DNA from: Gemmatimonadaceae bacterium
GTDB lineage: Bacteria; Gemmatimonadota; Gemmatimonadetes; Gemmatimonadales; Gemmatimonadaceae
Reading direction: 5' to 3'
Assembly: GCA_011525845.1 (NCBI GenBank)
Contig: WYBP01000008.1
Coordinates: 62,001 to 126,000 of the forward strand
DNA: 64,000 nt
In this document: in pieces, positions 1-64,000 of the stretch
How the letters are laid out: the number at the start of each line of letters is the position of its first letter
How positions within the stretch are numbered: position 1 is the first letter of the stretch
Made by a program: the position numbers and the translations under genes
The notes under the pieces: generated by a model
Databases searched by the model: none
The model's input: the letters and a program-made list of their open reading frames with translations, nothing else
What the model was told of the DNA's origin: nothing

Positions 1-1142
<1,142 letters not shown>

Positions 1143-1146
<4 letters not shown>

Positions 1147-1589
1147 GCGATCGCGACTGGGACGCCGAGCTGAAGAAGATCGACAAGCAGATGGAGAAGG
1201 TCGCCGACCAGGCGATCCTCCCCGCGCCGAAGGGTGCGGCGCCGGCGCAGAAGGCGGCCGCGGCCGAGGTGCAGCGGACGACCTCCACCTTCGGGGTCTT
1301 CGCGCGGCTCTCGCTCGCCGTCGCCCTCGGGGTGGGGATCCTCTTCTGGCCCTACAGCGCGCGCTGCGGGCTCGGCCTCGCCGCCTTCCTCGGCGCCGTC
1401 GCGGCGCTGGTCGTGAGCGGGGTCTGGTCCTCCATCTGGACCTGGAGGCACCGGGCCGCGCGCGCCCACACCCTCTCGCTGCTGATCGTGCTCTGGGGGC
1501 TCGTGCTGGCCGGCATCGACATCCTGCCGCGGGTGGGGTACGCCATCCCGACCGTCGCGCATCCGGCCGGGTGGGCCTGCACGGAGTGA
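1143..1589 (+). CDS. small three-helix membrane protein of unknown function
   Basis: A 148-residue protein I do not recognise. The first ~50 residues are charged and hydrophilic (many Lys and Asp, then an Ala/Pro-rich stretch) and are probably cytoplasmic. Three hydrophobic segments follow, at about residues 56-76, 82-104 and 113-135, so it is likely an inner-membrane protein. It starts inside the stop codon of the NtrC-type regulator (ATGA overlap), which suggests translational coupling and perhaps a role in the same signalling unit. No catalytic motif is visible. Confidence 0.7.
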
Positions 1590-1603
1590 ACGCCGCCGCG
1601 CGT

Positions 1604-1616
1604 TAGATTACCACTA
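1604..1616 (+). promoter_or_regulatory. possible -10 element of a leaderless aldehyde dehydrogenase transcript
   Basis: TAGATT at 1604-1609 lies in a short AT-rich patch, exactly six bases before the ATG at 1616. Transcription would then start at or next to the initiation codon. No Shine-Dalgarno sequence and no convincing -35 box are visible. Inference only. Confidence 0.3.
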
Positions 1617-3097
1617 TGACGACTTTCAACAATTTCATCGGTGGCGAGTGGGTCGCGCCTTCCACCGGTGCGTATTTCGAGAACGTGAATCCCGCGGACA
1701 CCACGGACATCGTGGGCCGCTTCCCGAAGTCCGGCGCCGCGGACGTGGCCAAGGCCGTGGAGTCCGCGAAGAAGGGGTTCGAGCGCTGGAAGCGCACGCC
1801 GGCCCCCGCGCGCGGCGACGTGCTCCGCCGCGTGGGCGACCTGATGACCGCCCGCAAGGAGGAGCTCGCGGACCTCATGACGCGGGAGATGGGGAAGCCC
1901 CTCGCCGAGACGCGGGGCGACGTGCAGGAGGGGATCGACACCGCCTACTACGCCGCCACCGAGGGACGCCGCCTCTTCGGGCACACCGTGCCCAGCGAGC
2001 TGCGCGACAAGTGGGCGATGAGCTTCCGGCGCCCGATCGGCGTGGCGGGCATCATCACGCCGTTCAACTTCCCGCTCGCGATCCCCACCTGGAAGATGTT
2101 CCCCGCGCTCCTCTGCGGGAACGCGCTGGTGTTCAAGCCGGCCGAGGACGTGCCGCACACGGGGCACGTCTTCGTGGAGCTCCTGCTCGAGGCGGGGCTC
2201 CCGCCCGAGGTGATCCAGCTCGTGCACGGCGAGGGGGATGTCGGCGCCGCGATCGTGGCGCACCCCGACGTGCCGCTCATCTCCTTCACCGGCTCCACCG
2301 AGACGGGGAGCAAGGTGGGCGAGACCTGCGGCCGCATGCACAAGCGCCTCTCGCTCGAGATGGGGGGGAAGAACGCGCAGATCGTCCTCGACGACGCGCG
2401 CCTCGACCTCGCGCTCGACGGCGTGCTCTGGGGCGCGTTCGGCACCACGGGGCAGCGCTGCACCGCGACCAGCCGGCTCATCCTGCAGGACGGGATCCAC
2501 GACCAGTTCGTCGCGAAGCTCAAGGAGCGGGCCGCGGCGCTCAAGCTCGGCGACGGCCGCAAGGCCGGCACCGACGTGGGACCGGTGATCCACGCGGACA
2601 GCATCGCCAAGATCGAGCGGTACGTGGAGATCGGGCTCTCGGAGAAGGCGGAGCTCACCCTCGGCGGCCAGCGTGCCACCGGCGGCGGGCTCGAGAAGGG
2701 GTTCTTCTTCAAGCCCACGATCTTCACGAACGTGAAGGCGGGCTCGCGGCTCGAGCAGGAGGAGATCTTCGGCCCCGTGCTCTCGGTGATCCGCGTGAAG
2801 GACGCGGACGAGGCGTTCCGCGTGAACAACGGCGTGAGGTACGGCCTCTCGTCGTCGCTCTACACGCAGGACGTGAACCTCGCCTTCCGGGCGATGCAGG
2901 AGCTCGACAACGGCATCACCTACGTGAACGCGCCGACCATCGGGGCCGAGGCGCACCTCCCGTTCGGCGGCGTGAAGCAGACGGGGAACGGGCACCGCGA
3001 GGGGGGCTGGGAGGTCTACGAGTTCTACTCGGAGACGAAGGTCGGCTACGTCGACTACAGTGGCACGCTGCAGCGGGCGCAGATCGACAACTACTAG
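1616..3097 (+). CDS. NAD(P)-dependent aldehyde dehydrogenase
   Basis: A 493-residue enzyme of the ALDH superfamily that oxidises an aldehyde to the acid with NAD(P). Visible family marks are the cofactor-binding segment TPFNFPLAIPTWK, the GSTETGSKV loop, the general base Glu248 in LEMGGKN, the catalytic Cys282 in GTTGQRCTAT, and EEIFGPVLSV near the C-terminus. The length is normal for the family. The C-terminus (GTLQRAQIDNY) recalls ALDH7-like and semialdehyde dehydrogenases, but the substrate cannot be assigned from sequence. It stands alone between a small membrane protein and lepB and appears to have its own promoter. Confidence 0.93.
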   Translation: MTTFNNFIGGEWVAPSTGAYFENVNPADTTDIVGRFPKSGAADVAKAVESAKKGFERWKRTPAPARGDVLRRVGDLMTARKEELADLMTREMGKPLAETRGDVQEGIDTAYYAATEGRRLFGHTVPSELRDKWAMSFRRPIGVAGIITPFNFPLAIPTWKMFPALLCGNALVFKPAEDVPHTGHVFVELLLEAGLPPEVIQLVHGEGDVGAAIVAHPDVPLISFTGSTETGSKVGETCGRMHKRLSLEMGGKNAQIVLDDARLDLALDGVLWGAFGTTGQRCTATSRLILQDGIHDQFVAKLKERAAALKLGDGRKAGTDVGPVIHADSIAKIERYVEIGLSEKAELTLGGQRATGGGLEKGFFFKPTIFTNVKAGSRLEQEEIFGPVLSVIRVKDADEAFRVNNGVRYGLSSSLYTQDVNLAFRAMQELDNGITYVNAPTIGAEAHLPFGGVKQTGNGHREGGWEVYEFYSETKVGYVDYSGTLQRAQIDNY

Positions 3098-3175
3098 CCG
3101 TTCGCGGGACCGGTAGCCCCGGGCATCCACGGGGATCGGGTGCCGGGGACGCATGGGCGGCGCGGGTCGCCCGGA

Positions 3176-3211
3176 GGGGCGGGACGGGGGTCACTTTCCC
3201 GATCCCGCCCC
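3176..3211 (+). terminator. hairpin between aldehyde dehydrogenase and lepB
   Basis: GGGGCGGGA (3176-3184) pairs perfectly with TCCCGCCCC (3203-3211). A further four pairs form inside (CGGG/CCCG), with one bulged base. It lies about 80 bases after the aldehyde dehydrogenase stop. There is no T-run after it, so it is either a weak terminator or a structure in front of the lepB start. Confidence 0.35.
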
Positions 3212-3231
3212 TTCGGTGTATATCCAGACCA
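3195..3231 (+). promoter_or_regulatory. possible lepB promoter with start at or near +1
   Basis: TATATC at 3219-3224 is the only AT-rich patch upstream and is followed by six bases and then the ATG at 3231. A poor -35 match, TTTCCC, lies at 3195-3200 (18-base spacer). No Shine-Dalgarno is visible, so the transcript may be leaderless. Confidence 0.3.
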
Positions 3232-4091
3232 TGGAGCCCGTCGAGCCGAACGCGACCGAGTCCTCCACGCCGCCGCTCCCGCCGCAGGAAGCGGCGGCGC
3301 TCGTGCAGCCTCCGGGACAGCGGTCGGTGCATCCTCCGGTGCACCCACCGGTGCACCCACCGGTGCACCCACCGGGGCACGAGCGGCGGCGCACGCCGGC
3401 GACCATCCGGTTCCTGCGCGGCGGCTGGGAGTGGGCCAAGTCCATCCAGCTCGCGATCGTGCTCTTCCTGCTGGTGCGCGCCTTCTTCGTCGAGGCCTTC
3501 AAGATCCCCAGCGGGTCGATGGAGGGGACGCTCCTGGTCGGCGACTTCCTGCTCGTGAACAAGCTGCTCTATGGGGCCGAGGTCCCGTTCACGAACAAGC
3601 ACCTCCCGGCGGTGCGCAGCCCGCGCTATGGCGACGTGGTGGTGTTCCAGTGGCCCGAGGACCCGAGCAAGAACTTCGTGAAGCGGCTCGTCGGGCTCCC
3701 GGGGGACCTGGTCGAGATGCGGGACGGCGAGTTCTATCGGAACGGGGAGCGGCAGCGCGAGGCGTACGCGGTGCGCAGCGACCCCGGCTTCGACCCCGCG
3801 GGCGAGGAGTTCCGCTGGCAGCGGGATTTCGTCGCGCCGGGCGTCGACGTGCGCGAATATCATCCTTCGCGCAGCAATTGGGGTCCGCTCGTGGTGCCCG
3901 CGGCGCACTTCTTCACGTTGGGCGACAACCGCGACAACTCGCTCGACAGCCGGTACTGGGGGTTCGTCCCCGACTCGCTGATGCGGGGGAGCCCGATCTT
4001 CGTGTACTACAGTTACGCACCGGACAGCAGTGCGTCGATGAGTTGGCTGACGCGGGTGCGGTGGCAGCGGCTCGGCGAGCTGATCCGGTGA
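3231..4091 (+). CDS. lepB: signal peptidase I
   Basis: Membrane-bound serine/lysine protease that removes signal peptides from secreted preproteins. The 286-residue protein has an unusual N-terminal extension of about 65 residues rich in Pro, Ala and His, containing four VHPP units. One transmembrane helix follows at about 69-88. Box B holds the catalytic Ser96 (IPSGSMEGTLLVGD), the catalytic Lys151 sits in NFVKRLVGLPGD, and the C-terminal box reads GDNRDNSLDSRYWGFVP. The ATG at 3231 was chosen because the longer reading to 3153 runs through a hairpin and adds no recognisable sequence. It stands upstream of the sigma factor, about 100 bases away. Confidence 0.95.
   Translation: MEPVEPNATESSTPPLPPQEAAALVQPPGQRSVHPPVHPPVHPPVHPPGHERRRTPATIRFLRGGWEWAKSIQLAIVLFLLVRAFFVEAFKIPSGSMEGTLLVGDFLLVNKLLYGAEVPFTNKHLPAVRSPRYGDVVVFQWPEDPSKNFVKRLVGLPGDLVEMRDGEFYRNGERQREAYAVRSDPGFDPAGEEFRWQRDFVAPGVDVREYHPSRSNWGPLVVPAAHFFTLGDNRDNSLDSRYWGFVPDSLMRGSPIFVYYSYAPDSSASMSWLTRVRWQRLGELIR
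3326..3373 (+). repeat. 12-bp tandem repeat (x4) inside lepB
   Basis: Four tandem copies of GGTGCACCCACC occupy 3326-3373, the first copy diverged (GGTGCATCCTCC). They encode VHPP repeated in the cytoplasmic N-terminal extension of signal peptidase. The unit is a multiple of three and contains the palindrome GGTGCACC, so copy-number slippage would keep the frame. Confidence 0.85.
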
Positions 4092-4192
4092 TGTCACGGC
4101 GTGCGCGGGGGTGCTTCCGCCCCGTGGGACCGGACTGCACATTCCGCGAGCGGTCGACCGTTGGACCCTGAAGGGACGCCCTGGAGGGATGC

Positions 4193-5062
4193 GTGCGAGG
4201 ACGAGGACCCGGAGCGAATCACAAGCGGTCGCTCAATGACGAAGGGTCGCTGGACCAATACCTCCGCGACATCAGCATCTATCCGCTGATCTCGCGGGAG
4301 GAGGAGGTCCGGCTCGCGCAGCGCATCCGCGAGGCCGACCAGGAGGCGCTCGACACTCTCGTGCGGTCGAACCTCCGGTTCGTGGTCTCCGTCGCCAAGA
4401 AGTACCAGAACCAGGGCGTGAACCTCTCGGACCTGATCAACGAGGGGAACCTCGGCCTCATCCGCGCGGCCCACAAGTTCGACGAGACCAAGGGGATCAA
4501 GTTCATCTCCTACGCGGTCTGGTGGATCCGGCAGGCGATCCTCCAGGCGCTCGCCGAGCAGAGCCGGATCGTGCGCGTGCCGCTCAACCGCGCCGGCGCG
4601 CTCCACCGCATCGGCAAGCGGGCCAACGCCCTCCTGCAGGAGCTCGGCCGCGAGGCCACGCACGCGGAGATCGCCGAGGGGATGGAGATCACGGAGGAGG
4701 AGGTCGCGAAGACGATGGCGATCTCGCAGACCCACCTCTCGCTCGACGCGCCGATGGCCCCCGGCGAGGACAACCGGCTCCTCGACTACCTCCCCGACAC
4801 GCAGAGCGCGACGCCGGAGGACGAGTCCACCCAGAAGGCGCTCGCCGACTCGGTGCACGAGGCGCTCGCGGGGCTCAAGGAGCGCGAGGCCAAGATCCTC
4901 CGCCTCTACTTCGGGCTCGACGGCTCCGAGCCGATGACGCTCGAGCAGATCGGCGCGGTGCTCAACATCACGCGCGAGCGGGTGCGGCAGATCAAGGAGA
5001 AGGCACTCTCGCGGCTCCGCCACGTGAGCCGGGCGCGGGCGCTGGAGTCGTACCTGGGATGA
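4193..5062 (+). CDS. RNA polymerase sigma factor, sigma-70 family (RpoD/SigA-like, short form)
   Basis: A 289-residue sigma factor that would direct RNA polymerase to -35/-10 promoters. It has region 1.2 (LDQYLRDISIYPLI), the full region 2 with the -10 and melting segment (GLIRAAHKFDETKG, then FISYAVWWIRQAI), region 3, and region 4 ending in a helix-turn-helix (LTLEQIGAVLNITRERVRQI). Region 1.1 and the non-conserved insert of long RpoD proteins are absent, so it is a compact group 1/2 factor. The GTG start at 4193 follows GGAGGG closely. Its stop codon abuts the first heptamer array of an inverted-repeat element. Confidence 0.93.
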   Translation: MRGRGPGANHKRSLNDEGSLDQYLRDISIYPLISREEEVRLAQRIREADQEALDTLVRSNLRFVVSVAKKYQNQGVNLSDLINEGNLGLIRAAHKFDETKGIKFISYAVWWIRQAILQALAEQSRIVRVPLNRAGALHRIGKRANALLQELGREATHAEIAEGMEITEEEVAKTMAISQTHLSLDAPMAPGEDNRLLDYLPDTQSATPEDESTQKALADSVHEALAGLKEREAKILRLYFGLDGSEPMTLEQIGAVLNITRERVRQIKEKALSRLRHVSRARALESYLG

Positions 5063-5065
5063 GGG

Positions 5066-5185
5066 GTGAGGTGTAAGGTGTGAGGTGTAGGGTGTGAGGT
5101 GCCCCAGGACGGCTGCGTGGCGCACCCCGTCCATCCGATCGACTAAGTTTCCTCACACCTCCCACCTCCCACCTCACACCTCCCA
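5066..5185. repeat. inverted heptamer-array element without a gene (copy A)
   Basis: The left arm has five consecutive 7-bp units of the type GTGAGGT at 5066-5100. The right arm has five units of the inverse type CCTCACA/CCTCCCA at 5151-5185. The 50-base centre holds its own hairpin, GGACGG (5107-5112) with CCGTCC (5127-5132). The left array begins four bases after the sigma-factor stop and the right array ends six bases before the yajQ GTG, so the element forms the whole spacer. It shares its architecture with the loci at 47511-48051 and 51485-51605. Confidence 0.8.
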
Positions 5186-5191
5186 CCCGCC

Positions 5192-5695
5192 GTGCCCAAG
5201 GACGCCTCCTTCGACGTCACCACATCCGTGGATCTCCAGGAAGTCGACAACGCCGTGAACCAGGCGTCCAAGGAGATCGCGCAGCGCTACGACTTCAAGG
5301 ACGCGAAGGTCGCGACCGTGGAGCTCAAGCGCGCCGAGGGGCTGGTGAAGCTCACCGCCGACACCGACATGCGGCTCCGCGCGATCTGGGACGTGCTGCA
5401 GGCGAAGTTCGTGAAGCGCGGCGTGCCGGTGAAGAACCTCGACGCCGGGGAGCCCGTCGCCGGCGGCGGCGACATCTGGCACCGCGACATCAAGCTCAAG
5501 CAGGCCCTCGATGGCGAGACCTGCAAGAAGGTCGTGGCGGCCATCAAGGCGCAGAAGTTCAAGAAGGTGCAGGCGAGCATCCAGGGGGACACCGTGCGCG
5601 TCGTCTCCCCCAGCCGCGACGAGCTCCAGACCGTGATGGGGTTCCTGAAGGGCGAGGACTTCGGGGTCCAGCTCCAGTTCGGCAACTACCGCTAG
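5192..5695 (+). CDS. YajQ family nucleotide-binding protein
   Basis: A 167-residue cytoplasmic protein of the YajQ/UPF0234 family, made of two ferredoxin-like halves. Some members bind cyclic di-GMP, tRNA or nucleotides. The N-terminus SFDVTTSVDLQEVDNAVNQA and the C-terminus GVQLQFGNYR are characteristic, and the length is standard. The GTG at 5192 gives the expected N-terminus. Its 5' region is the right arm of a heptamer repeat element, which would place the gene's leader in a strong RNA hairpin. rimO follows after three bases, so the two are likely co-transcribed. Confidence 0.92.
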   Translation: MPKDASFDVTTSVDLQEVDNAVNQASKEIAQRYDFKDAKVATVELKRAEGLVKLTADTDMRLRAIWDVLQAKFVKRGVPVKNLDAGEPVAGGGDIWHRDIKLKQALDGETCKKVVAAIKAQKFKKVQASIQGDTVRVVSPSRDELQTVMGFLKGEDFGVQLQFGNYR

Positions 5696-5698
5696 CCC

Positions 5699-7117
5699 GT
5701 GCGCTTCTCGCTCGTCACCCTCGGCTGTGACAAGAACACGGTCGACAGCGAGCGCTACCTGGCGCGGCTCCTCGACCATGGCGCCACCCCCGTCGCGGAC
5801 GCGGAGGACGCCGAGCTCATCATCGTCAACACCTGCGGCTTCATCGACGCGGCCAAGCAGGAGTCGATCGACGCGATCGTCGCCGCGGGGCGGCTCAAGG
5901 GGAGCGGGAGCGCGACCGCCGTCGTCGCCGTGGGCTGCATGGTGGAGCGGCACAAGGGGGAGCTCGCCGAGGCGCTCCCCGAGGTGGACCTCTTCATCGG
6001 CGCCTCGGAGTCCGAGCGGCTGATCCCGCTCCTGCAGGAACGCGGGCTCATCGGCGACCCCGTGACGCAGCATCCCGGGGTGCGCGCCTACGCGGGGGAC
6101 ACCCCCTTCGTGCGCTACCTCAAGGTGAGCGAGGGGTGCGACCATGGCTGCGCCTTCTGCGCCATCCCGCTGATGCGCGGGAAGCACCGCTCGTTCTCCC
6201 TGGACGAGATCGTTCGCGAGGCGCAGCTCCTCGAGCTGCAGGGCGCTCGCGAGGTGAACCTCGTGGCGCAGGACCTCGCCCACTACGGCCGCGACCGCCG
6301 CGACGGCGTGCGCCTGCCCGAGCTCCTCGAGGCGCTCGTGCGCGAGACGTCGATCCCCTGGATCCGGAACATGTACCTTTACTCGGCCGGCATCACGCCG
6401 CGCCTGCTCGAGGTGATCGCCGGGGAGCCGCGGATCCTCCCGTACCTCGACATGCCGATCCAGCACGCCTCCGACGTGGTGCTCGAGCGGATGCGGCGCC
6501 CGGAGCGGCAGCGCACCATCCGCGAGAAGGTCGCCCGCTTCCGCGACGCCGTCCCCGGTGTGGCGATCCGCACCACCTGCATCGTGGGGTTCCCGGGGGA
6601 GACGGAGGACGACGTGCGCCAGCTCCTCGACTTCCTGCGGGAGATCGAGTTCGAGCGCGTGGGGGTGTTCACCTACTCGCCGCAGGAGGGGACGCGCGGG
6701 GCGGAGCTCGCGGACGACGTCCCCGAGTCGGAGAAGCGCGCGCGCCTGGAGGCGGTGCAGGAGCTCCAGCGGCACATCACGGCGGAACGCTACGAGTCGC
6801 GGATCGGGACGCGCGCGGTGGCGCTGGTGGAGGCCGCGGCGGGCGCACGGGGTGGAACGCGCGGGACGCGCGAGGGAGCGCCGCAGGCGCGTGCGCGCCT
6901 GCCCTGGCAGGCGGACGACATCGACGGCGTCACCTGGCTCGACACGGACGCGGCGCCCGGCGCCCTCGTGGAGGTGGACGTGGAGTCGGTCGTGGACGAC
7001 TACGACTTCACGGCGCGCGTGCGCGCGGTCGTGAGTGCGCCGCCGGCGGCAGAGCCCGCCGCACGCGGTCGCGCGCTGCCGATCGCCGCGGGCGCGATGG
7101 GGAGCTTCGGCCGGTGA
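5699..7117 (+). CDS. rimO: ribosomal protein uS12 (Asp) methylthiotransferase RimO
   Basis: Radical-SAM enzyme that adds a methylthio group to an aspartate of ribosomal protein S12. The 472-residue protein has an N-terminal UPF0004 domain with three cluster-binding cysteines (LGCDKNTVDSE, NTCGFID, VGCMVER). The radical-SAM triad is Cys147, Cys151 and Cys154 in CDHGCAFC. A C-terminal TRAM domain ends the protein and is interrupted by a Gly/Arg/Thr-rich insert around residues 380-400. CDKNTVDSE favours RimO over MiaB. The GTG start is three bases after yajQ, and the stop overlaps the next start (GTGA). Confidence 0.95.
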   Translation: MRFSLVTLGCDKNTVDSERYLARLLDHGATPVADAEDAELIIVNTCGFIDAAKQESIDAIVAAGRLKGSGSATAVVAVGCMVERHKGELAEALPEVDLFIGASESERLIPLLQERGLIGDPVTQHPGVRAYAGDTPFVRYLKVSEGCDHGCAFCAIPLMRGKHRSFSLDEIVREAQLLELQGAREVNLVAQDLAHYGRDRRDGVRLPELLEALVRETSIPWIRNMYLYSAGITPRLLEVIAGEPRILPYLDMPIQHASDVVLERMRRPERQRTIREKVARFRDAVPGVAIRTTCIVGFPGETEDDVRQLLDFLREIEFERVGVFTYSPQEGTRGAELADDVPESEKRARLEAVQELQRHITAERYESRIGTRAVALVEAAAGARGGTRGTREGAPQARARLPWQADDIDGVTWLDTDAAPGALVEVDVESVVDDYDFTARVRAVVSAPPAAEPAARGRALPIAAGAMGSFGR

Positions 7118-8493
7118 GGAGCGGCCGCACGCGCGCCACCGCCCTCATCCTGCTCCTCGCGGTCCCGCTCGTCGGCTCCTGCCTCGGCAAGCCGCTCGAA
7201 CCGATCGACCCCTCGCCGGTCGTCCGTCCTCCCGCAGCGCCCCCGGCGGCGCCACCCGTCGAACCACTCCCACGCGACCCGGGGCCGCTCCGCGCGGTCG
7301 CGGGGGCGGGGCCGCTGGTGCGCATCGCACTGCACGTGCTGCGCGACACCTCGCGCCTCGGCGCGACCGGTGCGTGGCGCCTGCTCGACGCGCGCGGCGG
7401 CGTGGTCATCAGGGCGGGCGCCGCCGAATCCTGGCGCCTGCAGCGCGACGGCGGGCGCCTCCGGGCCGTCCGCTCCGACGGCACCACGACCGCCTGGCTG
7501 GACGGGACCCTCGCGATCCTCCCGGACGATGCCGGGGCACTGGTCCGCGCGAACAACAAGACCTACCGGGGCGCGCTCAACCTCGTGCCGACGGACAGCG
7601 GCGTGCTCGCGGTGAACGTGCTGCCGATGGAGGAGTACCTCCGCGGCGTCGTCCCGCTCGAGATCGGGGAGCGCCCCGCGGCCGAGCGTGCGGCGGTGGA
7701 GGCCCAGGCGGTCGCGGCCCGCTCGTACACCGTCACGCGCGTGCTCTCCGCGCGCGCCGGGAACGGCCGCAGCGCCGACTTCGACCTCATCGCCTCCGTG
7801 GGCGACCAGGTCTACGGCGGGCGTGAGGCGGAGCGTCCGGTGGCGGACGCGGCCGTGCGCGAGACGGCGAGCCTCGTGCTCCTGCTCGGCGGCCGCGTGG
7901 TCACGGCGCCCTTCTACTCCACCTGCGGTGGCGAGACGGCCGGCGCGGAGGAGGTCTGGCGGAGCGACGGGGAGGCGCACCTCCAGCGCGTGAGCGACCG
8001 GATCCCCGGGAGCGATCGGTACTACTGCGACATCGCCCCCCGCTTCGCGTGGACGCGCGAGCTCTCCGGCTCCGAGCTGGACGCGGTGGTCCGCCGCTAC
8101 CTCGGTGCGTACCAGCCCCTCCCGCCGGGCGGCCCCGGGCGCGTGCGGGCCGTGACGGTCGCCGGCCGCACGCCCAGCGGGCGCGTGGCGAACCTGGTGA
8201 TCGAGACCGATGGTGGGCGCTACAGCGTGCGCGGGAACGACGCGCGCTCCGTCCTGCGCTCTCCCGGTGGCGAGTTGCTGAACAGTGCCTATTTTCAGGT
8301 GACCACCGAGACTTCCGCGGGACGGATCATCCGCGCGGTGATCCGGGGCAATGGGTACGGACATGGCGTGGGTCTCTGCCAGTGGGGGGCGATCGGACGT
8401 GCCCGCGCGGGGCAGGACGCCCGCACGATCCTGCAGACGTACTACCGGGGTACCACGATAGGCCCCATCCCCGTCGGTCTCCTCACCCCCTAA
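7114..8493 (+). CDS. SpoIID/LytB domain lipoprotein
   Basis: A 459-residue exported protein. It begins with a positively charged stretch, a hydrophobic core (ALILLLAVPLVG) and a cysteine (VGSC) that fits a lipoprotein signal, followed by a Pro-rich linker. The SpoIID domain includes NVLPMEEYLRGVVPLEIG, AVAARSYT and, near the end, GNGYGHGVGLCQWGA. In sporulating bacteria this fold is a glycan-strand hydrolase. In Gram-negatives a peptidoglycan role is likely but unproven. The GTG at 7114 overlaps the rimO stop, so longer upstream readings are not needed. Confidence 0.88.
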   Translation: MRSGRTRATALILLLAVPLVGSCLGKPLEPIDPSPVVRPPAAPPAAPPVEPLPRDPGPLRAVAGAGPLVRIALHVLRDTSRLGATGAWRLLDARGGVVIRAGAAESWRLQRDGGRLRAVRSDGTTTAWLDGTLAILPDDAGALVRANNKTYRGALNLVPTDSGVLAVNVLPMEEYLRGVVPLEIGERPAAERAAVEAQAVAARSYTVTRVLSARAGNGRSADFDLIASVGDQVYGGREAERPVADAAVRETASLVLLLGGRVVTAPFYSTCGGETAGAEEVWRSDGEAHLQRVSDRIPGSDRYYCDIAPRFAWTRELSGSELDAVVRRYLGAYQPLPPGGPGRVRAVTVAGRTPSGRVANLVIETDGGRYSVRGNDARSVLRSPGGELLNSAYFQVTTETSAGRIIRAVIRGNGYGHGVGLCQWGAIGRARAGQDARTILQTYYRGTTIGPIPVGLLTP

Positions 8494-8504
8494 CGAGCCA
8501 CACC

Positions 8505-9536
8505 GTGCCGCCCACTCCTTCCGCCGGGACGCCGCGCCCTCCGATCCGCCTCGCCGTGCTCGGCCTGGGCGCGATCGCGCAGACGACGCACCTCCCCGTG
8601 CTGGCGAAGATGCGGGGGGTGCAGATCGCCGCACTCTGCGACAACGACGGCGCGAAGGCGCGCTCGCTGGCCCAGCGCTTCGGCGTGCGTGACGTCTTCA
8701 CCGACATCGACGAGCTCCTGGAGTGCCAGGACGTGGACGGGCTGATCATCACCACGCCCAACCACCTCCACGAGGTGCACGTCCTCTCGGCGCTGCGGGC
8801 CGGGTGGCACGTGCTCTGTGAGCGTCCGCTGGCGCTGAGCGCCCGCGGCGTGGAGCGCCTGCTCGCCGCGTCGGAGAAGGCCAAGCGCGTGGTGATGGTG
8901 GCCAACAACCATCGCTTCCGGCACGACGCGCAGATGCTCGACGCCTTCGTGCGCGGCGGCGAGCTCGGGAAGGTGCGGGGCGTGCGCGCCGGCGCGTACC
9001 GCCAGCGCGCCCAGATGGCCCCCTGGCGCCTGCGGCGTGCCGAGGCCGGGGGTGGGGCCCTGATGGAGCTGGGCCTCCCGCTCCTCGACCTCGCGGGGTG
9101 GCTCACCGACTTCCCGCGCGTCACGCGGATCTCGGCGTCCATGGAACGCGCCAAGGGTGCCAACGCGGTCGAGGAGTCGGCGATCGTCTTCATCGAGTGC
9201 GCGGGCGGGTTCACGGTGACCATCGACGTGAACGCGAACTACATCGGCGAGGACCAGCGCTGGTGGTTCGAGGTGATCGGGACCGAGGGGTCCGCGCGCC
9301 TCGCGCCGCTGCGGATCTCCAAGCGGATCCACGGCGCCGTGGTCGACGTCTCGCCGAGCGGGGCCGCCACCAAGGACACCCTCTACATCCAGTCCTACCG
9401 CTCCGAGCTCGCGCACTTCGCGGCCGTGCTCCGCGAGGACACCGAGTACGAGCCGCCGAGGGACCAGGTGCGCGTGTACAAGCTGCTGGACGCCATCTAC
9501 AAGGCCGCGGAAGACGCCAAAGAGCTGCGCCCGTGA
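8505..9536 (+). CDS. Gfo/Idh/MocA family oxidoreductase
   Basis: A 343-residue NAD(P)-dependent sugar- or polyol-type dehydrogenase. The Rossmann motif GLGAIAQ lies at about residues 16-22, followed by the family pattern DVDGLIITTPNHLHEVHVLSAL. Where most members read EKP the sequence has CERPLAL. The C-terminal alpha/beta domain holds the substrate site. The substrate cannot be predicted. The GTG at 8505 follows eleven bases after the SpoIID gene, and the stop overlaps the next GTG, so it belongs to a continuous plus-strand operon. Confidence 0.88.
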   Translation: MPPTPSAGTPRPPIRLAVLGLGAIAQTTHLPVLAKMRGVQIAALCDNDGAKARSLAQRFGVRDVFTDIDELLECQDVDGLIITTPNHLHEVHVLSALRAGWHVLCERPLALSARGVERLLAASEKAKRVVMVANNHRFRHDAQMLDAFVRGGELGKVRGVRAGAYRQRAQMAPWRLRRAEAGGGALMELGLPLLDLAGWLTDFPRVTRISASMERAKGANAVEESAIVFIECAGGFTVTIDVNANYIGEDQRWWFEVIGTEGSARLAPLRISKRIHGAVVDVSPSGAATKDTLYIQSYRSELAHFAAVLREDTEYEPPRDQVRVYKLLDAIYKAAEDAKELRP

Positions 9537-10831
9537 CCCTGGCGCTCCGTGCGCCCCGCGGCATCCGGGCCATCGCGACCACCGCGGTGGCCTGTCTCGT
9601 GTCCGCCGTCGCGGCGGTCGGCGTCATCGCCGCGGCCGCGCGGGCGCAGGCGCCCGCCGCACCGGGCGCGATCCGCGTCTCCGTGCTCACCCTCGGGCAG
9701 GGGAACGAGGTCTTCGAGCGCTTTGGCCACAACGCGATCCGCGTGGTGGATCCGGCGGCGGGCACGGATGTCGCGTACAACTGGGGGATGTTCTCGTTCG
9801 ACCAGCCCGCGTTCATCCGCCGGTTCCTGAGCGGTGACACGCAGTACTGGGTGGAGGCGATCCCCACGCAGTGGCTCCTCGACTACTACGCCTCCGGCGA
9901 CCGGCACACGCAGGAACAGGTGCTCGCCCTCACGCCGGCGCAGGCCGCACGCGTGGCCTCGCTCGCCGCCGAGAACGCCAGGCCCGAGAACCGCTTCTAC
10001 CGCTACGACTACTTCCGGGACAACTGCTCCACGCGCGTGCGCGACCTGCTCGACACGGTGCTGGAGGGCGCGCTCCGCCGCCGCTTCGATGCCATCCGCA
10101 CGCCGTGGACGTACCGGAGCGAGGCGGTGCGGCTCACCGAGCCCTCCGCACTCGCCCAGGCCGGGATCGACATCGCGCTCGGGCCCCGCGCCGACGTGCC
10201 GCTCACCAAGTGGGAGGCGATGTTCATCCCCATGCGCCTGCGGGACGACCTGCGCGAGGTCACGGTGCCGGGGGCCGACGGCGTCCCGGTGCCGCTCGTC
10301 TCGGAGGAACGCGTGATCTACCAGGCACGGCGCGCACCCGAGGCGCCGGAGCGGCGCGGACTCGCGCTCGGCCCCTGGGGACCGATCCTCGCCGTCTGGA
10401 TGCTCCTCCTGACGCCCTGGAACGCGCTCACGCGCCGCCGGACCCGCATCCCGGCCACGGTGATGACCGTGGCATGGTACGGCCTCACGGGGCTCGTGGG
10501 GCTCGCAGTGGCCGGCATGTGGCTCGGCTCGGCGCACGTCTTCTGGTACGACAACCTCAACCTGCTCCTCCTCTCGCCGCTCGGACTCGTGGCGGCGGTC
10601 CCGGTCGCGCGCGCGGTGCTCCGCGGTGCGCCCACGCGCCTCTCGCGCGTGCTCTTCCTCGCCGTCGTCGGCCAGGTCGCGCTCCTGCTCCTCCTCGCGC
10701 CCTTCGTCCGCCAGACCCTCGGCGGCCCGATCCTCCTCCTCGCGCCGGCCCACCTGGGGCTCGCCCTCGCGATCTGGCGCCACACGCTGCCCGTGCCCGG
10801 CGCACCGGCCCCCGCGGAGACGTCCCGCTGA
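9533..10831 (+). CDS. DUF4105 domain membrane protein
   Basis: A 432-residue protein with an N-terminal signal or anchor (about residues 10-35) and a periplasmic DUF4105 region: RVSVLTLGQGNEVFERFGHNAIRV, NWGMFSFDQPAF, and RYDYFRDNCSTRVRDLLD with the conserved Asn-Cys-Ser. Four hydrophobic helices occupy the C-terminal third. DUF4105 carries a conserved Cys and His pattern that suggests a peptidase-like fold, but no function is established. The GTG start overlaps the preceding stop. The stop TGA is in turn overlapped by a CTG of the next reading frame. Confidence 0.85.
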   Translation: MTLALRAPRGIRAIATTAVACLVSAVAAVGVIAAAARAQAPAAPGAIRVSVLTLGQGNEVFERFGHNAIRVVDPAAGTDVAYNWGMFSFDQPAFIRRFLSGDTQYWVEAIPTQWLLDYYASGDRHTQEQVLALTPAQAARVASLAAENARPENRFYRYDYFRDNCSTRVRDLLDTVLEGALRRRFDAIRTPWTYRSEAVRLTEPSALAQAGIDIALGPRADVPLTKWEAMFIPMRLRDDLREVTVPGADGVPVPLVSEERVIYQARRAPEAPERRGLALGPWGPILAVWMLLLTPWNALTRRRTRIPATVMTVAWYGLTGLVGLAVAGMWLGSAHVFWYDNLNLLLLSPLGLVAAVPVARAVLRGAPTRLSRVLFLAVVGQVALLLLLAPFVRQTLGGPILLLAPAHLGLALAIWRHTLPVPGAPAPAETSR

Positions 10832-10845
10832 GACCTCCGCTCACG

Positions 10846-12717
10846 GTGGGCGTGGACGTCGGCGGCACCTTCACCGACCTCGCGGCGGTGGATGCGGACG
10901 GCAACGTCCACACGCGCAAGGTGCTCTCCACGCCGGAGGACCAGAGCACCGGCGTGGTGGACGCACTGCACGCGCTCGCGGCACCCGCGGGCGCGGTCGC
11001 GCGATTCGTGCACGGCACTACGGTCGTCACGAACCTCCTCCTCGAGCGCACGGGCGCGAGGGTGGTGCTCTGCGCCACCGCGTGCGCGACCGACCTGCTG
11101 GAGCTGCGACGCCAGGAGCGCGCCTCGCTCTACGACCTCGCGGCGCACCACCCCGCGCCCCTCGTGGGCGCCGCGGACGTCGTTCCCGTGCCCGAACGGC
11201 GTACGCCGCAGGGCGTCACGCAGGCGCTCACCGCCGAGGGGGTGGACGCGGTGGTGGCCGCCGCGCTCGCACTCGATCCCGCCGTGGTGGTGATCGCGCT
11301 GCTGCACGCGTACGAGGATTCGACCCCCGAGCAGCGGCTCGCCGAGGCCTTCCGCGCGGCGCGCCCCGGCCTCACGGTCGTCCTCGCGTCCGACGTCCTC
11401 CCCGAGATCCGGGAGTACGAGCGCACCGCGACCGCCGTCGCGGAGGGGTATGCCCGTCCCGGCGTCGAGCGGTATCTCGATCGGCTCGGCGCGCGGCTGC
11501 ACGAGGAGGGGATGCCCGCCCCGTCCGTGATGACCTCCGGCGGCGGGATGCGCGCCGCGGCCGAGGCGGCTCGGCACGCCGCGTCGCTCGCGCTCTCGGG
11601 CCCCGCGGGAGGTGTGGTGGGCGCGGCCGCCGTGCTCCGCGCCGCCGGCAGGCGCGACGCGCTCACCATCGACATCGGCGGCACCAGCGCGGACGCCGGG
11701 ATCATCCTCGACGGCGAGGCGCTGGTCGAGCCCGGCGGGATCGTGGCCGGCGTGCCGATCGCGCTCCCGCGCGTGCTCGTGGAGACGGTGAGCGCAGGCG
11801 GCGGGAGCATCGCCTGGCGCGACGACGGCGGCGCCCTCCGCGTGGGCCCGCGGAGCGCCGGGGCGCGGCCGGGACCCGCCGCGTTCGCGCTGGGTGGCAT
11901 CGAACCGACCGTCACCGACGCACAGATCGTGCTCGGGCGCATCGTGGACACGGGGATGAGCGGTGGCGTGCAGCTGGATGCGGCGCGCGCTCGCGCGGCC
12001 GTGGCCGCACTCGCCGCATCGCTCGGCGCCCCACCCGAGCGCACGGCCGAGGCGATCATCCGGGCCGCGGACGCGGAGATGGCGCGGGCGCTGCGCCGCG
12101 TGAGCGTCGACCGCGGCGCCGACCCTCGGCGCTGCACACTCGTCGCATTCGGCGGGGGTGGGCCGCTGCACGCCTGCGCGCTCGCTGACGCGCTCGGCAT
12201 GCCGGCCGTGCTGGTGCCGCCGTTCGCGGGTGTGCTCAGCGCGGTCGGGCTCGCCGTGGCGCCGGAGCGCCGCGAGGTGGCGATGAGCCTCCTGGTCGCG
12301 ACGGAGGCCCTCGATGCGCGGAGCTTCAAGGCGCACTGCGATGCGCTCGCGGCGCGCGTGAACGGCGCCGAGCGGAGCTGGATCGTGCGCGCGCGGTACG
12401 TGGGGCAGGGGCACGAGGTGGAGGTGCGGGCCTCGCCGGGCGATGCGGGGAGCGAGATCGCCGCGCGCTTCGCGGCCGCGCACCTCGCGCGCTTTGGGTT
12501 CACGCTCCCGCGCCCGGTGGAGTGCGTCGCCCTCCGGCACGTGGCGAGCGACCCCGGCGCCGTGGCGCGCTTCCGGCGCGAGGAGCTCGTTGCGCGTCCG
12601 GTCGCGGGCCCCGCCGCGGTCGCCCTGCGCGACGCGACGCTCTGGGTCGCCGCGGGGTGGCGCGCCACGCCCCTCCCGATCGGCGGGTGGCTGCTGGAGC
12701 GGGAGGCCGCCGCATGA
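10846..12717 (+). CDS. hydantoinase/oxoprolinase A subunit
   Basis: ATP-dependent amidohydrolase subunit of the HyuA/5-oxoprolinase family, which opens hydantoins or 5-oxoproline together with a B subunit. It starts with the actin-like ATPase motif DVGGTFTDL and continues with VHGTTVVTNLLLER, SLALSGPAGGVVGAA and TIDIGGTSADAG. It has about 623 residues, slightly short of the usual ~680. GTG 10846 gives the usual short N-terminus before DVGG. A CTG at 10828 overlapping the previous stop would add six residues and cannot be excluded. It overlaps the B subunit (ATGA). Confidence 0.9.
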   Translation: MGVDVGGTFTDLAAVDADGNVHTRKVLSTPEDQSTGVVDALHALAAPAGAVARFVHGTTVVTNLLLERTGARVVLCATACATDLLELRRQERASLYDLAAHHPAPLVGAADVVPVPERRTPQGVTQALTAEGVDAVVAAALALDPAVVVIALLHAYEDSTPEQRLAEAFRAARPGLTVVLASDVLPEIREYERTATAVAEGYARPGVERYLDRLGARLHEEGMPAPSVMTSGGGMRAAAEAARHAASLALSGPAGGVVGAAAVLRAAGRRDALTIDIGGTSADAGIILDGEALVEPGGIVAGVPIALPRVLVETVSAGGGSIAWRDDGGALRVGPRSAGARPGPAAFALGGIEPTVTDAQIVLGRIVDTGMSGGVQLDAARARAAVAALAASLGAPPERTAEAIIRAADAEMARALRRVSVDRGADPRRCTLVAFGGGGPLHACALADALGMPAVLVPPFAGVLSAVGLAVAPERREVAMSLLVATEALDARSFKAHCDALAARVNGAERSWIVRARYVGQGHEVEVRASPGDAGSEIAARFAAAHLARFGFTLPRPVECVALRHVASDPGAVARFRREELVARPVAGPAAVALRDATLWVAAGWRATPLPIGGWLLEREAAA

Positions 12718-14261
12718 CGACGAACGCCACGCCCACCGCCACCGAGCGGCTCGAGCTCTCCGTCTGGGCCTCGACGGTCGCGATGATCGCCGAGGAGATG
12801 GGGGCCGTGCTCGTGCGCGGGGCGCTCTCGCCGAACATCCGCGAGCGCCGCGACGCGTCGTGCGCGCTCTTCGACGCCGAGGGGCGGATGGTCGCGCAGG
12901 CGGCGCACATCCCGGTGCACCTGGGCGCGATGCCCGAGTCGGTGCGCGCGGTGCGGGCCTGCGGACCGCGCCCGGGTGACGTCTTCCTCCTGAACAGTCC
13001 CTGGCAGGGGGGCTCGCACCTCCCGGACCTCACGATGGTGGAGGCGATCGCCGACGGCGACCGCATCGCCGGGTTCGCGGTCGTGCGCGCCCACCACGCC
13101 GACGTGGGCGGGATGAGCCCCGGCTCGATGCCACAGGGCGCGACCGAACTCGTGCAGGAGGGGCTGATCCTCCCCCCCGTCCGGCTCGAGCGCGAGGGGG
13201 TGCCGGACCCCGAGCTCCTCGCGCTCGTGCTCGCCAACGTCCGCACGCCCGAGGAGCGCCGCGGCGACCTCGCCGCGCAGCGTGCGGCCTGCGCCGCGGG
13301 AGCGAACGGGTGGCGCACGCTCCTCGCGCGCGAGGGCGCCGAGCGGCTCGCGCAGGTGACCGGGTCGTTGCTCGACTACGCCGAACGACGGGCCGTCGCG
13401 CGCCTGGAGGCGATCGAGGGCGCGACCGCGACCGCGGAGGACGCGCTGGAGGGGGATGGCGTGAGCGAGGACGACGTGCCGCTCCGCGTCGCGCTCGAGG
13501 TGCGCGAGGGCACGCTGCACCTCGACTTCACGGGCACCTCGCCGATGGTGCGCGGGAACGTGAACTGCCCCATCCAGGTCACGCGCGCGGCCGCGCTCTT
13601 CGTGCTGCGCGCCCTGCTCGACGACGACGTGCCCACCAACGAGGGGATCGCGCGGGCCATCCGGATCGTCACGCCGGAGGACTGCTGCCTCGCCGCGCGC
13701 GCGCCGGCCGCGGTGGCCGCGGGGAACGTGGAGATGAGCCAGCGCATCACCGACCTCCTCTTCGCCGCGCTCGCCGCAGCCGGGGTGCCGGTGCCCGCGC
13801 AGGGGCAGGGGACGATGAACAACGTCACCTTCGGCGGCGCCGGCTGGACCTTCTACGAGACGCTCGGCGGGGGGCAGGGTGCCAGCGCGGAAGGTCCGGG
13901 CCCCGACGCGGTGCACGTGGGGATGAGCAACACCCGCAACACGCCCATCGAGGCGCTCGAGCGCGCCTACCCGATCGTGATCGAACGCTACGCCGTGCGG
14001 CGCGGCTCCGGCGGGGCGGGGAAGCACCGGGGCGGGGACGGCGTCGTGCGCGCGTACCGCGTGCTGGAGCCCTGCACGGTCACGCTGCTCACGGAACGCC
14101 GCCGCCGCGCGCCACGGGGTGCCCTGGGCGGCGCGGACGGCGCCTGCGGCGAGAACCGCCTGAACGGGGAGCTGCTCCCCGCCAAGTGCCGCCGCGAGCT
14201 GCGGCCGGGGGACGTGCTCGAGATCCGCACGCCCGGCGGCGGCGGGTGGGGCGCGCCCTGA
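12714..14261 (+). CDS. hydantoinase/oxoprolinase B subunit
   Basis: A 515-residue HyuB/oxoprolinase B subunit, the partner of the gene just upstream. Typical segments are LVRGALSPNIRERRDASCA, VAQAAHIPVHLGAMPESV, LNSPWQGGSHLPD, NVNCPIQVTRAA and VGMSNTRNTPIEALE, ending with the Gly-rich TPGGGGWG. The start codon lies inside the stop of the A subunit, a normal arrangement for this two-subunit enzyme. It ends the plus-strand block, and the next gene converges on it 36 bases away. Confidence 0.92.
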   Translation: MTTNATPTATERLELSVWASTVAMIAEEMGAVLVRGALSPNIRERRDASCALFDAEGRMVAQAAHIPVHLGAMPESVRAVRACGPRPGDVFLLNSPWQGGSHLPDLTMVEAIADGDRIAGFAVVRAHHADVGGMSPGSMPQGATELVQEGLILPPVRLEREGVPDPELLALVLANVRTPEERRGDLAAQRAACAAGANGWRTLLAREGAERLAQVTGSLLDYAERRAVARLEAIEGATATAEDALEGDGVSEDDVPLRVALEVREGTLHLDFTGTSPMVRGNVNCPIQVTRAAALFVLRALLDDDVPTNEGIARAIRIVTPEDCCLAARAPAAVAAGNVEMSQRITDLLFAALAAAGVPVPAQGQGTMNNVTFGGAGWTFYETLGGGQGASAEGPGPDAVHVGMSNTRNTPIEALERAYPIVIERYAVRRGSGGAGKHRGGDGVVRAYRVLEPCTVTLLTERRRRAPRGALGGADGACGENRLNGELLPAKCRRELRPGDVLEIRTPGGGGWGAP

Positions 14262-14297
14262 CCGGCCGCGCGGCGCCGGCCAGGCGCGGCGCCGGGG

Positions 14298-16298
<2,001 letters not shown>

Positions 16299-16312
16299 GG
16301 AGGGGCGGACGG

Positions 16313-16363
16313 GCAAAAGGGACGAACCGCCGGCACCCTGGACCTCAGGGCACCGGCGGTTCG
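16313..16363 (-). terminator. intrinsic terminator of the csgG-like gene
   Basis: An 11-bp perfect stem pairs CGAACCGCCGG (16323-16333) with CCGGCGGTTCG (16353-16363). On the minus strand it is followed within a few bases by CCCTTTTGCCC. It lies 49 bases past the csgG-like stop and separates that gene from the HD-GYP gene. Confidence 0.75.
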
Positions 16364-16375
16364 AAGGTTATCCCC

Positions 16376-16393
16376 GGCGGGAGGGCTCCCGCC
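16376..16393 (-). terminator. second hairpin downstream of the csgG-like gene
   Basis: GGCGGGAG, two bases, then CTCCCGCC form a perfect 8-bp stem with a very small loop. It precedes the stronger terminator at 16313-16363 in the direction of transcription. No T-run follows. Confidence 0.4.
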
Positions 16394-16411
16394 AGTGAAC
16401 GGCGTGTGCGA

Positions 16412-17122
16412 TCAGGTGCCGCCCTGCAGCTTGGCCTTCGCCTTCTGGGCGTCCTCGAAGTTCGGGAACTTCGCGAGCGCCTGGTTGAAGAGCTCGATCG
16501 CCTCGGCCTTGTTCCCGGCGTCCTGGGCGCTGATCGCGCGGGAGTAGAGCATCACGGCCTGGAAGGGCACGGTCTTCTGCTTCTCGGCCTTGGCTTCCGC
16601 CGACTGGCGGGCCTGCGGGGTGAGCGCCGGGAGCTTGAGCCCCGTGTTCGCCGCCACGCCGAGCTTCGCCACGAGCGCGAGGAAGTTGTCGGTCTTGTCG
16701 CGGTCCATGTGGGTCCACTCGATCCGGCCCGTCTCGGAGTCCACCGACTTGAGCGTGATCACCATGACGCCGGAACGGTCGGTCACGAAGGTGCCCGTGA
16801 CCATGTGCTTGGCGCCGAGCAGCTTGCCGATGCGGGCGGCCGTCGCGTCGTCCACGCGGCCGTCACGGGCGAGGTTCTGCTCGTCGAGCAGCTTCTGGAT
16901 GTTCTCGCGCTCCACCACGCGGATGCCCGGGTTCTGGGCCAGGTCCGTGAGGAGGAGGTCCGCGATCCCCTTGGAGAGCGGGGCGAGTTCCGCGTTGCTT
17001 GCACCGATCGCACTGTTCACGAACGGCAGCACGGCCACGGTGGGCCGCATGTCGTCCTGCGCGAGCAGGGGGGCCGCCATCAGGGCGAGGGCGGTGGTGG
17101 CACGGGCGATCTGCTTCAGCAT
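16412..17122 (-). CDS. CsgG/HfaB-like secreted protein
   Basis: A 236-residue exported protein with a clear signal peptide (IARATTALALMAAPLLAQ, cleavage near residue 22). The CsgG-like fold is marked by PTVAVLPFVN, GIADLLLTDLAQNPGIRVVER, LLGAKHMVTGTF and the conserved IEWTHMD strand. The last ~70 residues resemble a TPR-like helix pair. Family members build outer-membrane pores or bind assembly factors, but the lipobox Cys of true CsgG is absent, so the role is open. A good Shine-Dalgarno (GGAGGGACG) precedes ATG 17122, and the gene lies 16 bases after the MBL-fold gene. Confidence 0.78.
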   Translation of the reverse strand: MLKQIARATTALALMAAPLLAQDDMRPTVAVLPFVNSAIGASNAELAPLSKGIADLLLTDLAQNPGIRVVERENIQKLLDEQNLARDGRVDDATAARIGKLLGAKHMVTGTFVTDRSGVMVITLKSVDSETGRIEWTHMDRDKTDNFLALVAKLGVAANTGLKLPALTPQARQSAEAKAEKQKTVPFQAVMLYSRAISAQDAGNKAEAIELFNQALAKFPNFEDAQKAKAKLQGGT

Positions 17123-17138
17123 CGTCCCTCCGGAGAGG

Positions 17139-18014
17139 TTAAAGAGTCAACGTCAGGCCTTCGGCAGCGGCGATCACCTGGAGCGCTCCGCTGCGGGACT
17201 TCACCATCGCCCGGCACTCCGCCAGGCAGGCATCCAGCTGGTCGTCCGTCCGCCGCGGCTCATGATGGAAGAGCACCAGCGTCCCGACCCCAGCCTCCAG
17301 CGCCAGCTCCACCGTCTCGCGGTAGGTCGAGTGCCCCCAGCCGCGGTGGTGGTCGTACTCGTCCGTGGTGTACGTGGTGTCGTGGATCAGGATCCGCGCC
17401 CCACGCACGAACTCCAGCAACTGCTCCCGCCAATCCTCGGGCGACCCGTACCGGGGGTGTGCCCCCAGCTCGTTGTCCGAGATATACACCAGCGCACCCC
17501 CGCGCCCCCCCGGCTCCGTGAATCGGTAGCCCAGGGCGCCACCCGGGTGCTGCACGGCGAATGCCGTCACCTCATACCCCGTTCCTTCACACCGGGTGCC
17601 AACCGCCAGGCTCCGGAAGTCGATCGTCGCGTCCAGCTCCTCGAACGTCACGGGAAAGACCACCGGGGACATCTGGTCCCGGACGACCTTGTCCACGCTC
17701 TTCTCCAGCGACTCCGAGCCCCAGATCGTGAAGTGGTTCCCACGTCCGAAGATCGGCGCGAAGAAGGGGAAGCCCTGGATGTGGTCCCAGTGCGCGTGCG
17801 TCAGGAAGATGTCCCCCTGGATCGGCGCGCCATTGGTCCGCGTCAGCAGGTCCCGCCCCAACTCCCGGATCCCCGTGCCGGCGTCGAGGATGATCAGCCA
17901 TCCCTCGTCGGTCCGGATCTCCGTGCACGGCGTGTTGCCGCCGTACCGCACTGTACGTGCGCCCGGGGTCGGGATGGATCCCCGAGTCCCCCAGAAGCGG
18001 ACTCGCAGGCTCAT
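17139..18014 (-). CDS. MBL-fold metal-dependent hydrolase
   Basis: A 291-residue metallo-beta-lactamase-fold protein. The metal motif HAHWDH lies at residues 73-78, following DAGTGIRELG. Later ligands are HDTTY and GHSTYRETVELA. It begins VRFWGTRGSIPTPG, typical of RNase Z-like or phosphodiesterase-type MBL proteins in environmental bacteria, but the substrate is unknown. The ATG at 18014 has AGGGAA six bases upstream. An in-frame ATG eight codons further out has no such signal. It is probably co-transcribed with the csgG-like gene. Confidence 0.85.
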   Translation of the reverse strand: MSLRVRFWGTRGSIPTPGARTVRYGGNTPCTEIRTDEGWLIILDAGTGIRELGRDLLTRTNGAPIQGDIFLTHAHWDHIQGFPFFAPIFGRGNHFTIWGSESLEKSVDKVVRDQMSPVVFPVTFEELDATIDFRSLAVGTRCEGTGYEVTAFAVQHPGGALGYRFTEPGGRGGALVYISDNELGAHPRYGSPEDWREQLLEFVRGARILIHDTTYTTDEYDHHRGWGHSTYRETVELALEAGVGTLVLFHHEPRRTDDQLDACLAECRAMVKSRSGALQVIAAAEGLTLTL

Positions 18015-18117
18015 CGCGTTCCCTCGAGCACGATGCAAGATGGCATGGCGGAGCGAAGGGGGGAAAGGCGAGGCATCACGACGTACAGGTGACCGTGGTC
18101 ACAGGGGTTCCCGGCGT

Positions 18118-18798
18118 TCAGAGCCGCTGCTGCGACCGCTTCTCGAGCGCGGCGCGATCGGTGAGCCGGATCCGCCGGCGCTCGGTGGTGATCCACCCCG
18201 CCTCGACGAAGTCGCGCATCGCCCGCGAGACGGTCTCCCGGCTCGCGCCGATGACGTTCGCGATGGTCTGGTGCGTGAGGGGCTTGTCGAGGAGCTCCGA
18301 GCCCGCCTCGGTCGCGGCGTCCACGAGCACGCGCGCGATCCGGCCGGGCACATCGAGGAGCACCAGCGAACCGATCTTGTCGTCCGCGCGGCGCAGGCGG
18401 TGCGAGAGCTCGATCAGCAGCGCCCAGGCCACGGCCGGGTTCTGCTCCACGCGGCGCTTGAAGTCCTCCCGGCGGAGGACCAGGAGCGAGGAGTCCTCCA
18501 TCGCCACCACGTGCGCCGAGCGGGGCTGGTCGTCGATCAGGGAGAGTTCGCCGAAGTGCTCGCCGACCCCGAGGATCCCCAGGATCACCTCGCGCCCATC
18601 CTCGGCCACCAGCACCACCTTCACCCGGCCGGAGCGCACCACGAACAGCGAGTCGCCGGGGTCGTCCTCGAAGAGGATGACGCTCCCCTTGGGGTAGCTC
18701 TTCTCGCGGACCAGCTGGGAGAAGGCGGCCACTTCCGTCGCGGCCAGCGAACGAAAGAGCGGAACGGTGGCGAGGAAATCGACGGTGTTCACGGTCAT
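18118..18798 (-). CDS. Crp/Fnr family transcriptional regulator
   Basis: A 226-residue DNA-binding regulator. A cyclic-nucleotide-binding-like beta-roll (about residues 12-125) contains GDSLFVVRSGRVKVV and GVGEHFGELSLIDDQPRSA, which keeps the phosphate-binding FGE. A dimer helix and a winged helix-turn-helix follow (LTHQTIANVIGASRETVSRAMRD). No Cys cluster of FNR type is present. A strong promoter (TTGACA, 17-bp spacer) lies immediately upstream, divergent from rpmE. The ligand and regulon are unknown. Confidence 0.93.
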   Translation of the reverse strand: MTVNTVDFLATVPLFRSLAATEVAAFSQLVREKSYPKGSVILFEDDPGDSLFVVRSGRVKVVLVAEDGREVILGILGVGEHFGELSLIDDQPRSAHVVAMEDSSLLVLRREDFKRRVEQNPAVAWALLIELSHRLRRADDKIGSLVLLDVPGRIARVLVDAATEAGSELLDKPLTHQTIANVIGASRETVSRAMRDFVEAGWITTERRRIRLTDRAALEKRSQQRL

Positions 18799-18837
18799 CT
18801 GGTGAGGGGGACGACGCCGGGAGAAGGCCCCGGCGCG

Positions 18838-18866
18838 AAGCTACCTCGTGGTCCTGGGGCTGTCAA
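18838..18866 (-). promoter_or_regulatory. promoter of the Crp/Fnr-family gene
   Basis: On the minus strand a perfect TTGACA (18866-18861) is followed by exactly 17 bases and TAGCTT (18843-18838). Transcription would start near 18831, about 33 bases before the ATG at 18798. This is the best sigma-70-type promoter in the window. Confidence 0.65.
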
Positions 18867-18886
18867 ACCGCCAAGGTGTTGTGCGC

Positions 18887-18916
18887 TTGCATTTTAGCCC
18901 GTGATCCGGATATCTT
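18887..18916 (+). promoter_or_regulatory. candidate promoter of rpmE-prfA-prmC
   Basis: TTGCAT (18887-18892), an 18-base spacer and TATCTT (18911-18916) lie in an AT-rich patch upstream of rpmE. It is divergent from the Crp/Fnr-family promoter. The -35 is only a half match, so this is a candidate. GAGG at 18944-18947 supplies the Shine-Dalgarno for ATG 18953. Confidence 0.4.
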
Positions 18917-18952
18917 TCCCAGCTCTCCGAGAATACCGCACCTGAGGCTCCC

Positions 18953-19155
18953 ATGAAGGCCGAAATCCATCCGACGTACGCGACCGCCACCGTGACCTGC
19001 GCCTGCGGCAACACCTTCCAGACGCGCTCCACGCACGCGGAGATCCATACCGACATCTGCGCTGCCTGCCACCCCTTCTTCACCGGCAAGCAGAAGCTCA
19101 TCGACACCGCTGGCCGTGTCGAGCGCTTCCGCCAGAAGTACGGGAAGGCGACGGT

Positions 19156-19159
<4 letters not shown>
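18953..19159 (+). CDS. rpmE: 50S ribosomal protein bL31
   Basis: A 68-residue ribosomal large-subunit protein. It is the zinc-binding form: CAC (Cys16, Cys18) and CAAC (Cys37, Cys40) give the four ligands. The family pattern [17 protein letters not shown] and [20 protein letters not shown] is complete. It heads the conserved rpmE-prfA-prmC order. Its stop codon TGA is overlapped by the CTG proposed as the prfA start, so RF1 translation is probably coupled to it. Confidence 0.97.
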
Positions 19160-20231
<1,072 letters not shown>

Positions 20232-20235
<4 letters not shown>

Positions 20236-21107
20236 GCACCACGATCGGCGCGCTGCTCGATGCGCTCGCCGAGGAGCTCGCCGGACCCTCCGTGCCCCCG
20301 GCGCGCGCCGAGGCGCGCGACCTGATCGCGGGCGTGCTCGACAAGCCGCGCTTCTGGCCCTCGGCGCACCGGGACGATCCCCTCGATGCGGCGGCGCTCG
20401 CCGCCGTGCGCGCGGCCGCGGAGCGCCGGCGCCGCGGGATGCCGCTCCAGTACGCCATCGGCCGCGCCCCCTTCCGGCACCTGACGCTCGCCGTGGACCC
20501 CCGCGCGCTCATCCCGCGGCCGGAGACGGAGATGCTCGTGGACCTCGTGCTCCGGGCGCAGCAGGGGGGGCGCGGGGTCGTCGCGGACGTGGGCACCGGC
20601 ACCGGGGCCATCGCGCTCGCGCTGGCCGCGGAGGGCGCATTCACCGAGGTGCACGCCACCGACATCTCGCCGGAGGCGCTCGCGCTCGCCGCGGAGAACC
20701 TCGCCGCGATCCCCGAGGACCGGCGCTCCCGGGTGCGCTTCCACCAGGGCGCGCTCCTCGCCCCCGTGCTGGCCGCGCTCGGCGAGCGCTCCTGTGACAC
20801 CGTGGTCTCGAACCCGCCGTATATTGCACGGTCGGAGGCGGTGCAGCTGCCGCCGCTGGTCCGCGAGTGGGAGCCGGCCGTGGCGCTCTTCGCGGACGAC
20901 GAGGGGATGGCGGTGATCCGGGCCCTGGTGCCCGAGGCGGCCCGGGCGCTCGCGCCCGGCGGCCTGCTGGCGATGGAGGTGGATTCCCGGCGCGCGGACC
21001 TCGCCGCCACCGCCGTCGCCGCCGATGGACGATTCCACGATATCGAGACTCGACTCGACTTGACCGGCCGCCCGCGCTTCGTGGTGGCCCGACGACAGGA
21101 GCAGTGA
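20232..21107 (+). CDS. prmC: peptide chain release factor N5-glutamine methyltransferase
   Basis: SAM-dependent enzyme that methylates the Gln of the GGQ motif in release factors. The 291-residue protein has an N-terminal helical domain and a Rossmann-type methyltransferase domain. This carries [15 protein letters not shown] (motif I), the substrate motif SNPPYI, and [14 protein letters not shown] ahead of motif I. ATG 20232 lies inside the prfA stop (ATGA), matching the conserved prfA-prmC coupling. Confidence 0.96.
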
Positions 21108-21460
21108 TGCTGAGTGAGAAGGCGGGGGACCTCGGGCGGCTCATCGGCCAGAGTGCGGAGTATCAGGCGGTGAAGCGCGCGACCGAGGCGCTCAACGGGG
21201 ACCGCGAGATCACCACGGCGCTGCAGCGCATGGAGGCGCTCCGTGATGAGGCCCAGACCCTGATCGAGCGTGGCGAGCGCCCCACATCCGAGATGGAAAC
21301 GGAACTCGACGAACTGATGTCCAAGGTGCAGGGGAGCATGCTCTACCAGCGCTTCGTCGCCGCCAACGAGAACTTCGACAAGGTCATGGTGCAGGTGAAC
21401 CAGTGGATCCTGGAAGGCATCAAGAAGGGCGCCACGAGCTCGATCATCACGCTCGGGTAG
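21107..21460 (+). CDS. YlbF/YmcA-like helical protein
   Basis: A 117-residue all-helical cytoplasmic protein with the YlbF-family layout: an N-terminal helix with LGRLIGQSAEYQAVKRATEAL, a long charged middle and MLYQRFVAANENFDKVMVQVNQWIL. In Firmicutes, relatives act with RNase Y or other partners; here the role is unknown. Its ATG shares a base with the prmC stop (TGATG), and tmk follows 13 bases later. Confidence 0.75.
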   Translation: MLSEKAGDLGRLIGQSAEYQAVKRATEALNGDREITTALQRMEALRDEAQTLIERGERPTSEMETELDELMSKVQGSMLYQRFVAANENFDKVMVQVNQWILEGIKKGATSSIITLG

Positions 21461-21473
21461 CGCGACGGGCACC

Positions 21474-22142
21474 GTGCGCGGCCGGCTGATCGTATTCGAG
21501 GGGGGCGAGGGGGCGGGGAAGTCCACCCAGCTCCGCCGCCTCTCCGCGCGCCTCACGGCCACGGGCATCGCACACGCGCACTTCCGCGAGCCCGGGGGCA
21601 CACCGGTCGGCGACCGCATCCGCGAGCTCCTGCTGCACGGGAACGCGCCGATGGCGGCCCGGACCGAGGCCGCACTCTTCATCGCCTCGCGGGCGGAGCT
21701 CGTCGCGACCGCGGTGCGGCCCGCGCTGGAGCGTGGCGACCACGTGCTCCTCGACCGGTTCCTCCTCTCGACCTACGCCTACCAGATCCATGGGCGCGGC
21801 CTCCCCGAGGAGGTCGTGCGCACGGCCAACGCCCTCGCGACCGACGGGCTCGTCCCGGACCTCACCCTGCTCCTCACGCTCAGGCCGTCCGAGGGGCTCC
21901 AGCGGGCCGGCGCCCGGAGCGCGGCGGACCGGATCGAACGGGCCGAGGCGGAGTTCCACGAGAAGGTCGCGGCGGCGTTCGCGCGCTTCGCCGAGCCGGC
22001 CTGGCAGGCGGCGCACCCGGAGTGCGGGCCGATCGTGGCCATCCCCGGGGACGGTGACATGGACCGGGTGGAGGCACAGGTGCTGCGGGAAATGAGCACG
22101 CGCCTCCCCGCGATGACCCTCGACGGGGCGGGGGCCCGGTGA
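21474..22142 (+). CDS. tmk: dTMP kinase
   Basis: Phosphorylates dTMP to dTDP for DNA synthesis. The 222-residue protein shows the P-loop FEGGEGAGKSTQ, the DRX motif in LLDRFLLSTYAYQ, and the dTMP-binding FREPGGTPVGDRIRELLL. The GTG start is 13 bases after the YlbF-like gene, and the stop overlaps the S41 protease start (GTGA). Confidence 0.96.
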   Translation: MRGRLIVFEGGEGAGKSTQLRRLSARLTATGIAHAHFREPGGTPVGDRIRELLLHGNAPMAARTEAALFIASRAELVATAVRPALERGDHVLLDRFLLSTYAYQIHGRGLPEEVVRTANALATDGLVPDLTLLLTLRPSEGLQRAGARSAADRIERAEAEFHEKVAAAFARFAEPAWQAAHPECGPIVAIPGDGDMDRVEAQVLREMSTRLPAMTLDGAGAR

Positions 22143-23692
22143 GGAAGGACCGGTTCCTCCCCACGGTCGCCCTGATGCTGGCGGCCCTCTTCGCCGGCGG
22201 CTGGCTCGTGCAGCGCGCCGTGCGCGGGGGCGAGGCACGCTCGGCGCGCGAGGGCGCGGTGCTCCTCGACAAGGTCATGCAGCGCGTCCGCGAGCGGTAC
22301 GTGGAGCCGGTGGAGGAGGAGAGGCTCTGGGCGCTCGCGATGCAGGGGCTCCTCGAGCAGCTCGGCGACCCGAACACCACCTACCTCACGCCGGAGCGGC
22401 TCGAGCGGCTCACGCGCACGGCGAGCAACTCGTACGCGGGGGTCGGGCTCAGCCTCGACGTGCGCGGCGGCTGGGTGGTGGTGGCGCAGCCCCGTGCGGG
22501 CGGACCGGCGGAACGGGCCGGGTTGCTCGCCGGGGACCGGCTGATCGAGGTCGACGGCCGCTCGATGAAGGGGTGGACGGTCGGCGAGGCGGTCGAGGCG
22601 CTCCGAGGGCCCGTCGGGAGCACCGTCACGGTCGTCACCGAGCGCGCCCAGGGCACGCGCCTCCGCTTCACGCTCCAGCGCGCCGACATCCGGCTGCGCG
22701 CCGTCGCCCGCGCGATGGTGCTGGACGGCGGGGTGGGGTACCTGGCCATCACGACCTTCAGCGACTCGACGGAGTCCGAGGTGACGAGCACCGTCGACTC
22801 CCTGCGCGCGGCGGGGGCGCGGTCGATCGTGCTTGACCTGCGCGGGAACCCCGGAGGGCTCCTCGCGCAGGGGGTGCGCGTGGCGGACCTCTTCCTCGCG
22901 AACGGGCAGCGGATCGTGACCACGCAGGGACGCGTGGCGCAGGCCAACGCCTCCTACGTGGACGAGTCGGCCGAGCGCTGGGCCGACCTGCCGATCGTGG
23001 TGCTGGTGAACCACGGCACGGCCAGCGCGGCCGAGATCGTCGCGGGGGCCCTGCAGGACCACGACCGCGCGCTCGTCGTGGGGCGTCCGTCGTACGGGAA
23101 GGGGAGTGCGCAGGCGATCTACCCGCTCGACAACGGCGCGGCGCTCTCGCTCACCAACGCGCGCTGGTACACGCCGCTGGGCCGCAGCATCGAGTTTCCG
23201 CGCCCGGGCGAGCAGCGGCTCGCCGATGCGGACACGGCGCGCCCGGTGTTCCGGACCTCGGCGGGGCGCGCGGTCTACGGCGGCGGCGGGATCGTGCCCG
23301 ACGTGCTGGCCGGCGACAGCGCGCTCGTCCCCCCGGAGCGGCGTTTCTTCGCGGAACTCGGGGAGGACCGCCCCCGCTTCGAGGAGGCGCTCCGCGCCGA
23401 GGCGGCGGCGCTGATCCGCGCCGGCGCCGCGCGCGACTCGCTGTTCCGGGTGCAGCCCGCCTGGCGCGAGCGCATCGTGGCCGTACTCGGGCGCGACCGG
23501 CTGCGCGTGGACCCCGCGACGATCGAGAGCATCGGGCCCTACCTGGATCGCGCCCTCGGCACCGAGATCGCGCGGCAGGCGTTCGGGGCGTCGTATGCGC
23601 AGCGCCGCACGCTGCGCGACGACATCGTCGTGCAACGTGCGGCGGAGATCCTGCGTCGCGCGAAGGTCCCGCGCGACGTGTTCGGCGAGTAG
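22139..23692 (+). CDS. S41 family C-terminal processing peptidase
   Basis: A 517-residue periplasmic protease anchored by one N-terminal helix (about residues 8-24). A helical N-domain, a PDZ domain (about 95-180) and the catalytic domain follow. The Ser/Lys dyad is Ser296 in GTASAAEIVAGAL and Lys321 in RPSYGKGSAQ. Such enzymes trim C-termini of exported or damaged proteins. A C-terminal domain of ~130 residues after the catalytic core is longer than in minimal CtpA proteins. The gene converges with the M28 peptidase across a strong hairpin. Confidence 0.93.
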   Translation: MRKDRFLPTVALMLAALFAGGWLVQRAVRGGEARSAREGAVLLDKVMQRVRERYVEPVEEERLWALAMQGLLEQLGDPNTTYLTPERLERLTRTASNSYAGVGLSLDVRGGWVVVAQPRAGGPAERAGLLAGDRLIEVDGRSMKGWTVGEAVEALRGPVGSTVTVVTERAQGTRLRFTLQRADIRLRAVARAMVLDGGVGYLAITTFSDSTESEVTSTVDSLRAAGARSIVLDLRGNPGGLLAQGVRVADLFLANGQRIVTTQGRVAQANASYVDESAERWADLPIVVLVNHGTASAAEIVAGALQDHDRALVVGRPSYGKGSAQAIYPLDNGAALSLTNARWYTPLGRSIEFPRPGEQRLADADTARPVFRTSAGRAVYGGGGIVPDVLAGDSALVPPERRFFAELGEDRPRFEEALRAEAAALIRAGAARDSLFRVQPAWRERIVAVLGRDRLRVDPATIESIGPYLDRALGTEIARQAFGASYAQRRTLRDDIVVQRAAEILRRAKVPRDVFGE

Positions 23693-23718
23693 CGCGCGTC
23701 GCGCGCGTCGCGCGCTAC
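23689..23718. terminator. hairpin between convergent S41 and M28 genes
   Basis: GTAGCGCGCG (23689-23698) pairs perfectly with CGCGCGCTAC (23709-23718). The stem begins at the last codons of the S41 gene and includes its TAG. The sequence is nearly palindromic and would form on either transcript, so it may act as a bidirectional terminator. No T-run is present. Confidence 0.5.
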
Positions 23719-23728
23719 GGGCGCGCGC

Positions 23729-25306
23729 CTACTGCACCACCTTGCGCGGGAGCTTCTCCGCGCGCTGCGCCGCCTGCCAGACGAACGTCGCGAGCACCGC
23801 CGAGTTGAACTTCATGTCGGCCTCCTGGATCCGCTCGTAGACGTCCTGGCTCGAGTGGTGGGTGCGCGTGCCGTACTCCACCGGGTCCTGGATGAACTGG
23901 AACCCCGGGATCCCGATCGCGTCGAACGCGAGGTGGTCGGTGCCGCCCGTGTTCCGGATGGTGAGGGTGTTCATCCCCATCGCCTTGAACGGCCCCATCC
24001 AGGCGTCGAAGATCGGGCGCACGCCCTCGTTCCCCTGCAGGTAGACGCCGCGGATCTTCCCGGTGCCGTTGTCGAGGTTGAAGTAGCCGGAGACCTTCTC
24101 GTGCGCGGGCTTCACGCCGGTGGAGTCGCGGAACTGCTGCTGCATGTAGGCGCGGGACCCGAGGAGCCCCTGCTCCTCGCCGGTCCAGAGCGCGATCCGG
24201 ATGGTGCGCTTCGGCTTGAGGCCGAGTGCCTGGATGATGCGCACCGCCTCGAGCATCACCACCGAGCCGGCGGCGTTGTCGGTCGCCCCGGTGCCGGCGT
24301 GCCAGGAGTCGAAGTGCGCGCCGAGCATCACGATCTCGTCCTTCAGCTTCGGGTCGGTGCCGGGGATCTCGGCCACCACGTTGTACTCGTAGGGATCGGC
24401 GTCCGTGAAGCTGTTCCGCATGTCGAGCTCGAGCGCGACCGGCACGCCCTTCTCGAGCGTGCGCCAGAGGCGCCCGTAGTGCTCGATGCTGACGTGCACG
24501 TAGGGCGCGTTGGGGACCGTCGCGCTCTGCCGCGCGCCGGCGTTCCCGTTGTCGGTGAACACCGTGCCGCCGTCACCGCGGGCGGGCAGCAGGACGGCCG
24601 CGACCCCCTCGTCGGCGAAGAACGAGATGCCGGAGGCCGCCGAGGGCGAGAACGCGGGCTGCTGGAACTGGCCCGGCCCGCCCGGCCCCCCGGGACGCCC
24701 ACCTGCCGGCGGCTGCGCCGGCGGTGCGGCCATCTGCGCGAGCTGCTCATCGGTGAAGCGCGTCGCGGGCGCCGCGAAGAGCGCGTTCACCTCCCGCGGC
24801 GGCGTCACGAGGACGAACTTCCCGCGCAGCTTCCCCTTGTACTGGGCCAGGTCCTCGGGCTTCTCGATCCTCATGATCACGGCGTCGCCGCGCACGGGGC
24901 CGTTCGTCCCCAGCGACCAGGCACGCGGCGCGGCGACGATCGGGAAGGCCACGGGCGACACGGCGTGGAAGACGAAGCGTTCGTTGGTCCAGCCGCGGCC
25001 GAAGGGGCCCCAGCGCTCGAGGCGCGCGCTGGCGAGCCCCCACTCCTTGAGCTTGCCGACGGTCCACGCCGAGGCCTTGTCCAGGCCCGGCGAGCCGGTG
25101 AGGCGCGGGCCGTGCACGTCGGTGAGCCAGCTCATCACCGTCATCGCCTGCGAGCGCTCCATCGCCTCCGCCTTGATCCGCTCGATCGTGGCGGCGTCCA
25201 CGGACTCCTGCGCGCCGGCGCGCGTGGCCGGGCCCGCGGCGAGTGCCGCGAGGGCGATGAGTACCGTGAGGAACGACCGGCGTGGGCTTCCTGCGATCCG
25301 CTGCAT
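23729..25306 (-). CDS. exported M28 family metallopeptidase
   Basis: A 525-residue zinc aminopeptidase-type enzyme with a cleavable signal peptide (RRSFLTVLIALAALAAGP, cleavage near residue 30). A protease-associated-like region with a Pro/Gly-rich insert (about residues 185-215) precedes the catalytic domain. Metal ligands sit in MLGAHFDSWHAGTGATDNAAG, WTGEEQGLLGS (the Glu-Glu pair), GYFNLDNGTGK and THHSSQDVY. It probably degrades peptides in the periplasm or outside. AGGAG seven bases before ATG 25306 supports the start. It lies downstream of the DAHP synthase-LolA gene on the same strand. Confidence 0.93.
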   Translation of the reverse strand: MQRIAGSPRRSFLTVLIALAALAAGPATRAGAQESVDAATIERIKAEAMERSQAMTVMSWLTDVHGPRLTGSPGLDKASAWTVGKLKEWGLASARLERWGPFGRGWTNERFVFHAVSPVAFPIVAAPRAWSLGTNGPVRGDAVIMRIEKPEDLAQYKGKLRGKFVLVTPPREVNALFAAPATRFTDEQLAQMAAPPAQPPAGGRPGGPGGPGQFQQPAFSPSAASGISFFADEGVAAVLLPARGDGGTVFTDNGNAGARQSATVPNAPYVHVSIEHYGRLWRTLEKGVPVALELDMRNSFTDADPYEYNVVAEIPGTDPKLKDEIVMLGAHFDSWHAGTGATDNAAGSVVMLEAVRIIQALGLKPKRTIRIALWTGEEQGLLGSRAYMQQQFRDSTGVKPAHEKVSGYFNLDNGTGKIRGVYLQGNEGVRPIFDAWMGPFKAMGMNTLTIRNTGGTDHLAFDAIGIPGFQFIQDPVEYGTRTHHSSQDVYERIQEADMKFNSAVLATFVWQAAQRAEKLPRKVVQ

Positions 25307-25337
25307 GCACCGACTCCTGGGATGGTGTGTGGAGGGG

Positions 25338-25386
25338 ACCCGGCCGCCGCGCGCGGTGTGCGTCAGCGCGCTCCCGGCGGCCGGGT
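25338..25386 (-). terminator. long-stem hairpin over the stop codon of the DAHP synthase-LolA gene
   Basis: ACCCGGCCGCCG (25338-25349) pairs perfectly with CGGCGGCCGGGT (25375-25386), 12 bp. The 25-base loop contains the stop codon at 25363-25365. No T-run follows on the minus strand. It could limit read-through into the M28 gene or stabilise the 3' end. Confidence 0.4.
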
Positions 25387-27108
25387 CGGGACGGAACCGC
25401 CGAGCAGTGCCGCCTGGTCTATGACGCGCACGCCGGCCGGAGGGTTGAACACGAAGACGCCCTCCGGGAGCGATCCGCCGGTGCGCACGGTCACGAAGGT
25501 GAGGTCGCGCACGAGGCCGCTGGCCTCGACGAGCTGCACGCGGCGCACCAGCGCGCCGGCGGGCTCCACCCAGAGCGTCGCACTGGTGAAGGGCGAGTCG
25601 GGCGTCCGCGGCCTGAGGGCGATCGCGCGCACCGCGCGCCCGGCGACCGTCGTGTCGCCGAGGGAGGTGATGGTGTAGCGCCGGCGCGGCTCGCGGAGCA
25701 GGGAGGAGGCGAGGTCGAGCCCGGCGCCGGCGGCGCGCGGCACCTTCAGCACCTGCCCCTTCGCGGCGCTCGGCAGGTAGAGCCAGAGCACCGTGCCGTC
25801 CGCGACGATGCGGTCCTCCGCGGGGTCGTCGAACCGGAACGCGAAGTGCTCCGTGCCCCGCTGGAAGAAGTCGCCGCTCGAGCGCAGCACGACGTTCGTG
25901 CGCGGGTTGGTCAGCGTCTGCGTGAAGCTCGCCTGCAGCGTGCGCGCGGACTGGTAGCCCGCGGCCGCCCGCTCGAGCAGCGCGAAGGCGGCGGAGTCCG
26001 CCGCGCTCGCGGCGGGCACGGACTGCGCGTCGACGACGGCGGGCCGCACCGCGGCCCCCGCCAGCGCGAGCCCCGCGACGAGCGCGAGCGTCGCCACGCG
26101 CCGGCCGATCGCCTCGGCGATCAGCCGCAGCTGCCGCACCGTCTCGGTGAACTGCTCCGGCGTCTGCGACTGCGCGCCGTCGGAGATGGCCTTCTCCGGC
26201 TGCGGGTGCACCTCGATCAGGATGCCGTCCGCGCCCGCGGCCACGGCGGCGCGGGCCATCGGGAGCACCTTGTCGCGGCGCCCCGTGCCATGGCTCGGGT
26301 CCGCGACGATCGGGAGGTGCGAGAGCTGCTGGACGATCGGGATCGCCGTCAGGTCGAACAGGTTGCGCGCCGTGGTGTCGAAGCTGCGCAGTCCGCGCTC
26401 GCAGAGGATCACCTGGCCGTTCCCCTCGGCCAGGAGGTACTCCGCGGAGAGGAGGAGGTCCTGGATCGTGGCCGCCATCCCCCGCTTGAGGAGGACGGGC
26501 TTCCTCAGCTTCCCGACCGTCTTGAGCAGGGAGTAGTTCTGCATGTTGCGCGCGCCGATCTGGATGCAGTCGGCGTACTCCGCCACGAGCTCGGCCCCCG
26601 CGTCGTCCATCGCCTCGGTGACGATCGCGAGCCCGGTCTCCCGCTTGGCCAGCGCGAGGAGCTCCAGCCCCTGCTTGCCGAGCCCCTGGAAGGAGTAGGG
26701 GGAGGAGCGCGGCTTGAACGCCCCGCCGCGGAGTGCCACCGCGCCCGCCGCCTTCACCGCGCGTGCCGACGCGAGGATCTGCGCCTCGCTCTCCACGGAG
26801 CAGGGACCCGCGATGATCGGGACCTCGCGCCCGCCGAAGGCGACGCCCGGCGCGATCGTCACGACCGTGTTCTCCGGCCGCCACTCGCGCGAGACCTGCT
26901 TGTACGGGTTCGAGACGTGGATGACCTCGGCGACGCCGGGGAGGTCCTCGAACGCGGACCCATCGACGCGCCCGTCGTTGCCCACGAGCCCGACGGCGGT
27001 GCGCTGCGCGCCCGGCATCGGCGCCGCGGTGTACCCGCGCTCCCGGATCCGGTCGCAGACGGCGGCGATCTCCGCCTCCGTGGCGCCGTGCTTCATGACG
27101 ATCAGCAT
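25363..27108 (-). CDS. 3-deoxy-7-phosphoheptulonate synthase fused to a LolA-like lipoprotein carrier domain
   Basis: One uninterrupted 581-codon frame covers two unrelated proteins. Residues 1-~70 are the ferredoxin-like regulatory domain of class I-beta DAHP synthases. Residues ~75-336 are the catalytic barrel (IIAGPCSVES, KPRSSPYSFQGLG, IGARNMQNYSLLKTVG, VADPSHGTGRRDKV), which makes DAHP from PEP and erythrose 4-phosphate. It ends at the usual position (LIAEAIGRR). The next codon, a GTG at 26097, begins a typical signal peptide (VATLALVAGLALAGAAV) and a LolA-like domain (TLQASFTQTL, GDFFQRGTEHFAFRFD). An independent LolA start at 26097 (244 aa) is possible, but no stop codon ends the synthase first. 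ATG 27108 follows the smc stop by 10 bases. Confidence 0.88.
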   Translation of the reverse strand: MLIVMKHGATEAEIAAVCDRIRERGYTAAPMPGAQRTAVGLVGNDGRVDGSAFEDLPGVAEVIHVSNPYKQVSREWRPENTVVTIAPGVAFGGREVPIIAGPCSVESEAQILASARAVKAAGAVALRGGAFKPRSSPYSFQGLGKQGLELLALAKRETGLAIVTEAMDDAGAELVAEYADCIQIGARNMQNYSLLKTVGKLRKPVLLKRGMAATIQDLLLSAEYLLAEGNGQVILCERGLRSFDTTARNLFDLTAIPIVQQLSHLPIVADPSHGTGRRDKVLPMARAAVAAGADGILIEVHPQPEKAISDGAQSQTPEQFTETVRQLRLIAEAIGRRVATLALVAGLALAGAAVRPAVVDAQSVPAASAADSAAFALLERAAAGYQSARTLQASFTQTLTNPRTNVVLRSSGDFFQRGTEHFAFRFDDPAEDRIVADGTVLWLYLPSAAKGQVLKVPRAAGAGLDLASSLLREPRRRYTITSLGDTTVAGRAVRAIALRPRTPDSPFTSATLWVEPAGALVRRVQLVEASGLVRDLTFVTVRTGGSLPEGVFVFNPPAGVRVIDQAALLGGSVPTRPPGAR

Positions 27109-27118
27109 CGGCGCGCGC

Positions 27119-30100
27119 TCAGGCGGTCGAGCCGGCGGCCACGGCGGCGCGCTCGGCCGGGACATCCGCCTCGTCCACGGCGGGGCCGTTCATCCGCACG
27201 CTCACCAGCGACGACACCCCGGGCTCCTGCATCGTGACGCCGTACACGGCGTCCGCCGCCTCGGTGGTGGTGCGCGGGTTGTGCGTGATGACGATGAACT
27301 GCGTGTTCTTCTTGAACTGGTTCAGCATCTTCACGAAGCGCCCGATGTTCTGGTCGTCCAGGGGCGCGTCCACTTCGTCCAGGAGGCAGAAGGGGCTCGG
27401 CTTCGTGAGGAAGATGCCGAAGAGGAGCGAGAGCGCGACCAGCGCGCGCTCCCCGCTCGAGAGCAGGTGGATGCGCTGGGTCCGCTTGCCCCGCGGGCTC
27501 GCGTGGATCTCGATGTCGCAGTCGAGCGGCGCGTCGGGGTTCTCGAGCCGCAGGTCGCACTCGCCGCCGCCGAAGAGCGTCATGAAGATCTCGCGGAAGT
27601 GCGAGCGCACCTGCTCGAACGTGGCCAGGAAGAGGTCGCGCGCGGTGACGTCGATCTCCTTGATGGCCTGCTGGAGCTTGACCTGCGCCTCGGAGAGGTC
27701 GGCGCGCTGCGTGGTGAGGAACTCGAGGCGCTTGGTCTCCTCCTCGTGCTCCTCGATCGCGAGCGGGTTCACCGGACCGAGCTGCTCCACCTGGCGGCGG
27801 AGCTCCTCGGCCTCGGCGCGCAGCGCCTCCTCCTCGGCCTCGACCGGCGTGTAGCCGGCCATCAGCTCGTCGAGCGGCCGGCGCCACTCGACCTCGAGGC
27901 GCTCCTTGATGGTCGCTCTCTTCCCGGAGAGCTCCGTGAAGCGGAGCTCGGCGAGGTGCAACGCCTCGCCCCCCGCGTCGGCGCCGTGGCGCGCCTCGTC
28001 GAGCGCGCGCTCGGCGGCAGTGAGCGCCAGGTCGGCCGTGCGCACCCCCTCCTCCGCTGTGGCGAGGGAGGCGTCCGCCTCCTGCTGCGTGGTGCGGCGG
28101 GCCGCGATCTCGTCCTGCCAGACGGTCATCTGCTGCTCGAGCTGGCCGTCCTCCTCCGCCAGCGTCGCCAGCTCGCGCTCGAGCGCGGTGAGGCGCTGGG
28201 CGGCGGACTCGCGCTCGCGGTCCAGCCGCTCGCGCCGCTCCGTCGCGACCTGCCGGCGGGCCTCCGCCTGCGCGTGCGACACCTGGTGCGCGGCGCGCGC
28301 CTCGCGCGCCTCGTCCTGCGCCTGCTCGGCCGCCACGAGCGTGGCCCGCGCCGCGGCCGCGGCCTCGTCCGCCGTGATGAGCTCCTGCGCCGTCTGCTCC
28401 TGCGCGGCGATGCTCGCCGTCACGCGGTCGCCGAGCTCGGTGTGGCGGCCGGCGAGCCGCTCGCGCAGCGCGACGGCATCGGCGAGCTCGCGGGCGGCGC
28501 GCTCGCGCACCCGGTCACGTTCGTTGCGCACCTGCGCGGACTGCGCCGCGGCCTGCTGGGCCGCCGCCGCGGCGTCCGCGGCCTGGGCGGCATCGCCCTC
28601 CGCGCGCACCACGTCGTCGTGCACCTGCTGCGCCGCCGCCTGCACGAGGGCGCGCCGGGCCTCGATCGTGCCCAGCAGGGCGCGCGTCTCGTCGAGCTCC
28701 GCGCGCCGCCGGAGCGGACCGGCGCCGGCCTCGCGCGCCGGGAGCCAGACGGCGCCCCGCGCATCGATGAACCCGTTGCCGTCCGCGGTGGCACGCACGC
28801 GCCCCAGGAGGGCGCGCACCCAGCCCCCCGCGGGACCCTCGGCGCGCACGCGCGCCGCGAGCTCCGTGGCATCATTGCCGTTCCCCGCCACCGCGTCGAG
28901 CGGGAGGAGGAGGAGCGCGCCCGGGTTCGCCTCGGCGTGCCAGGCGCGCACGGCATCCGCGGCCGCACGGTCGCGCACCACCACCGCGTGCACCGTCGGC
29001 CCGAGGAAGCGCTCGACCTGCGCCGCCACGGCCGCGTCCGCGCCGATGAAGTCGGAGAGGGGGCCGAGCACCGCGTCGCCGCCGAAGCGGTCCTTCTCGC
29101 GCAGGAGCCGCGCCGCCGCGGGGGCGAGCCCCACGCGCTCACGCTCGAGCCCTTCGAGCGCCGCCAGCCGCCCCTGCAGCGCCGTGTGCTCCTCCTCCAC
29201 GCGCCGGACGTCGGCACGGGCGGTGGCTTCACGCTCGCGCGCACTGCGTGCCGCCGCGCGCGCCTGGTCGAGCGCGTTCTCGGCCGCGGCCGCCTGCTCG
29301 CGTGCCATCGCGAGCGCGTCGTCCGCCGAGCCCAGCTCACGCTCGGCGAGCGCGAGGCGCGAGGCGAGGGCCTCATGCTCCGCGAGCAGCGCCTCGCTCC
29401 GCTGGGCGACCTCGGCGAGCTCGCGCTCGGCGTTCTCGCGCTCGAGCTCGAGGCGCCGGGTGCGATCGCGGAGCTCACGCACGGCCCGGTCCGCGTCGTC
29501 CGCGGCCGTCCGCGCCTGGGCCACGCCCTGCCGCGTGCCCTCCTCGGCCTCCACCCGCTCGCGCAGCGCGGCGGCTGCGCCCTCGAGGGCCGCGGCGCAT
29601 TGCGTCTCGTCCGCCTGGGCCGCCTCGAACTCGGTGCGCACCCGGTCGCCGAACGCCGCCCCTTCCGCGCGCTCCTGCGCCGCGCGCTCGCGGCGGGTGA
29701 GCGCGTTGCGGTGGCGCTCCTCGGCCACGGCGAGCTGCTGCTGGAGCTCGAGCACTGCCTGGCGGGCGGCGGCGGCCACGGTGGCGCGCTCGTGGCGGGA
29801 CGTCTCCGCCGCGGCGCGCGCCGCGTGCGAGGTGTCGCGGGCGCGCTCGGCGTCGCGGACCGCCTGCTGCGCCGCGGGGACGGCCGCGCGGAGGCTTGCG
29901 AGGCGCTGCTCGAGGTCGGCGAGCTCGGCCTGCCACGCTGCCATCTCGCGCGAGGCGAGCGTGAGCTCCACGGCGAAGCGCCGGGTCATGATCTCGGCGT
30001 GCTTCTCCGCGCGCCGGCGCTGCCGGAGCAGCGAGCGCACCTGCGTCTGCACCTCGCTCGTGAGGTCGTCGATGCGGAGGAGGTCCGCGCTCGTCGCCTC

Positions 30101-30643
30101 GAGCTGGCGCTCGGTGCTGCGCCGCCGGTCGCGATAGAGCCCGACCCCCGCGGCCTCCTCGAAGAGCTCGCGCCGGTCGTCCGGGCGGTCGGAGAGGAGC
30201 GCATCGATCATCCGGCTCTCGATCACCACGCCGGAGTCGGCGCCGAGTCCCGTGCCGCGCACGAGGTCGTGGATGTCGCGGAGCCGGCAGGGGGCGCGGT
30301 TCAGGAAGTAGTCGCTCTCGCCGCTGCGCGAGAGGCGCCGCGTGATGACCACCTCCCGGAAGGGCACCGGGAGCTGGCCGTCGGCGTTCTCGAAGTGGAG
30401 CGAGACCTCGGCGATGTTCACGGCGCGACGGGCGGACGAGCCCTGGAAGATCACCTCTTCCATCTTCGCGCCGCGGAGCAGCCGCGCGCGCTGCTCGCCG
30501 AGCACCCAGCGCACGGCGTCGGAGACGTTCGACTTGCCGCAGCCGTTGGGGCCGACGATGGCCGTGACCCCGTCATCGAAGTCGAGGTGGGTGGGGTCCG
30601 CGAACGACTTGAATCCGTGCAACTCCAGCTTGGTCAACCGCAC
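27119..30643 (-). CDS. smc: chromosome segregation protein SMC
   Basis: A 1174-residue condensin ATPase that compacts and segregates chromosomes with ScpA/ScpB. Walker A is GPNGCGKSN at residues 31-39. Two very long Ala/Glu/Arg-rich coiled coils flank a hinge domain (about 500-640, including GAVWLPAREAGAGPL just after it). The C-terminal head has the signature LLSSGERALVALSLL and Walker B FCLLDEVDAPLDD. The GTG start at 30643 abuts the stop of the gene before it. The coiled coil explains the long spurious open frames on the other strand. Confidence 0.97.
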   Translation of the reverse strand: MRLTKLELHGFKSFADPTHLDFDDGVTAIVGPNGCGKSNVSDAVRWVLGEQRARLLRGAKMEEVIFQGSSARRAVNIAEVSLHFENADGQLPVPFREVVITRRLSRSGESDYFLNRAPCRLRDIHDLVRGTGLGADSGVVIESRMIDALLSDRPDDRRELFEEAAGVGLYRDRRRSTERQLEATSADLLRIDDLTSEVQTQVRSLLRQRRRAEKHAEIMTRRFAVELTLASREMAAWQAELADLEQRLASLRAAVPAAQQAVRDAERARDTSHAARAAAETSRHERATVAAAARQAVLELQQQLAVAEERHRNALTRRERAAQERAEGAAFGDRVRTEFEAAQADETQCAAALEGAAAALRERVEAEEGTRQGVAQARTAADDADRAVRELRDRTRRLELERENAERELAEVAQRSEALLAEHEALASRLALAERELGSADDALAMAREQAAAAENALDQARAAARSAREREATARADVRRVEEEHTALQGRLAALEGLERERVGLAPAAARLLREKDRFGGDAVLGPLSDFIGADAAVAAQVERFLGPTVHAVVVRDRAAADAVRAWHAEANPGALLLLPLDAVAGNGNDATELAARVRAEGPAGGWVRALLGRVRATADGNGFIDARGAVWLPAREAGAGPLRRRAELDETRALLGTIEARRALVQAAAQQVHDDVVRAEGDAAQAADAAAAAQQAAAQSAQVRNERDRVRERAARELADAVALRERLAGRHTELGDRVTASIAAQEQTAQELITADEAAAAARATLVAAEQAQDEAREARAAHQVSHAQAEARRQVATERRERLDRERESAAQRLTALERELATLAEEDGQLEQQMTVWQDEIAARRTTQQEADASLATAEEGVRTADLALTAAERALDEARHGADAGGEALHLAELRFTELSGKRATIKERLEVEWRRPLDELMAGYTPVEAEEEALRAEAEELRRQVEQLGPVNPLAIEEHEEETKRLEFLTTQRADLSEAQVKLQQAIKEIDVTARDLFLATFEQVRSHFREIFMTLFGGGECDLRLENPDAPLDCDIEIHASPRGKRTQRIHLLSSGERALVALSLLFGIFLTKPSPFCLLDEVDAPLDDQNIGRFVKMLNQFKKNTQFIVITHNPRTTTEAADAVYGVTMQEPGVSSLVSVRMNGPAVDEADVPAERAAVAAGSTA

Positions 30644-32041
30644 TTAGAACGTTCTCCCGGTTCGGAATGCGACCACCGGCGCCACGCCGAGGTCGCGGAG
30701 CGACGCAGCGAGCAGCACCGACTGGCCTGAGGTCTCAAAGGCGCCCACGTAGATCCGGGCCCGTCCATCGTCCTGCAGCAGCGCATACGCGGGGACTCCC
30801 CGCTCCGCCCACCCCGCGAGCGCGGCAGGCACATCCTCCGGCGGGACACCCCTGGCGAGCTGGAGCGCATACGGTGCACGCAGCACCCGTCCCACGGTCG
30901 GTCGCACCAGTCCACGGTCCCGCAGGTCCGCGAGGAACGCCTCGGCCTCCGCGCGATCGCGCCAGGCGCCCGTGAGCGCGCGGAACCAGGGACGTCCGTC
31001 GGACCCCAACGGAACGGGTGCGAGCGTGGGCGCCGGCAATCGGAGCCCACGTGTCGTCAGCGCTGAATTTGCACCCGAGGAGGTGTTCGCCGCTACGAGT
31101 TCGATGGCGAATGTCGCGGCGCGTGCGCTGTCGCCGGGGTTGACAACGGCGCCGAGGGTGATGGTGTCCGCGCGGACGGGGGCCTCGCGATCGTCGTCCG
31201 ACGCCGGGGACCCGCCCGCGGACGGGCTCGTCGCAGCACCCGTTGGAGCGCTCGACGCGGCGCCTGCGCCGGAGGGCGCGGGGCCCGCGTTCCCCGCGGC
31301 GTCCGTCGCCGCACGTCGCCGGGAGATGCTGAGCGCCGCTGCGGTCGCGAGAGCGCCGAGGACCAGCGCGAGCGCGATCCGCCGCCCGAGCCGCCGGCCC
31401 GTCCGCCGCGGTGGAGCGCCAGCCCAGCCGGTCGCGCCGGCACGCCCCGCTCCCACGCCCTGCGCGGTGCCGAGGTCGGGCATGCTGCGCGGGATCGGCG
31501 GGAGCTCGTCCTCGGGACGGTCGGCGGTGCCGAGCAGCGGGAACCCGCGCGTGAGCGCGACCGGAAGGTCCACGGCCACCACGCCGTCCACCTCGGCGAT
31601 CAGCGCGTCGAGTCGCGGGGCGTCGACGGTCGCCACGAGCAGCAGGAGCGCGTCCATCTCGCGGAACCCGGCGATCAGCCGCGGCCAGCGCGGGCTGGTG
31701 AAGATCTGGATCGGGTCGCCGGCGGCATCTCCGGCGGGGAGCAGGAAGGTGCGGTCGTCGTCGGCGAGGGGGCGGGCGATCTCCGAGATGGGGCGTCCGT
31801 CGCGCACGCACTCGGCCAGTCCCATCGCGCCGGGCACTCGGAGGGGACCCGTGCCGCCGGTGAGGTCGCCGATGGCGCACCGCCGGTCCTGCCGCTGCGC
31901 GCGGGCGATGCCGATGGCGACGAGCGCGGCCGCCTCGGCGTCGCGGCCCACGATCACCGCCGCGGCCACCTCCGCCAGCGCCCCCGCGACCCGCGCTCCC
32001 TCGGCCGCCCAGGCTGCGGGCGGCACGGGGGGATGGATCAC
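30644..32041 (-). CDS. SPOR-like domain protein with one transmembrane helix
   Basis: A 465-residue protein not recognised as a named family. The N-terminal ~170 residues form a compact alpha/beta-looking domain (VIVGRDAEAAALVAIGIARA, then ALLLLVATVDAPRLDALIAE), reminiscent of a P-loop-type fold without a Walker A motif. One transmembrane helix follows at about 224-242, then a low-complexity Ala/Ser/Gly/Pro linker. The end is a SPOR-like repeat (YALQLARGVPPEDVPAALAG ... ARIYVGAFETSGQSVLLAA) that could bind septal peptidoglycan. It overlaps the upstream gene by 4 bp and abuts smc, so all three are likely one operon. Confidence 0.72.
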   Translation of the reverse strand: MIHPPVPPAAWAAEGARVAGALAEVAAAVIVGRDAEAAALVAIGIARAQRQDRRCAIGDLTGGTGPLRVPGAMGLAECVRDGRPISEIARPLADDDRTFLLPAGDAAGDPIQIFTSPRWPRLIAGFREMDALLLLVATVDAPRLDALIAEVDGVVAVDLPVALTRGFPLLGTADRPEDELPPIPRSMPDLGTAQGVGAGRAGATGWAGAPPRRTGRRLGRRIALALVLGALATAAALSISRRRAATDAAGNAGPAPSGAGAASSAPTGAATSPSAGGSPASDDDREAPVRADTITLGAVVNPGDSARAATFAIELVAANTSSGANSALTTRGLRLPAPTLAPVPLGSDGRPWFRALTGAWRDRAEAEAFLADLRDRGLVRPTVGRVLRAPYALQLARGVPPEDVPAALAGWAERGVPAYALLQDDGRARIYVGAFETSGQSVLLAASLRDLGVAPVVAFRTGRTF

Positions 32042-33552
32042 GGCACGCCCTCGAACACCCAGTACGGCAGCTTGGACGCCATGCCCGCGCGCTCCGCGGC
32101 GTCCCGGGAATCGTACGGTCCCAGCACCACGCGCCAGATCGGGATCCCGTCGCGGTTCCCCGCGACCACGCGGGCCACGCGTCCGTCCACGCGGATCCGC
32201 TCCGCCATCTCGTTGGCGCGGTCCTCCGCCAGCAGCGTGGCGAACGAGACGGTCCAGGTCTCGCGGCCGCTGCGGTCCTCGGGCACGACCGGCTGCGCTC
32301 GTTCGCGGGTGGAGGGATCCCGCCCGAGCGTGTCGGTCGCACCCGGTGCGCGCATGATCGTCGACGGGTCGCCGTAGCGCGATGCCATCATCGCCGCGAG
32401 CGCGCGCTCGGCGGCCGCGGAGTCGGCGGCGTACTCCTCGAACTCAACCGGCTTGTCGAGCCCCGCCGCACGGGGGCGGAACCCGTTCCAGCGCACGAGC
32501 CGCCAGAGGTCGCTCGCGCCATTGCGGTAGCGGACGCGCTCGCGCCCGGTCTCCGCGTCCACGTGCACCACGTCGCGCCCGCGCACCAGGAGCACGCGCC
32601 CATCGGGCGTCACGATCGGGAGGTCCGCCCGCCACTCGCCCGCCAGGGTCGAGACGATGCGCTCCGTGCCGACCGAGATCACGATGATCGAGTCGGCCTG
32701 GGCGGTGCGGACGAGGAGGTAGTGCCCGTCGGGGTCCACGCGCATCGCCGTGGCCGGGGCCGGCAGGTCGATGCGACCGCTGATCTCCTCGGTGAAGCGG
32801 TCGATCACGCGAATCGAGGACCGCGTCGTCCCCACGTAGAGGCGGTCCCCGCTCGGCGTCGGTTCGATCACGGTGACCGGGTCGGAGAGCCGGACGGTGA
32901 GGGCCCGCGTGAGGTCGCGCGAGCGGAGCGCGATGAGGCCGCTGTCGGTCACGAACCAGATGCGGTCCCCGACGACGGTCCGCGCGACACCGTGGATCGG
33001 CGGGAGCGAGGCGGAATCGGTCCGGTGTTCCTCGGGGGGGATCACGCGGGTGAGCCGCGCGCGCCCCTTCTCCTCGGACACCACCACCAGGCTCCCATCC
33101 GGGTTCGGCACCAGCTGCTCCACGCCGCCGCTCGGCGCCCAGCTCCAGGTGGCCACGGGCGTCACGCGCAGGATCCGGCCCTGCGCGTCGAGCCCGAAGA
33201 CGGCGGCCCCCTCGGCCTGCGCCGGTCCGGGGAAGGTGGTGTTGCCGAGCGTCTCCACCACGCCGAGCCGGAGGTCCACGCTGTAGGCGCGTTCGGTCGC
33301 ATCGCGGCCGATGGCGAGGCCCAGGAAGTCGTCGAAGCCGAGCAGCGCGGTCGTCGCGGGGGCCTTGTCGCGCGACTCCCAGAGCACGCTGTCGCGGCCC
33401 GACCGGTACGCGCGCACGACGCCGCCACTGGCGGGCACGCGGAGCAGGATGGCGTCGGGACCGACACCGCTCGGCGCGGAGGCGGTGGTGAGCCGCTTCT
33501 CGCCGCACGCGATCGCGGCGAGGCAGAGGGTCAGGAGCAGGAAGGGGCGCAC
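32038..33552 (-). CDS. beta-propeller lipoprotein with C-terminal SPOR domain
   Basis: A 504-residue exported protein. The N-terminus LLLTLCLAAIACGEKR has a lipobox with Cys16. Residues ~35-350 are short repeating beta strands of WD/NHL-propeller type (for example DRLYVGTTRSSIRVIDRFTE). After a charged linker the C-terminus (TWTVSFATLLAEDRANEMAE ... IWRVVLGPYDSRDAAERAG) is a SPOR domain, which in other proteins binds denuded peptidoglycan at division sites. Its stop overlaps the next SPOR-like gene (ATGA). Placement ahead of smc hints at a cell-division or envelope role, which is inference. Confidence 0.78.
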   Translation of the reverse strand: MRPFLLLTLCLAAIACGEKRLTTASAPSGVGPDAILLRVPASGGVVRAYRSGRDSVLWESRDKAPATTALLGFDDFLGLAIGRDATERAYSVDLRLGVVETLGNTTFPGPAQAEGAAVFGLDAQGRILRVTPVATWSWAPSGGVEQLVPNPDGSLVVVSEEKGRARLTRVIPPEEHRTDSASLPPIHGVARTVVGDRIWFVTDSGLIALRSRDLTRALTVRLSDPVTVIEPTPSGDRLYVGTTRSSIRVIDRFTEEISGRIDLPAPATAMRVDPDGHYLLVRTAQADSIIVISVGTERIVSTLAGEWRADLPIVTPDGRVLLVRGRDVVHVDAETGRERVRYRNGASDLWRLVRWNGFRPRAAGLDKPVEFEEYAADSAAAERALAAMMASRYGDPSTIMRAPGATDTLGRDPSTRERAQPVVPEDRSGRETWTVSFATLLAEDRANEMAERIRVDGRVARVVAGNRDGIPIWRVVLGPYDSRDAAERAGMASKLPYWVFEGVP

Positions 33553-33580
33553 GCGCGAAAACTAGCCGCATGTCCGACGG

Positions 33581-33610
33581 CGCGCGCCACCGCGCACGCG
33601 GCGGCGCGCG
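33581..33610 (-). terminator. palindromic hairpin after the peptidase/propeller/barrel gene
   Basis: A 30-base near-perfect palindrome: CGCGCGCC at one end pairs with GGCGCGCG at the other, and CCGCG/CGCGG pair inside with one G-T wobble. It lies 23 bases past the stop of the large outer-membrane gene. A TTTT run comes some 15-20 bases later on the minus strand. Confidence 0.45.
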
Positions 33611-33632
33611 GGGCGGCGCATGGGGGCGATCG

Positions 33633-36600
33633 TCAGAACGACTGGCCCAGCGTCCAGACCCAGTATCCCTTCTTGATGGACGCGTCGCGCGGGACGGCGT
33701 AGTCCCAGCGGAGGAGCGCGATGTTGAACAGGTTGAGCCGGATCCCGAAGCCGTAGCTGCGCAGGGCGAAGCGCTGCGTCGAGAAGTCGTAGTTGTCCGG
33801 ACGGCTGAACGAGAGCGTCTGGTTCCGCGACCAGGCCATGCCGAGGTCGTAGAAGAAGAGGCCGTCCACCGGCGGCAGGCCGATCGGCACGACGCCGAGG
33901 TCCACGCGCCGGAGCAGCGGGAACCGGAGCTCGACGTTCGCGAACGCCACGCGGCTCCCGAGCAGCTGCGTGGCGCTGCACGCGTTCGGGTCGGACCCCG
34001 TCTGCTCGCACGCCGCCCCCGCGTAGTTCTCGCGGTCGTAGCCCCGGATGAAGTCGGGCCGCCCGATGTACTTCGGGAACTGCTCCTCGTCGGGGCCGAC
34101 CGAGAGGTTCGCCGAGAAGCGCGTGGCCAGCGTGAGGAAGTTGAAGAGGATGGCGTCGTAGCGCCGGTAGTCCACCGAGTAGTTCATCCAGCTCACGTTC
34201 CCGGCGATGCGGTCCATCTGCAGGCGGTAGCGACGGCCGTAGATCCCGCCCGTGGTCCCGAAGAGCGCGTTGTCCGACACGTAGGCCACGAAGGGCGAGG
34301 CGTAGTTCAGCGACCCGGCGCCGACGATCGAGTCGACGTAGAACCCGGTGGCCGCGCCGCTCCCCAGGTCGAACCCCTGGCTGATGAACATGAGCGAGCG
34401 GTCGACGTTGTTGAACGACGCGCCGTACTCGAACCGCGTGAAGCGGTTGAGCGGGTAGATGCCGCTGGCGAAGGCCGTGCGCGAGATGTAGCGCGCGAGC
34501 ACCTGCGTCTGCAGCACGAACGACCCGCTCCCCTCCTGGAACGCCCCCGCGAGGAAGAAGTACGGCTGCTGCTGCAGCCCGAGCGAGTACTGGAAGCGCC
34601 CGCCGAGGTTGAGGTACTCGGCGTACAGCTGCGCCTCGCTCACGCGGCCGTTGATGCCGCCGGCGAGCGCGAGCCGCTTGTTCCCCACCATGTCCGCCAG
34701 CACGATCGTGGTGCCGCCGTACACGCCGCGCCCGAAGTTGTCCTGGGCGTACCCCACCTGGGGCCGCGAGACGTACTCGGGACGGAGCGAACCGCTGTAG
34801 CGCTCCCGCGTGAAGGTCTCCGGGTCGGGAAGGGCCATGGTGGCGCTGTCGAGCAGCGCGGCGACCGAGAGCCCCTCCGTCTCGCTCACCGGCATCACCG
34901 CGGAGCTCCGCGCGCCCTGCGGGCCGAGGTACACGGACTGCCGCCGCAGCGCGCCGACGTCGCGTGCCGCGCTCATCCGCGCCGCGCTGATGCTGTCCGA
35001 GAGTGCCCGGGCGATGGCCCCGATGTTCTCCTGCGCCCCCGCGCGCCGGACCGCGCTGGCGGCACCCGTGTCGGCGGCGGCCGCGACCACCGGGGTCGCG
35101 CGATAGGGTTCCTTCTTGAGCTGGCGCGGGTTCACCACGTTCCAGATCGTGAAGTCCCCGTCGTCGTGGTAGGTGAACGCGAGCTTGTCCGCCTCGCGCG
35201 CCCAGGACATCGCGGGGCTGTTCTCGGTGACCGAGAAGACGCCCCCCACGAACTTCGTCAACTGGTAGTGCTCCGCCTCGGTGCGGTCGTAGAGGAAGAT
35301 CTGCGGGATCCCCGTCCGGTCCGAGATGAAGGCGATCGACTGCCCGTCCGGCGCCCACATCGGGTTCAGGTTCTTGCCCCCCTGGTCGGGGAGCACCTCG
35401 ATCGAGCCCTGCTCGAGGTCGAGCACGCTGATCCGCCAGTCGCCGAGCCGGAGCGTCGCGAGGTCGGTCTGCGGTCCGCGCTCGCTCACGAACGCGACGT
35501 ACCGCCCGTCCGGCGACCACTGCGGCATGAGGTCGCCGTAGGGGTCCTTCGTGAGGCGCTGCAGGTTCTTCCCGTCCGCGTCGATCACGTACAGGTCCGA
35601 GAGGCCGCCGTCCGAGCCGCTGAACACGATCTTGCGGCCGTCGGGCGACCAGGAGGGACCGATCATCTGCTGCAGGTGCGTGTCGAGCCGCCGGTCCACG
35701 CGCTTGCGGCGCAGGTCGTAGACGTAGAGCACGTCCTTCCCCTTCCGCTGCGCCGTGAAGGCGAAGTACCGCCCGTCCGGGGAGAAGGAGCCCTGCGAGT
35801 ACGCGTAGCGCAGCTCCTCGAACTCCGGGTCGAGCGTGCTCTTGGTGAGCCGCTTGATCCGCTTGCCCGTGGTCGCGTCCGCGAGGTAGAGGTCGAGGAA
35901 GACCTCGGCGCGCAGCAGGCTGCCCGTGGAGATGTAGGCGATCTGCTTGCCGTCGGGGGAGAGGGCGGGGGCGACGTAGACGGGGATCACCCCGCCCGTG
36001 CGCCGCTCGTTCAGGATGGGGCCGCCCACGCGCCGCGGCCGCTCGAGTTCCGCCACCTGCGGCAGGTACCGCGTCTGGACGTCCTCCCGCCACTCGTCGC
36101 CGAGCTCCTCGAGGTCCATCCCGATGTAGCGCCGGAAGGCGCGGTCCACCCCGAGGCTCGGGGTGGCCTGCATGATCTCGCCGATCGTCTCGTCCCCCCA
36201 GCGCTTGCCGACGTACGACCAGAGCGCCTCGCCGAAGCGGTACGGGAAGTAGAGGTCCGGGCGCGAGGACATGCGGTCGATGCTCGGGATGTTCCCGTTG
36301 AGCGCCGCGTCCCGCATGATCGCGTCGGTGTACGGATGCACCGGTCCAACCGAGAGGTACTCGGCCATCCCCTCGATGAACCAGAGGGGAGGATTCACCT
36401 GGGCCAGCTGCTGCATGCCGGACCCCGCCTTGCCGCGCGCGAAGATGTCGTACTGGAAGACGTGCACCATCTCGTGCGCCAGCACGTGCTCCGCCTCGCC
36501 GAGGTCGCCGGCGAAGAAGAACATGTTCCGCTGGCGCAGCGCATCGGTGACGCCCCCGGTGCCCTCGCCGAGGTCCCCGGTCACGTTGTTCTGCCCGAAC

Positions 36601-36890
36601 TCGGAGCGCGACCCGTAGATGAGGATCGGCTTCCGCTCCTTGAACTCGTGGTTGAGGAGCGACTTGAGGCGCGCGTAGGTGCGCTCCGCCATCTGGCCCG
36701 TGTAGACCGCGGCGTCCGCGAGCTCCGGGTAGTAGTGGACGTCGAAGTGCTCGGTCTTGAGCACCTGCCACTTGAAGGTGCGGAACTGGACGTGGTTCTG
36801 GCCGAAATACCCGCTCTGCGCCGCGAGCGGTGTCGCGCCGAGGGCCAGGCCGGAAGCGAGGACGAGCAGGGTAGCGAGCGGGCGGCGCAT
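33633..36890 (-). CDS. outer-membrane protein: peptidase-like domain, TolB-type beta-propeller and beta-barrel
   Basis: A 1085-residue exported protein with signal peptide (LATLLVLASGLALGATPLAA). Residues ~30-280 resemble a gluzincin peptidase: HEMVHVFQYD at about 150 and a downstream Glu in WFIEGMAEYLS. Residues ~300-600 are a TolB/DPP-IV-like propeller with SPDGKQIAYIS, SPDGRYFAFT, SPDGRKIVFS and SPDGRYVAFVS units. The last ~400 residues are amphipathic strands ending in Phe (VWTLGQSF), as in Omp85-type barrels, with FIRGYDRENYAG. It could be a surface peptidase anchored by its own barrel. GGAG five bases before ATG 36890 overlaps the rsfS stop. Confidence 0.85.
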   Translation of the reverse strand: MRRPLATLLVLASGLALGATPLAAQSGYFGQNHVQFRTFKWQVLKTEHFDVHYYPELADAAVYTGQMAERTYARLKSLLNHEFKERKPILIYGSRSEFGQNNVTGDLGEGTGGVTDALRQRNMFFFAGDLGEAEHVLAHEMVHVFQYDIFARGKAGSGMQQLAQVNPPLWFIEGMAEYLSVGPVHPYTDAIMRDAALNGNIPSIDRMSSRPDLYFPYRFGEALWSYVGKRWGDETIGEIMQATPSLGVDRAFRRYIGMDLEELGDEWREDVQTRYLPQVAELERPRRVGGPILNERRTGGVIPVYVAPALSPDGKQIAYISTGSLLRAEVFLDLYLADATTGKRIKRLTKSTLDPEFEELRYAYSQGSFSPDGRYFAFTAQRKGKDVLYVYDLRRKRVDRRLDTHLQQMIGPSWSPDGRKIVFSGSDGGLSDLYVIDADGKNLQRLTKDPYGDLMPQWSPDGRYVAFVSERGPQTDLATLRLGDWRISVLDLEQGSIEVLPDQGGKNLNPMWAPDGQSIAFISDRTGIPQIFLYDRTEAEHYQLTKFVGGVFSVTENSPAMSWAREADKLAFTYHDDGDFTIWNVVNPRQLKKEPYRATPVVAAAADTGAASAVRRAGAQENIGAIARALSDSISAARMSAARDVGALRRQSVYLGPQGARSSAVMPVSETEGLSVAALLDSATMALPDPETFTRERYSGSLRPEYVSRPQVGYAQDNFGRGVYGGTTIVLADMVGNKRLALAGGINGRVSEAQLYAEYLNLGGRFQYSLGLQQQPYFFLAGAFQEGSGSFVLQTQVLARYISRTAFASGIYPLNRFTRFEYGASFNNVDRSLMFISQGFDLGSGAATGFYVDSIVGAGSLNYASPFVAYVSDNALFGTTGGIYGRRYRLQMDRIAGNVSWMNYSVDYRRYDAILFNFLTLATRFSANLSVGPDEEQFPKYIGRPDFIRGYDRENYAGAACEQTGSDPNACSATQLLGSRVAFANVELRFPLLRRVDLGVVPIGLPPVDGLFFYDLGMAWSRNQTLSFSRPDNYDFSTQRFALRSYGFGIRLNLFNIALLRWDYAVPRDASIKKGYWVWTLGQSF

Positions 36891-36898
36891 GAAGACTC

Positions 36899-37258
36899 CT
36901 ACGCGGTGACCTGCAGGGCTGGGGCGTCCCCCCAGAGGCGTTCGAGCTGGTAGAACGAGCGGAGCGACGGGTGGAAGACGTGGACGACGAAGTCGACGTA
37001 GTCGAGCAGGACCCAGCGTCCTCCCTCGAGCCCCTCCACCGAGTTCACGGTCACGCCCTCCTTCTTGAGGGCCTCCATGACGTGTCCGGCCGTGGCGCGC
37101 ACGTGCGTGTCCGAGGTGCCGCTGGCGACGATGAAGAAATCCGTCATGTCCGTGACGGGCCGCAGGTCGAGCAGCACGACGTCGTTGGCCTTGTGGTCGA
37201 CCAGGAGCTCGGCGGCGCGGCGGGCGGACTTGAGCACTTCGGTTGGCGCAGTGACCAT
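36899..37258 (-). CDS. rsfS: ribosome silencing factor RsfS
   Basis: A 119-residue protein that binds ribosomal protein uL14 and blocks subunit joining under nutrient stress. The family pattern is clear: AAELLVDHKANDVVLLDLRP, DMTDFFIVASGTSDTHVRA and GRWVLLDYVDFVVHVF. ATG 37258 gives the standard N-terminus. It lies downstream of the rplI terminator and 8 bases before the outer-membrane gene. A weak CATACT box upstream may be its -10. Confidence 0.95.
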   Translation of the reverse strand: MVTAPTEVLKSARRAAELLVDHKANDVVLLDLRPVTDMTDFFIVASGTSDTHVRATAGHVMEALKKEGVTVNSVEGLEGGRWVLLDYVDFVVHVFHPSLRSFYQLERLWGDAPALQVTA

Positions 37259-37375
37259 CGCGTGGGGGAAAGGTGCGAGTATGAATGCGAACCCGATTCG
37301 AGTCGAAAGGTTCCCGAATGCACCGGGCGCCGCAAGCGCGACGGGGGTCTGACGACGCGTCGATCGGAACGTGAA

Positions 37376-37405
37376 GGGGCGGCAGCGCACCCGCGCTGCC
37401 GCCCC
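37376..37405 (-). terminator. terminator of the rpsF-rpsR-rplI operon
   Basis: GGGGCGGCAGCGC (37376-37388), the four-base loop ACCC, and GCGCTGCCGCCCC (37393-37405) form a perfect 13-bp stem 26 bases past the rplI stop. The following minus-strand bases (CTTCACGTTCC) are only weakly T-rich. Confidence 0.7.
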
Positions 37406-37431
37406 ATACCCGTGCCGGCACCGGCGTGTGA

Positions 37432-37878
37432 CTACGCCTTGATGACCCAGACCTTGATCTCGGGGCGCACGTCCGCATGGAGGCGGACCGCCACCTTGTA
37501 GACGCCGAGCGCCTTGATCGGCTCGTGCAGGTCGATCATCCGCTTCTCGACCTCGGCGAAGCCCTGCGCCTCGAGCTGGTGCACGATGTCCGTCGCGGTG
37601 ACCGACCCGAAGAGCTTCCCCTCCTCGCCGACCTTGGCGGAGAAGGTGAGGGAGACCTCCTCGAGGCGCTTCGCGACGGCGGCCGCCGCGTCGCGGCGCG
37701 CGTTCTCCGCGGCCTCGAGCCGCTCCTTCTCCTGCGCGATACGCTTCTTGTTGCCGGGGGTGGCCTCGTAGGCCACGCCGCGGGGCAGCAGGAAGTTGCG
37801 GGCATAGCCCGAGGAGACGTCCACGATGTCGCCGGGATGCCCCAGGTTGTCCACCGCCTGCCGAAGAATGACTTCCAT
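37432..37878 (-). CDS. rplI: 50S ribosomal protein bL9
   Basis: A 148-residue large-subunit protein. The N-terminal RNA-binding domain (MEVILRQAVDNLGHPGDIVDV, then GYARNFLLPRGVA) is linked by the long helix (IAQEKERLEAAENARRDAAA) to the C-terminal domain ending EIKVWVIKA. ATG 37878 is the canonical start. A longer in-frame reading overlaps the DUF2232 gene and is unneeded. It closes the rpsF-rpsR-DUF2232-rplI operon and is followed by a strong hairpin. Confidence 0.97.
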   Translation of the reverse strand: MEVILRQAVDNLGHPGDIVDVSSGYARNFLLPRGVAYEATPGNKKRIAQEKERLEAAENARRDAAAAVAKRLEEVSLTFSAKVGEEGKLFGSVTATDIVHQLEAQGFAEVEKRMIDLHEPIKALGVYKVAVRLHADVRPEIKVWVIKA

Positions 37879-37883
37879 GATGA

Positions 37884-38951
37884 TTACTCCGAACGTTGTG
37901 ATTTCGGCCGCGTCCTGCGGCGCCAGTCCATCCACGTGTCACCGAGCCCGATCAGCGCGGCCATGATCCCGACGACGTGCCAGAAGAGCAGGGTGAAGAT
38001 GGTCAGGAAGACCATCATCCACCGGCCCGGCGCCAGGAACCAGATCATGACGCCCAGCCCACGCAACGCGTAGAGGGCGCCGAAGAACACCAGCAGGTCC
38101 AACCCGAGCGCGCGGACCGCGCCCGTCACGGGGAGCACGACGATCACCAGCCCCGCCACCACGCCCCAGATCAGCGAATCCTCGAACCGCAGGTCCCGCA
38201 GCCGCGCGAGCGGCGGACCGAGCCGGACCGCCCCCACCCGGTGGTACACCGCCCATCCGAGCGCCATCGCCGCCAGGGACTGCAGCGCGAGGAACGCCAG
38301 GAAGAGCTGCTGCCCCACCACCGGCAACTCCGCGAGCTGCCGGTCCACCTCGAGGGCGAGCGCGCCGGCGTCCGGGTTGTTCTGGACGAACGCCTGCCAT
38401 TCGACCGTCGACGTCATCTCCTGCCACTGCCGGACCGAGATGGCGGCGCGCCTCCCGATCTCACCCGCATAGATCTCGAATGCACCGGTGGCGCCTCCCG
38501 GCGCCAGCAGCACCATCACCGCACCGAGCACGAGCGCCCCGCCCAGGGCCAGCAGCGCCTTCGTCAGGAACCGCTCCCCGACCGGGGCCAGGAGCACCGC
38601 CCCGAAGCAGGCCGCGAGCATCGCCGCCCAGCCGCGCGACAGCATCCCGAACGTCGTCCCCACGCTTCCCGGCTGCCAGAGCACCCAGACCGCGAACGCC
38701 GTCCAGAGTGCCGCGAGCGGGAGTCGCCCCCCGGCCCGCCACCCCGCCAGCGCCAGTGCGGCGAAGAGGGGCGCCAGCAGCACCACCGACTGCTCCAGCG
38801 GCACGACGATCCGGAGGATCGGCGTCGCCGGCAGGAGGAGGAACAGGACCGCGGCGAGGATCGGGACCTTCCATCCCCTCTCCCGCAGCGGGGTCGCGTC
38901 CGGTTGGTGCTCCGTCGCGACCTCCCGCGCCGCCTCCTGCGCCGCGTTCAC
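37884..38951 (-). CDS. DUF2232-like multi-pass membrane protein
   Basis: A 355-residue integral membrane protein with about eight hydrophobic segments (for example VPILAAVLFLLLPATPIL, LALGGALVLGAVMVLLA, LIWGVVAGLVIVVLPVTG). Its position between rpsR and rplI matches the YybS/DUF2232 gene found there in many bacteria. Function unknown. GTG start 13 bases after rpsR. Confidence 0.78.
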   Translation of the reverse strand: MNAAQEAAREVATEHQPDATPLRERGWKVPILAAVLFLLLPATPILRIVVPLEQSVVLLAPLFAALALAGWRAGGRLPLAALWTAFAVWVLWQPGSVGTTFGMLSRGWAAMLAACFGAVLLAPVGERFLTKALLALGGALVLGAVMVLLAPGGATGAFEIYAGEIGRRAAISVRQWQEMTSTVEWQAFVQNNPDAGALALEVDRQLAELPVVGQQLFLAFLALQSLAAMALGWAVYHRVGAVRLGPPLARLRDLRFEDSLIWGVVAGLVIVVLPVTGAVRALGLDLLVFFGALYALRGLGVMIWFLAPGRWMMVFLTIFTLLFWHVVGIMAALIGLGDTWMDWRRRTRPKSQRSE

Positions 38952-38964
38952 CGCCGCCCGCTCG

Positions 38965-39189
38965 TTACTGCGCCGACTGGCTGCGCGTGTACGGCAACAG
39001 CGCCAGGTAGCGCGCCTTCTTGATCGCCTTGGCCAGCTGCCGCTGGTGACGGGCGTCGACGCCGCTCAACCGGCTCGGGAGGATCTTCCCGTTGTCGGTG
39101 ACGAAGCGCGAGAGGAAGCGCTCGTCCTTGTAGTCGATGAAGCGGATGCCGGCCTCGGTCACCGGGCAGGTCTTCTTGGGTCGGCGCAT
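38965..39189 (-). CDS. rpsR: 30S ribosomal protein bS18
   Basis: A 74-residue small-subunit protein that pairs with bS6 on 16S rRNA. The typical core [20 protein letters not shown] and the basic [20 protein letters not shown] are present. The N-terminus has one Cys (KKTCPVT) rather than a full zinc site. It starts 3 bases after the rpsF stop. Confidence 0.97.
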
Positions 39190-39192
39190 GGT

Positions 39193-39558
39193 CTACTCCT
39201 CGTCGTCGTCGTCGTCGCCATCACGCGCCTTGCGCGCGGCGAGCTGTTCTTCGGTCATCGGGGGCGCGCCGAGCTCGTGCTCGTGCACCGAGATGAGATA
39301 GCGGACCACCCCGTCGTCGAGCTTCAGGGCGCGCTCGAACTCCGGCAGCACCTTGCCCTCGGCGCTGAAGCGCGCGACGACGTAGTAGCCGGTCTCCTTC
39401 GAGCCGATCTTGTAGGCGAGCTGGCGGCGACCCCAGTGGTCGAGCGCGACGGGGTCCTTGGTGCCGAGGAGCGCGTGATGCTTGTCGAGCTTCTCGGCGA
39501 TGGCGGCGTCTTCGAGCGCAGCGTCGAAGATGTACACCGCCTCGTATTCACGAGACAA
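39193..39558 (-). CDS. rpsF: 30S ribosomal protein bS6
   Basis: A 121-residue small-subunit protein, first gene of the operon. REYEAVYIFDAALED opens the ferredoxin-like fold, followed by WGRRQLAYKIGSKETGYY. The C-terminus is an acidic tail of Asp/Glu after the fold. The start is a TTG at 39558, preceded by GGGAGG nine bases upstream. The open frame continues further, but nothing beyond the TTG resembles S6. Confidence 0.94.
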   Translation of the reverse strand: MSREYEAVYIFDAALEDAAIAEKLDKHHALLGTKDPVALDHWGRRQLAYKIGSKETGYYVVARFSAEGKVLPEFERALKLDDGVVRYLISVHEHELGAPPMTEEQLAARKARDGDDDDDEE

Positions 39559-39676
39559 TGCGGCAATCCTCCCTTTGGTCGTGATCGCCCCCCGCGGGTT
39601 GCCGACGCTGGGGGAGAGTGGCGCGCGGCCCGGCAATCGCCGAAGGCCTGGGACACGCCGATGTGAACAGCCCCGT

Positions 39677-39705
39677 AACCTACTGTGGCAACGGGCCTTG
39701 GTCAA
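39677..39705 (-). promoter_or_regulatory. candidate promoter of the rpsF operon
   Basis: On the minus strand TTGACC (39705-39700) is followed by a 17-base spacer and TAGGTT (39682-39677). The -35 matches five of six consensus bases; the -10 is weak. It would give a 5' leader of about 110 bases before the TTG start, long enough for S6/S18 autoregulation. I see no clear S6-S18 binding hairpin. Confidence 0.45.
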
Positions 39706-39733
39706 CGGGGAGACGCGCGGTCCCCTTCCGGCG

Positions 39734-40603
39734 TCACCGGGGGGTGAGCCGCGCCACGGCCTGCTCGGCCGCGATGTACCCGAAGCTGGCCGACGGGCCC
39801 GACGCCAGCACGGCGTCCCAGGCCGCCCGCGCCGATGACGCCCGGCCATGCGCCGCGTGCCACTGACCCATCCCGTTGCCGATGGTCTGCCGCTCGAGCG
39901 CACTGGCGCCCGGGGAGAGGAGCGCCGTGTTGTCCAGCTCCCCCTTCATCCACAGCAGGGCACGGTGGTACGACCCGTTCTCGATCACGTCCCAGTCCGC
40001 CCGGACGCTGCCGAGGATCTCCTTCGCCTCCGGATGGCGGTCGAGGTGCACCAGCGTCAGCACCCACCAGTACGTGGCCGCGACCCGCTGGTCCACGTTC
40101 TTCGCCACGCGCGCATCCTCCTCCCAGATCGGGAGCGCACGCGCGTAGTCCGCGGTCACGAAGTACGCGAGCGCGAGATGGTACCGGATGTTGGATTGGA
40201 GGGTGCTGGTCGGGATCCCTCGCGCGTTCGGCTGGCCGTCGGGTTCGACCTCGTCGGGCTTCCCCGCCACCATCGCGCGTGCCTTCGAGAGGTCGGCGAT
40301 CGCCTTGGGGAACTCGCGGAGCGAGATGTAGCGGTGCCCGCGGTGGCGGAGCATGCGCGCGTCGTCGGGATGCAGGCGGACGCCGGTGCTGAAGATCTCG
40401 ACCGCCTTGGCGAAATCACCCGTGTACCCGACCCGACGTCCGTACCAGATGATCGAGTCGGCGTTCTCGGGGTGACGCTCCCACGCGGCCTTCGCCGCGG
40501 CCAGGGCGGCGTCGGGCGCGGGGGCCTGCGCGCATGCCGCCGTCGCGGCGCCAAGGGTGGCGATGAGGAGGGCGGCGATGGCGGCGACAGGTGGGCGGTG
40601 CAC
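39734..40603 (-). CDS. exported tetratricopeptide-repeat protein
   Basis: A 289-residue protein with a signal peptide (VAAIAALLIATLGAATAACA; the Cys could be a lipobox). TPR-like helix pairs follow: ADSIIWYGRRVGYTGDFAKA, ARMLRHRGHRYISLREFPKA and YHLALAYFVTADYARALPIW. It probably mediates protein contacts in the periplasm. GTG 40603 has GGAG five bases upstream. It is divergent from the lasso-type cluster and shares that upstream region, but nothing else ties it to the cluster. Confidence 0.75.
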   Translation of the reverse strand: MHRPPVAAIAALLIATLGAATAACAQAPAPDAALAAAKAAWERHPENADSIIWYGRRVGYTGDFAKAVEIFSTGVRLHPDDARMLRHRGHRYISLREFPKAIADLSKARAMVAGKPDEVEPDGQPNARGIPTSTLQSNIRYHLALAYFVTADYARALPIWEEDARVAKNVDQRVAATYWWVLTLVHLDRHPEAKEILGSVRADWDVIENGSYHRALLWMKGELDNTALLSPGASALERQTIGNGMGQWHAAHGRASSARAAWDAVLASGPSASFGYIAAEQAVARLTPR

Positions 40604-40614
40604 GGGAACTCCGA

Positions 40615-40675
40615 TTGCGGGTGGTCTGCGGCCGAATGTAGACTCCGACGCATGCGCACCGCCACCGCCGCGTGA
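40615..40675 (+). promoter_or_regulatory. candidate promoter and 7-codon leader ORF of the lasso-type cluster
   Basis: TTGCGG (40615-40620), an 18-base spacer and TAGACT (40639-40644) precede the first gene. Seven bases later an ATG (40652) opens a 7-codon frame (MRTATAA) whose TGA overlaps the PqqD-like gene's ATG at 40675 (TGATG). A transcript starting near 40651 would be almost leaderless for the mini-frame and could couple its translation to the PqqD-like gene. Inference from spacing only. Confidence 0.35.
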
Positions 40676-41001
40676 TGCAGCCCTCGCCGCAGGGACCGGC
40701 GCGTCCGGCGCCGATCGACGCCGGCGCCCTGGTCTCGGCCACCGACGAGCAGGTCTCCGCGCATCTCACCGGCGAGACCGTCATCCTCTCGATGCGGGAC
40801 GGGATGTACTACGGCCTCGACGAGGTGGGGACGGTCGTCTGGCAGCGGATCCAGCGGCCGACCCCTTTCGCCGAGCTCGTCCAGGCGGTGGTCGCACAGT
40901 TCGAGGTGGAGGCCCCGGTCGCCGAGACGGACCTCACCGCGCTGGTGCGCGACCTGGCCGCACACGGTCTCGCCGAGGTCCGTCCGACCGCGTCACCCTA
41001 G
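40675..41001 (+). CDS. PqqD-like RiPP recognition protein (lasso B1 type)
   Basis: A 108-residue winged-helix peptide chaperone of the PqqD/RRE family, which binds leader peptides and delivers precursors to RiPP enzymes. Diagnostic parts are the strand pair GETVILSMRDGMYYGLDEVG and the helix VVWQRIQRPTPFAELVQAVV, followed by EVEAPVAETDLTALVRDLAAHG. This matches the stand-alone B1 protein of split lasso-peptide systems. ATG 40675 (or GTG 40672) is the start. It is the first gene of a six-gene cluster, 4 bases before the methyltransferase. It is expected to bind the YRAPALRALG part of the precursor. Confidence 0.88.
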   Translation: MQPSPQGPARPAPIDAGALVSATDEQVSAHLTGETVILSMRDGMYYGLDEVGTVVWQRIQRPTPFAELVQAVVAQFEVEAPVAETDLTALVRDLAAHGLAEVRPTASP

Positions 41002-41005
41002 GGCG

Positions 41006-42163
41006 ATGTACACCCTCGAGGACTACCTCGCGATGGTCGCCGACGGCGGACGCACCGAGGCGTACCTCGGGGCGATGCGGGCCATGATCCGGCCCGGCGA
41101 CGTGGTGCTCGAGCTGGGCACCGGGTTCGGCTACTTCGCGGTGCAGGCGGCGCTCATGGGCGCGCGGCAGGTCTACGCCATCGAACCGGAGGACGCCGTG
41201 GCGATCGGCCCCGAGTTCGCCGCGGCGAATGGTGTGGCCGACCGCGTGCGCTTCCTCCAGGGCTACTCCACGCGACTCGACCTCCCGGAGCGCGCCGACC
41301 TCCTGATCGAGGACATGCGCGGCGCGTCGCCGCTCTTCGCGGGGCGGCTCTCCGCCCTGCTGGACGCGCGGCAGCGGCACTTGAAGCCCGGCGCACGGGT
41401 GATCCCGCGCCTCGATCGCCTGCAGCTGACGCCCGCCACCGCGCCGCCCACGCTCGGTCGCCACGCCCGCGCCCTCGCGCAGGAGCCGCATGGCGTGGAC
41501 CTCGCGCCCGTGCTCGCGCGCGTCGGCACCGGGTGGCGGCAGATCAACGGTGGCGACGCCGTGCCGCTCGCCCCGACCACCACCTGGGCCGAGCTCGACT
41601 ACGCGACCTTCACCTCGCTCAGCGTCCAGGGGAGCGCGCAGATGGTCGTCGAGCGGGCCGGCCGGCTCGACGGGTTCGTGAGCTCGTTCGAGGCCGACCT
41701 GGCGGAGGGCTTCGCGTACTCCACGGCCCCCGCGGCCGCGCGGATGGTCTACGACGCCGGGTGGTTCCCGCTCGCGGAGTCGGTGGACTGCCGACCGGGC
41801 GACGGCATCGCCATCCGGATGCGCGGGACGCACGACGGCTCCGACTACGTCTGGTCGTGGACCACGACCGTCACGCCCGCCGACGGCCGGTTCAAGGAGG
41901 TCGAACTGCGTCAGGACAACCTGGCGGACATCCTCATCGCACCCGGGCGGCTCCGGCGCCGCGCCGCGGATCACGTCCCCGTGCGCAACAGCGCGATCGA
42001 GATGCGCGAGCTCACGCTCACGCTCGTCGACGGCCGTCGCAGCATGGGCGAGGTGGCGGAGGCGGTGCGCGAGCGTTTCCCGACCGCGTTCCCGGACGCG
42101 CGCGCGGCGCTGCGTGCCGTGGCGGAGTGGCTCGCGGACGTCGAGGAGTCCGCGGGGCCGTGA
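41006..42163 (+). CDS. PRMT-like SAM-dependent methyltransferase with C-terminal PqqD-like region
   Basis: A 385-residue enzyme. SAM motif I is VLELGTGFGYFA, followed by VYAIEP. The order of the remaining motifs (RVRFLQGYST, DLLIEDMRGASPLF, ARQRHLKPGARVIP, then a beta-rich barrel) is that of protein arginine methyltransferases. Of the PRMT double-E loop only the first Glu seems kept, so true Arg methylation is uncertain. The last ~60 residues (TLTLVDGRRSMGEVAEAVRE ... LRAVAEWLADVEE) look like a second PqqD/RRE-type wing. It lies between B1 and the cyclase, so the precursor is the natural substrate; the peptide has one Arg in its tail. Confidence 0.75.
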   Translation: MYTLEDYLAMVADGGRTEAYLGAMRAMIRPGDVVLELGTGFGYFAVQAALMGARQVYAIEPEDAVAIGPEFAAANGVADRVRFLQGYSTRLDLPERADLLIEDMRGASPLFAGRLSALLDARQRHLKPGARVIPRLDRLQLTPATAPPTLGRHARALAQEPHGVDLAPVLARVGTGWRQINGGDAVPLAPTTTWAELDYATFTSLSVQGSAQMVVERAGRLDGFVSSFEADLAEGFAYSTAPAAARMVYDAGWFPLAESVDCRPGDGIAIRMRGTHDGSDYVWSWTTTVTPADGRFKEVELRQDNLADILIAPGRLRRRAADHVPVRNSAIEMRELTLTLVDGRRSMGEVAEAVRERFPTAFPDARAALRAVAEWLADVEESAGP

Positions 42164-42176
42164 CGGGGCCGCCGGC

Positions 42177-43997
42177 GTGAGCGGCTTCCTGCTCTGGTGG
42201 AGCCCGGAGGGCGCCGCGCTCGACGACGGGGCGCGCGCGCGCGCGGAGCGATTGCTCGCGCGCCGTGGCCCCGAGGGGATCGTGCGCCGCGAGGCACCGG
42301 GGCTCTGCGCGCTGCACTCCCGCTTCACGGAGGCGGCGGGGGCGGAGGACGACCTCCCGATCATCGGCGACCGCTGGGTCGTCGCGGCCGACCTGCGCCT
42401 TGATGACCGGGCGCGCCTGCGCGCGCAGCTGCGCGATGCGGGCGCCGAACCGGCGCGCGACGCCACGGACGCCGCACTCCTCGTCGCCGCGCTCGACGCG
42501 TGGGGAGAGGACGCGGCCCGGCGGCTCGTCGGCGACTTCGCCTTCGCGGCGCTCGACCGCCGCAGCGGGCAGGTCGTGGCCGCGCGCGGGAATCGCGGCG
42601 CGAAGCTCCTCTTCGTCGCGCGGACCCCGCAGGCGATCGCCTGCTCGAACGACGTCGAGCTGCTCGCGGGGCTCCCGGGCGTCGACGGGTCGGTCGACGC
42701 GCGGACCGTCGCCGAGTTCCTGCAGTCGGGTGCCCCCTGGTCCACGGCGCGGACCTTCCACCGCGGCGTCGCGCGCGTGCCGGCGAGCACGCAGTGGACG
42801 CTCCCCCGCGGTGGGGACGCCCGCGCACGTCGGGTCTGGGAGTTCCCGCATCCGTACGGCCCCCCGTTCCGCGACTCCGACGAGGTCGTCGAGGGGTTCC
42901 ACGAGGTGCTCGGCGCGGCGGTGCGCGACCGGCTGCGCGCGCCCTCGGCGAACGTGCTGCTGAGCGGTGGTCTCGACTCCTCCGTCCTCGCTGCGACGGC
43001 GCGCCGGGCATCCCCGGGGGTGCCCCTGCACGCCCTCACGCTCACCAGCGAGCCGATCCTCCCCGATGCGGAGAGTGCGTGGGCCTCGCGCGTGGCGGAT
43101 GCGCTGCACCTCCCGCACGATGTCGTGCACGCGCTCGAGGACGACACGCTGCGACACTGCGACGACCCCGGCCTGCGGACGCCGGAGCCGTTCGACGAGG
43201 TGGAGCTCACGAGCTGGCGCGGGCAGTTCACGCGCCTCGCCGGCCGCGCGCCGGTGACGCTCTTCGGCGAGGATGGCGACGCCCTGCTCGCTCCCCCCGC
43301 GCTTCCGACCATCCTGCTGACCCAGCCGTGGGGCGAGACCTGGCGCGCCTGGCGCGACTACCGTCGGAAGACGGGGGCGCGGCCCTGGGTCGGGCTCCGG
43401 GAGTGGCTGCGGGGGCGCCGCGCGACCGGGGTGGCCGACACCACCACGCCCGCCTGGATGCGCGCGGAGCACGTGCGCGCGCTCCGCGCGACGGAGCAGG
43501 GTCCCGCCGGGGTCCCTGATGCGCACTCTTCCCTCCACCCCAGGCGGCATCCGACCCGCTGGCGCGCCGTGGACGCGCTCGAGGCCCCGCTCTGGGAGAC
43601 CGTCTACTCCTCGCTCGATCCCTCGATCACAGGGCAGCCCCACGCCGTGGCGCTCCCGCTGCTCGACGCGCGCGTGATCGCCTTCGTGTTCGCACTCCCG
43701 CCCATCCCCTGGTGCCAGCGGAAGTACCTGATGCGCCGGGCGTTCCGCGGTGCGCTCCCCGAGGACGTGCTCCGCCGGCCGAAGACACCGGTGCGGGGCT
43801 ACTTCGAGGCGCAGGTGGCGCGATGGCGCGCGAGCGGCGGGGCGGCACGCGAGGTCTCGGCTGCCGTCGAACCGTTCGTGGACCGCGAGCGGTGGCGCGC
43901 GGTCATCGAGCGGTCGCCGGACACCGAGGCGGTGCTCGCGGCCTGGCGGGTGTACGAACTCGATCGCTGGCTGCGACAGCCGGCCGTGGACGCCTGA
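42177..43997 (+). CDS. asparagine-synthetase-like lasso cyclase (C protein)
   Basis: A 606-residue homologue of class B asparagine synthetase. The N-terminal glutaminase-like domain starts MSGFLLWWSP and lacks the catalytic Cys2, so it cannot use glutamine. The ATP-pyrophosphatase loop LLSGGLDSSVLA (SGGLDS from residue 263) is intact, as in lasso-peptide cyclases that adenylate an Asp/Glu side chain and form the macrolactam with the N-terminus. GTG 42177 was chosen to remove an in-frame extension overlapping the methyltransferase. The HPr-kinase-like gene follows one base later. Confidence 0.88.
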   Translation: MSGFLLWWSPEGAALDDGARARAERLLARRGPEGIVRREAPGLCALHSRFTEAAGAEDDLPIIGDRWVVAADLRLDDRARLRAQLRDAGAEPARDATDAALLVAALDAWGEDAARRLVGDFAFAALDRRSGQVVAARGNRGAKLLFVARTPQAIACSNDVELLAGLPGVDGSVDARTVAEFLQSGAPWSTARTFHRGVARVPASTQWTLPRGGDARARRVWEFPHPYGPPFRDSDEVVEGFHEVLGAAVRDRLRAPSANVLLSGGLDSSVLAATARRASPGVPLHALTLTSEPILPDAESAWASRVADALHLPHDVVHALEDDTLRHCDDPGLRTPEPFDEVELTSWRGQFTRLAGRAPVTLFGEDGDALLAPPALPTILLTQPWGETWRAWRDYRRKTGARPWVGLREWLRGRRATGVADTTTPAWMRAEHVRALRATEQGPAGVPDAHSSLHPRRHPTRWRAVDALEAPLWETVYSSLDPSITGQPHAVALPLLDARVIAFVFALPPIPWCQRKYLMRRAFRGALPEDVLRRPKTPVRGYFEAQVARWRASGGAAREVSAAVEPFVDRERWRAVIERSPDTEAVLAAWRVYELDRWLRQPAVDA

Positions 43998-43998
43998 G

Positions 43999-44970
43999 GT
44001 GCCCGACTACGAGGTGTACGGGCTCCGTGTGCGCTCGCCGGTGGCGTTCCCTCGGCTGCCGGAGGTCCGGGTCGCGGGTCCCGTGGACGTCACGCTCTTC
44101 TTCGGGCCCGAGGCGGGCGCACCGCGAGAGTGGGAGCGCGCGTACGTCTCGCCGGAACTCGAGGGGGAGCTCCCGGTCGTCGCCTACGATCGGTCCGCGG
44201 CGGATGGTGCCTGGCGACTCGTCTACGGCGAAGGCGTCCGCTTCACCGGCGACCGGGCGGCCACACGGATCGAGGTCGCGTACGACGCCCCGCTCGACCT
44301 CGACGACGTTCTCTCGTTCCTCGTGGGACCGGTGCTCGGACTCGCGCTGCGGCGGCGCGGGGTCCTCGCGCTGCATGCGAGCGCGGTGGTCATCGACGGG
44401 CTGGCGGTCGGGTTCCTCGGCGCCGGCGGAGCGGGGAAGTCGACACTGGCGGCGGCACTCGCCGCGCGCGGTCACGCCGTGCTCACGGACGACGTGCTCG
44501 CGCTGCGGCGGGATGGTGCCCGGTGGAGCGCACACCCCGGCTATCCGGAGATCCGGCTCTGGGAGAGCTCCGAGCCCCTGCTGTTCGGCACGCGCGGCGC
44601 GCTCAGGCCATACTCGGCCAACTGGGACAAGCGCACGCTTCCGCTCGACGCGAGGGGGTATGCCTTCGCGCGCGAGGCGGTGCCGCTCGGCGCCCTCGTG
44701 CTGCTCGAGGAGGCGGCGGCCGACACGCCCACCACCGTCGTGCGCCGAGGGGAGGGGGCGGAGGCCATCGTGTCGCTGGTCGGGAACACCTACGTCGGCT
44801 ACCTGCTCGACGCCGACGAGCGGCGCACCGAGATGCGTGCGCTCGCCGAGCTGGTGGAGGCGGTCCCGATCGGCCGGCTCGTGCCCGCCGGGGCGGGGGC
44901 CGGGCCGGAGGTGCTCGCGGACGCGGTGGAACGGTGGGTGCGGTCCGGGCGTGGCGTTCCGCCAGGCTGA
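43999..44970 (+). CDS. HPr-kinase-like protein (RiPP kinase type)
   Basis: A 323-residue protein with the P-loop of HPr kinase/phosphorylase: FLGAGGAGKSTLAAAL, Lys147, then AVLTDDVLAL as the acidic motif. The N-terminal half (YEVYGLRVRSPVAFPRLPE) resembles the HprK-related kinases found in lasso and other RiPP clusters, not the HprK that acts on HPr. Paeninodin-type kinases phosphorylate a C-terminal Ser of the precursor. Here the precursor ends Ser-Arg-Thr-Gly, so the target would be Ser56 or Thr58, if it acts on it. GTG start one base after the cyclase. Confidence 0.85.
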   Translation: MPDYEVYGLRVRSPVAFPRLPEVRVAGPVDVTLFFGPEAGAPREWERAYVSPELEGELPVVAYDRSAADGAWRLVYGEGVRFTGDRAATRIEVAYDAPLDLDDVLSFLVGPVLGLALRRRGVLALHASAVVIDGLAVGFLGAGGAGKSTLAAALAARGHAVLTDDVLALRRDGARWSAHPGYPEIRLWESSEPLLFGTRGALRPYSANWDKRTLPLDARGYAFAREAVPLGALVLLEEAAADTPTTVVRRGEGAEAIVSLVGNTYVGYLLDADERRTEMRALAELVEAVPIGRLVPAGAGAGPEVLADAVERWVRSGRGVPPG

Positions 44971-45026
44971 CGCGTCTGCAGGCTACACACATCGTGACGG
45001 TGCAGCGTCCGATTCCGGCGTGCGCA

Positions 45027-45062
45027 TTGAATCGCGCGGCGCACCTGCCGATACTACATGTG
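45027..45062 (+). promoter_or_regulatory. candidate internal promoter of the lasso-type precursor
   Basis: TTGAAT (45027-45032), a 17-base spacer and GATACT (45050-45055) lie in the 115-base gap before the precursor, in unusually AT-rich sequence. The predicted start, six bases on, falls on a GTG (45062) in frame with the precursor. A separate promoter would let the precursor be made in excess over the enzymes. Confidence 0.45.
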
Positions 45063-45085
45063 TGAGTCCCGCCTTCGAGGTCGAC

Positions 45086-45265
45086 ATGTCGAACACACCG
45101 CCCCGCACCCCCGAGACCATGCCCTCCGCCGCCGCGCCGCGCGCGCCGTACCGCGCGCCTGCACTGCGCGCGCTCGGCAACGCCGCAGACCTCACGCGCG
45201 TCGTGTCGATGATCGGCAACATGGACGGCGGGATGGGGAACGGGGGCATGAGCCGGACGGGTTGA
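45086..45265 (+). CDS. lasso-peptide-type precursor
   Basis: A 59-residue precursor. The leader has the RRE-binding pattern YxxPxLxxLG (YRAPALRALG, residues 22-31) and ends DLTR with Thr37 at the usual -2 position. The predicted core is residues 39-59: VVSMIGNMD, then a Gly/Met/Asn-rich tail ending SRTG. Asp47 is the only acidic residue of the core and sits at core position 9, giving a nine-residue macrolactam between Val39 and Asp47. GAGG five bases before ATG 45086 supports that start. A GTG at 45062 would add eight residues. A core beginning with Val and a Gly-rich tail are unusual for known lasso peptides. Confidence 0.8.
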   Translation: MSNTPPRTPETMPSAAAPRAPYRAPALRALGNAADLTRVVSMIGNMDGGMGNGGMSRTG

Positions 45266-46401
45266 GCATCGCGCGGCTGGCGGCACTCGTCGCGTCGCAG
45301 ATCAGCCGCGCGCGCCCCGCCGGCGGAGCGCCGCCGCCCGACACTGAGGTCGACTGGCACGAGATCGCCGCGGCGGCGGCCACGCACCGCCTCTCCGCCA
45401 TCGCCGCCCGCGCGGTCCCCTCGAGCATGGATCCGGGGTCGTCCGCCGGCCCCGCGCCCGGGATCGTCGCGCTGCGTGAGGAGGCGCGCCGGACCGCGGC
45501 GAGCGCGCTCGCCCTGCTGGCGCCGCTCCGCGCGGTCGTCGCCGCGCTCGACGCGGCTGGAATCCCCCACCTCCTCTGGAAGGGTCCGGCGCTCGCCGTG
45601 GAGGCCTGGGGGGATGTCGGCGCGCGGCGGTGCGACGACCTGGATATCGTGATCGCGCCGGCGGATCGGCATCGCGCCCGGCGGGTGGTCGGCGCGCTCG
45701 GCTGGCGCGCGCAGCACGAGATGTCGCCGCGCCAGGAGGAGGCGATCTACCGCGGGCGTGGCGCCTGGGAACTGCGGCACGCCGAAGAGGGTGTGCTGCT
45801 GGAACTGCATTGGTCGTTCAGTGCGCTCCGCTACCCCGGACGGCTCCCCGTCACCGAGGTGCTGGAGCGGTCGGTGGAGCTCGCGGTCGGGGGCGTGCGC
45901 GTACGCGTGCCCTCGGCGCCCGACGCGCTGGTGCTCCTCGCCCAGCACGCGACGAAGCACGGATGGAGCTCGCTCGAGGATGCCGCGGTATTCGCTGCGA
46001 TGCTGGCCCGTGACCCGGAGGCGTCGTCGACCGCCATGGCGCGCGCGCGCGAGGTGGGCGGACTTCGCGCGCTCCGCCTGGGGATCGCGCTCGCGGAGAC
46101 GACCTTCGGCGTGCGGGCGCCCGAAGCGCTGCGGGAGGACGTTCGGCGGGACCCGGCGCTCCCGCGGCTGATGCGGCAGGTCGAGGCGCGCTGGGCCGCC
46201 GGTGACGTGGCCTGGCGGGCGACGCTCGCGTGGGACCTCGCGTGGACCGATCGCACGAGCGACCGCGCCCGGTTGCTGGTGCGGTCGCTCGTCGATCCCA
46301 CGCTGCAGGAGTGGTTCGCGCTGCGGCTCCCCGATCCGCTCCTGCCGCTCTACCGGGTGGTCCGCCCCCTGCGCCTCGTGGGGCGCGCGTTGCGGCGGTG
46401 A
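45262..46401 (+). CDS. nucleotidyltransferase-fold protein of the RiPP cluster
   Basis: A 379-residue protein of the NTP_transf_5 type. The core reads HLLWKGPALAVEAWGDVGAR, then DDLDIVIAP, whose Asp-x-Asp would bind metal and nucleotide. Helical segments follow. Proteins of this type accompany HPr-like kinases in some lasso-peptide clusters, where they are thought to modify the phosphorylated peptide. The TTG start at 45262 overlaps the precursor stop (TTGA), so it is translated after the precursor. It ends one base before the convergent ychF stop. Confidence 0.8.
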   Translation: MSIARLAALVASQISRARPAGGAPPPDTEVDWHEIAAAAATHRLSAIAARAVPSSMDPGSSAGPAPGIVALREEARRTAASALALLAPLRAVVAALDAAGIPHLLWKGPALAVEAWGDVGARRCDDLDIVIAPADRHRARRVVGALGWRAQHEMSPRQEEAIYRGRGAWELRHAEEGVLLELHWSFSALRYPGRLPVTEVLERSVELAVGGVRVRVPSAPDALVLLAQHATKHGWSSLEDAAVFAAMLARDPEASSTAMARAREVGGLRALRLGIALAETTFGVRAPEALREDVRRDPALPRLMRQVEARWAAGDVAWRATLAWDLAWTDRTSDRARLLVRSLVDPTLQEWFALRLPDPLLPLYRVVRPLRLVGRALRR

Positions 46402-46402
46402 A

Positions 46403-47503
<1,101 letters not shown>

Positions 47504-47510
47504 CAGAAAA

Positions 47511-48051
47511 GCAGATGTGAGATGGGAGATGGGAGATGTAAGGTAACGACCCGCGGGCGAAGGCTCCCATCGCCGTTCCCCTCGCCGGCTAGCGTCGAGC
47601 ATGTTCCCGTTCCGAAGGCTGGCGGTGTGGGAGAAGGCGCATGCGCTCACCCTCCGCGTCTACAGCGCGACCGAGGGGCCGCAGACGCGACGCTTTCCCG
47701 GGTTGCAGGCGCAGCTTCGGCGCGCCGTGGCCGCGATCCCCACCAACATCTCTGAGGGATCCGGGCACGCCTCCCAGGCGCAGTTCAACCGCTTCCTCGA
47801 GATCGCGCTGGCCTCGGCGCGTGAGGCGGACTATCACCTCCTCCTCGCCAGGGACCTCGAAATCCTCTCCGAACGCGAGTACGCCCACTTGGAGGCGAGA
47901 CTCTCCGAGGTGCAGGGCATGCTCATGGGCCTCCGCAAGCGCGTGCTGGAACGGCTCCGGGAGAACAAGCGCGGTGAGCGGCCGAGGGGGGAGAACGGAA
48001 AGAGGGGAGGCCGAAAGGCCTCCCCCCTCCCATCTCCCATCTCACATCTGC
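47511..48051. mobile_element. S23/four-helix-bundle gene enclosed by 25-bp perfect inverted repeats (copy B)
   Basis: Bases 47511-47535 and 48027-48051 are exact reverse complements over 25 bp. Both are made of heptamers: GCA, then GATGTGA, GATGGGA, GATGGGA on the left. The left array continues one more unit (GATGTAA). Inside is one gene on the plus strand. A GNRA-loop hairpin at 48004-48025 sits just inside the right repeat. The element lies between two minus-strand genes, ychF and hppA. rRNA intervening sequences that carry S23 genes also have inverted termini, so mobility is plausible, but there is no transposase or visible target duplication. Confidence 0.6.
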
Positions 48052-48062
48052 AGGAGCACTAG
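47601..48062 (+). CDS. four-helix bundle protein, S23/bAvd family
   Basis: A 153-residue protein of the 23S-rRNA-intervening-sequence (S23) family. Its hallmarks are [58 protein letters not shown] and a final helix to about residue 118. The fold is a pentameric four-helix bundle in relatives, which bind nucleic acid; no enzymatic activity is known. The last ~35 residues (basic, then [14 protein letters not shown]) are encoded by the hairpin and the right inverted repeat and are not part of the fold. It overlaps the hppA stop by 4 bp on the opposite strand. No reverse transcriptase is nearby, so it is not a DGR accessory gene. Confidence 0.85.
48004..48025 (+). other. GNRA-tetraloop hairpin at the right end of the S23 element
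   Basis: GGGGAGGCC (48004-48012), loop GAAA, GGCCTCCCC (48017-48025): a perfect 9-bp stem capped by a GNRA tetraloop, immediately inside the right inverted repeat. Such stable caps are typical of structured RNAs. It lies within the 3' part of the S23 reading frame. Confidence 0.6.
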
Positions 48063-50116
48063 CTGATGAACCACGGCGCGAGCACCAACGACACCACGGA
48101 CATCAGCTTGATGAGGATGTTCATCGCCGGCCCCGACGTGTCCTTGAACGGATCGCCCACGGTGTCGCCGACGACAGCGGCCTTGTGCGTGTCGGACCCC
48201 TTGCCGCCGTGCAACCCGCCCTCGATCGCCTTCTTGGCGTTGTCCCACGCGCCACCGGCGTTGGCCATGAAGAGCGCCATCATCACGCCCGTGACCGTCG
48301 CGCCGGCGAGGAGGCCGCCGAGCGCCTTCACGCCGAGGAACTTGCCCACGATTACCGGGAGCAGGACGCTCGCGACGCCGGGGATGATCATCTCGCGGAG
48401 CGCGGCCTTGGTGGAGATGTCCACGCAGCGCGCGCTGTCGGGCTTCACGCCCGGCTTCCCCTCGAGCAGGCCGGGGATCTCGCGGAACTGGCGGCGGACC
48501 TCCTCCACCATCCCCTGCGCCGCGCGCCCGACCGCCGTCATGGTCTGCGCGCCGACGAAGAAGGGCATCACGCCGCCGATGAAGAGCCCGATCACCACCA
48601 TCGGGTCCACGAGGTTGAGGCCGACGGTGTTGAGGCCGACCGCCGCCGCGTACGCCGAGAAGAGCGCGAGCGCGGTGAGCGCGGCCGAGCCGATCGCGAA
48701 GCCCTTGCCGATCGCGGCCGTGGTGTTGCCGAGCGCGTCGAGCCCGTCGGTGATCTTGCGCACCTCGGGACCGAGGTGGCTCATCTCGGTGATGCCGCCG
48801 GCGTTGTCGGCGATGGGGCCGTAGGCGTCGACCGACATCGTGACGCCGACCGTCGCCAGCATGCCGACCGCCGCGATCGCGACGCCGTAGAGCCCGGCCG
48901 ACCAGACGGCGACGAACATCGCGCCGCAGATCAGGAGCACCGGGATGATCGTCGACTCCATCCCGACCGCGAGGCCGGCGATGATGTTCGTCGCCGGGCC
49001 GGTCTTGGACGACTCGGCGATGCGGCGCACCGGGCCCGCCGCCGTGTAGTACTCGGTCACGAGGCCGATCAGCACGCCCGAGACGGTGCCGGCGACGACC
49101 GCGAAGAAGGGTCCGAGCACCGGGTAGACGCGGCCGGTGTCGGGGTCCATCATGTTGAGCGGCATCTGCTGCGTGAGCAGGAACGCGAACACCAGGAAGA
49201 GGCCGGCCGCGATGAAGGTCACCGCGCGGAGCGCGTTCGCCGGGTTCCCCTTGGCGAGCACCCGCATGACCGCGATGCCGAGCAGCGAGGCGACGAGGCC
49301 CGCGGCGGTGTACGCCACCGGGAGGAGCACCGAGGTGAGGCGGCTGGCGTCCGGGATGCGCGTGGAGGTCGCGGCCAGCGCGACCGTCGCGATGATCGCG
49401 CCGACGTACGACTCGAAGATGTCGGCGCCGAGGCCGGCGACGTCACCGACGTTGTCGCCGACGTTGTCGGCGATGGTGGCCGGGTTGCGCGGGTCGTCCT
49501 CGGGGATCCCCGCCTCGACCTTGCCGACGAGGTCGGCGCCGACGTCCGCGGCCTTGGTGTAGATGCCGCCGCCGACGCGCGCGAAGAAGGCGATCGAGCT
49601 CGCGCCCATCGCGAAGCCGGAGATGATCTCGCCGAACTCCCGGAAGCCCGTGGCGCCGAGGAGTTCCTTCTGCCAGAGGAAGATGCCGCTGATGCCGAGG
49701 AGGCCGAGCGCCGCCACGGCGAGCCCCATCACGGCGCCGCCCGAGAAGGCGACGCGGAGCGCCGCCGCCTGGCCACTCGCCCGCGCCGCTTCGGAGGTGC
49801 GCACGTTCGCCTTGGTGGCGGAGCGCATGCCGAGGTAGCCCGCGCCCACCGAGCAGAGGCCGCCGACGATGTACGAGATGGCGGTCGCCGTGCCCACGGC
49901 GTAGGCCAGGAGGCCGGCCACGACGAGCAGGAACGGGAGCAGCACCGTGTACTCGCGGCGCAGGAAGGCCATCGCGCCGAGCTGGATCTGCTCCGCGAGG
50001 TCCTGCATCACCTGCGAGCCGGGCGACTGGCGCACGATGCCCCGGTAGGTCAGGACGCAGGCGATGAGGCCCAGCAGCCCGATCCCGAAGGCGTACGTCG
50101 TCAGGTTGTCTAGCAT
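48059..50116 (-). CDS. hppA: membrane-bound ion-pumping pyrophosphatase
   Basis: A 685-residue integral membrane enzyme with ~16 helices that couples pyrophosphate hydrolysis to cation export. The substrate site is intact: [20 protein letters not shown], then [18 protein letters not shown]. The segment [20 protein letters not shown] has Ala where K+-independent enzymes carry Lys, so this is a K+-dependent form. Whether it moves H+ or Na+ cannot be told with confidence. The gene lies between pth and ychF, two genes often adjacent elsewhere, and its 3' end abuts the S23 element. Confidence 0.95.
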
Positions 50117-50143
50117 GGGGGGTGGGTTGAAGGTGGTGGGACG

Positions 50144-50716
50144 TCAGCGATTGAACTGGTTCATCACTTTCTCGATCCCCTCGGACGTCCAGAGCCGAAG
50201 GGCCTCCTCCAGGGTCGGCAGGAGCGCGCGGACCGACTCGCGCTCCCCCTTCCCGAAATCACTCAGCACGTAGTCGGCGAGGTCGCCGACCTGTCGCTGC
50301 GCCTCGGCCGGACCCACGCCGATGCGCAGCCGCGCGTACTCCTGGCTCCGGAGCGCCTGCTCGATGCTCTTGAGCCCGTTGTGGCCGCCCGCCGATCCGC
50401 GCGAGCGGAACCGCCAGGTGCCGGTGGCCAGCTGCACCTCGTCCGACACGACCAGGAGGTCGGTCGCGGCGGCCCAGAAGGGCCGCCGGAGCCACGGCTT
50501 GAGCGCCGCGCCCGAGAGGTTCATGAACGTCTGCGGCTTGACGAGGCGGACCTTCACCCGACCGACGAGGCCCGAACTCGTGAGGGCCTCGCCGTCCTTC
50601 CGCCAGCCGTCGAACCGCCACGCGTCGGCCAGATGGTCCACGACCCACCAGCCGACGTTGTGACGGGTGTCCGCGTACTCCTTGCCCGGGTTGCCGAGGC
50701 CGAGGATGACCTTCAT
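50144..50716 (-). CDS. pth: peptidyl-tRNA hydrolase
   Basis: A 190-residue enzyme that recycles tRNA from prematurely released peptidyl-tRNA. Catalytic and binding residues are in GLGNPGKEYADTRHNVGWW (Asn and the catalytic His), FMNLSG, SDEVQL and GSAGGHNGLKSIEQAL. The length is standard. It follows rplY on the same strand, in the conserved ispE-prs-rplY-pth order. Confidence 0.96.
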   Translation of the reverse strand: MKVILGLGNPGKEYADTRHNVGWWVVDHLADAWRFDGWRKDGEALTSSGLVGRVKVRLVKPQTFMNLSGAALKPWLRRPFWAAATDLLVVSDEVQLATGTWRFRSRGSAGGHNGLKSIEQALRSQEYARLRIGVGPAEAQRQVGDLADYVLSDFGKGERESVRALLPTLEEALRLWTSEGIEKVMNQFNR

Positions 50717-50752
50717 CGCCGTGCCGCGACGCAGGGCCGGAGGAGGGGACGA

Positions 50753-51409
50753 CTACTTCTCGTCCGCCTCGTCCTCGTCCTTGCCCTTCTTGATGAGTTC
50801 CGGCTCCGCCGCGGCGGCCGCAGCCTCCTCCGTCGGGGCAGGCTCCGCCTCCACCTTCGGCGCGGCGCAGATGCAGACCGTCGCGTCCGGGTCGGTCTCG
50901 AGCGTGACGCCCTCGGGCATCGGGATCTCGCCCGCGTGGATCGAGTGGCCGATGGTGAGCGCGCTCACGTCGAGCGTCAGGTGGTGCGGGATGTTGGACG
51001 GGTCGCAGGAGATCTCGATCTCGTGGAGCACCGCCTCGAGGATCCCGCCGCCATTCTTCACGCCGTCCGGCGTGCCCACGAGCTGCAGGGGCACCTCGAC
51101 GGTGACCTTCTCGCCGGCGACGAGCTCCTGGAAGTCGACGTGGACGATCTGCTTCTTGAACGGGTGGCGCTGGATCTCGCGGATGAGCGTGTTGGACGTG
51201 CTGTCGCCGACCGTGAGCGCGATGACCGTGCTCTGGTAGGGGTGCTTCTCGAGCAGGAGCTGGAGCTCGTGCGCGTTGAGCGCGAGCGAGGCGGCCTCGC
51301 GGGCGTGGCCGTAGATGACGGCGGGGATCTGTCCGGCCGCGCGGAGCTTGCGGGCGGAACCCTTGCCGGTGGCGGCACGGGGGGCAGCGGAGAACGGAAC
51401 GGAAGCCAT
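50753..51409 (-). CDS. rplY: 50S ribosomal protein bL25, long Ctc form
   Basis: A 218-residue 5S-rRNA-binding protein of the two-domain Ctc type. Residues ~1-95 form the L25 domain (RAATGKGSARKLRAAGQIPAV, then QRHPFKKQIVHVDFQEL). The rest is the TL5-like beta domain (EVPLQLVGTPDGVKNGG ... LTLDVSALTIGHSIHAGEIP) with an acidic Ala/Glu tail. ATG 51409 is the natural start. Its promoter region and that of prs are separated by the gene-less heptamer element at 51485-51605. Confidence 0.95.
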   Translation of the reverse strand: MASVPFSAAPRAATGKGSARKLRAAGQIPAVIYGHAREAASLALNAHELQLLLEKHPYQSTVIALTVGDSTSNTLIREIQRHPFKKQIVHVDFQELVAGEKVTVEVPLQLVGTPDGVKNGGGILEAVLHEIEISCDPSNIPHHLTLDVSALTIGHSIHAGEIPMPEGVTLETDPDATVCICAAPKVEAEPAPTEEAAAAAAEPELIKKGKDEDEADEK

Positions 51410-51484
51410 GTCAGTCGAACCTCGGGTTTCGGCGCGCAACGTGGGTTCCCGGTAGGTCCGGCCCGGCGGAGCGCCTGAAAGGCA

Positions 51485-51605
51485 AATGGGAGATGTGAGA
51501 TGGGAGAGGTGAGGGAACTACCCCCCTCCTCTTCCTCGGCTCATCTCCCGCCTGGTCCTGCATCCTGCGTACTGCAACCTCACATCTCACAACTCCCATC
51601 TCCCA
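51485..51605. repeat. inverted heptamer-array element without a gene (copy C)
   Basis: The left arm at 51485-51512 has four 7-bp units (AATGGGA, GATGTGA, GATGGGA, GAGGTGA). The right arm at 51578-51605 has four inverse units (CCTCACA, TCTCACA, ACTCCCA, TCTCCCA). The 65-base centre carries no reading frame. The element ends three bases before the prs stop. Unit sequence and inverted layout match the S23 element at 47511-48051, so this looks like a deleted, non-autonomous relative. Confidence 0.75.
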
Positions 51606-51608
51606 TCC

Positions 51609-52562
51609 TCACTCGAAGAGCGAGCTCACCGACTGGTCCGAGTGCGTGAACCGGATCGCCTTCGCCAGCAGCTCGGCCACCGAGAGCACCGTGAGCGTCG
51701 GGAAGCGACGCGAGTCGGGGATCTGGATGGTGTCGGTCACGGCCACCTCGGTGATCGGCGCGTTGCTGAGCCGTTCGACCGCGGGACCGCTCAGGAGCGC
51801 GTGCGTGGCGCACACGTAGATGTCGCGCGCCCCCAGCTTCTTCAGGGCGCGCGCCGCTTCGCTCACGGTGCCCGCCGTATCGATCATGTCGTCCGCGAGG
51901 AGGCAGTCCTTCCCCTCCACCTCGCCGACCACGTTGACCACTTCCGAGACGTTCGCCGTCGGCCGCCGCTTGTCGATGATCGCCAGCGAGGCGTTGAGGC
52001 GCTTCGCGAACCCGCGCGCCATCTTCGCCGAGCCGACGTCCGGGGCGACGACCACCGGGTCGTGCAGCTTCTTCTTGCGGTAGTGCGACGTGAACACCGG
52101 CGCCGCGTAGAGGTGGTCGACGGGGATGTCGAAGAACCCCTGCAGCTGGTGCTGGTGGAAGTCGAGCCCGAGCACCCGGTCCGCTCCCGCGCGCATCACC
52201 ATGTTGGCCATCAGCTTCGCACCGATCGCCACCCGCGGCTGGTCCTTGCGGTCCTGCCGCGCGTAGCCGTAGTACGGCATCACGCAGGTGATGCGGGCCG
52301 CCGAGGCGCGCCGCGCGGCATCGATCAGGAGCAGGAGCTCCATGATGTTCTCCGCCGGCGGGTTCGTCGCCTGCACGATGAAGACGTCCGCCCCGCGGAC
52401 GTTCTCGTCGAGCCGGACGAACACCTCACCGTCCGCGAACCGCGTCACCGTGGTCCGGCAGAGATCCGCTCCGAGGTTCTTGGCGATGCCTTCCGCGAGC
52501 GCGGGGTTCGCCGTGCCCGTGAGCACGCGGAAGCCATGGATTGGAACCGCCAAGCCGTCCAT
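51609..52562 (-). CDS. prs: ribose-phosphate pyrophosphokinase
   Basis: A 317-residue enzyme making PRPP from ribose 5-phosphate and ATP for nucleotide, His and Trp synthesis. It shows FADGEVFVRLDENVRGADVF, the ATP loop MPYYGYARQDRKD, and the PRPP-binding DDMIDTAGT. ATG 52562, with AGGG nine bases upstream, gives the normal length. The longer open frame runs into the tRNA gene. It lies downstream of ispE and tRNA-Gln. Confidence 0.95.
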   Translation of the reverse strand: MDGLAVPIHGFRVLTGTANPALAEGIAKNLGADLCRTTVTRFADGEVFVRLDENVRGADVFIVQATNPPAENIMELLLLIDAARRASAARITCVMPYYGYARQDRKDQPRVAIGAKLMANMVMRAGADRVLGLDFHQHQLQGFFDIPVDHLYAAPVFTSHYRKKKLHDPVVVAPDVGSAKMARGFAKRLNASLAIIDKRRPTANVSEVVNVVGEVEGKDCLLADDMIDTAGTVSEAARALKKLGARDIYVCATHALLSGPAVERLSNAPITEVAVTDTIQIPDSRRFPTLTVLSVAELLAKAIRFTHSDQSVSSLFE

Positions 52563-52712
52563 GAGGGGACCCTGCAAGGATAAGTCGGTGCTGGAGATAG
52601 CCCGACCCGCCCGCGTGGCGGAGGACGCACCCCGAACAGCCTCGAAAGCTAGTGGAGGCGCGGCCCGGACGGCAGGGGGGAGGGACACGGCGGATCCCGC
52701 GGGTTCCCGGCA

Positions 52713-52783
52713 TTGCCCCTGGTGGATTCGAACCACCATTCTCGCATCCAAAGTGCGATGTCCTGCCATTGGACGAAGGGGCA
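52713..52783 (-). tRNA. tRNA-Gln (anticodon TTG)
   Basis: A 71-base cloverleaf on the minus strand. Acceptor TGCCCCT pairs with AGGGGCA, followed by discriminator A. The anticodon stem is TCGCA/TGCGA around the loop CTTTGGA, giving anticodon TTG. The T arm is GGTGG, TTCGAAT, CCACC. CCA is not encoded. It lies between ispE and prs, a position for tRNA-Gln seen in many bacteria. Confidence 0.96.
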
Positions 52784-52825
52784 TCGGCAGAACGCTCGCT
52801 TCGAAGCTAGCGAGTCCTCCGGCCG

Positions 52826-53704
52826 TCAGTCCAGCAGGCGCACCTGCGCGACACTCGTGGTGGTCCGGCTCTGGATGGTCGCCATCCCCGCGGGGAGCCC
52901 GGTCATCTCCCCGGGCCGGCGGTCGAACACGCCGAAGAGCGTCGACCCCGAGCCGCTCATGCGCGCGATGCGCGCCCCGGCACCCTCGAGCACGCCGAGG
53001 GCCGCGGCCAACTCGGGGTGCCGCTCGAGCACCGGGCCCTCGAGGTCGTTCGCCGCCAGCCGCGCGACACCATCCCAGCGGTCGAGGTCATCCATGGTGA
53101 GCGGGCGCGGGGCCGCGGGCGCGGCCTCGCGGCGAGCGGCCGCGATCCAGTCGAACGCCTTCGCCGTCTCGATCCCGAACGGCGGCACGCACAGGACGAC
53201 CTCCCGGGCGGGCAGCGATCGCAGCCCGAGCAGCCGCTCCCCGCGGCCCCAGGCGAGTGCGAGCGGGAGCTCCGTGGCGAGGAAGGGGACGTCCGCGCCG
53301 AGGCGGAACGCGAGCGTCGCCAGCTCGGCCGCGGCGAGCGGCTTCGGCGCGAGCGCATTCAGCGCCCGGAGCACGGCACCGGCGTCGGCGCTGCCGCCGC
53401 CGAGTCCACCCCGCACCGGGATCCGCTTCTCGATCGTGATCGAGAAGCCGCGCGGCCACCCCGCGGCCTGCATGAACGCCGCGGCGGCACGGTAGGCCAG
53501 GTTCCGCTCAGGGGGACCGGTGTCGGGGCCGGTGACGGTCAGCTCCCGGGCGTCCGTGTCCGTCGCCACGCGCACGCTGTCCGCGAGTTCCAGCCGCGTG
53601 AACAAGGTCTCCAGCTGGTGGAAGCCCCCCTCCTCCCGGGCGAGCACCCGCAGGAGCAGGTTGACCTTCGCTTGCGCCTCGACCGCGGCGATTGTCGCCG
53701 TCAT
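52826..53704 (-). CDS. ispE: 4-diphosphocytidyl-2-C-methyl-D-erythritol kinase
   Basis: A 292-residue GHMP-family kinase of the MEP isoprenoid pathway, phosphorylating CDP-methylerythritol. AQAKVNLLLRVL opens the protein, the ATP loop is PVRGGLGGGSADAGAVLRAL, and the third GHMP motif is ARMSGSGSTLFGVF. Start and stop agree with the usual length. Its ATG overlaps the stop of the UPF0104 gene by 4 bp, and tRNA-Gln follows. Confidence 0.95.
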   Translation of the reverse strand: MTATIAAVEAQAKVNLLLRVLAREEGGFHQLETLFTRLELADSVRVATDTDARELTVTGPDTGPPERNLAYRAAAAFMQAAGWPRGFSITIEKRIPVRGGLGGGSADAGAVLRALNALAPKPLAAAELATLAFRLGADVPFLATELPLALAWGRGERLLGLRSLPAREVVLCVPPFGIETAKAFDWIAAARREAAPAAPRPLTMDDLDRWDGVARLAANDLEGPVLERHPELAAALGVLEGAGARIARMSGSGSTLFGVFDRRPGEMTGLPAGMATIQSRTTTSVAQVRLLD

Positions 53705-54702
53705 CCGGGGACCGCCAGGTCGCTCACGTGCAGGTGCATGCGCGTGAAGTACCAGGCGCCGATCACCGTGATCGGGATGAACGAGAGGATGTGGAATCCG
53801 AGGCCCCAGGAGATCGCGAGCGAGGAGGGCACCGCGTACAGGGCGAGGCCGGCCTTCGCGGCCGCCTCGAAGACGCCGAAGAAGCCCGGCGAGGAGGGGA
53901 CCGCCACCCCGATCGCGATCAGCCCCTGGAGGAAGAACGCGGCCGAGAGGGGCGCGTCGAGCCCGAGGGCGAGGAACCCGAGGTAGAAGGCGAGTCCGTT
54001 CACGATCCAGTGCAGCACGGTCCAGAAGAGCACCTCGAACGCCAGCGCCGGTTCCCGCACCACGGCGAGCCCCTCCGCGAACGCCTCGAGGAGGGCGCGG
54101 ACCTTCGGGGCGCCGGCGGCCCAGACCATGCGGACGAGCCGTTCACCGAAGCCGATCAGTGGCGCGGGGAAGAAGACGAGCGCCGAGACCACGGCGAGCA
54201 CCACGCCCAGGAAGAGCGCGGCCGTGCCGGCGATCCGTCCGGCGCTCGCGCCGAACACGGTGGCATCGGCGGGGAAACGCGGGTCGAGGGTGGCGAGGAC
54301 CAGCATCGCGAGCACGACCGTGCCATCGAAGAGGCGGTCCACCACGAGCGACGCGAACGCCGTGGTGAACTTCACGTCGGGGCGCGCGCGCGAGAGCGCG
54401 AACGCGCGGGCGAACTCCCCGGCACGCGCCGGGAAGACGTTGTTGACCATCATCCCGATGGCGGTGGCCCGCCAGAGCGGCCCGAGGGGGAGCCGCCCGG
54501 CCCTCGGCGCGAGGATCGCCTGCCAGCGACGGGCGCGCAGCGGGAAGATCGCGGTGGCGACGAGGGTGCACGCCAACCAGAGTCCGGGGCTCGACGAGGA
54601 GATCACGCGCCAGACGGCGCCGAGGTCCTCGCCGTGCAACGTCCACCAGAGCAGCAGCGCGCTGAGCGCGATGCCGAGGATCCCGCGCCAGCCCGGCCGC
54701 AT
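53701..54702 (-). CDS. UPF0104/lysylphosphatidylglycerol synthase-type membrane protein
   Basis: A 333-residue multi-pass membrane protein (about eight helices) of the flippase-like UPF0104 family, related to the membrane half of MprF. Family segments are FPLRARRWQAIL, RATAIGMMVNNVFPARAGEF and VPSSPGFFGVFEAAAKAGLA. It lacks the synthase domain. It probably moves or senses a lipid, substrate unknown. It is co-directional and nearly contiguous with ispE downstream and the Hpt-like gene upstream. Confidence 0.85.
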   Translation of the reverse strand: MRPGWRGILGIALSALLLWWTLHGEDLGAVWRVISSSSPGLWLACTLVATAIFPLRARRWQAILAPRAGRLPLGPLWRATAIGMMVNNVFPARAGEFARAFALSRARPDVKFTTAFASLVVDRLFDGTVVLAMLVLATLDPRFPADATVFGASAGRIAGTAALFLGVVLAVVSALVFFPAPLIGFGERLVRMVWAAGAPKVRALLEAFAEGLAVVREPALAFEVLFWTVLHWIVNGLAFYLGFLALGLDAPLSAAFFLQGLIAIGVAVPSSPGFFGVFEAAAKAGLALYAVPSSLAISWGLGFHILSFIPITVIGAWYFTRMHLHVSDLAVPG

Positions 54703-54704
54703 CC

Positions 54705-56318
54705 CTAGTCCGCCGCGGCCAGCTGCAGCAGGTCGTACAACTCGGCGAGCGTGGCGGCGTCGGGCTGGGTCGCGGAACGGCGGAGCTCGTCGCCGATGCT
54801 GATGGCGCGCGCGAGGGCCTCCTTGCCGCGGAAGAGCAGCTCCTCGATCGGGACCACGTCATCGTCGGCGTCCACGGTACGGGGCGCGATGTGATCCGTG
54901 GCGAGCGGCGCGAGGCCGGCGATCCCGGAGGCGAGGAGCGCCTGCAACTCGGCCCCGGACGCGCCGCCGCTCGGTGCAGCCGGCGGCGGGGCGGGAGGCG
55001 CGGCGGGCGCAGCCGCTGCCGGTGCAGGTGTCGCGGCCCGCGCGGGCGTGGGCACCGCCTGCTGGGGCGGAGCCGTCGGCGTCGCCGGCGCCCGCCGCTG
55101 GCGCGGCGGCGCGGCCTGCGTCGGGGCGGGGGGCGTGCCCGCCAGGCGCTGGTGCAGCGCGAGGAACCGCGGCGCCACGGACTCGGCGTTCGCCGAGGGG
55201 CGGCTGAGCTCCGTGCCGGCCTCGTCGAGCACCCAGAGCGCCCGGTTCTCGAGCGCGGCCGCGCCACGCTCCGTCGCGAGGAAGAGGTTGGCGACCTCCA
55301 TGGCCGAGAAGCTCTGGGCCGCGAGCGCCAGCGAGCGCACCGCGGAGCGCAGCTCGCGCCCCACGCGGTCGCGCGTGGCGGTGTCGATCGCCGCGCGCCC
55401 GTCCGCCACGAGCCGCCGGAGGTGCTCGGCCTGGCTCACCACCTCGAGGCGGAAGCGCTCGGCGGCCGTGGTCGGCGGGTTCGGGCCCGGCTCCACGTGT
55501 GCGGAGCTCGGTCCGTCGGGGAAGAGCGTGGCGATCGGCACGACCTGTTCGCTCTCGCGCAGCCCGGCACGCAGGGTCTCCGCCGCGTGGGCGAACTCGC
55601 GCACCGAGGGCGACTCCGTGGGGGGCATCCCGCCGCGGCGGATCGCCTCGCCTCCCTCGAGCAGCACGCGCGCGGCGGTGCGGAAGAGGCGCCGCCGTTC
55701 GGCCGTCGCCTCCTCGTTGCGCAGCTCCACCGGCTTCGCGGCGGCGTCCACCGCGTCCACCACCTCGGCGAGCGGCGGCAGGTCGCGGAGCGCCGCCACG
55801 CCGCGGAGCGCGCGCACGCGGCGCATCGTCTCGGCGAACTCCGCCGCCGATCCCGGATGCTCCGCATACGCGAGCAATCCGGTGGCCGCCTCCGCCGTGG
55901 CGGTCGAGAGGAACTCCGCGCCCTTGCCGCGGGTGATGGTCACCACCTGGGTCGGCGCGAGGCGCTCGAGCTCGGCGATCCGGCGTGCGGCGCGCCCGTC
56001 CTCGGCCTCGCCCCAGCTGCGCGCGCCGCGCACGAGGAACTTGAGGTCGTCCACTGCGGCGATGACCGCGCCGCTCGTCGCCGCGTCCCACTTCAAGTGA
56101 TCGTCGCGGAGGGCGCGCGCGACGCGTTCGAGGCCCTGGGCCACGTCGGCGATGCCATGGATCTTCGCCATCGTGGCGCTGCCGCGCAGCGCGCGCGCGG
56201 CGCGGGCGAAGGGGGCGGCGTCCGGGGGGCCGGAGGACGCGCGCGACGCGAGGCCGTCGAGTTGCTCGACGTACTCGCTGGCCTCCAGGACGAAAAAGTC
56301 GAGCAATCCCGCCGTCAT
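54705..56318 (-). CDS. Hpt-like domain protein with degenerate phosphotransfer site
   Basis: A 537-residue protein. The N-terminus has the layout of an Hpt domain (FFVLEASEYVEQLDGLAS, then FARAARALRGSATMAK), but the phospho-accepting His of the HxLKGSA motif is Arg here. A second helical segment (FRLEVVSQAEHLRRLVADG, then LRSAVRSLALAAQSFSAMEV) resembles another Hpt bundle. A low-complexity Ala/Pro linker (about residues 395-460) leads to a short conserved end. It could be a scaffold or a decoy in a chemotaxis-like or phosphorelay complex. ATG 56318 with GGAGG four bases upstream was chosen over the GTG one codon earlier. Confidence 0.65.
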   Translation of the reverse strand: MTAGLLDFFVLEASEYVEQLDGLASRASSGPPDAAPFARAARALRGSATMAKIHGIADVAQGLERVARALRDDHLKWDAATSGAVIAAVDDLKFLVRGARSWGEAEDGRAARRIAELERLAPTQVVTITRGKGAEFLSTATAEAATGLLAYAEHPGSAAEFAETMRRVRALRGVAALRDLPPLAEVVDAVDAAAKPVELRNEEATAERRRLFRTAARVLLEGGEAIRRGGMPPTESPSVREFAHAAETLRAGLRESEQVVPIATLFPDGPSSAHVEPGPNPPTTAAERFRLEVVSQAEHLRRLVADGRAAIDTATRDRVGRELRSAVRSLALAAQSFSAMEVANLFLATERGAAALENRALWVLDEAGTELSRPSANAESVAPRFLALHQRLAGTPPAPTQAAPPRQRRAPATPTAPPQQAVPTPARAATPAPAAAAPAAPPAPPPAAPSGGASGAELQALLASGIAGLAPLATDHIAPRTVDADDDVVPIEELLFRGKEALARAISIGDELRRSATQPDAATLAELYDLLQLAAAD

Positions 56319-56379
56319 CACGCCTCCGCGCCGTGGGCGCCGCTGGTGGCGCTAATGGTGGCCGGATGGGGCGCCGGGG

Positions 56380-57105
56380 TCAACGGGCGCGCGCGCGATC
56401 CATAGCAGCACGCATGTCCCGCACGGCCTCCGAGAGCCCCACGAACACCGCGCGGGCGACGATCGAATGGCCGATGTTGAGCTCCTCGCACATTGTGATG
56501 CTGGCGACCGGCCCGACATTCTCGACCGTGAGGCCGTGCCCGGCGTGCACCGCGAGCCCGAGCGAGGCGGCGTGGGCGGCGGCCTGCTCGAGCGCGGCGA
56601 GCGTGGCGGGATCGTCCGGCCGCTCGCAGTAGGTCCCGGTGTGCAGTTCGATCGCCGCCACGTCGAGCGCGCGCGCGAGCTCCACCTGCTCGCGGTCGGG
56701 GTCGATGAAGAGCGAGGTGCGGATCCCGCCGTCCCGCAGGCGCTCGACCGTGGCGCGGACGCGCGCGGGGTCGTGGCGCAGGTCGAGGCCGCCCTCCGTG
56801 GTGATCTCCTCGCGCTTCTCCGGAACGAGCGTCACCTGGTAGGGCTTGCACCGGAGTGCGATGCCCACCATCTCCGCCGTGCACGCCATCTCGAGGTTGA
56901 AGGGGGTGCGGGCGCCGGCGGCGAGGGCCACCACGTCCGCATCCTGAATGTGGCGGCGGTCCTCGCGCAGGTGCGCCGTGATGCCGTCGGCGCCCGCCTC
57001 CTCGCAGAGGCGCGCTGCGGCGACGGGATCCGGGTAGGGCGCGCGCCTGGCCTGACGGAGCGTCGCGACGTGATCGATGTTGATGTAGAGGCGCTGGTGC
57101 GTCAT
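56380..57105 (-). CDS. pdxJ: pyridoxine 5'-phosphate synthase
   Basis: A 241-residue TIM-barrel enzyme that joins 1-deoxyxylulose 5-phosphate and 3-amino-2-oxopropyl phosphate to pyridoxine 5'-phosphate. Diagnostic segments are [55 protein letters not shown] and [16 protein letters not shown]. Length and start are standard. It is divergent from the small lipoprotein gene across 37 bases. Confidence 0.96.
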
Positions 57106-57142
57106 CTTGCAGGCCTACTCCTCAAACGTTCCGGAGATCCAG

Positions 57143-57625
57143 GTGAGACGAGTGCTGGCGGTGATGGGTCTGGCGGTGCTGGCGGGGTGCGGGTCCAACC
57201 GTGGTGGCGCCGCGACGGGCGCCGAGAGTTCCGACGCCGCGGTGCAGCAGTTCGTGTTCGCGGCCAAGGCGGAGGACCTGCAGGCGATGTCCGCCGTCTG
57301 GGGTGATGCCGAGATGCCGACGCGCGAGCGGGTGAGCCGCCAGGAACTCGAGCAGCGGCTCCTCATCACCATCTGCCACCTGCGCAGCGACGAATCTCGC
57401 ATCGGTCCAGCCCGCGCGGCAGAGGGCGGGCGGGTGGCCCATATCGTCACGCTCACCAAGGGTGACCTGCGGGCGGAGTCGGCGTTCACCACCGTGCGCA
57501 ACACGAAGTCCGGGCGCTGGTACGTGGAGAACATCGACCTCACCGTGCTCCAGCCGTTCTGCAAGGCCTCGGTGCCGCAGTCGCGCCGGATCCCACCGCT
57601 CCTCGGCGCGGACGCGGCACGTTAG
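57143..57625 (+). CDS. small lipoprotein, NTF2-like layout, unknown function
   Basis: A 160-residue lipoprotein: VRRVLAVMGLAVLAGCGSNR carries a lipobox with Cys16. The mature part (AVQQFVFAAKAEDLQAMSAV, then VENIDLTV) has the look of an NTF2/lumazine-binding-like fold, a guess from strand and helix spacing. GTG 57143 has GGAG six bases upstream. The reading to 57107 adds a non-signal stretch and was rejected. Its end overlaps the convergent epimerase stop by 4 bp. Confidence 0.65.
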   Translation: MRRVLAVMGLAVLAGCGSNRGGAATGAESSDAAVQQFVFAAKAEDLQAMSAVWGDAEMPTRERVSRQELEQRLLITICHLRSDESRIGPARAAEGGRVAHIVTLTKGDLRAESAFTTVRNTKSGRWYVENIDLTVLQPFCKASVPQSRRIPPLLGADAAR

Positions 57626-58032
57626 TTTTCGGTCAGTTCGACCAGGACCCCGCCGGTCGAGGCGGGATGGAGGAAGGCGATCCGCTTCCCCTCCGCCCCC
57701 ATCCGGGGCTCCTGGTCGATGAGGCGCAGGCCGGCGTCGCGGCACCGGGCCAGCGTGCCGTCCAGGTCGTCGACGCCGAAGCAGATGTGATGGATGCCCG
57801 GACCGCGCTTCCGCAGGAACTTCTCGATGGGGGAGCCGGGTTCGTTGGAATGGAGGAGTTCGACGAGGGAGTCGCCGGCCGCGAGGCCCACGATGGAGGC
57901 CCCGTCGGAGTCGTCGAGCGGCACCTCGGGCATCCCGAGGATGTCGCGATAGAAGGGAAGGACGCCCGCGAGGGCGTCCACTGCGATGCCGATGTGCGCG
58001 ATGCGGGTGCCGCGCGCGGAGGACGAGTTCAT
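57622..58032 (-). CDS. mce: methylmalonyl-CoA epimerase
   Basis: A 136-residue VOC-fold enzyme interconverting the epimers of methylmalonyl-CoA in propionate metabolism. Metal ligands and family pattern are in RIAHIGIAVDAL (His), GDSLVELLHS (Glu), GPGIHHICFGVDDL (His) and GGVLVELTEN (Glu). ATG 58032 gives the normal length. It is divergent from trxA. No mutase gene is in the window. Confidence 0.93.
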   Translation of the reverse strand: MNSSSARGTRIAHIGIAVDALAGVLPFYRDILGMPEVPLDDSDGASIVGLAAGDSLVELLHSNEPGSPIEKFLRKRGPGIHHICFGVDDLDGTLARCRDAGLRLIDQEPRMGAEGKRIAFLHPASTGGVLVELTEN

Positions 58033-58145
58033 TTCTTGGCCGATCCGGAGGCGAGGGTGTTCGAGCTCGCTGGGTGACGCCGTAACGTTAGCGCGACGTC
58101 GGGGTGCTTGGCACCGCCGCCGTCGGATACCGAGGAGCATCACGC

Positions 58146-58472
58146 ATGTCGAAGACGTTGGCAGTGACGGACGAGTCGTTCGCGTCCGAGGTGGAACAGC
58201 ACAGCGGCCTCGCGGTCGTGGATTTCTGGGCGACCTGGTGCGGCCCCTGCCGCATGATCGCGCCGATCCTGGAGCAGCTCAGCGAGGAGTTCGCCGGGAA
58301 GGTGAAGGTGACGAAGCTGGACGTGGACGCGAACCAGAAGACCGCGATGCGCTTCCAGGTCCGCTCGATCCCGACGCTGCTGTTCTTCAAGGACGGCAAG
58401 CTCGTGGATCAGGTGATCGGCGCGGTGCCGAAGCCGGCGCTCGCGGCGAAGTTCGCGCAGCACGCCGCGTGA
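58146..58472 (+). CDS. trxA: thioredoxin
   Basis: A 108-residue disulfide reductase. The active site is Cys32-Gly-Pro-Cys35 in FWATWCGPCRM, and the cis-Pro loop is in RSIPTLLFF. AGGAG lies about eight bases before ATG 58146. An upstream in-frame start adds a non-thioredoxin stretch. It stands 16 bases ahead of an unknown gene and is divergent from mce. Confidence 0.96.
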   Translation: MSKTLAVTDESFASEVEQHSGLAVVDFWATWCGPCRMIAPILEQLSEEFAGKVKVTKLDVDANQKTAMRFQVRSIPTLLFFKDGKLVDQVIGAVPKPALAAKFAQHAA

Positions 58473-58488
58473 GGCGCCGGCGGCGCTG

Positions 58489-59469
58489 ATGCCGCACCTG
58501 CGCGACGCGCTCCGCTATCCGTACAAGCGGGTCCTGCTCCAGCGGACCCGCTTGGCGTACGTGCACCTGCAGAACCTCCTCACCGACGCCAAGCGGGACC
58601 GCTCGGCGCGCGTGTACGGCTACGTCGCCGTCTGGCTCCCCGAGGAGCTCATCACGCTCTACCTCGAGGAGGGGGAGGTGGTGAACGCCACCACCACCGA
58701 GGATGGCGTGCGGTTCGAGCCGATCGCGATCAGCGATGCGGTGCACCGGGTGCCCAACTCCGCCGAGTACGGGAGCGTCTGCTTCCACGAGGCGACGGAC
58801 GAGCTGATGGACCAGATGTACGCGACCCAGACCGGGACGCCCCGTGCCTGGCCCCGCGAGCTCGACCTGTCGAACGTCGACGCGCTGCTCGCGTTCCTGT
58901 ACGCGACGATGCACGACGGCACGGTGGAGGCGCAGGTGGACGGCGCGGTGCACTACGTGGTGATCGCGAGCGGGAAGCCCGTGCGCGGCTACTTCTCGGA
59001 CGGCCAGCCCGGAGACCCCGTGGAGCACCTGCGCAGCGTCGTCGCCCCCGTCGGGCACGCCGCGCCCCCGGTCCTCCGCCTCTGGCCGCGCGCCGAGGCG
59101 CTCCCCGCGCAGGCGACGCCGGCGCTCATCCAGTCGTACCGGGACCTGATCGTCGCGCTCACGGAACGGATGGGCGCGGTGGGCGTGGCGGATGCGCCGC
59201 GCGTGGTGGAGAGCGCCCGGCGGAAGATGGTGAAGCCCTATCCGCTGCTGGAGCGCTTCTCGCCGGCCCTCGCCACCGTGCGCGACCCCGTGGCGGATCC
59301 GTCGGTGCTCACGCGCGCGCTCGGCGCATGGGTGGGCGAGGCGCTCGTGGCGGTGGTGCCCGCCGGCGAGGACCCGGCCGCGGTGCTCCGCGAGGTGACA
59401 TCCGCGCGCCGGCATCTCTACCAGGCGGCCGGCCTGTTCGACGCGCTGCCGTGGAAGATGCAGTGGTGA
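58489..59469 (+). CDS. conserved-looking protein of unknown function
   Basis: A 326-residue soluble protein I do not recognise. It begins with a basic helix (LRYPYKRVLLQRTRLAYVHL), then a strand-rich region (ARVYGYVAVWLPEELITLYL, where the protein turns acidic) followed by an alpha/beta middle (VHYVVIASGKPVRGYFSD). Helices fill the C-terminal half. There is no signal peptide, membrane helix or catalytic motif. The spacing to trxA (16 bases) and its GTGA overlap with rsmI make it part of a trxA-to-DUF4175 operon. Confidence 0.7.
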   Translation: MPHLRDALRYPYKRVLLQRTRLAYVHLQNLLTDAKRDRSARVYGYVAVWLPEELITLYLEEGEVVNATTTEDGVRFEPIAISDAVHRVPNSAEYGSVCFHEATDELMDQMYATQTGTPRAWPRELDLSNVDALLAFLYATMHDGTVEAQVDGAVHYVVIASGKPVRGYFSDGQPGDPVEHLRSVVAPVGHAAPPVLRLWPRAEALPAQATPALIQSYRDLIVALTERMGAVGVADAPRVVESARRKMVKPYPLLERFSPALATVRDPVADPSVLTRALGAWVGEALVAVVPAGEDPAAVLREVTSARRHLYQAAGLFDALPWKMQW

Positions 59470-60305
59470 GCAGGGCCCAGGCGGCGACGCCCGGGACGCT
59501 GCACATCGTCAGCACCCCGATCGGGAACCTGGGGGACCTCTCACCGCGGGCGGTGGAGACGCTGGGCGGGGTGGCGGCGATCCTGGCCGAGGACACGCGG
59601 CACTCCCGCGTGCTGCTCGACCGCAACGCGATCCGGACACCACTGCTGGCGCACCACGAGCACAACGAGGCGGAGAGCACGCCGGGGTTCGTGGCGCGCC
59701 TGCTCGCGGGGGAGTCGCTCGCGCTGATCAGCGACGCGGGCACGCCGCTCCTCTCGGATCCCGGGGCGCGCCTCGTGCGCGCCGCGATCGACGCCGGCGT
59801 GCCGGTCTCCCCGGTGCCGGGGCCCTCGGCGCTCCTGGCCGCGCTCGCGGGGGCCGGGCTCGACGCGGAGCGCTTCACGTTCTACGGCTTCCTCGCGCGG
59901 AAGGGGAAGGAGCGGGGCGCGACGCTCGCGGCGGTGGTCGCGCTCCCGCACACGGCGGTGCTCTACGAGGCGCCCACGCGCCTCGCGGCGACGTTGCGCG
60001 CCCTTGCCGACGCGGGGGCCGGGGAGCGGCAGGCCGTCGTGGCGCGGGAGCTCACCAAGCAGTTCGAGGAGTTCCGGCGGGGAACGGTCCACGAGCTGGC
60101 TGCGTACTATGAGGCGCAGGAGCCGCGCGGGGAGATCGTCCTGCTCGTGGAGGGCGCGGCGCCTGTGGTCGCGGACGAGGCCACGCTGCGCGCGCGCGCG
60201 GCCGAGCTCCGTGCGTCCGGCATGTCCGCCCGGGATGTCGTGCAGGACCTCATGGAGACCGCGGGCGCGCCGCGGAACCTCGCCTACCGGATCGCCCACG
60301 AATGA
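59466..60305 (+). CDS. rsmI: 16S rRNA (cytidine(1402)-2'-O)-methyltransferase
   Basis: A 279-residue SAM-dependent tetrapyrrole-methylase-fold enzyme that methylates C1402 in the ribosomal P site. It shows TLHIVSTPIGNLGDLSPRAV, EDTRHSRVLLDR, LISDAGTPLLSDPG, PVPGPSALLAAL, FYGFLARKGKER and EAPTRLAATL. GTG 59466 overlaps the preceding stop, and the stop overlaps the DUF4159 start (ATGA). Confidence 0.95.
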   Translation: MSRAQAATPGTLHIVSTPIGNLGDLSPRAVETLGGVAAILAEDTRHSRVLLDRNAIRTPLLAHHEHNEAESTPGFVARLLAGESLALISDAGTPLLSDPGARLVRAAIDAGVPVSPVPGPSALLAALAGAGLDAERFTFYGFLARKGKERGATLAAVVALPHTAVLYEAPTRLAATLRALADAGAGERQAVVARELTKQFEEFRRGTVHELAAYYEAQEPRGEIVLLVEGAAPVVADEATLRARAAELRASGMSARDVVQDLMETAGAPRNLAYRIAHE

Positions 60306-61021
60306 CGCACCGCCCACGTCCGCTGCTCTTCGTCGCCGGTGCCGCGCTCCTGCTGGGTGCGAGCTGGGCGCCTCGCGCGCACGCCCCCGGTACGCTGGCG
60401 CCGAGCGCGGAGGCGCCGCGGCTCGCGGTCGCGCGACTCCAGTACGACGGGGACGACTGGTACGCCAATCCCTCGAGCCTCCCCAACCTGATCCGCGCCA
60501 TCCGCGAGCGGACGACCCTCGCGGTCGACCCGCGGGAAGCGCGCGTGACACTGCTCGACGAGCGCCTGACGGACTATCCGTTCCTGCACCTCACGGGGCA
60601 TGGTAGCATCAAGCTCAGCGACGTCGAGGTGGTGCGGCTGCGCGAGTACCTGCTGCAGGGGGGCTTCCTGCACGCGGACGACAACTACGGGCTCGACGAG
60701 CACTTCCGGCGCGAGATCGCGAAGGTATTCCCCGACCGTCCGCTCGTGGACGTGCCGCTCACCCACCCGATCTACCGCATCGTCTATCCCTTCCCGGAGG
60801 GCGTCCCGAAGATCCACGAACATGACGCCAAGCCGGCCCGCGGGTACGGCATATTCATCGGGGACCGGCTGGCCGTCTTCTACTCGCACGAGAGTGACCT
60901 GGGGAATGGCTGGGAGGATATCGGCACGTACCCGGACGACCCGCCCGAGGCGCACGAGCGGGCGTTGCGCATGGGCGTGAACCTCTTCGTCTACGCCGTC
61001 ACGAGCGGGGTGGGGCGATGA
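60302..61021 (+). CDS. DUF4159 domain protein, exported
   Basis: A 239-residue protein with a signal peptide (PLLFVAGAALLLGASWAPRA). The DUF4159 pattern is complete: LAVARLQYDGDDWYANPSSL, DYPFLHLTGHGSIKLSD, LLQGGFLHADDNYGLDEHFR, LTHPIYRIVYPFPEGVPKIH and LAVFYSHESDLGNGWED. In other genomes DUF4159 genes sit with MoxR ATPase and von Willebrand-type genes. Here a DUF4175-like gene follows with an ATGA overlap, so such an operon may continue past the window. Confidence 0.88.
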   Translation: MTHRPRPLLFVAGAALLLGASWAPRAHAPGTLAPSAEAPRLAVARLQYDGDDWYANPSSLPNLIRAIRERTTLAVDPREARVTLLDERLTDYPFLHLTGHGSIKLSDVEVVRLREYLLQGGFLHADDNYGLDEHFRREIAKVFPDRPLVDVPLTHPIYRIVYPFPEGVPKIHEHDAKPARGYGIFIGDRLAVFYSHESDLGNGWEDIGTYPDDPPEAHERALRMGVNLFVYAVTSGVGR

Positions 61022-64000
61022 GCGTCCTCGACCTGGTGGCACGGGAGGCGCGGCGCGCCGGGCGCGTGGCGTCGGCGGCGGGCGTGGTGCTCCCGGCCGT
61101 GGTCGCCCTCGCCATGCTCTCGGGGGGCGCGATGTGGCTCGCGCGCGGGCGGTGGCTGGCGCTCTCGCCGGCGGTGCCCTTCCTGGTGTGGGGCGTCGCG
61201 GCCGCGGCGGCGGCGCTGATCGCTCATCGGGTCCGGACGCGACTGGCCGCGCGCGCGCGGCCGGCCGCGGTCGCCCGGGCGATCGAGGACGAACAGCGGC
61301 TGCGCCGTGGCCAGCTCACGGGCCTCCTCGAGGTGGCCGAGAGCGGTGGGGTGTTCGCGCAGCGCGCGGCGGAGCGGATCGGGGACTCGCTCGCGGCGGT
61401 GGCCGCACGGCCGGCGCCGCGGCACCGGCGGCGCTTCGTGCGCGCGCTCGCCCTCTCCCTCTTCGCGCTCGTGCAGGTGCTGATGCTCGCGGCCGGTTCC
61501 TGGAGCACGCGTGCCGACGGGTGGCAGGCGCTCCTGCACCCGATCGACGCCTGGCGTGGCACGCTCCTCCCGGCGCTCGAGGTGGTGGACGCGCCGCGCC
61601 GGCTGCCGCGCGGTGCGGCGGCGCGCATCGCGGTCGCCGCCGTCGGTCGGAGCGAGGTCCGCCTCCAGTGGCGCATCACGGGCGGCGGGTGGCGGGACAC
61701 GCTGCTCACGGTGGACTCCGCGGGGCGCGCCCTGATGCACTTCGCGTCGGTGGACGCGGACCTGGCCCTGGTGGCGGCGGACGGTCGTACGCTGAGCGAC
61801 ACGGCGGTGGTGCGGGTGGTCGACCGCCCCTTCGTGGGCGACGTGACGCTGCGCGCCACCTACCCCGCGTACCTCGGACGGGCGAGTGAGCGCCTAGCGG
61901 CGGATGCGCCGCTCCGCATCCCCGAGGGGACGCGGCTGAGCCTCGACGGGCACTCCTCCGAGCCGCTGGCCGCGGTCGCGCTGGTGGCGGGGGGCACGCG
62001 GATCGCGCTGCGCAGCGAGGGGACGTCGTTCACCGGGGCCTGGACGCCGGCACGCAGCGAGGTCTGGAACTGGGAGGCGAAGGGGCTCCGGCAGGAGATC
62101 GCGGACCTCCCCAGCGCGCTCGAGATCGAGGTGCTGGAGGATTCGGTGCCGCGCGTGGAGATCCTGGCGCCGGTGGGCGAGGTGCTCGTCGGCATGACCG
62201 ACCGCGTCGGCGTGGAGCTCCTCGCACAGGACGACCACGCCCTGGTCGGCGTCTGGATGCGCCGGTGGGTGGTGGACGCGGCGGGGAAGGCCACGGAGCC
62301 GCAGGACTTCCCGCTGAGCGACGTGCGCGAGAGCGAATGGGTGGGCGGGGCGGTGCAGGACCTGGCGCGGCTCCGGCTCGAGCCGGGGGCCACGGTGCAC
62401 CTGGTCGCGGTGGCGCGCGATGCGGCGCCGGGGGGCGCCGAGGCGCGCGAGGGGCGGAGCCGCACGCTGGTGCTGCGCGTCCCGACCGCCTCGGAGGAGC
62501 GCACCGCGGCGCGCGACGCCGGAGAGGCCGCGGTCGCCGCGGCCAACGCCGCCGCCCGCGCCCAGGCGCAACTCGCCGAGAAGACGGAGACCGCGTCGCG
62601 CTCGCGGACGGACCGCAACACCGGCGCCCAGCCCAACAGCGCGCAGGGGGGCGAGCAGCCGCGGGACCGCAATGGGATGGCGTACGAGAACGCGGAGCAG
62701 GCGCGCGAGATCGCCGAGCAGCAGCGCGCCCTGCAGGAGCGGGTGCAGGGGCTGGAGGAGGCCGCGCGCGAGATGGAGGATCGGCTGCGCAAGGCGGGGG
62801 CGCTCGACACGGCGCTCGCCCGGCAGCTGCAGGACGCGCAGCGCCTGCTCCGCGAGGCGATGACGCCCGAGATGGCCGAGGCGCTGGCCAAGCTCGAGGG
62901 GTCCACGCAGCAGCTCGACGGGGAGCGCACGCGGCAGTCCCTCTCCGACCTCGCGGCGCAGCAGCAGCGGCTGCGCGAGGCGCTCGAGAAGAGCGCGCAG
63001 ATGCTCAAGCGCGCCGCACTCGAGGGCTCGATGGAGACCCTCAAGGACGAGGCCCAGGAGCTCGCGGACCAGCAGCGCGAGTTCGCCGACAGCGCCGCGC
63101 GCGCCCCGACCGACGCCGAGAAGGCGCAGGCCCTCGCGAACCGCACGCGCGACCTCTCGAAGGCGATCGAGTCGCTCAAGGAGCGGCTCGAGCAGGAGCG
63201 CGCGAACACCGGCGCGCAGGGCGCCGAGCGCGCCAGCGACGAGGCGCGGCGCTCGGAGGCGGCGCTCGAGGAGGCGCTCAAGCAGGCGCAGGCCGCGCGC
63301 GCCCAGCCCCAGACCGTCACCGAGCGGCAGCGCGCGCAGGCCGGCGCGCAGCAGGCCGCGGAACAGGCGGCGCAGGCGATGCAGGACGCCGCGCAGTCAC
63401 TGGAGAAGGCGCGGAGCGGACAGGTCTCCGAGTGGAAGGGCGAGCTCACGGACGCGCTCGACCGCTCCGTGCAGGAGATGCTGCAGCTCGCCAAGGAGCA
63501 GGACGCGCTCGCCGAGCAGGCGCAGCGGAACCCGAACGATCCCAACCTGCGGAGCCAGCAGGCCGCGCTGCAGCAGGGCGTGCAGACCGCCCAGCAGCGG
63601 CTCGAGGAGGAGGGGAAGAAGTCCGCGCTCGTCTCGCCGCGGACGCAGCAGATGATGGACCAGGCGCAGCAGCGCGTGGAGCAGGCGACGCGCGAGGCCG
63701 CGCAGGCCCAGCGGGGCCAGCAGTCGCAGGCGATGCAGGAGGCCGCGAACTCGCTCCGGCAGGCCGCGGCCCAGCTCACGCGCGACCGCGAGCGCGCCGC
63801 GTCCGCGCAGTCGGCGTCCGGCCTGCCGGAGCTGATGCAGCAGCTGCAGCAGCTCGCGCAGCAGCAGGGCCAGCTGAACGGCCAGATGCAGAGCCTCTTC
63901 CCCGGCGGGCAGTCGCAGCAGGCGCGGCAGGATGCGCTCGACCAGGCGGGACGCTCGCAGGCGCGCGAGCTGGCGCGGGCGCAGCGCGAGGTGGCGCGCC
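61018..64000 (+). CDS. DUF4175-like membrane protein with long Gln-rich coiled coil (3' partial)
   Basis: The frame is open from the ATG at 61018, which overlaps the DUF4159 stop, to the window end: 994 residues, C-terminus missing. Three hydrophobic helices lie in the first ~165 residues (VVLPAVVALAMLSGGAMWLA, FLVWGVAAAAAALIA, ALALSLFALVQVLMLAAGSW). A beta-rich region of ~320 residues with YPAYLG and DRVGVELLAQDDHALVGVWM follows. After about residue 500 the chain is a Gln/Ala/Arg/Glu-rich coiled coil. The layout fits the DUF4175 family, whose role is unknown and which occurs with MoxR-type operons. Confidence 0.82.
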   Translation, partial: MSVLDLVAREARRAGRVASAAGVVLPAVVALAMLSGGAMWLARGRWLALSPAVPFLVWGVAAAAAALIAHRVRTRLAARARPAAVARAIEDEQRLRRGQLTGLLEVAESGGVFAQRAAERIGDSLAAVAARPAPRHRRRFVRALALSLFALVQVLMLAAGSWSTRADGWQALLHPIDAWRGTLLPALEVVDAPRRLPRGAAARIAVAAVGRSEVRLQWRITGGGWRDTLLTVDSAGRALMHFASVDADLALVAADGRTLSDTAVVRVVDRPFVGDVTLRATYPAYLGRASERLAADAPLRIPEGTRLSLDGHSSEPLAAVALVAGGTRIALRSEGTSFTGAWTPARSEVWNWEAKGLRQEIADLPSALEIEVLEDSVPRVEILAPVGEVLVGMTDRVGVELLAQDDHALVGVWMRRWVVDAAGKATEPQDFPLSDVRESEWVGGAVQDLARLRLEPGATVHLVAVARDAAPGGAEAREGRSRTLVLRVPTASEERTAARDAGEAAVAAANAAARAQAQLAEKTETASRSRTDRNTGAQPNSAQGGEQPRDRNGMAYENAEQAREIAEQQRALQERVQGLEEAAREMEDRLRKAGALDTALARQLQDAQRLLREAMTPEMAEALAKLEGSTQQLDGERTRQSLSDLAAQQQRLREALEKSAQMLKRAALEGSMETLKDEAQELADQQREFADSAARAPTDAEKAQALANRTRDLSKAIESLKERLEQERANTGAQGAERASDEARRSEAALEEALKQAQAARAQPQTVTERQRAQAGAQQAAEQAAQAMQDAAQSLEKARSGQVSEWKGELTDALDRSVQEMLQLAKEQDALAEQAQRNPNDPNLRSQQAALQQGVQTAQQRLEEEGKKSALVSPRTQQMMDQAQQRVEQATREAAQAQRGQQSQAMQEAANSLRQAAAQLTRDRERAASAQSASGLPELMQQLQQLAQQQGQLNGQMQSLFPGGQSQQARQDALDQAGRSQARELARAQREVAR

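Follow-up and report, generated by a model that had tools for sequence, protein, structure and literature searches.

The locus between prs and rplY raised the question of what a gene-less stretch bounded by inverted heptamer arrays is, and whether it belongs with the S23 gene located 4 kb away. The stretch occupies positions 51486–51606 of the window, meaning the whole 64 000 nt of Gemmatimonadaceae DNA that was analysed. The original prediction had described four heptamers on each side of a 65 nt centre lacking a gene, and this was borne out. The left arm (51486–51513, plus strand) consists of the tandem heptamers ATGGGAG ATGTGAG ATGGGAG AGGTGAG with GGCAA immediately outside. The inverted right arm (51579–51606, minus strand), which ends a few nucleotides from the prs stop codon, comprises four heptamers read on the minus strand as ATGGGAG ATGGGAG TTGTGAG ATGTGAG, and the arms displayed 86 % complementarity across 29 nt. 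They enclose a 65 nt centre (51514–51578) that includes GGTCCTGCATCCTGCGTACTGCAAC. The spacer from the prs stop to the rplY start measures approximately 200 nt, which leaves no room for any notable gene; the element is situated outside any 23S rRNA gene and contains no S23 ORF. Folded as RNA it yielded predicted z-scores of −3.65 (plus strand) and −4.00 (minus strand), and the arms, which bracket the resident prs–rplY spacer, are predicted to form a long hairpin in the transcript. Beside the array lies a conserved leader upstream of rplY, which encodes L25 (51430–51475, minus strand). The leader was present in nearly all congeners, had no Rfam match and may be an L25 autoregulatory leader; a tRNA was the sole Rfam match in the window. 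The centre also contains CCTGCAT, CCTGCGT and ACTGCAA (51540–51578), which may be left over from an earlier heptamer 'dialect', as in the congener G006.

The S23 gene of the window (47601–48059, plus strand; PF05635, E 6.9e-29) encodes a predicted four-helix bundle and is flanked by a left arm at 47511–47542 (plus strand), with the same unit as the prs–rplY element, and a right arm at 48020–48051 (minus strand). Within these, 25 nt (47511–47535 and 48027–48051) are 100 % complementary. The arm sequences support the earlier claim that both elements draw on a common unit family: the prs–rplY element comprises inverted tandem 7 nt arrays with the unit that flanks the S23 gene of its own genome. 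The S23 reading frame enters the right array, which encodes the C-terminal residues of the protein. A third, gene-less element was identified at 5057–5187 (arms 5057–5101 and 5151–5187) with the unit GTGGGAG/GTGTGAG.

The source genome (G000; 3.58 Mb, 25 contigs) contained 290 matches (135+155) to KGAGATGKGAGATGKGAG with ≤2 mismatches, compared with 1+0 for a reversed control, and the heptamer pattern is therefore not due to chance. There was one PF05635 match in the genome, the S23 gene of the window. On the three fully listed contigs (C1, C3 and C8) we counted 21 array loci in 740 kb, which by extrapolation suggests about 100 array loci in the genome. The genome-wide ratio of gene-bearing to gene-less copies, proposed with the original prediction as a check, thus comes to 1 gene-bearing locus against about 100 gene-less ones. 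Array loci sampled around pattern matches comprised 31 paired elements plus solo arrays. Exactly four heptamers were present in 40/60 sampled arms, and the outer ends of the sampled arms had a consensus near GAAC(G/T)GCAG. The centres ranged from 7 to 94 nt and differed from locus to locus, several containing terminator-like hairpins.

Comparison across the genus revealed that the S23 locus was orthologous (ychF–S23–hppA) in ten species and that the flanking heptamers differed. The unit was ATGGGAG in G000 and G016, GTGGGAG/GTGTGAG in G003, TYGTGAG in G015, GMTGAAG in G014 and G012, GACGGAA in G008, ACKTGAG in G005, CAGGNNT-like in G001 and ATGTGAG/ATGTAAG in G011. The orthologous prs–rplY spacer either carried arrays in the dialect of that species or was short or empty. 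Across the eight genomes with units at both sites, similarity between the own-genome units was unbeaten in 40 320 permutations, and the own genome was the best match in seven of eight rows, the exception being G000, whose unit is common to G016. The unit at prs–rplY therefore tracks that of the S23 locus between species.

Units read off S23 flanks were then searched in 61 genomes. ACKTGAG displayed 83 matches in G005 and no more than 14 in any other congener; beyond the genus it was found in G041 (146), G021 (128, where a related GAGAGTT unit occurs), G046 (63) and G048 (44). GACGGAA had 237 matches in G008 and also 140 in G005, whilst GMTGAAG had 206 in G014 and 45 in G012, followed by G009 (39), G015 (33), G001 (28) and a small count in G004. 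AGTGACT, the unit of one S23 gene in G022, was found 494 times in that genome, 71 times in G021 and ≤7 times in each of the other 59. The unit at an S23 flank is thus a predictor of the heptamer dispersed across its genome, and S23 paralogues within one genome had different units. At the orthologous locus, S23 similarity was correlated with unit similarity (rho 0.49, reached by 7/5000 permutations). The correlation held given species relatedness (partial 0.50, 9/5000 permutations), as represented by two proteins, PRS and RplY, the YchF fragments being too uneven; S23 similarity itself was scarcely related to this measure (rho 0.06). A correlation at one locus may simply reflect gene and flanks travelling together. 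Arrays throughout the genome, however, share the S23-locus unit, which argues for action in trans, and the tracking of the dispersed unit between species lends support to the earlier suggestion that a single S23 locus could serve the gene-less copies. Counting against such a reading, G005 carries two dialects, ACKTGAG and GACGGAA, of which only the former fits its ychF–hppA S23.

Two congeners have lost S23: in G010 and G013 the gene has gone from the ychF–hppA site and remnants are left. G006 retains an ORF (L130) in which PATIAAG replaces PxNIAEG, such that the invariant N and E are changed, and which has no flanking heptamers; it appears to be an S23 copy in decay, and arrays are few in G006. 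In a unit-agnostic comparison of sampled DNA from 15 genomes, with contig starts over-sampled, six genomes without intact S23 (G010, G013 and G006, together with G043, G053 and G055, from which the gene is absent) contained four period-7 arrays in 909 kb, compared with 73 in 1331 kb for nine S23-bearing genomes (Mann–Whitney p 0.006). Many arrays without S23, which had been named as the case that would overturn the proposal, were not seen in any near-complete genome examined. Some genomes nevertheless count against dependence on S23: G011 and G015 carry the gene but displayed array densities only slightly above those of S23-less genomes, G035 had 11 S23 matches, yet a 100 kb sample of it contained no tandem arrays, and G007 (77 % complete) and G002 (71 % complete) had arrays and no S23 found.

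The association extended well beyond the genus. GTDB species genomes were scanned with one S23 protein, and the 80 loci obtained came from Acidobacteriota, Planctomycetota, Alphaproteobacteria, Chloroflexota, Bacteroidota, Cyanobacteria, WOR-3 and further groups. Period-7 arrays were present within 300 nt upstream of S23 in 54/76 cases, downstream in 47/78 and on both sides in 36/74, compared with 0/136 control windows approximately 2 kb away; periods other than 7 were at control level. Period counts were used since inverted-repeat scores against shuffled pairings made a poor control, units being alike between loci. The remaining adverse case named at the outset, S23 genes never flanked by arrays, was likewise not encountered, as most loci were flanked. 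Together with the near-absence of arrays where S23 is lost or broken, these data bear on the proposed comparison of S23 presence with arrays across phyla. Three loci (L082, L089 and L387) instead had long non-tandem inverted flanks, nearly perfect over 128 nt in L387. These are possibly a second flank type, and those of L082 and L089 were counted against the S23-element reading.

Such results bear on whether the arrays are simple repeats made by slippage and homogenized by gene conversion, S23 being uninvolved. Array length does vary, for example in GTTCCCT copy number between Nostoc plasmids, as slippage would allow. Period 7 alone was preferred, however, arrays are paired in inverted orientation, units match S23 specifically and arrays are nearly absent without S23. 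On the grounds of period preference, unit match and scarcity without S23, we rejected plain slippage, which we regard as extremely improbable.

How the arms came to lie at prs–rplY was addressed through the centre, which showed homology across species irrespective of whether arms were present: 12/78 pairs, including G014–G010, G000–G010 and G000–G006, exceeded all 300 shuffles. This indicates that the spacer was already resident and that the arms were placed, or rewritten, on either side of it. The original prediction had cast the copies as a MITE-like series; gene-bearing and gene-less copies with a common unit family do exist, but the copy at prs–rplY did not arise by shrinkage of an S23 element. 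Its origin as an S23-deletion derivative or MITE-type internal deletion was discarded, given that its centre matches the spacer of arm-less congeners. As orthologous sites keep their arrays whilst the letters change, in-place rewriting needs explaining and not only MITE-like hopping. The congener prs–rplY alleles were too diverged for target-duplication comparison, and some of the spacers were short.

Evidence of mobility came instead from cyanobacterial plasmids in PLSDB, on which S23 genes with inverted heptamers were found. At site A, in a VirB10 operon with surroundings 97 % identical, filled and empty alleles were both present, with a GTAAT 5 bp duplication; the empty allele reads AAAAAGTAATTAACAAATAA and the filled allele AAAAAGTAAT-AAATCAG...S23...TTCTTCTTT-GTAATTAAC. 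At site D, on Nostoc plasmids, an element with related units lies between TTCTA duplicates. Sites B and C displayed filled and empty alleles without clean duplication, and at site C one plasmid carried a gene-less element with GGGAACT/GGGAATA arms. Filled alleles varied in array length. In Nostoc (C052), a gene-less TCAGGAG-type element was present in one plasmid and the corresponding spacer of another was without it. In Anabaena sp. 90 plasmid pANA02 (L321: 2120–2497 and 2495–2863), S23 lies within a type I-D CRISPR operon, where its neighbours are cas6 and cas4, with a long AGGTGAC/AGGGAAC heptamer array upstream, and a 99 %-identical plasmid (L324) is without S23.

No transposase or recombinase was found as part of the S23–heptamer element, which leaves the movement step without an enzyme and counts against the S23-element reading. 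An AlphaFold2 model of the window S23 displayed a four-helix bundle (pLDDT 89.9), and its best PDB matches were XCC0516 (2gsc), a homopentamer (PMC4990558), and BT_0352 (2rld); PF05635, the S23/IVP family, is described as being of unknown function (PMC4990558). The model also matched Avd of diversity-generating retroelements (DGRs; 4dwl) with a TM-score by target length of 0.80–0.84, a weak E of 0.08–0.23 and approximately 13 % identity, and weakly matched the DGR ribonucleoprotein that contains Avd (8ub7). These resemblances would suit an arrangement whereby a reverse transcriptase spreads and rewrites arrays with S23 as an Avd-like retroelement cofactor, and RNA copying would account for in-place rewriting. 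Yet RVT_1 (PF00078) had no match in G000, G005, G011 or G015, the last two of which carry arrays and are complete or nearly so, and within the genus was found in G007 only (77 % complete). Reverse transcription as a requirement for spread was rejected because these four genomes lacked an RVT_1 match, and we consider this explanation very unlikely. Mobilization by a Y1 (RAYT) transposase, as for REP/REPIN elements, fared worse. The layout of one gene-bearing locus with many gene-less hairpins is shared, as the original prediction had pointed out, and so is the unit pairing, but Y1 transposase (PF01797) had no match in 17 same-genus genomes, G000 included. The parallel therefore stands as an analogy only; identity with REP/RAYT was rejected for want of a Y1 transposase in the genus and is, in our judgement, practically impossible.

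In view of these results, the stretch at 51486–51606 is probably a gene-less member of an S23-dependent dispersed repeat family, in which S23 elements are mobile and unit-matched and arrays are kept uniform in trans. The link between arrays and S23 is strongly supported; the dependence of arrays on S23 rests on correlation. Small mobile elements with inverted tandem arrays of a 7 nt (rarely 8 nt) unit at their ends would carry the S23 genes, each S23 protein would fit its own unit, and gene-less arrays of that unit would be spread and kept uniform in trans. Such unit-matched spread and homogenization would give rise to species heptamer dialects. S23 itself may recognize the arrays, perhaps as a pentameric ring like that of its solved relatives, on a hairpin strand or RNA, and may recruit a host or mobile-element enzyme for their insertion or rewriting.

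The main rival is a host regulatory role, which is compatible with the S23-element mechanism. S23 would be a sequence-specific RNA-binding regulator with a TRAP-like ring, and the arrays a host-useful regulon of gene-end hairpins tuning termination or RNase processing; selection would keep the arrays, which would follow S23 specificity, and the element would not be mainly selfish. Arrays do adjoin stop codons and terminator-like hairpins, the count of exactly four heptamers recurs, solved S23 proteins are pentameric (PMC4990558), S23 allele co-varies with dialect and the prs–rplY element has a predicted hairpin (z −3.7/−4.0). On the other hand, polymorphic plasmid insertions with target duplications, and array numbers that are very uneven among close species, with almost none in some, both resemble a mobile element more than a conserved regulon; we regard this role as an unlikely principal explanation. 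A wider version of the S23-element reading, about which we are somewhat doubtful, is that of pan-bacterial minimal mobile elements, whereby an enzyme-less Avd-like S23 would read a 7 nt word and maintain hundreds of arrays, and a change of S23 allele would lead to in-place rewriting of arrays throughout the genome into the new dialect.

Several known systems share parts of this organization. In the 23S rRNA intervening sequence (IVS) of Coxiella, tandem GACAGAT heptamers (two to three copies plus a degenerate one) precede the S23 ORF, and RNase III cuts the IVS out of the rRNA (PMC4990558). The IVS elements of Coxiella and Leptospira thus resemble those described here in combining an S23 family protein with hairpin-forming ends, but here S23 is intergenic and not in rRNA, with approximately 100 gene-less copies and species-specific units. 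REP/REPIN elements with RAYT likewise have one gene-bearing locus, many gene-less hairpins and unit-specific gene pairing, whereas the present elements have no Y1 in the genus, tandem heptamer ends and a non-enzymatic-looking four-helix bundle. Avd shares the S23 fold and sits with a reverse transcriptase in the solved DGR ribonucleoprotein (8ub7), but no reverse transcriptase was found in G000 or near-complete congeners and no template/variable repeat pair was seen. MITEs and IS-derived elements have inverted ends, gene-bearing and gene-less forms and 5 bp duplications (seen here on plasmids); here, in contrast, there is no transposase gene, the heptamer ends vary in letters and gene-less centres differ by locus.

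Dispersed intergenic heptamer repeats have been described in Xanthomonas (GGGAATC) and Nostoc (GGGGAYT) (PMC4692102), as have TAACTGA repeats in Beggiatoaceae (PMC4679880). In Xanthomonas, arrays of four units are favoured and some arrays form inverted pairs (PMC4692102). Neither text mentions S23; what our analysis adds to these repeats is their connection to S23, together with the matching of dialects and the insertions. S23 and heptamer repeats are known separately, and none of the open-access papers searched couples them (most subscription papers fall outside that search). Several earlier reports of heptameric repeats in bacteria name no agent. Coupling the repeats to S23 provides each with a role that can be tested, in which S23 acts in trans on a repeat family and the match between gene and repeats can be read letter for letter from genomes. 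The system would exemplify short dispersed repeats that change in concert throughout a genome, for which G010, G013 and G006 offer natural knock-outs, and our data point to S23–heptamer elements as a little-understood family of mobile elements. Some units are longer than seven: at L365–L369 in G032 and at L087, S23 is surrounded by 8 nt units (GGAGGGCA), which also occur in gene-less arrays and predominate in G032.
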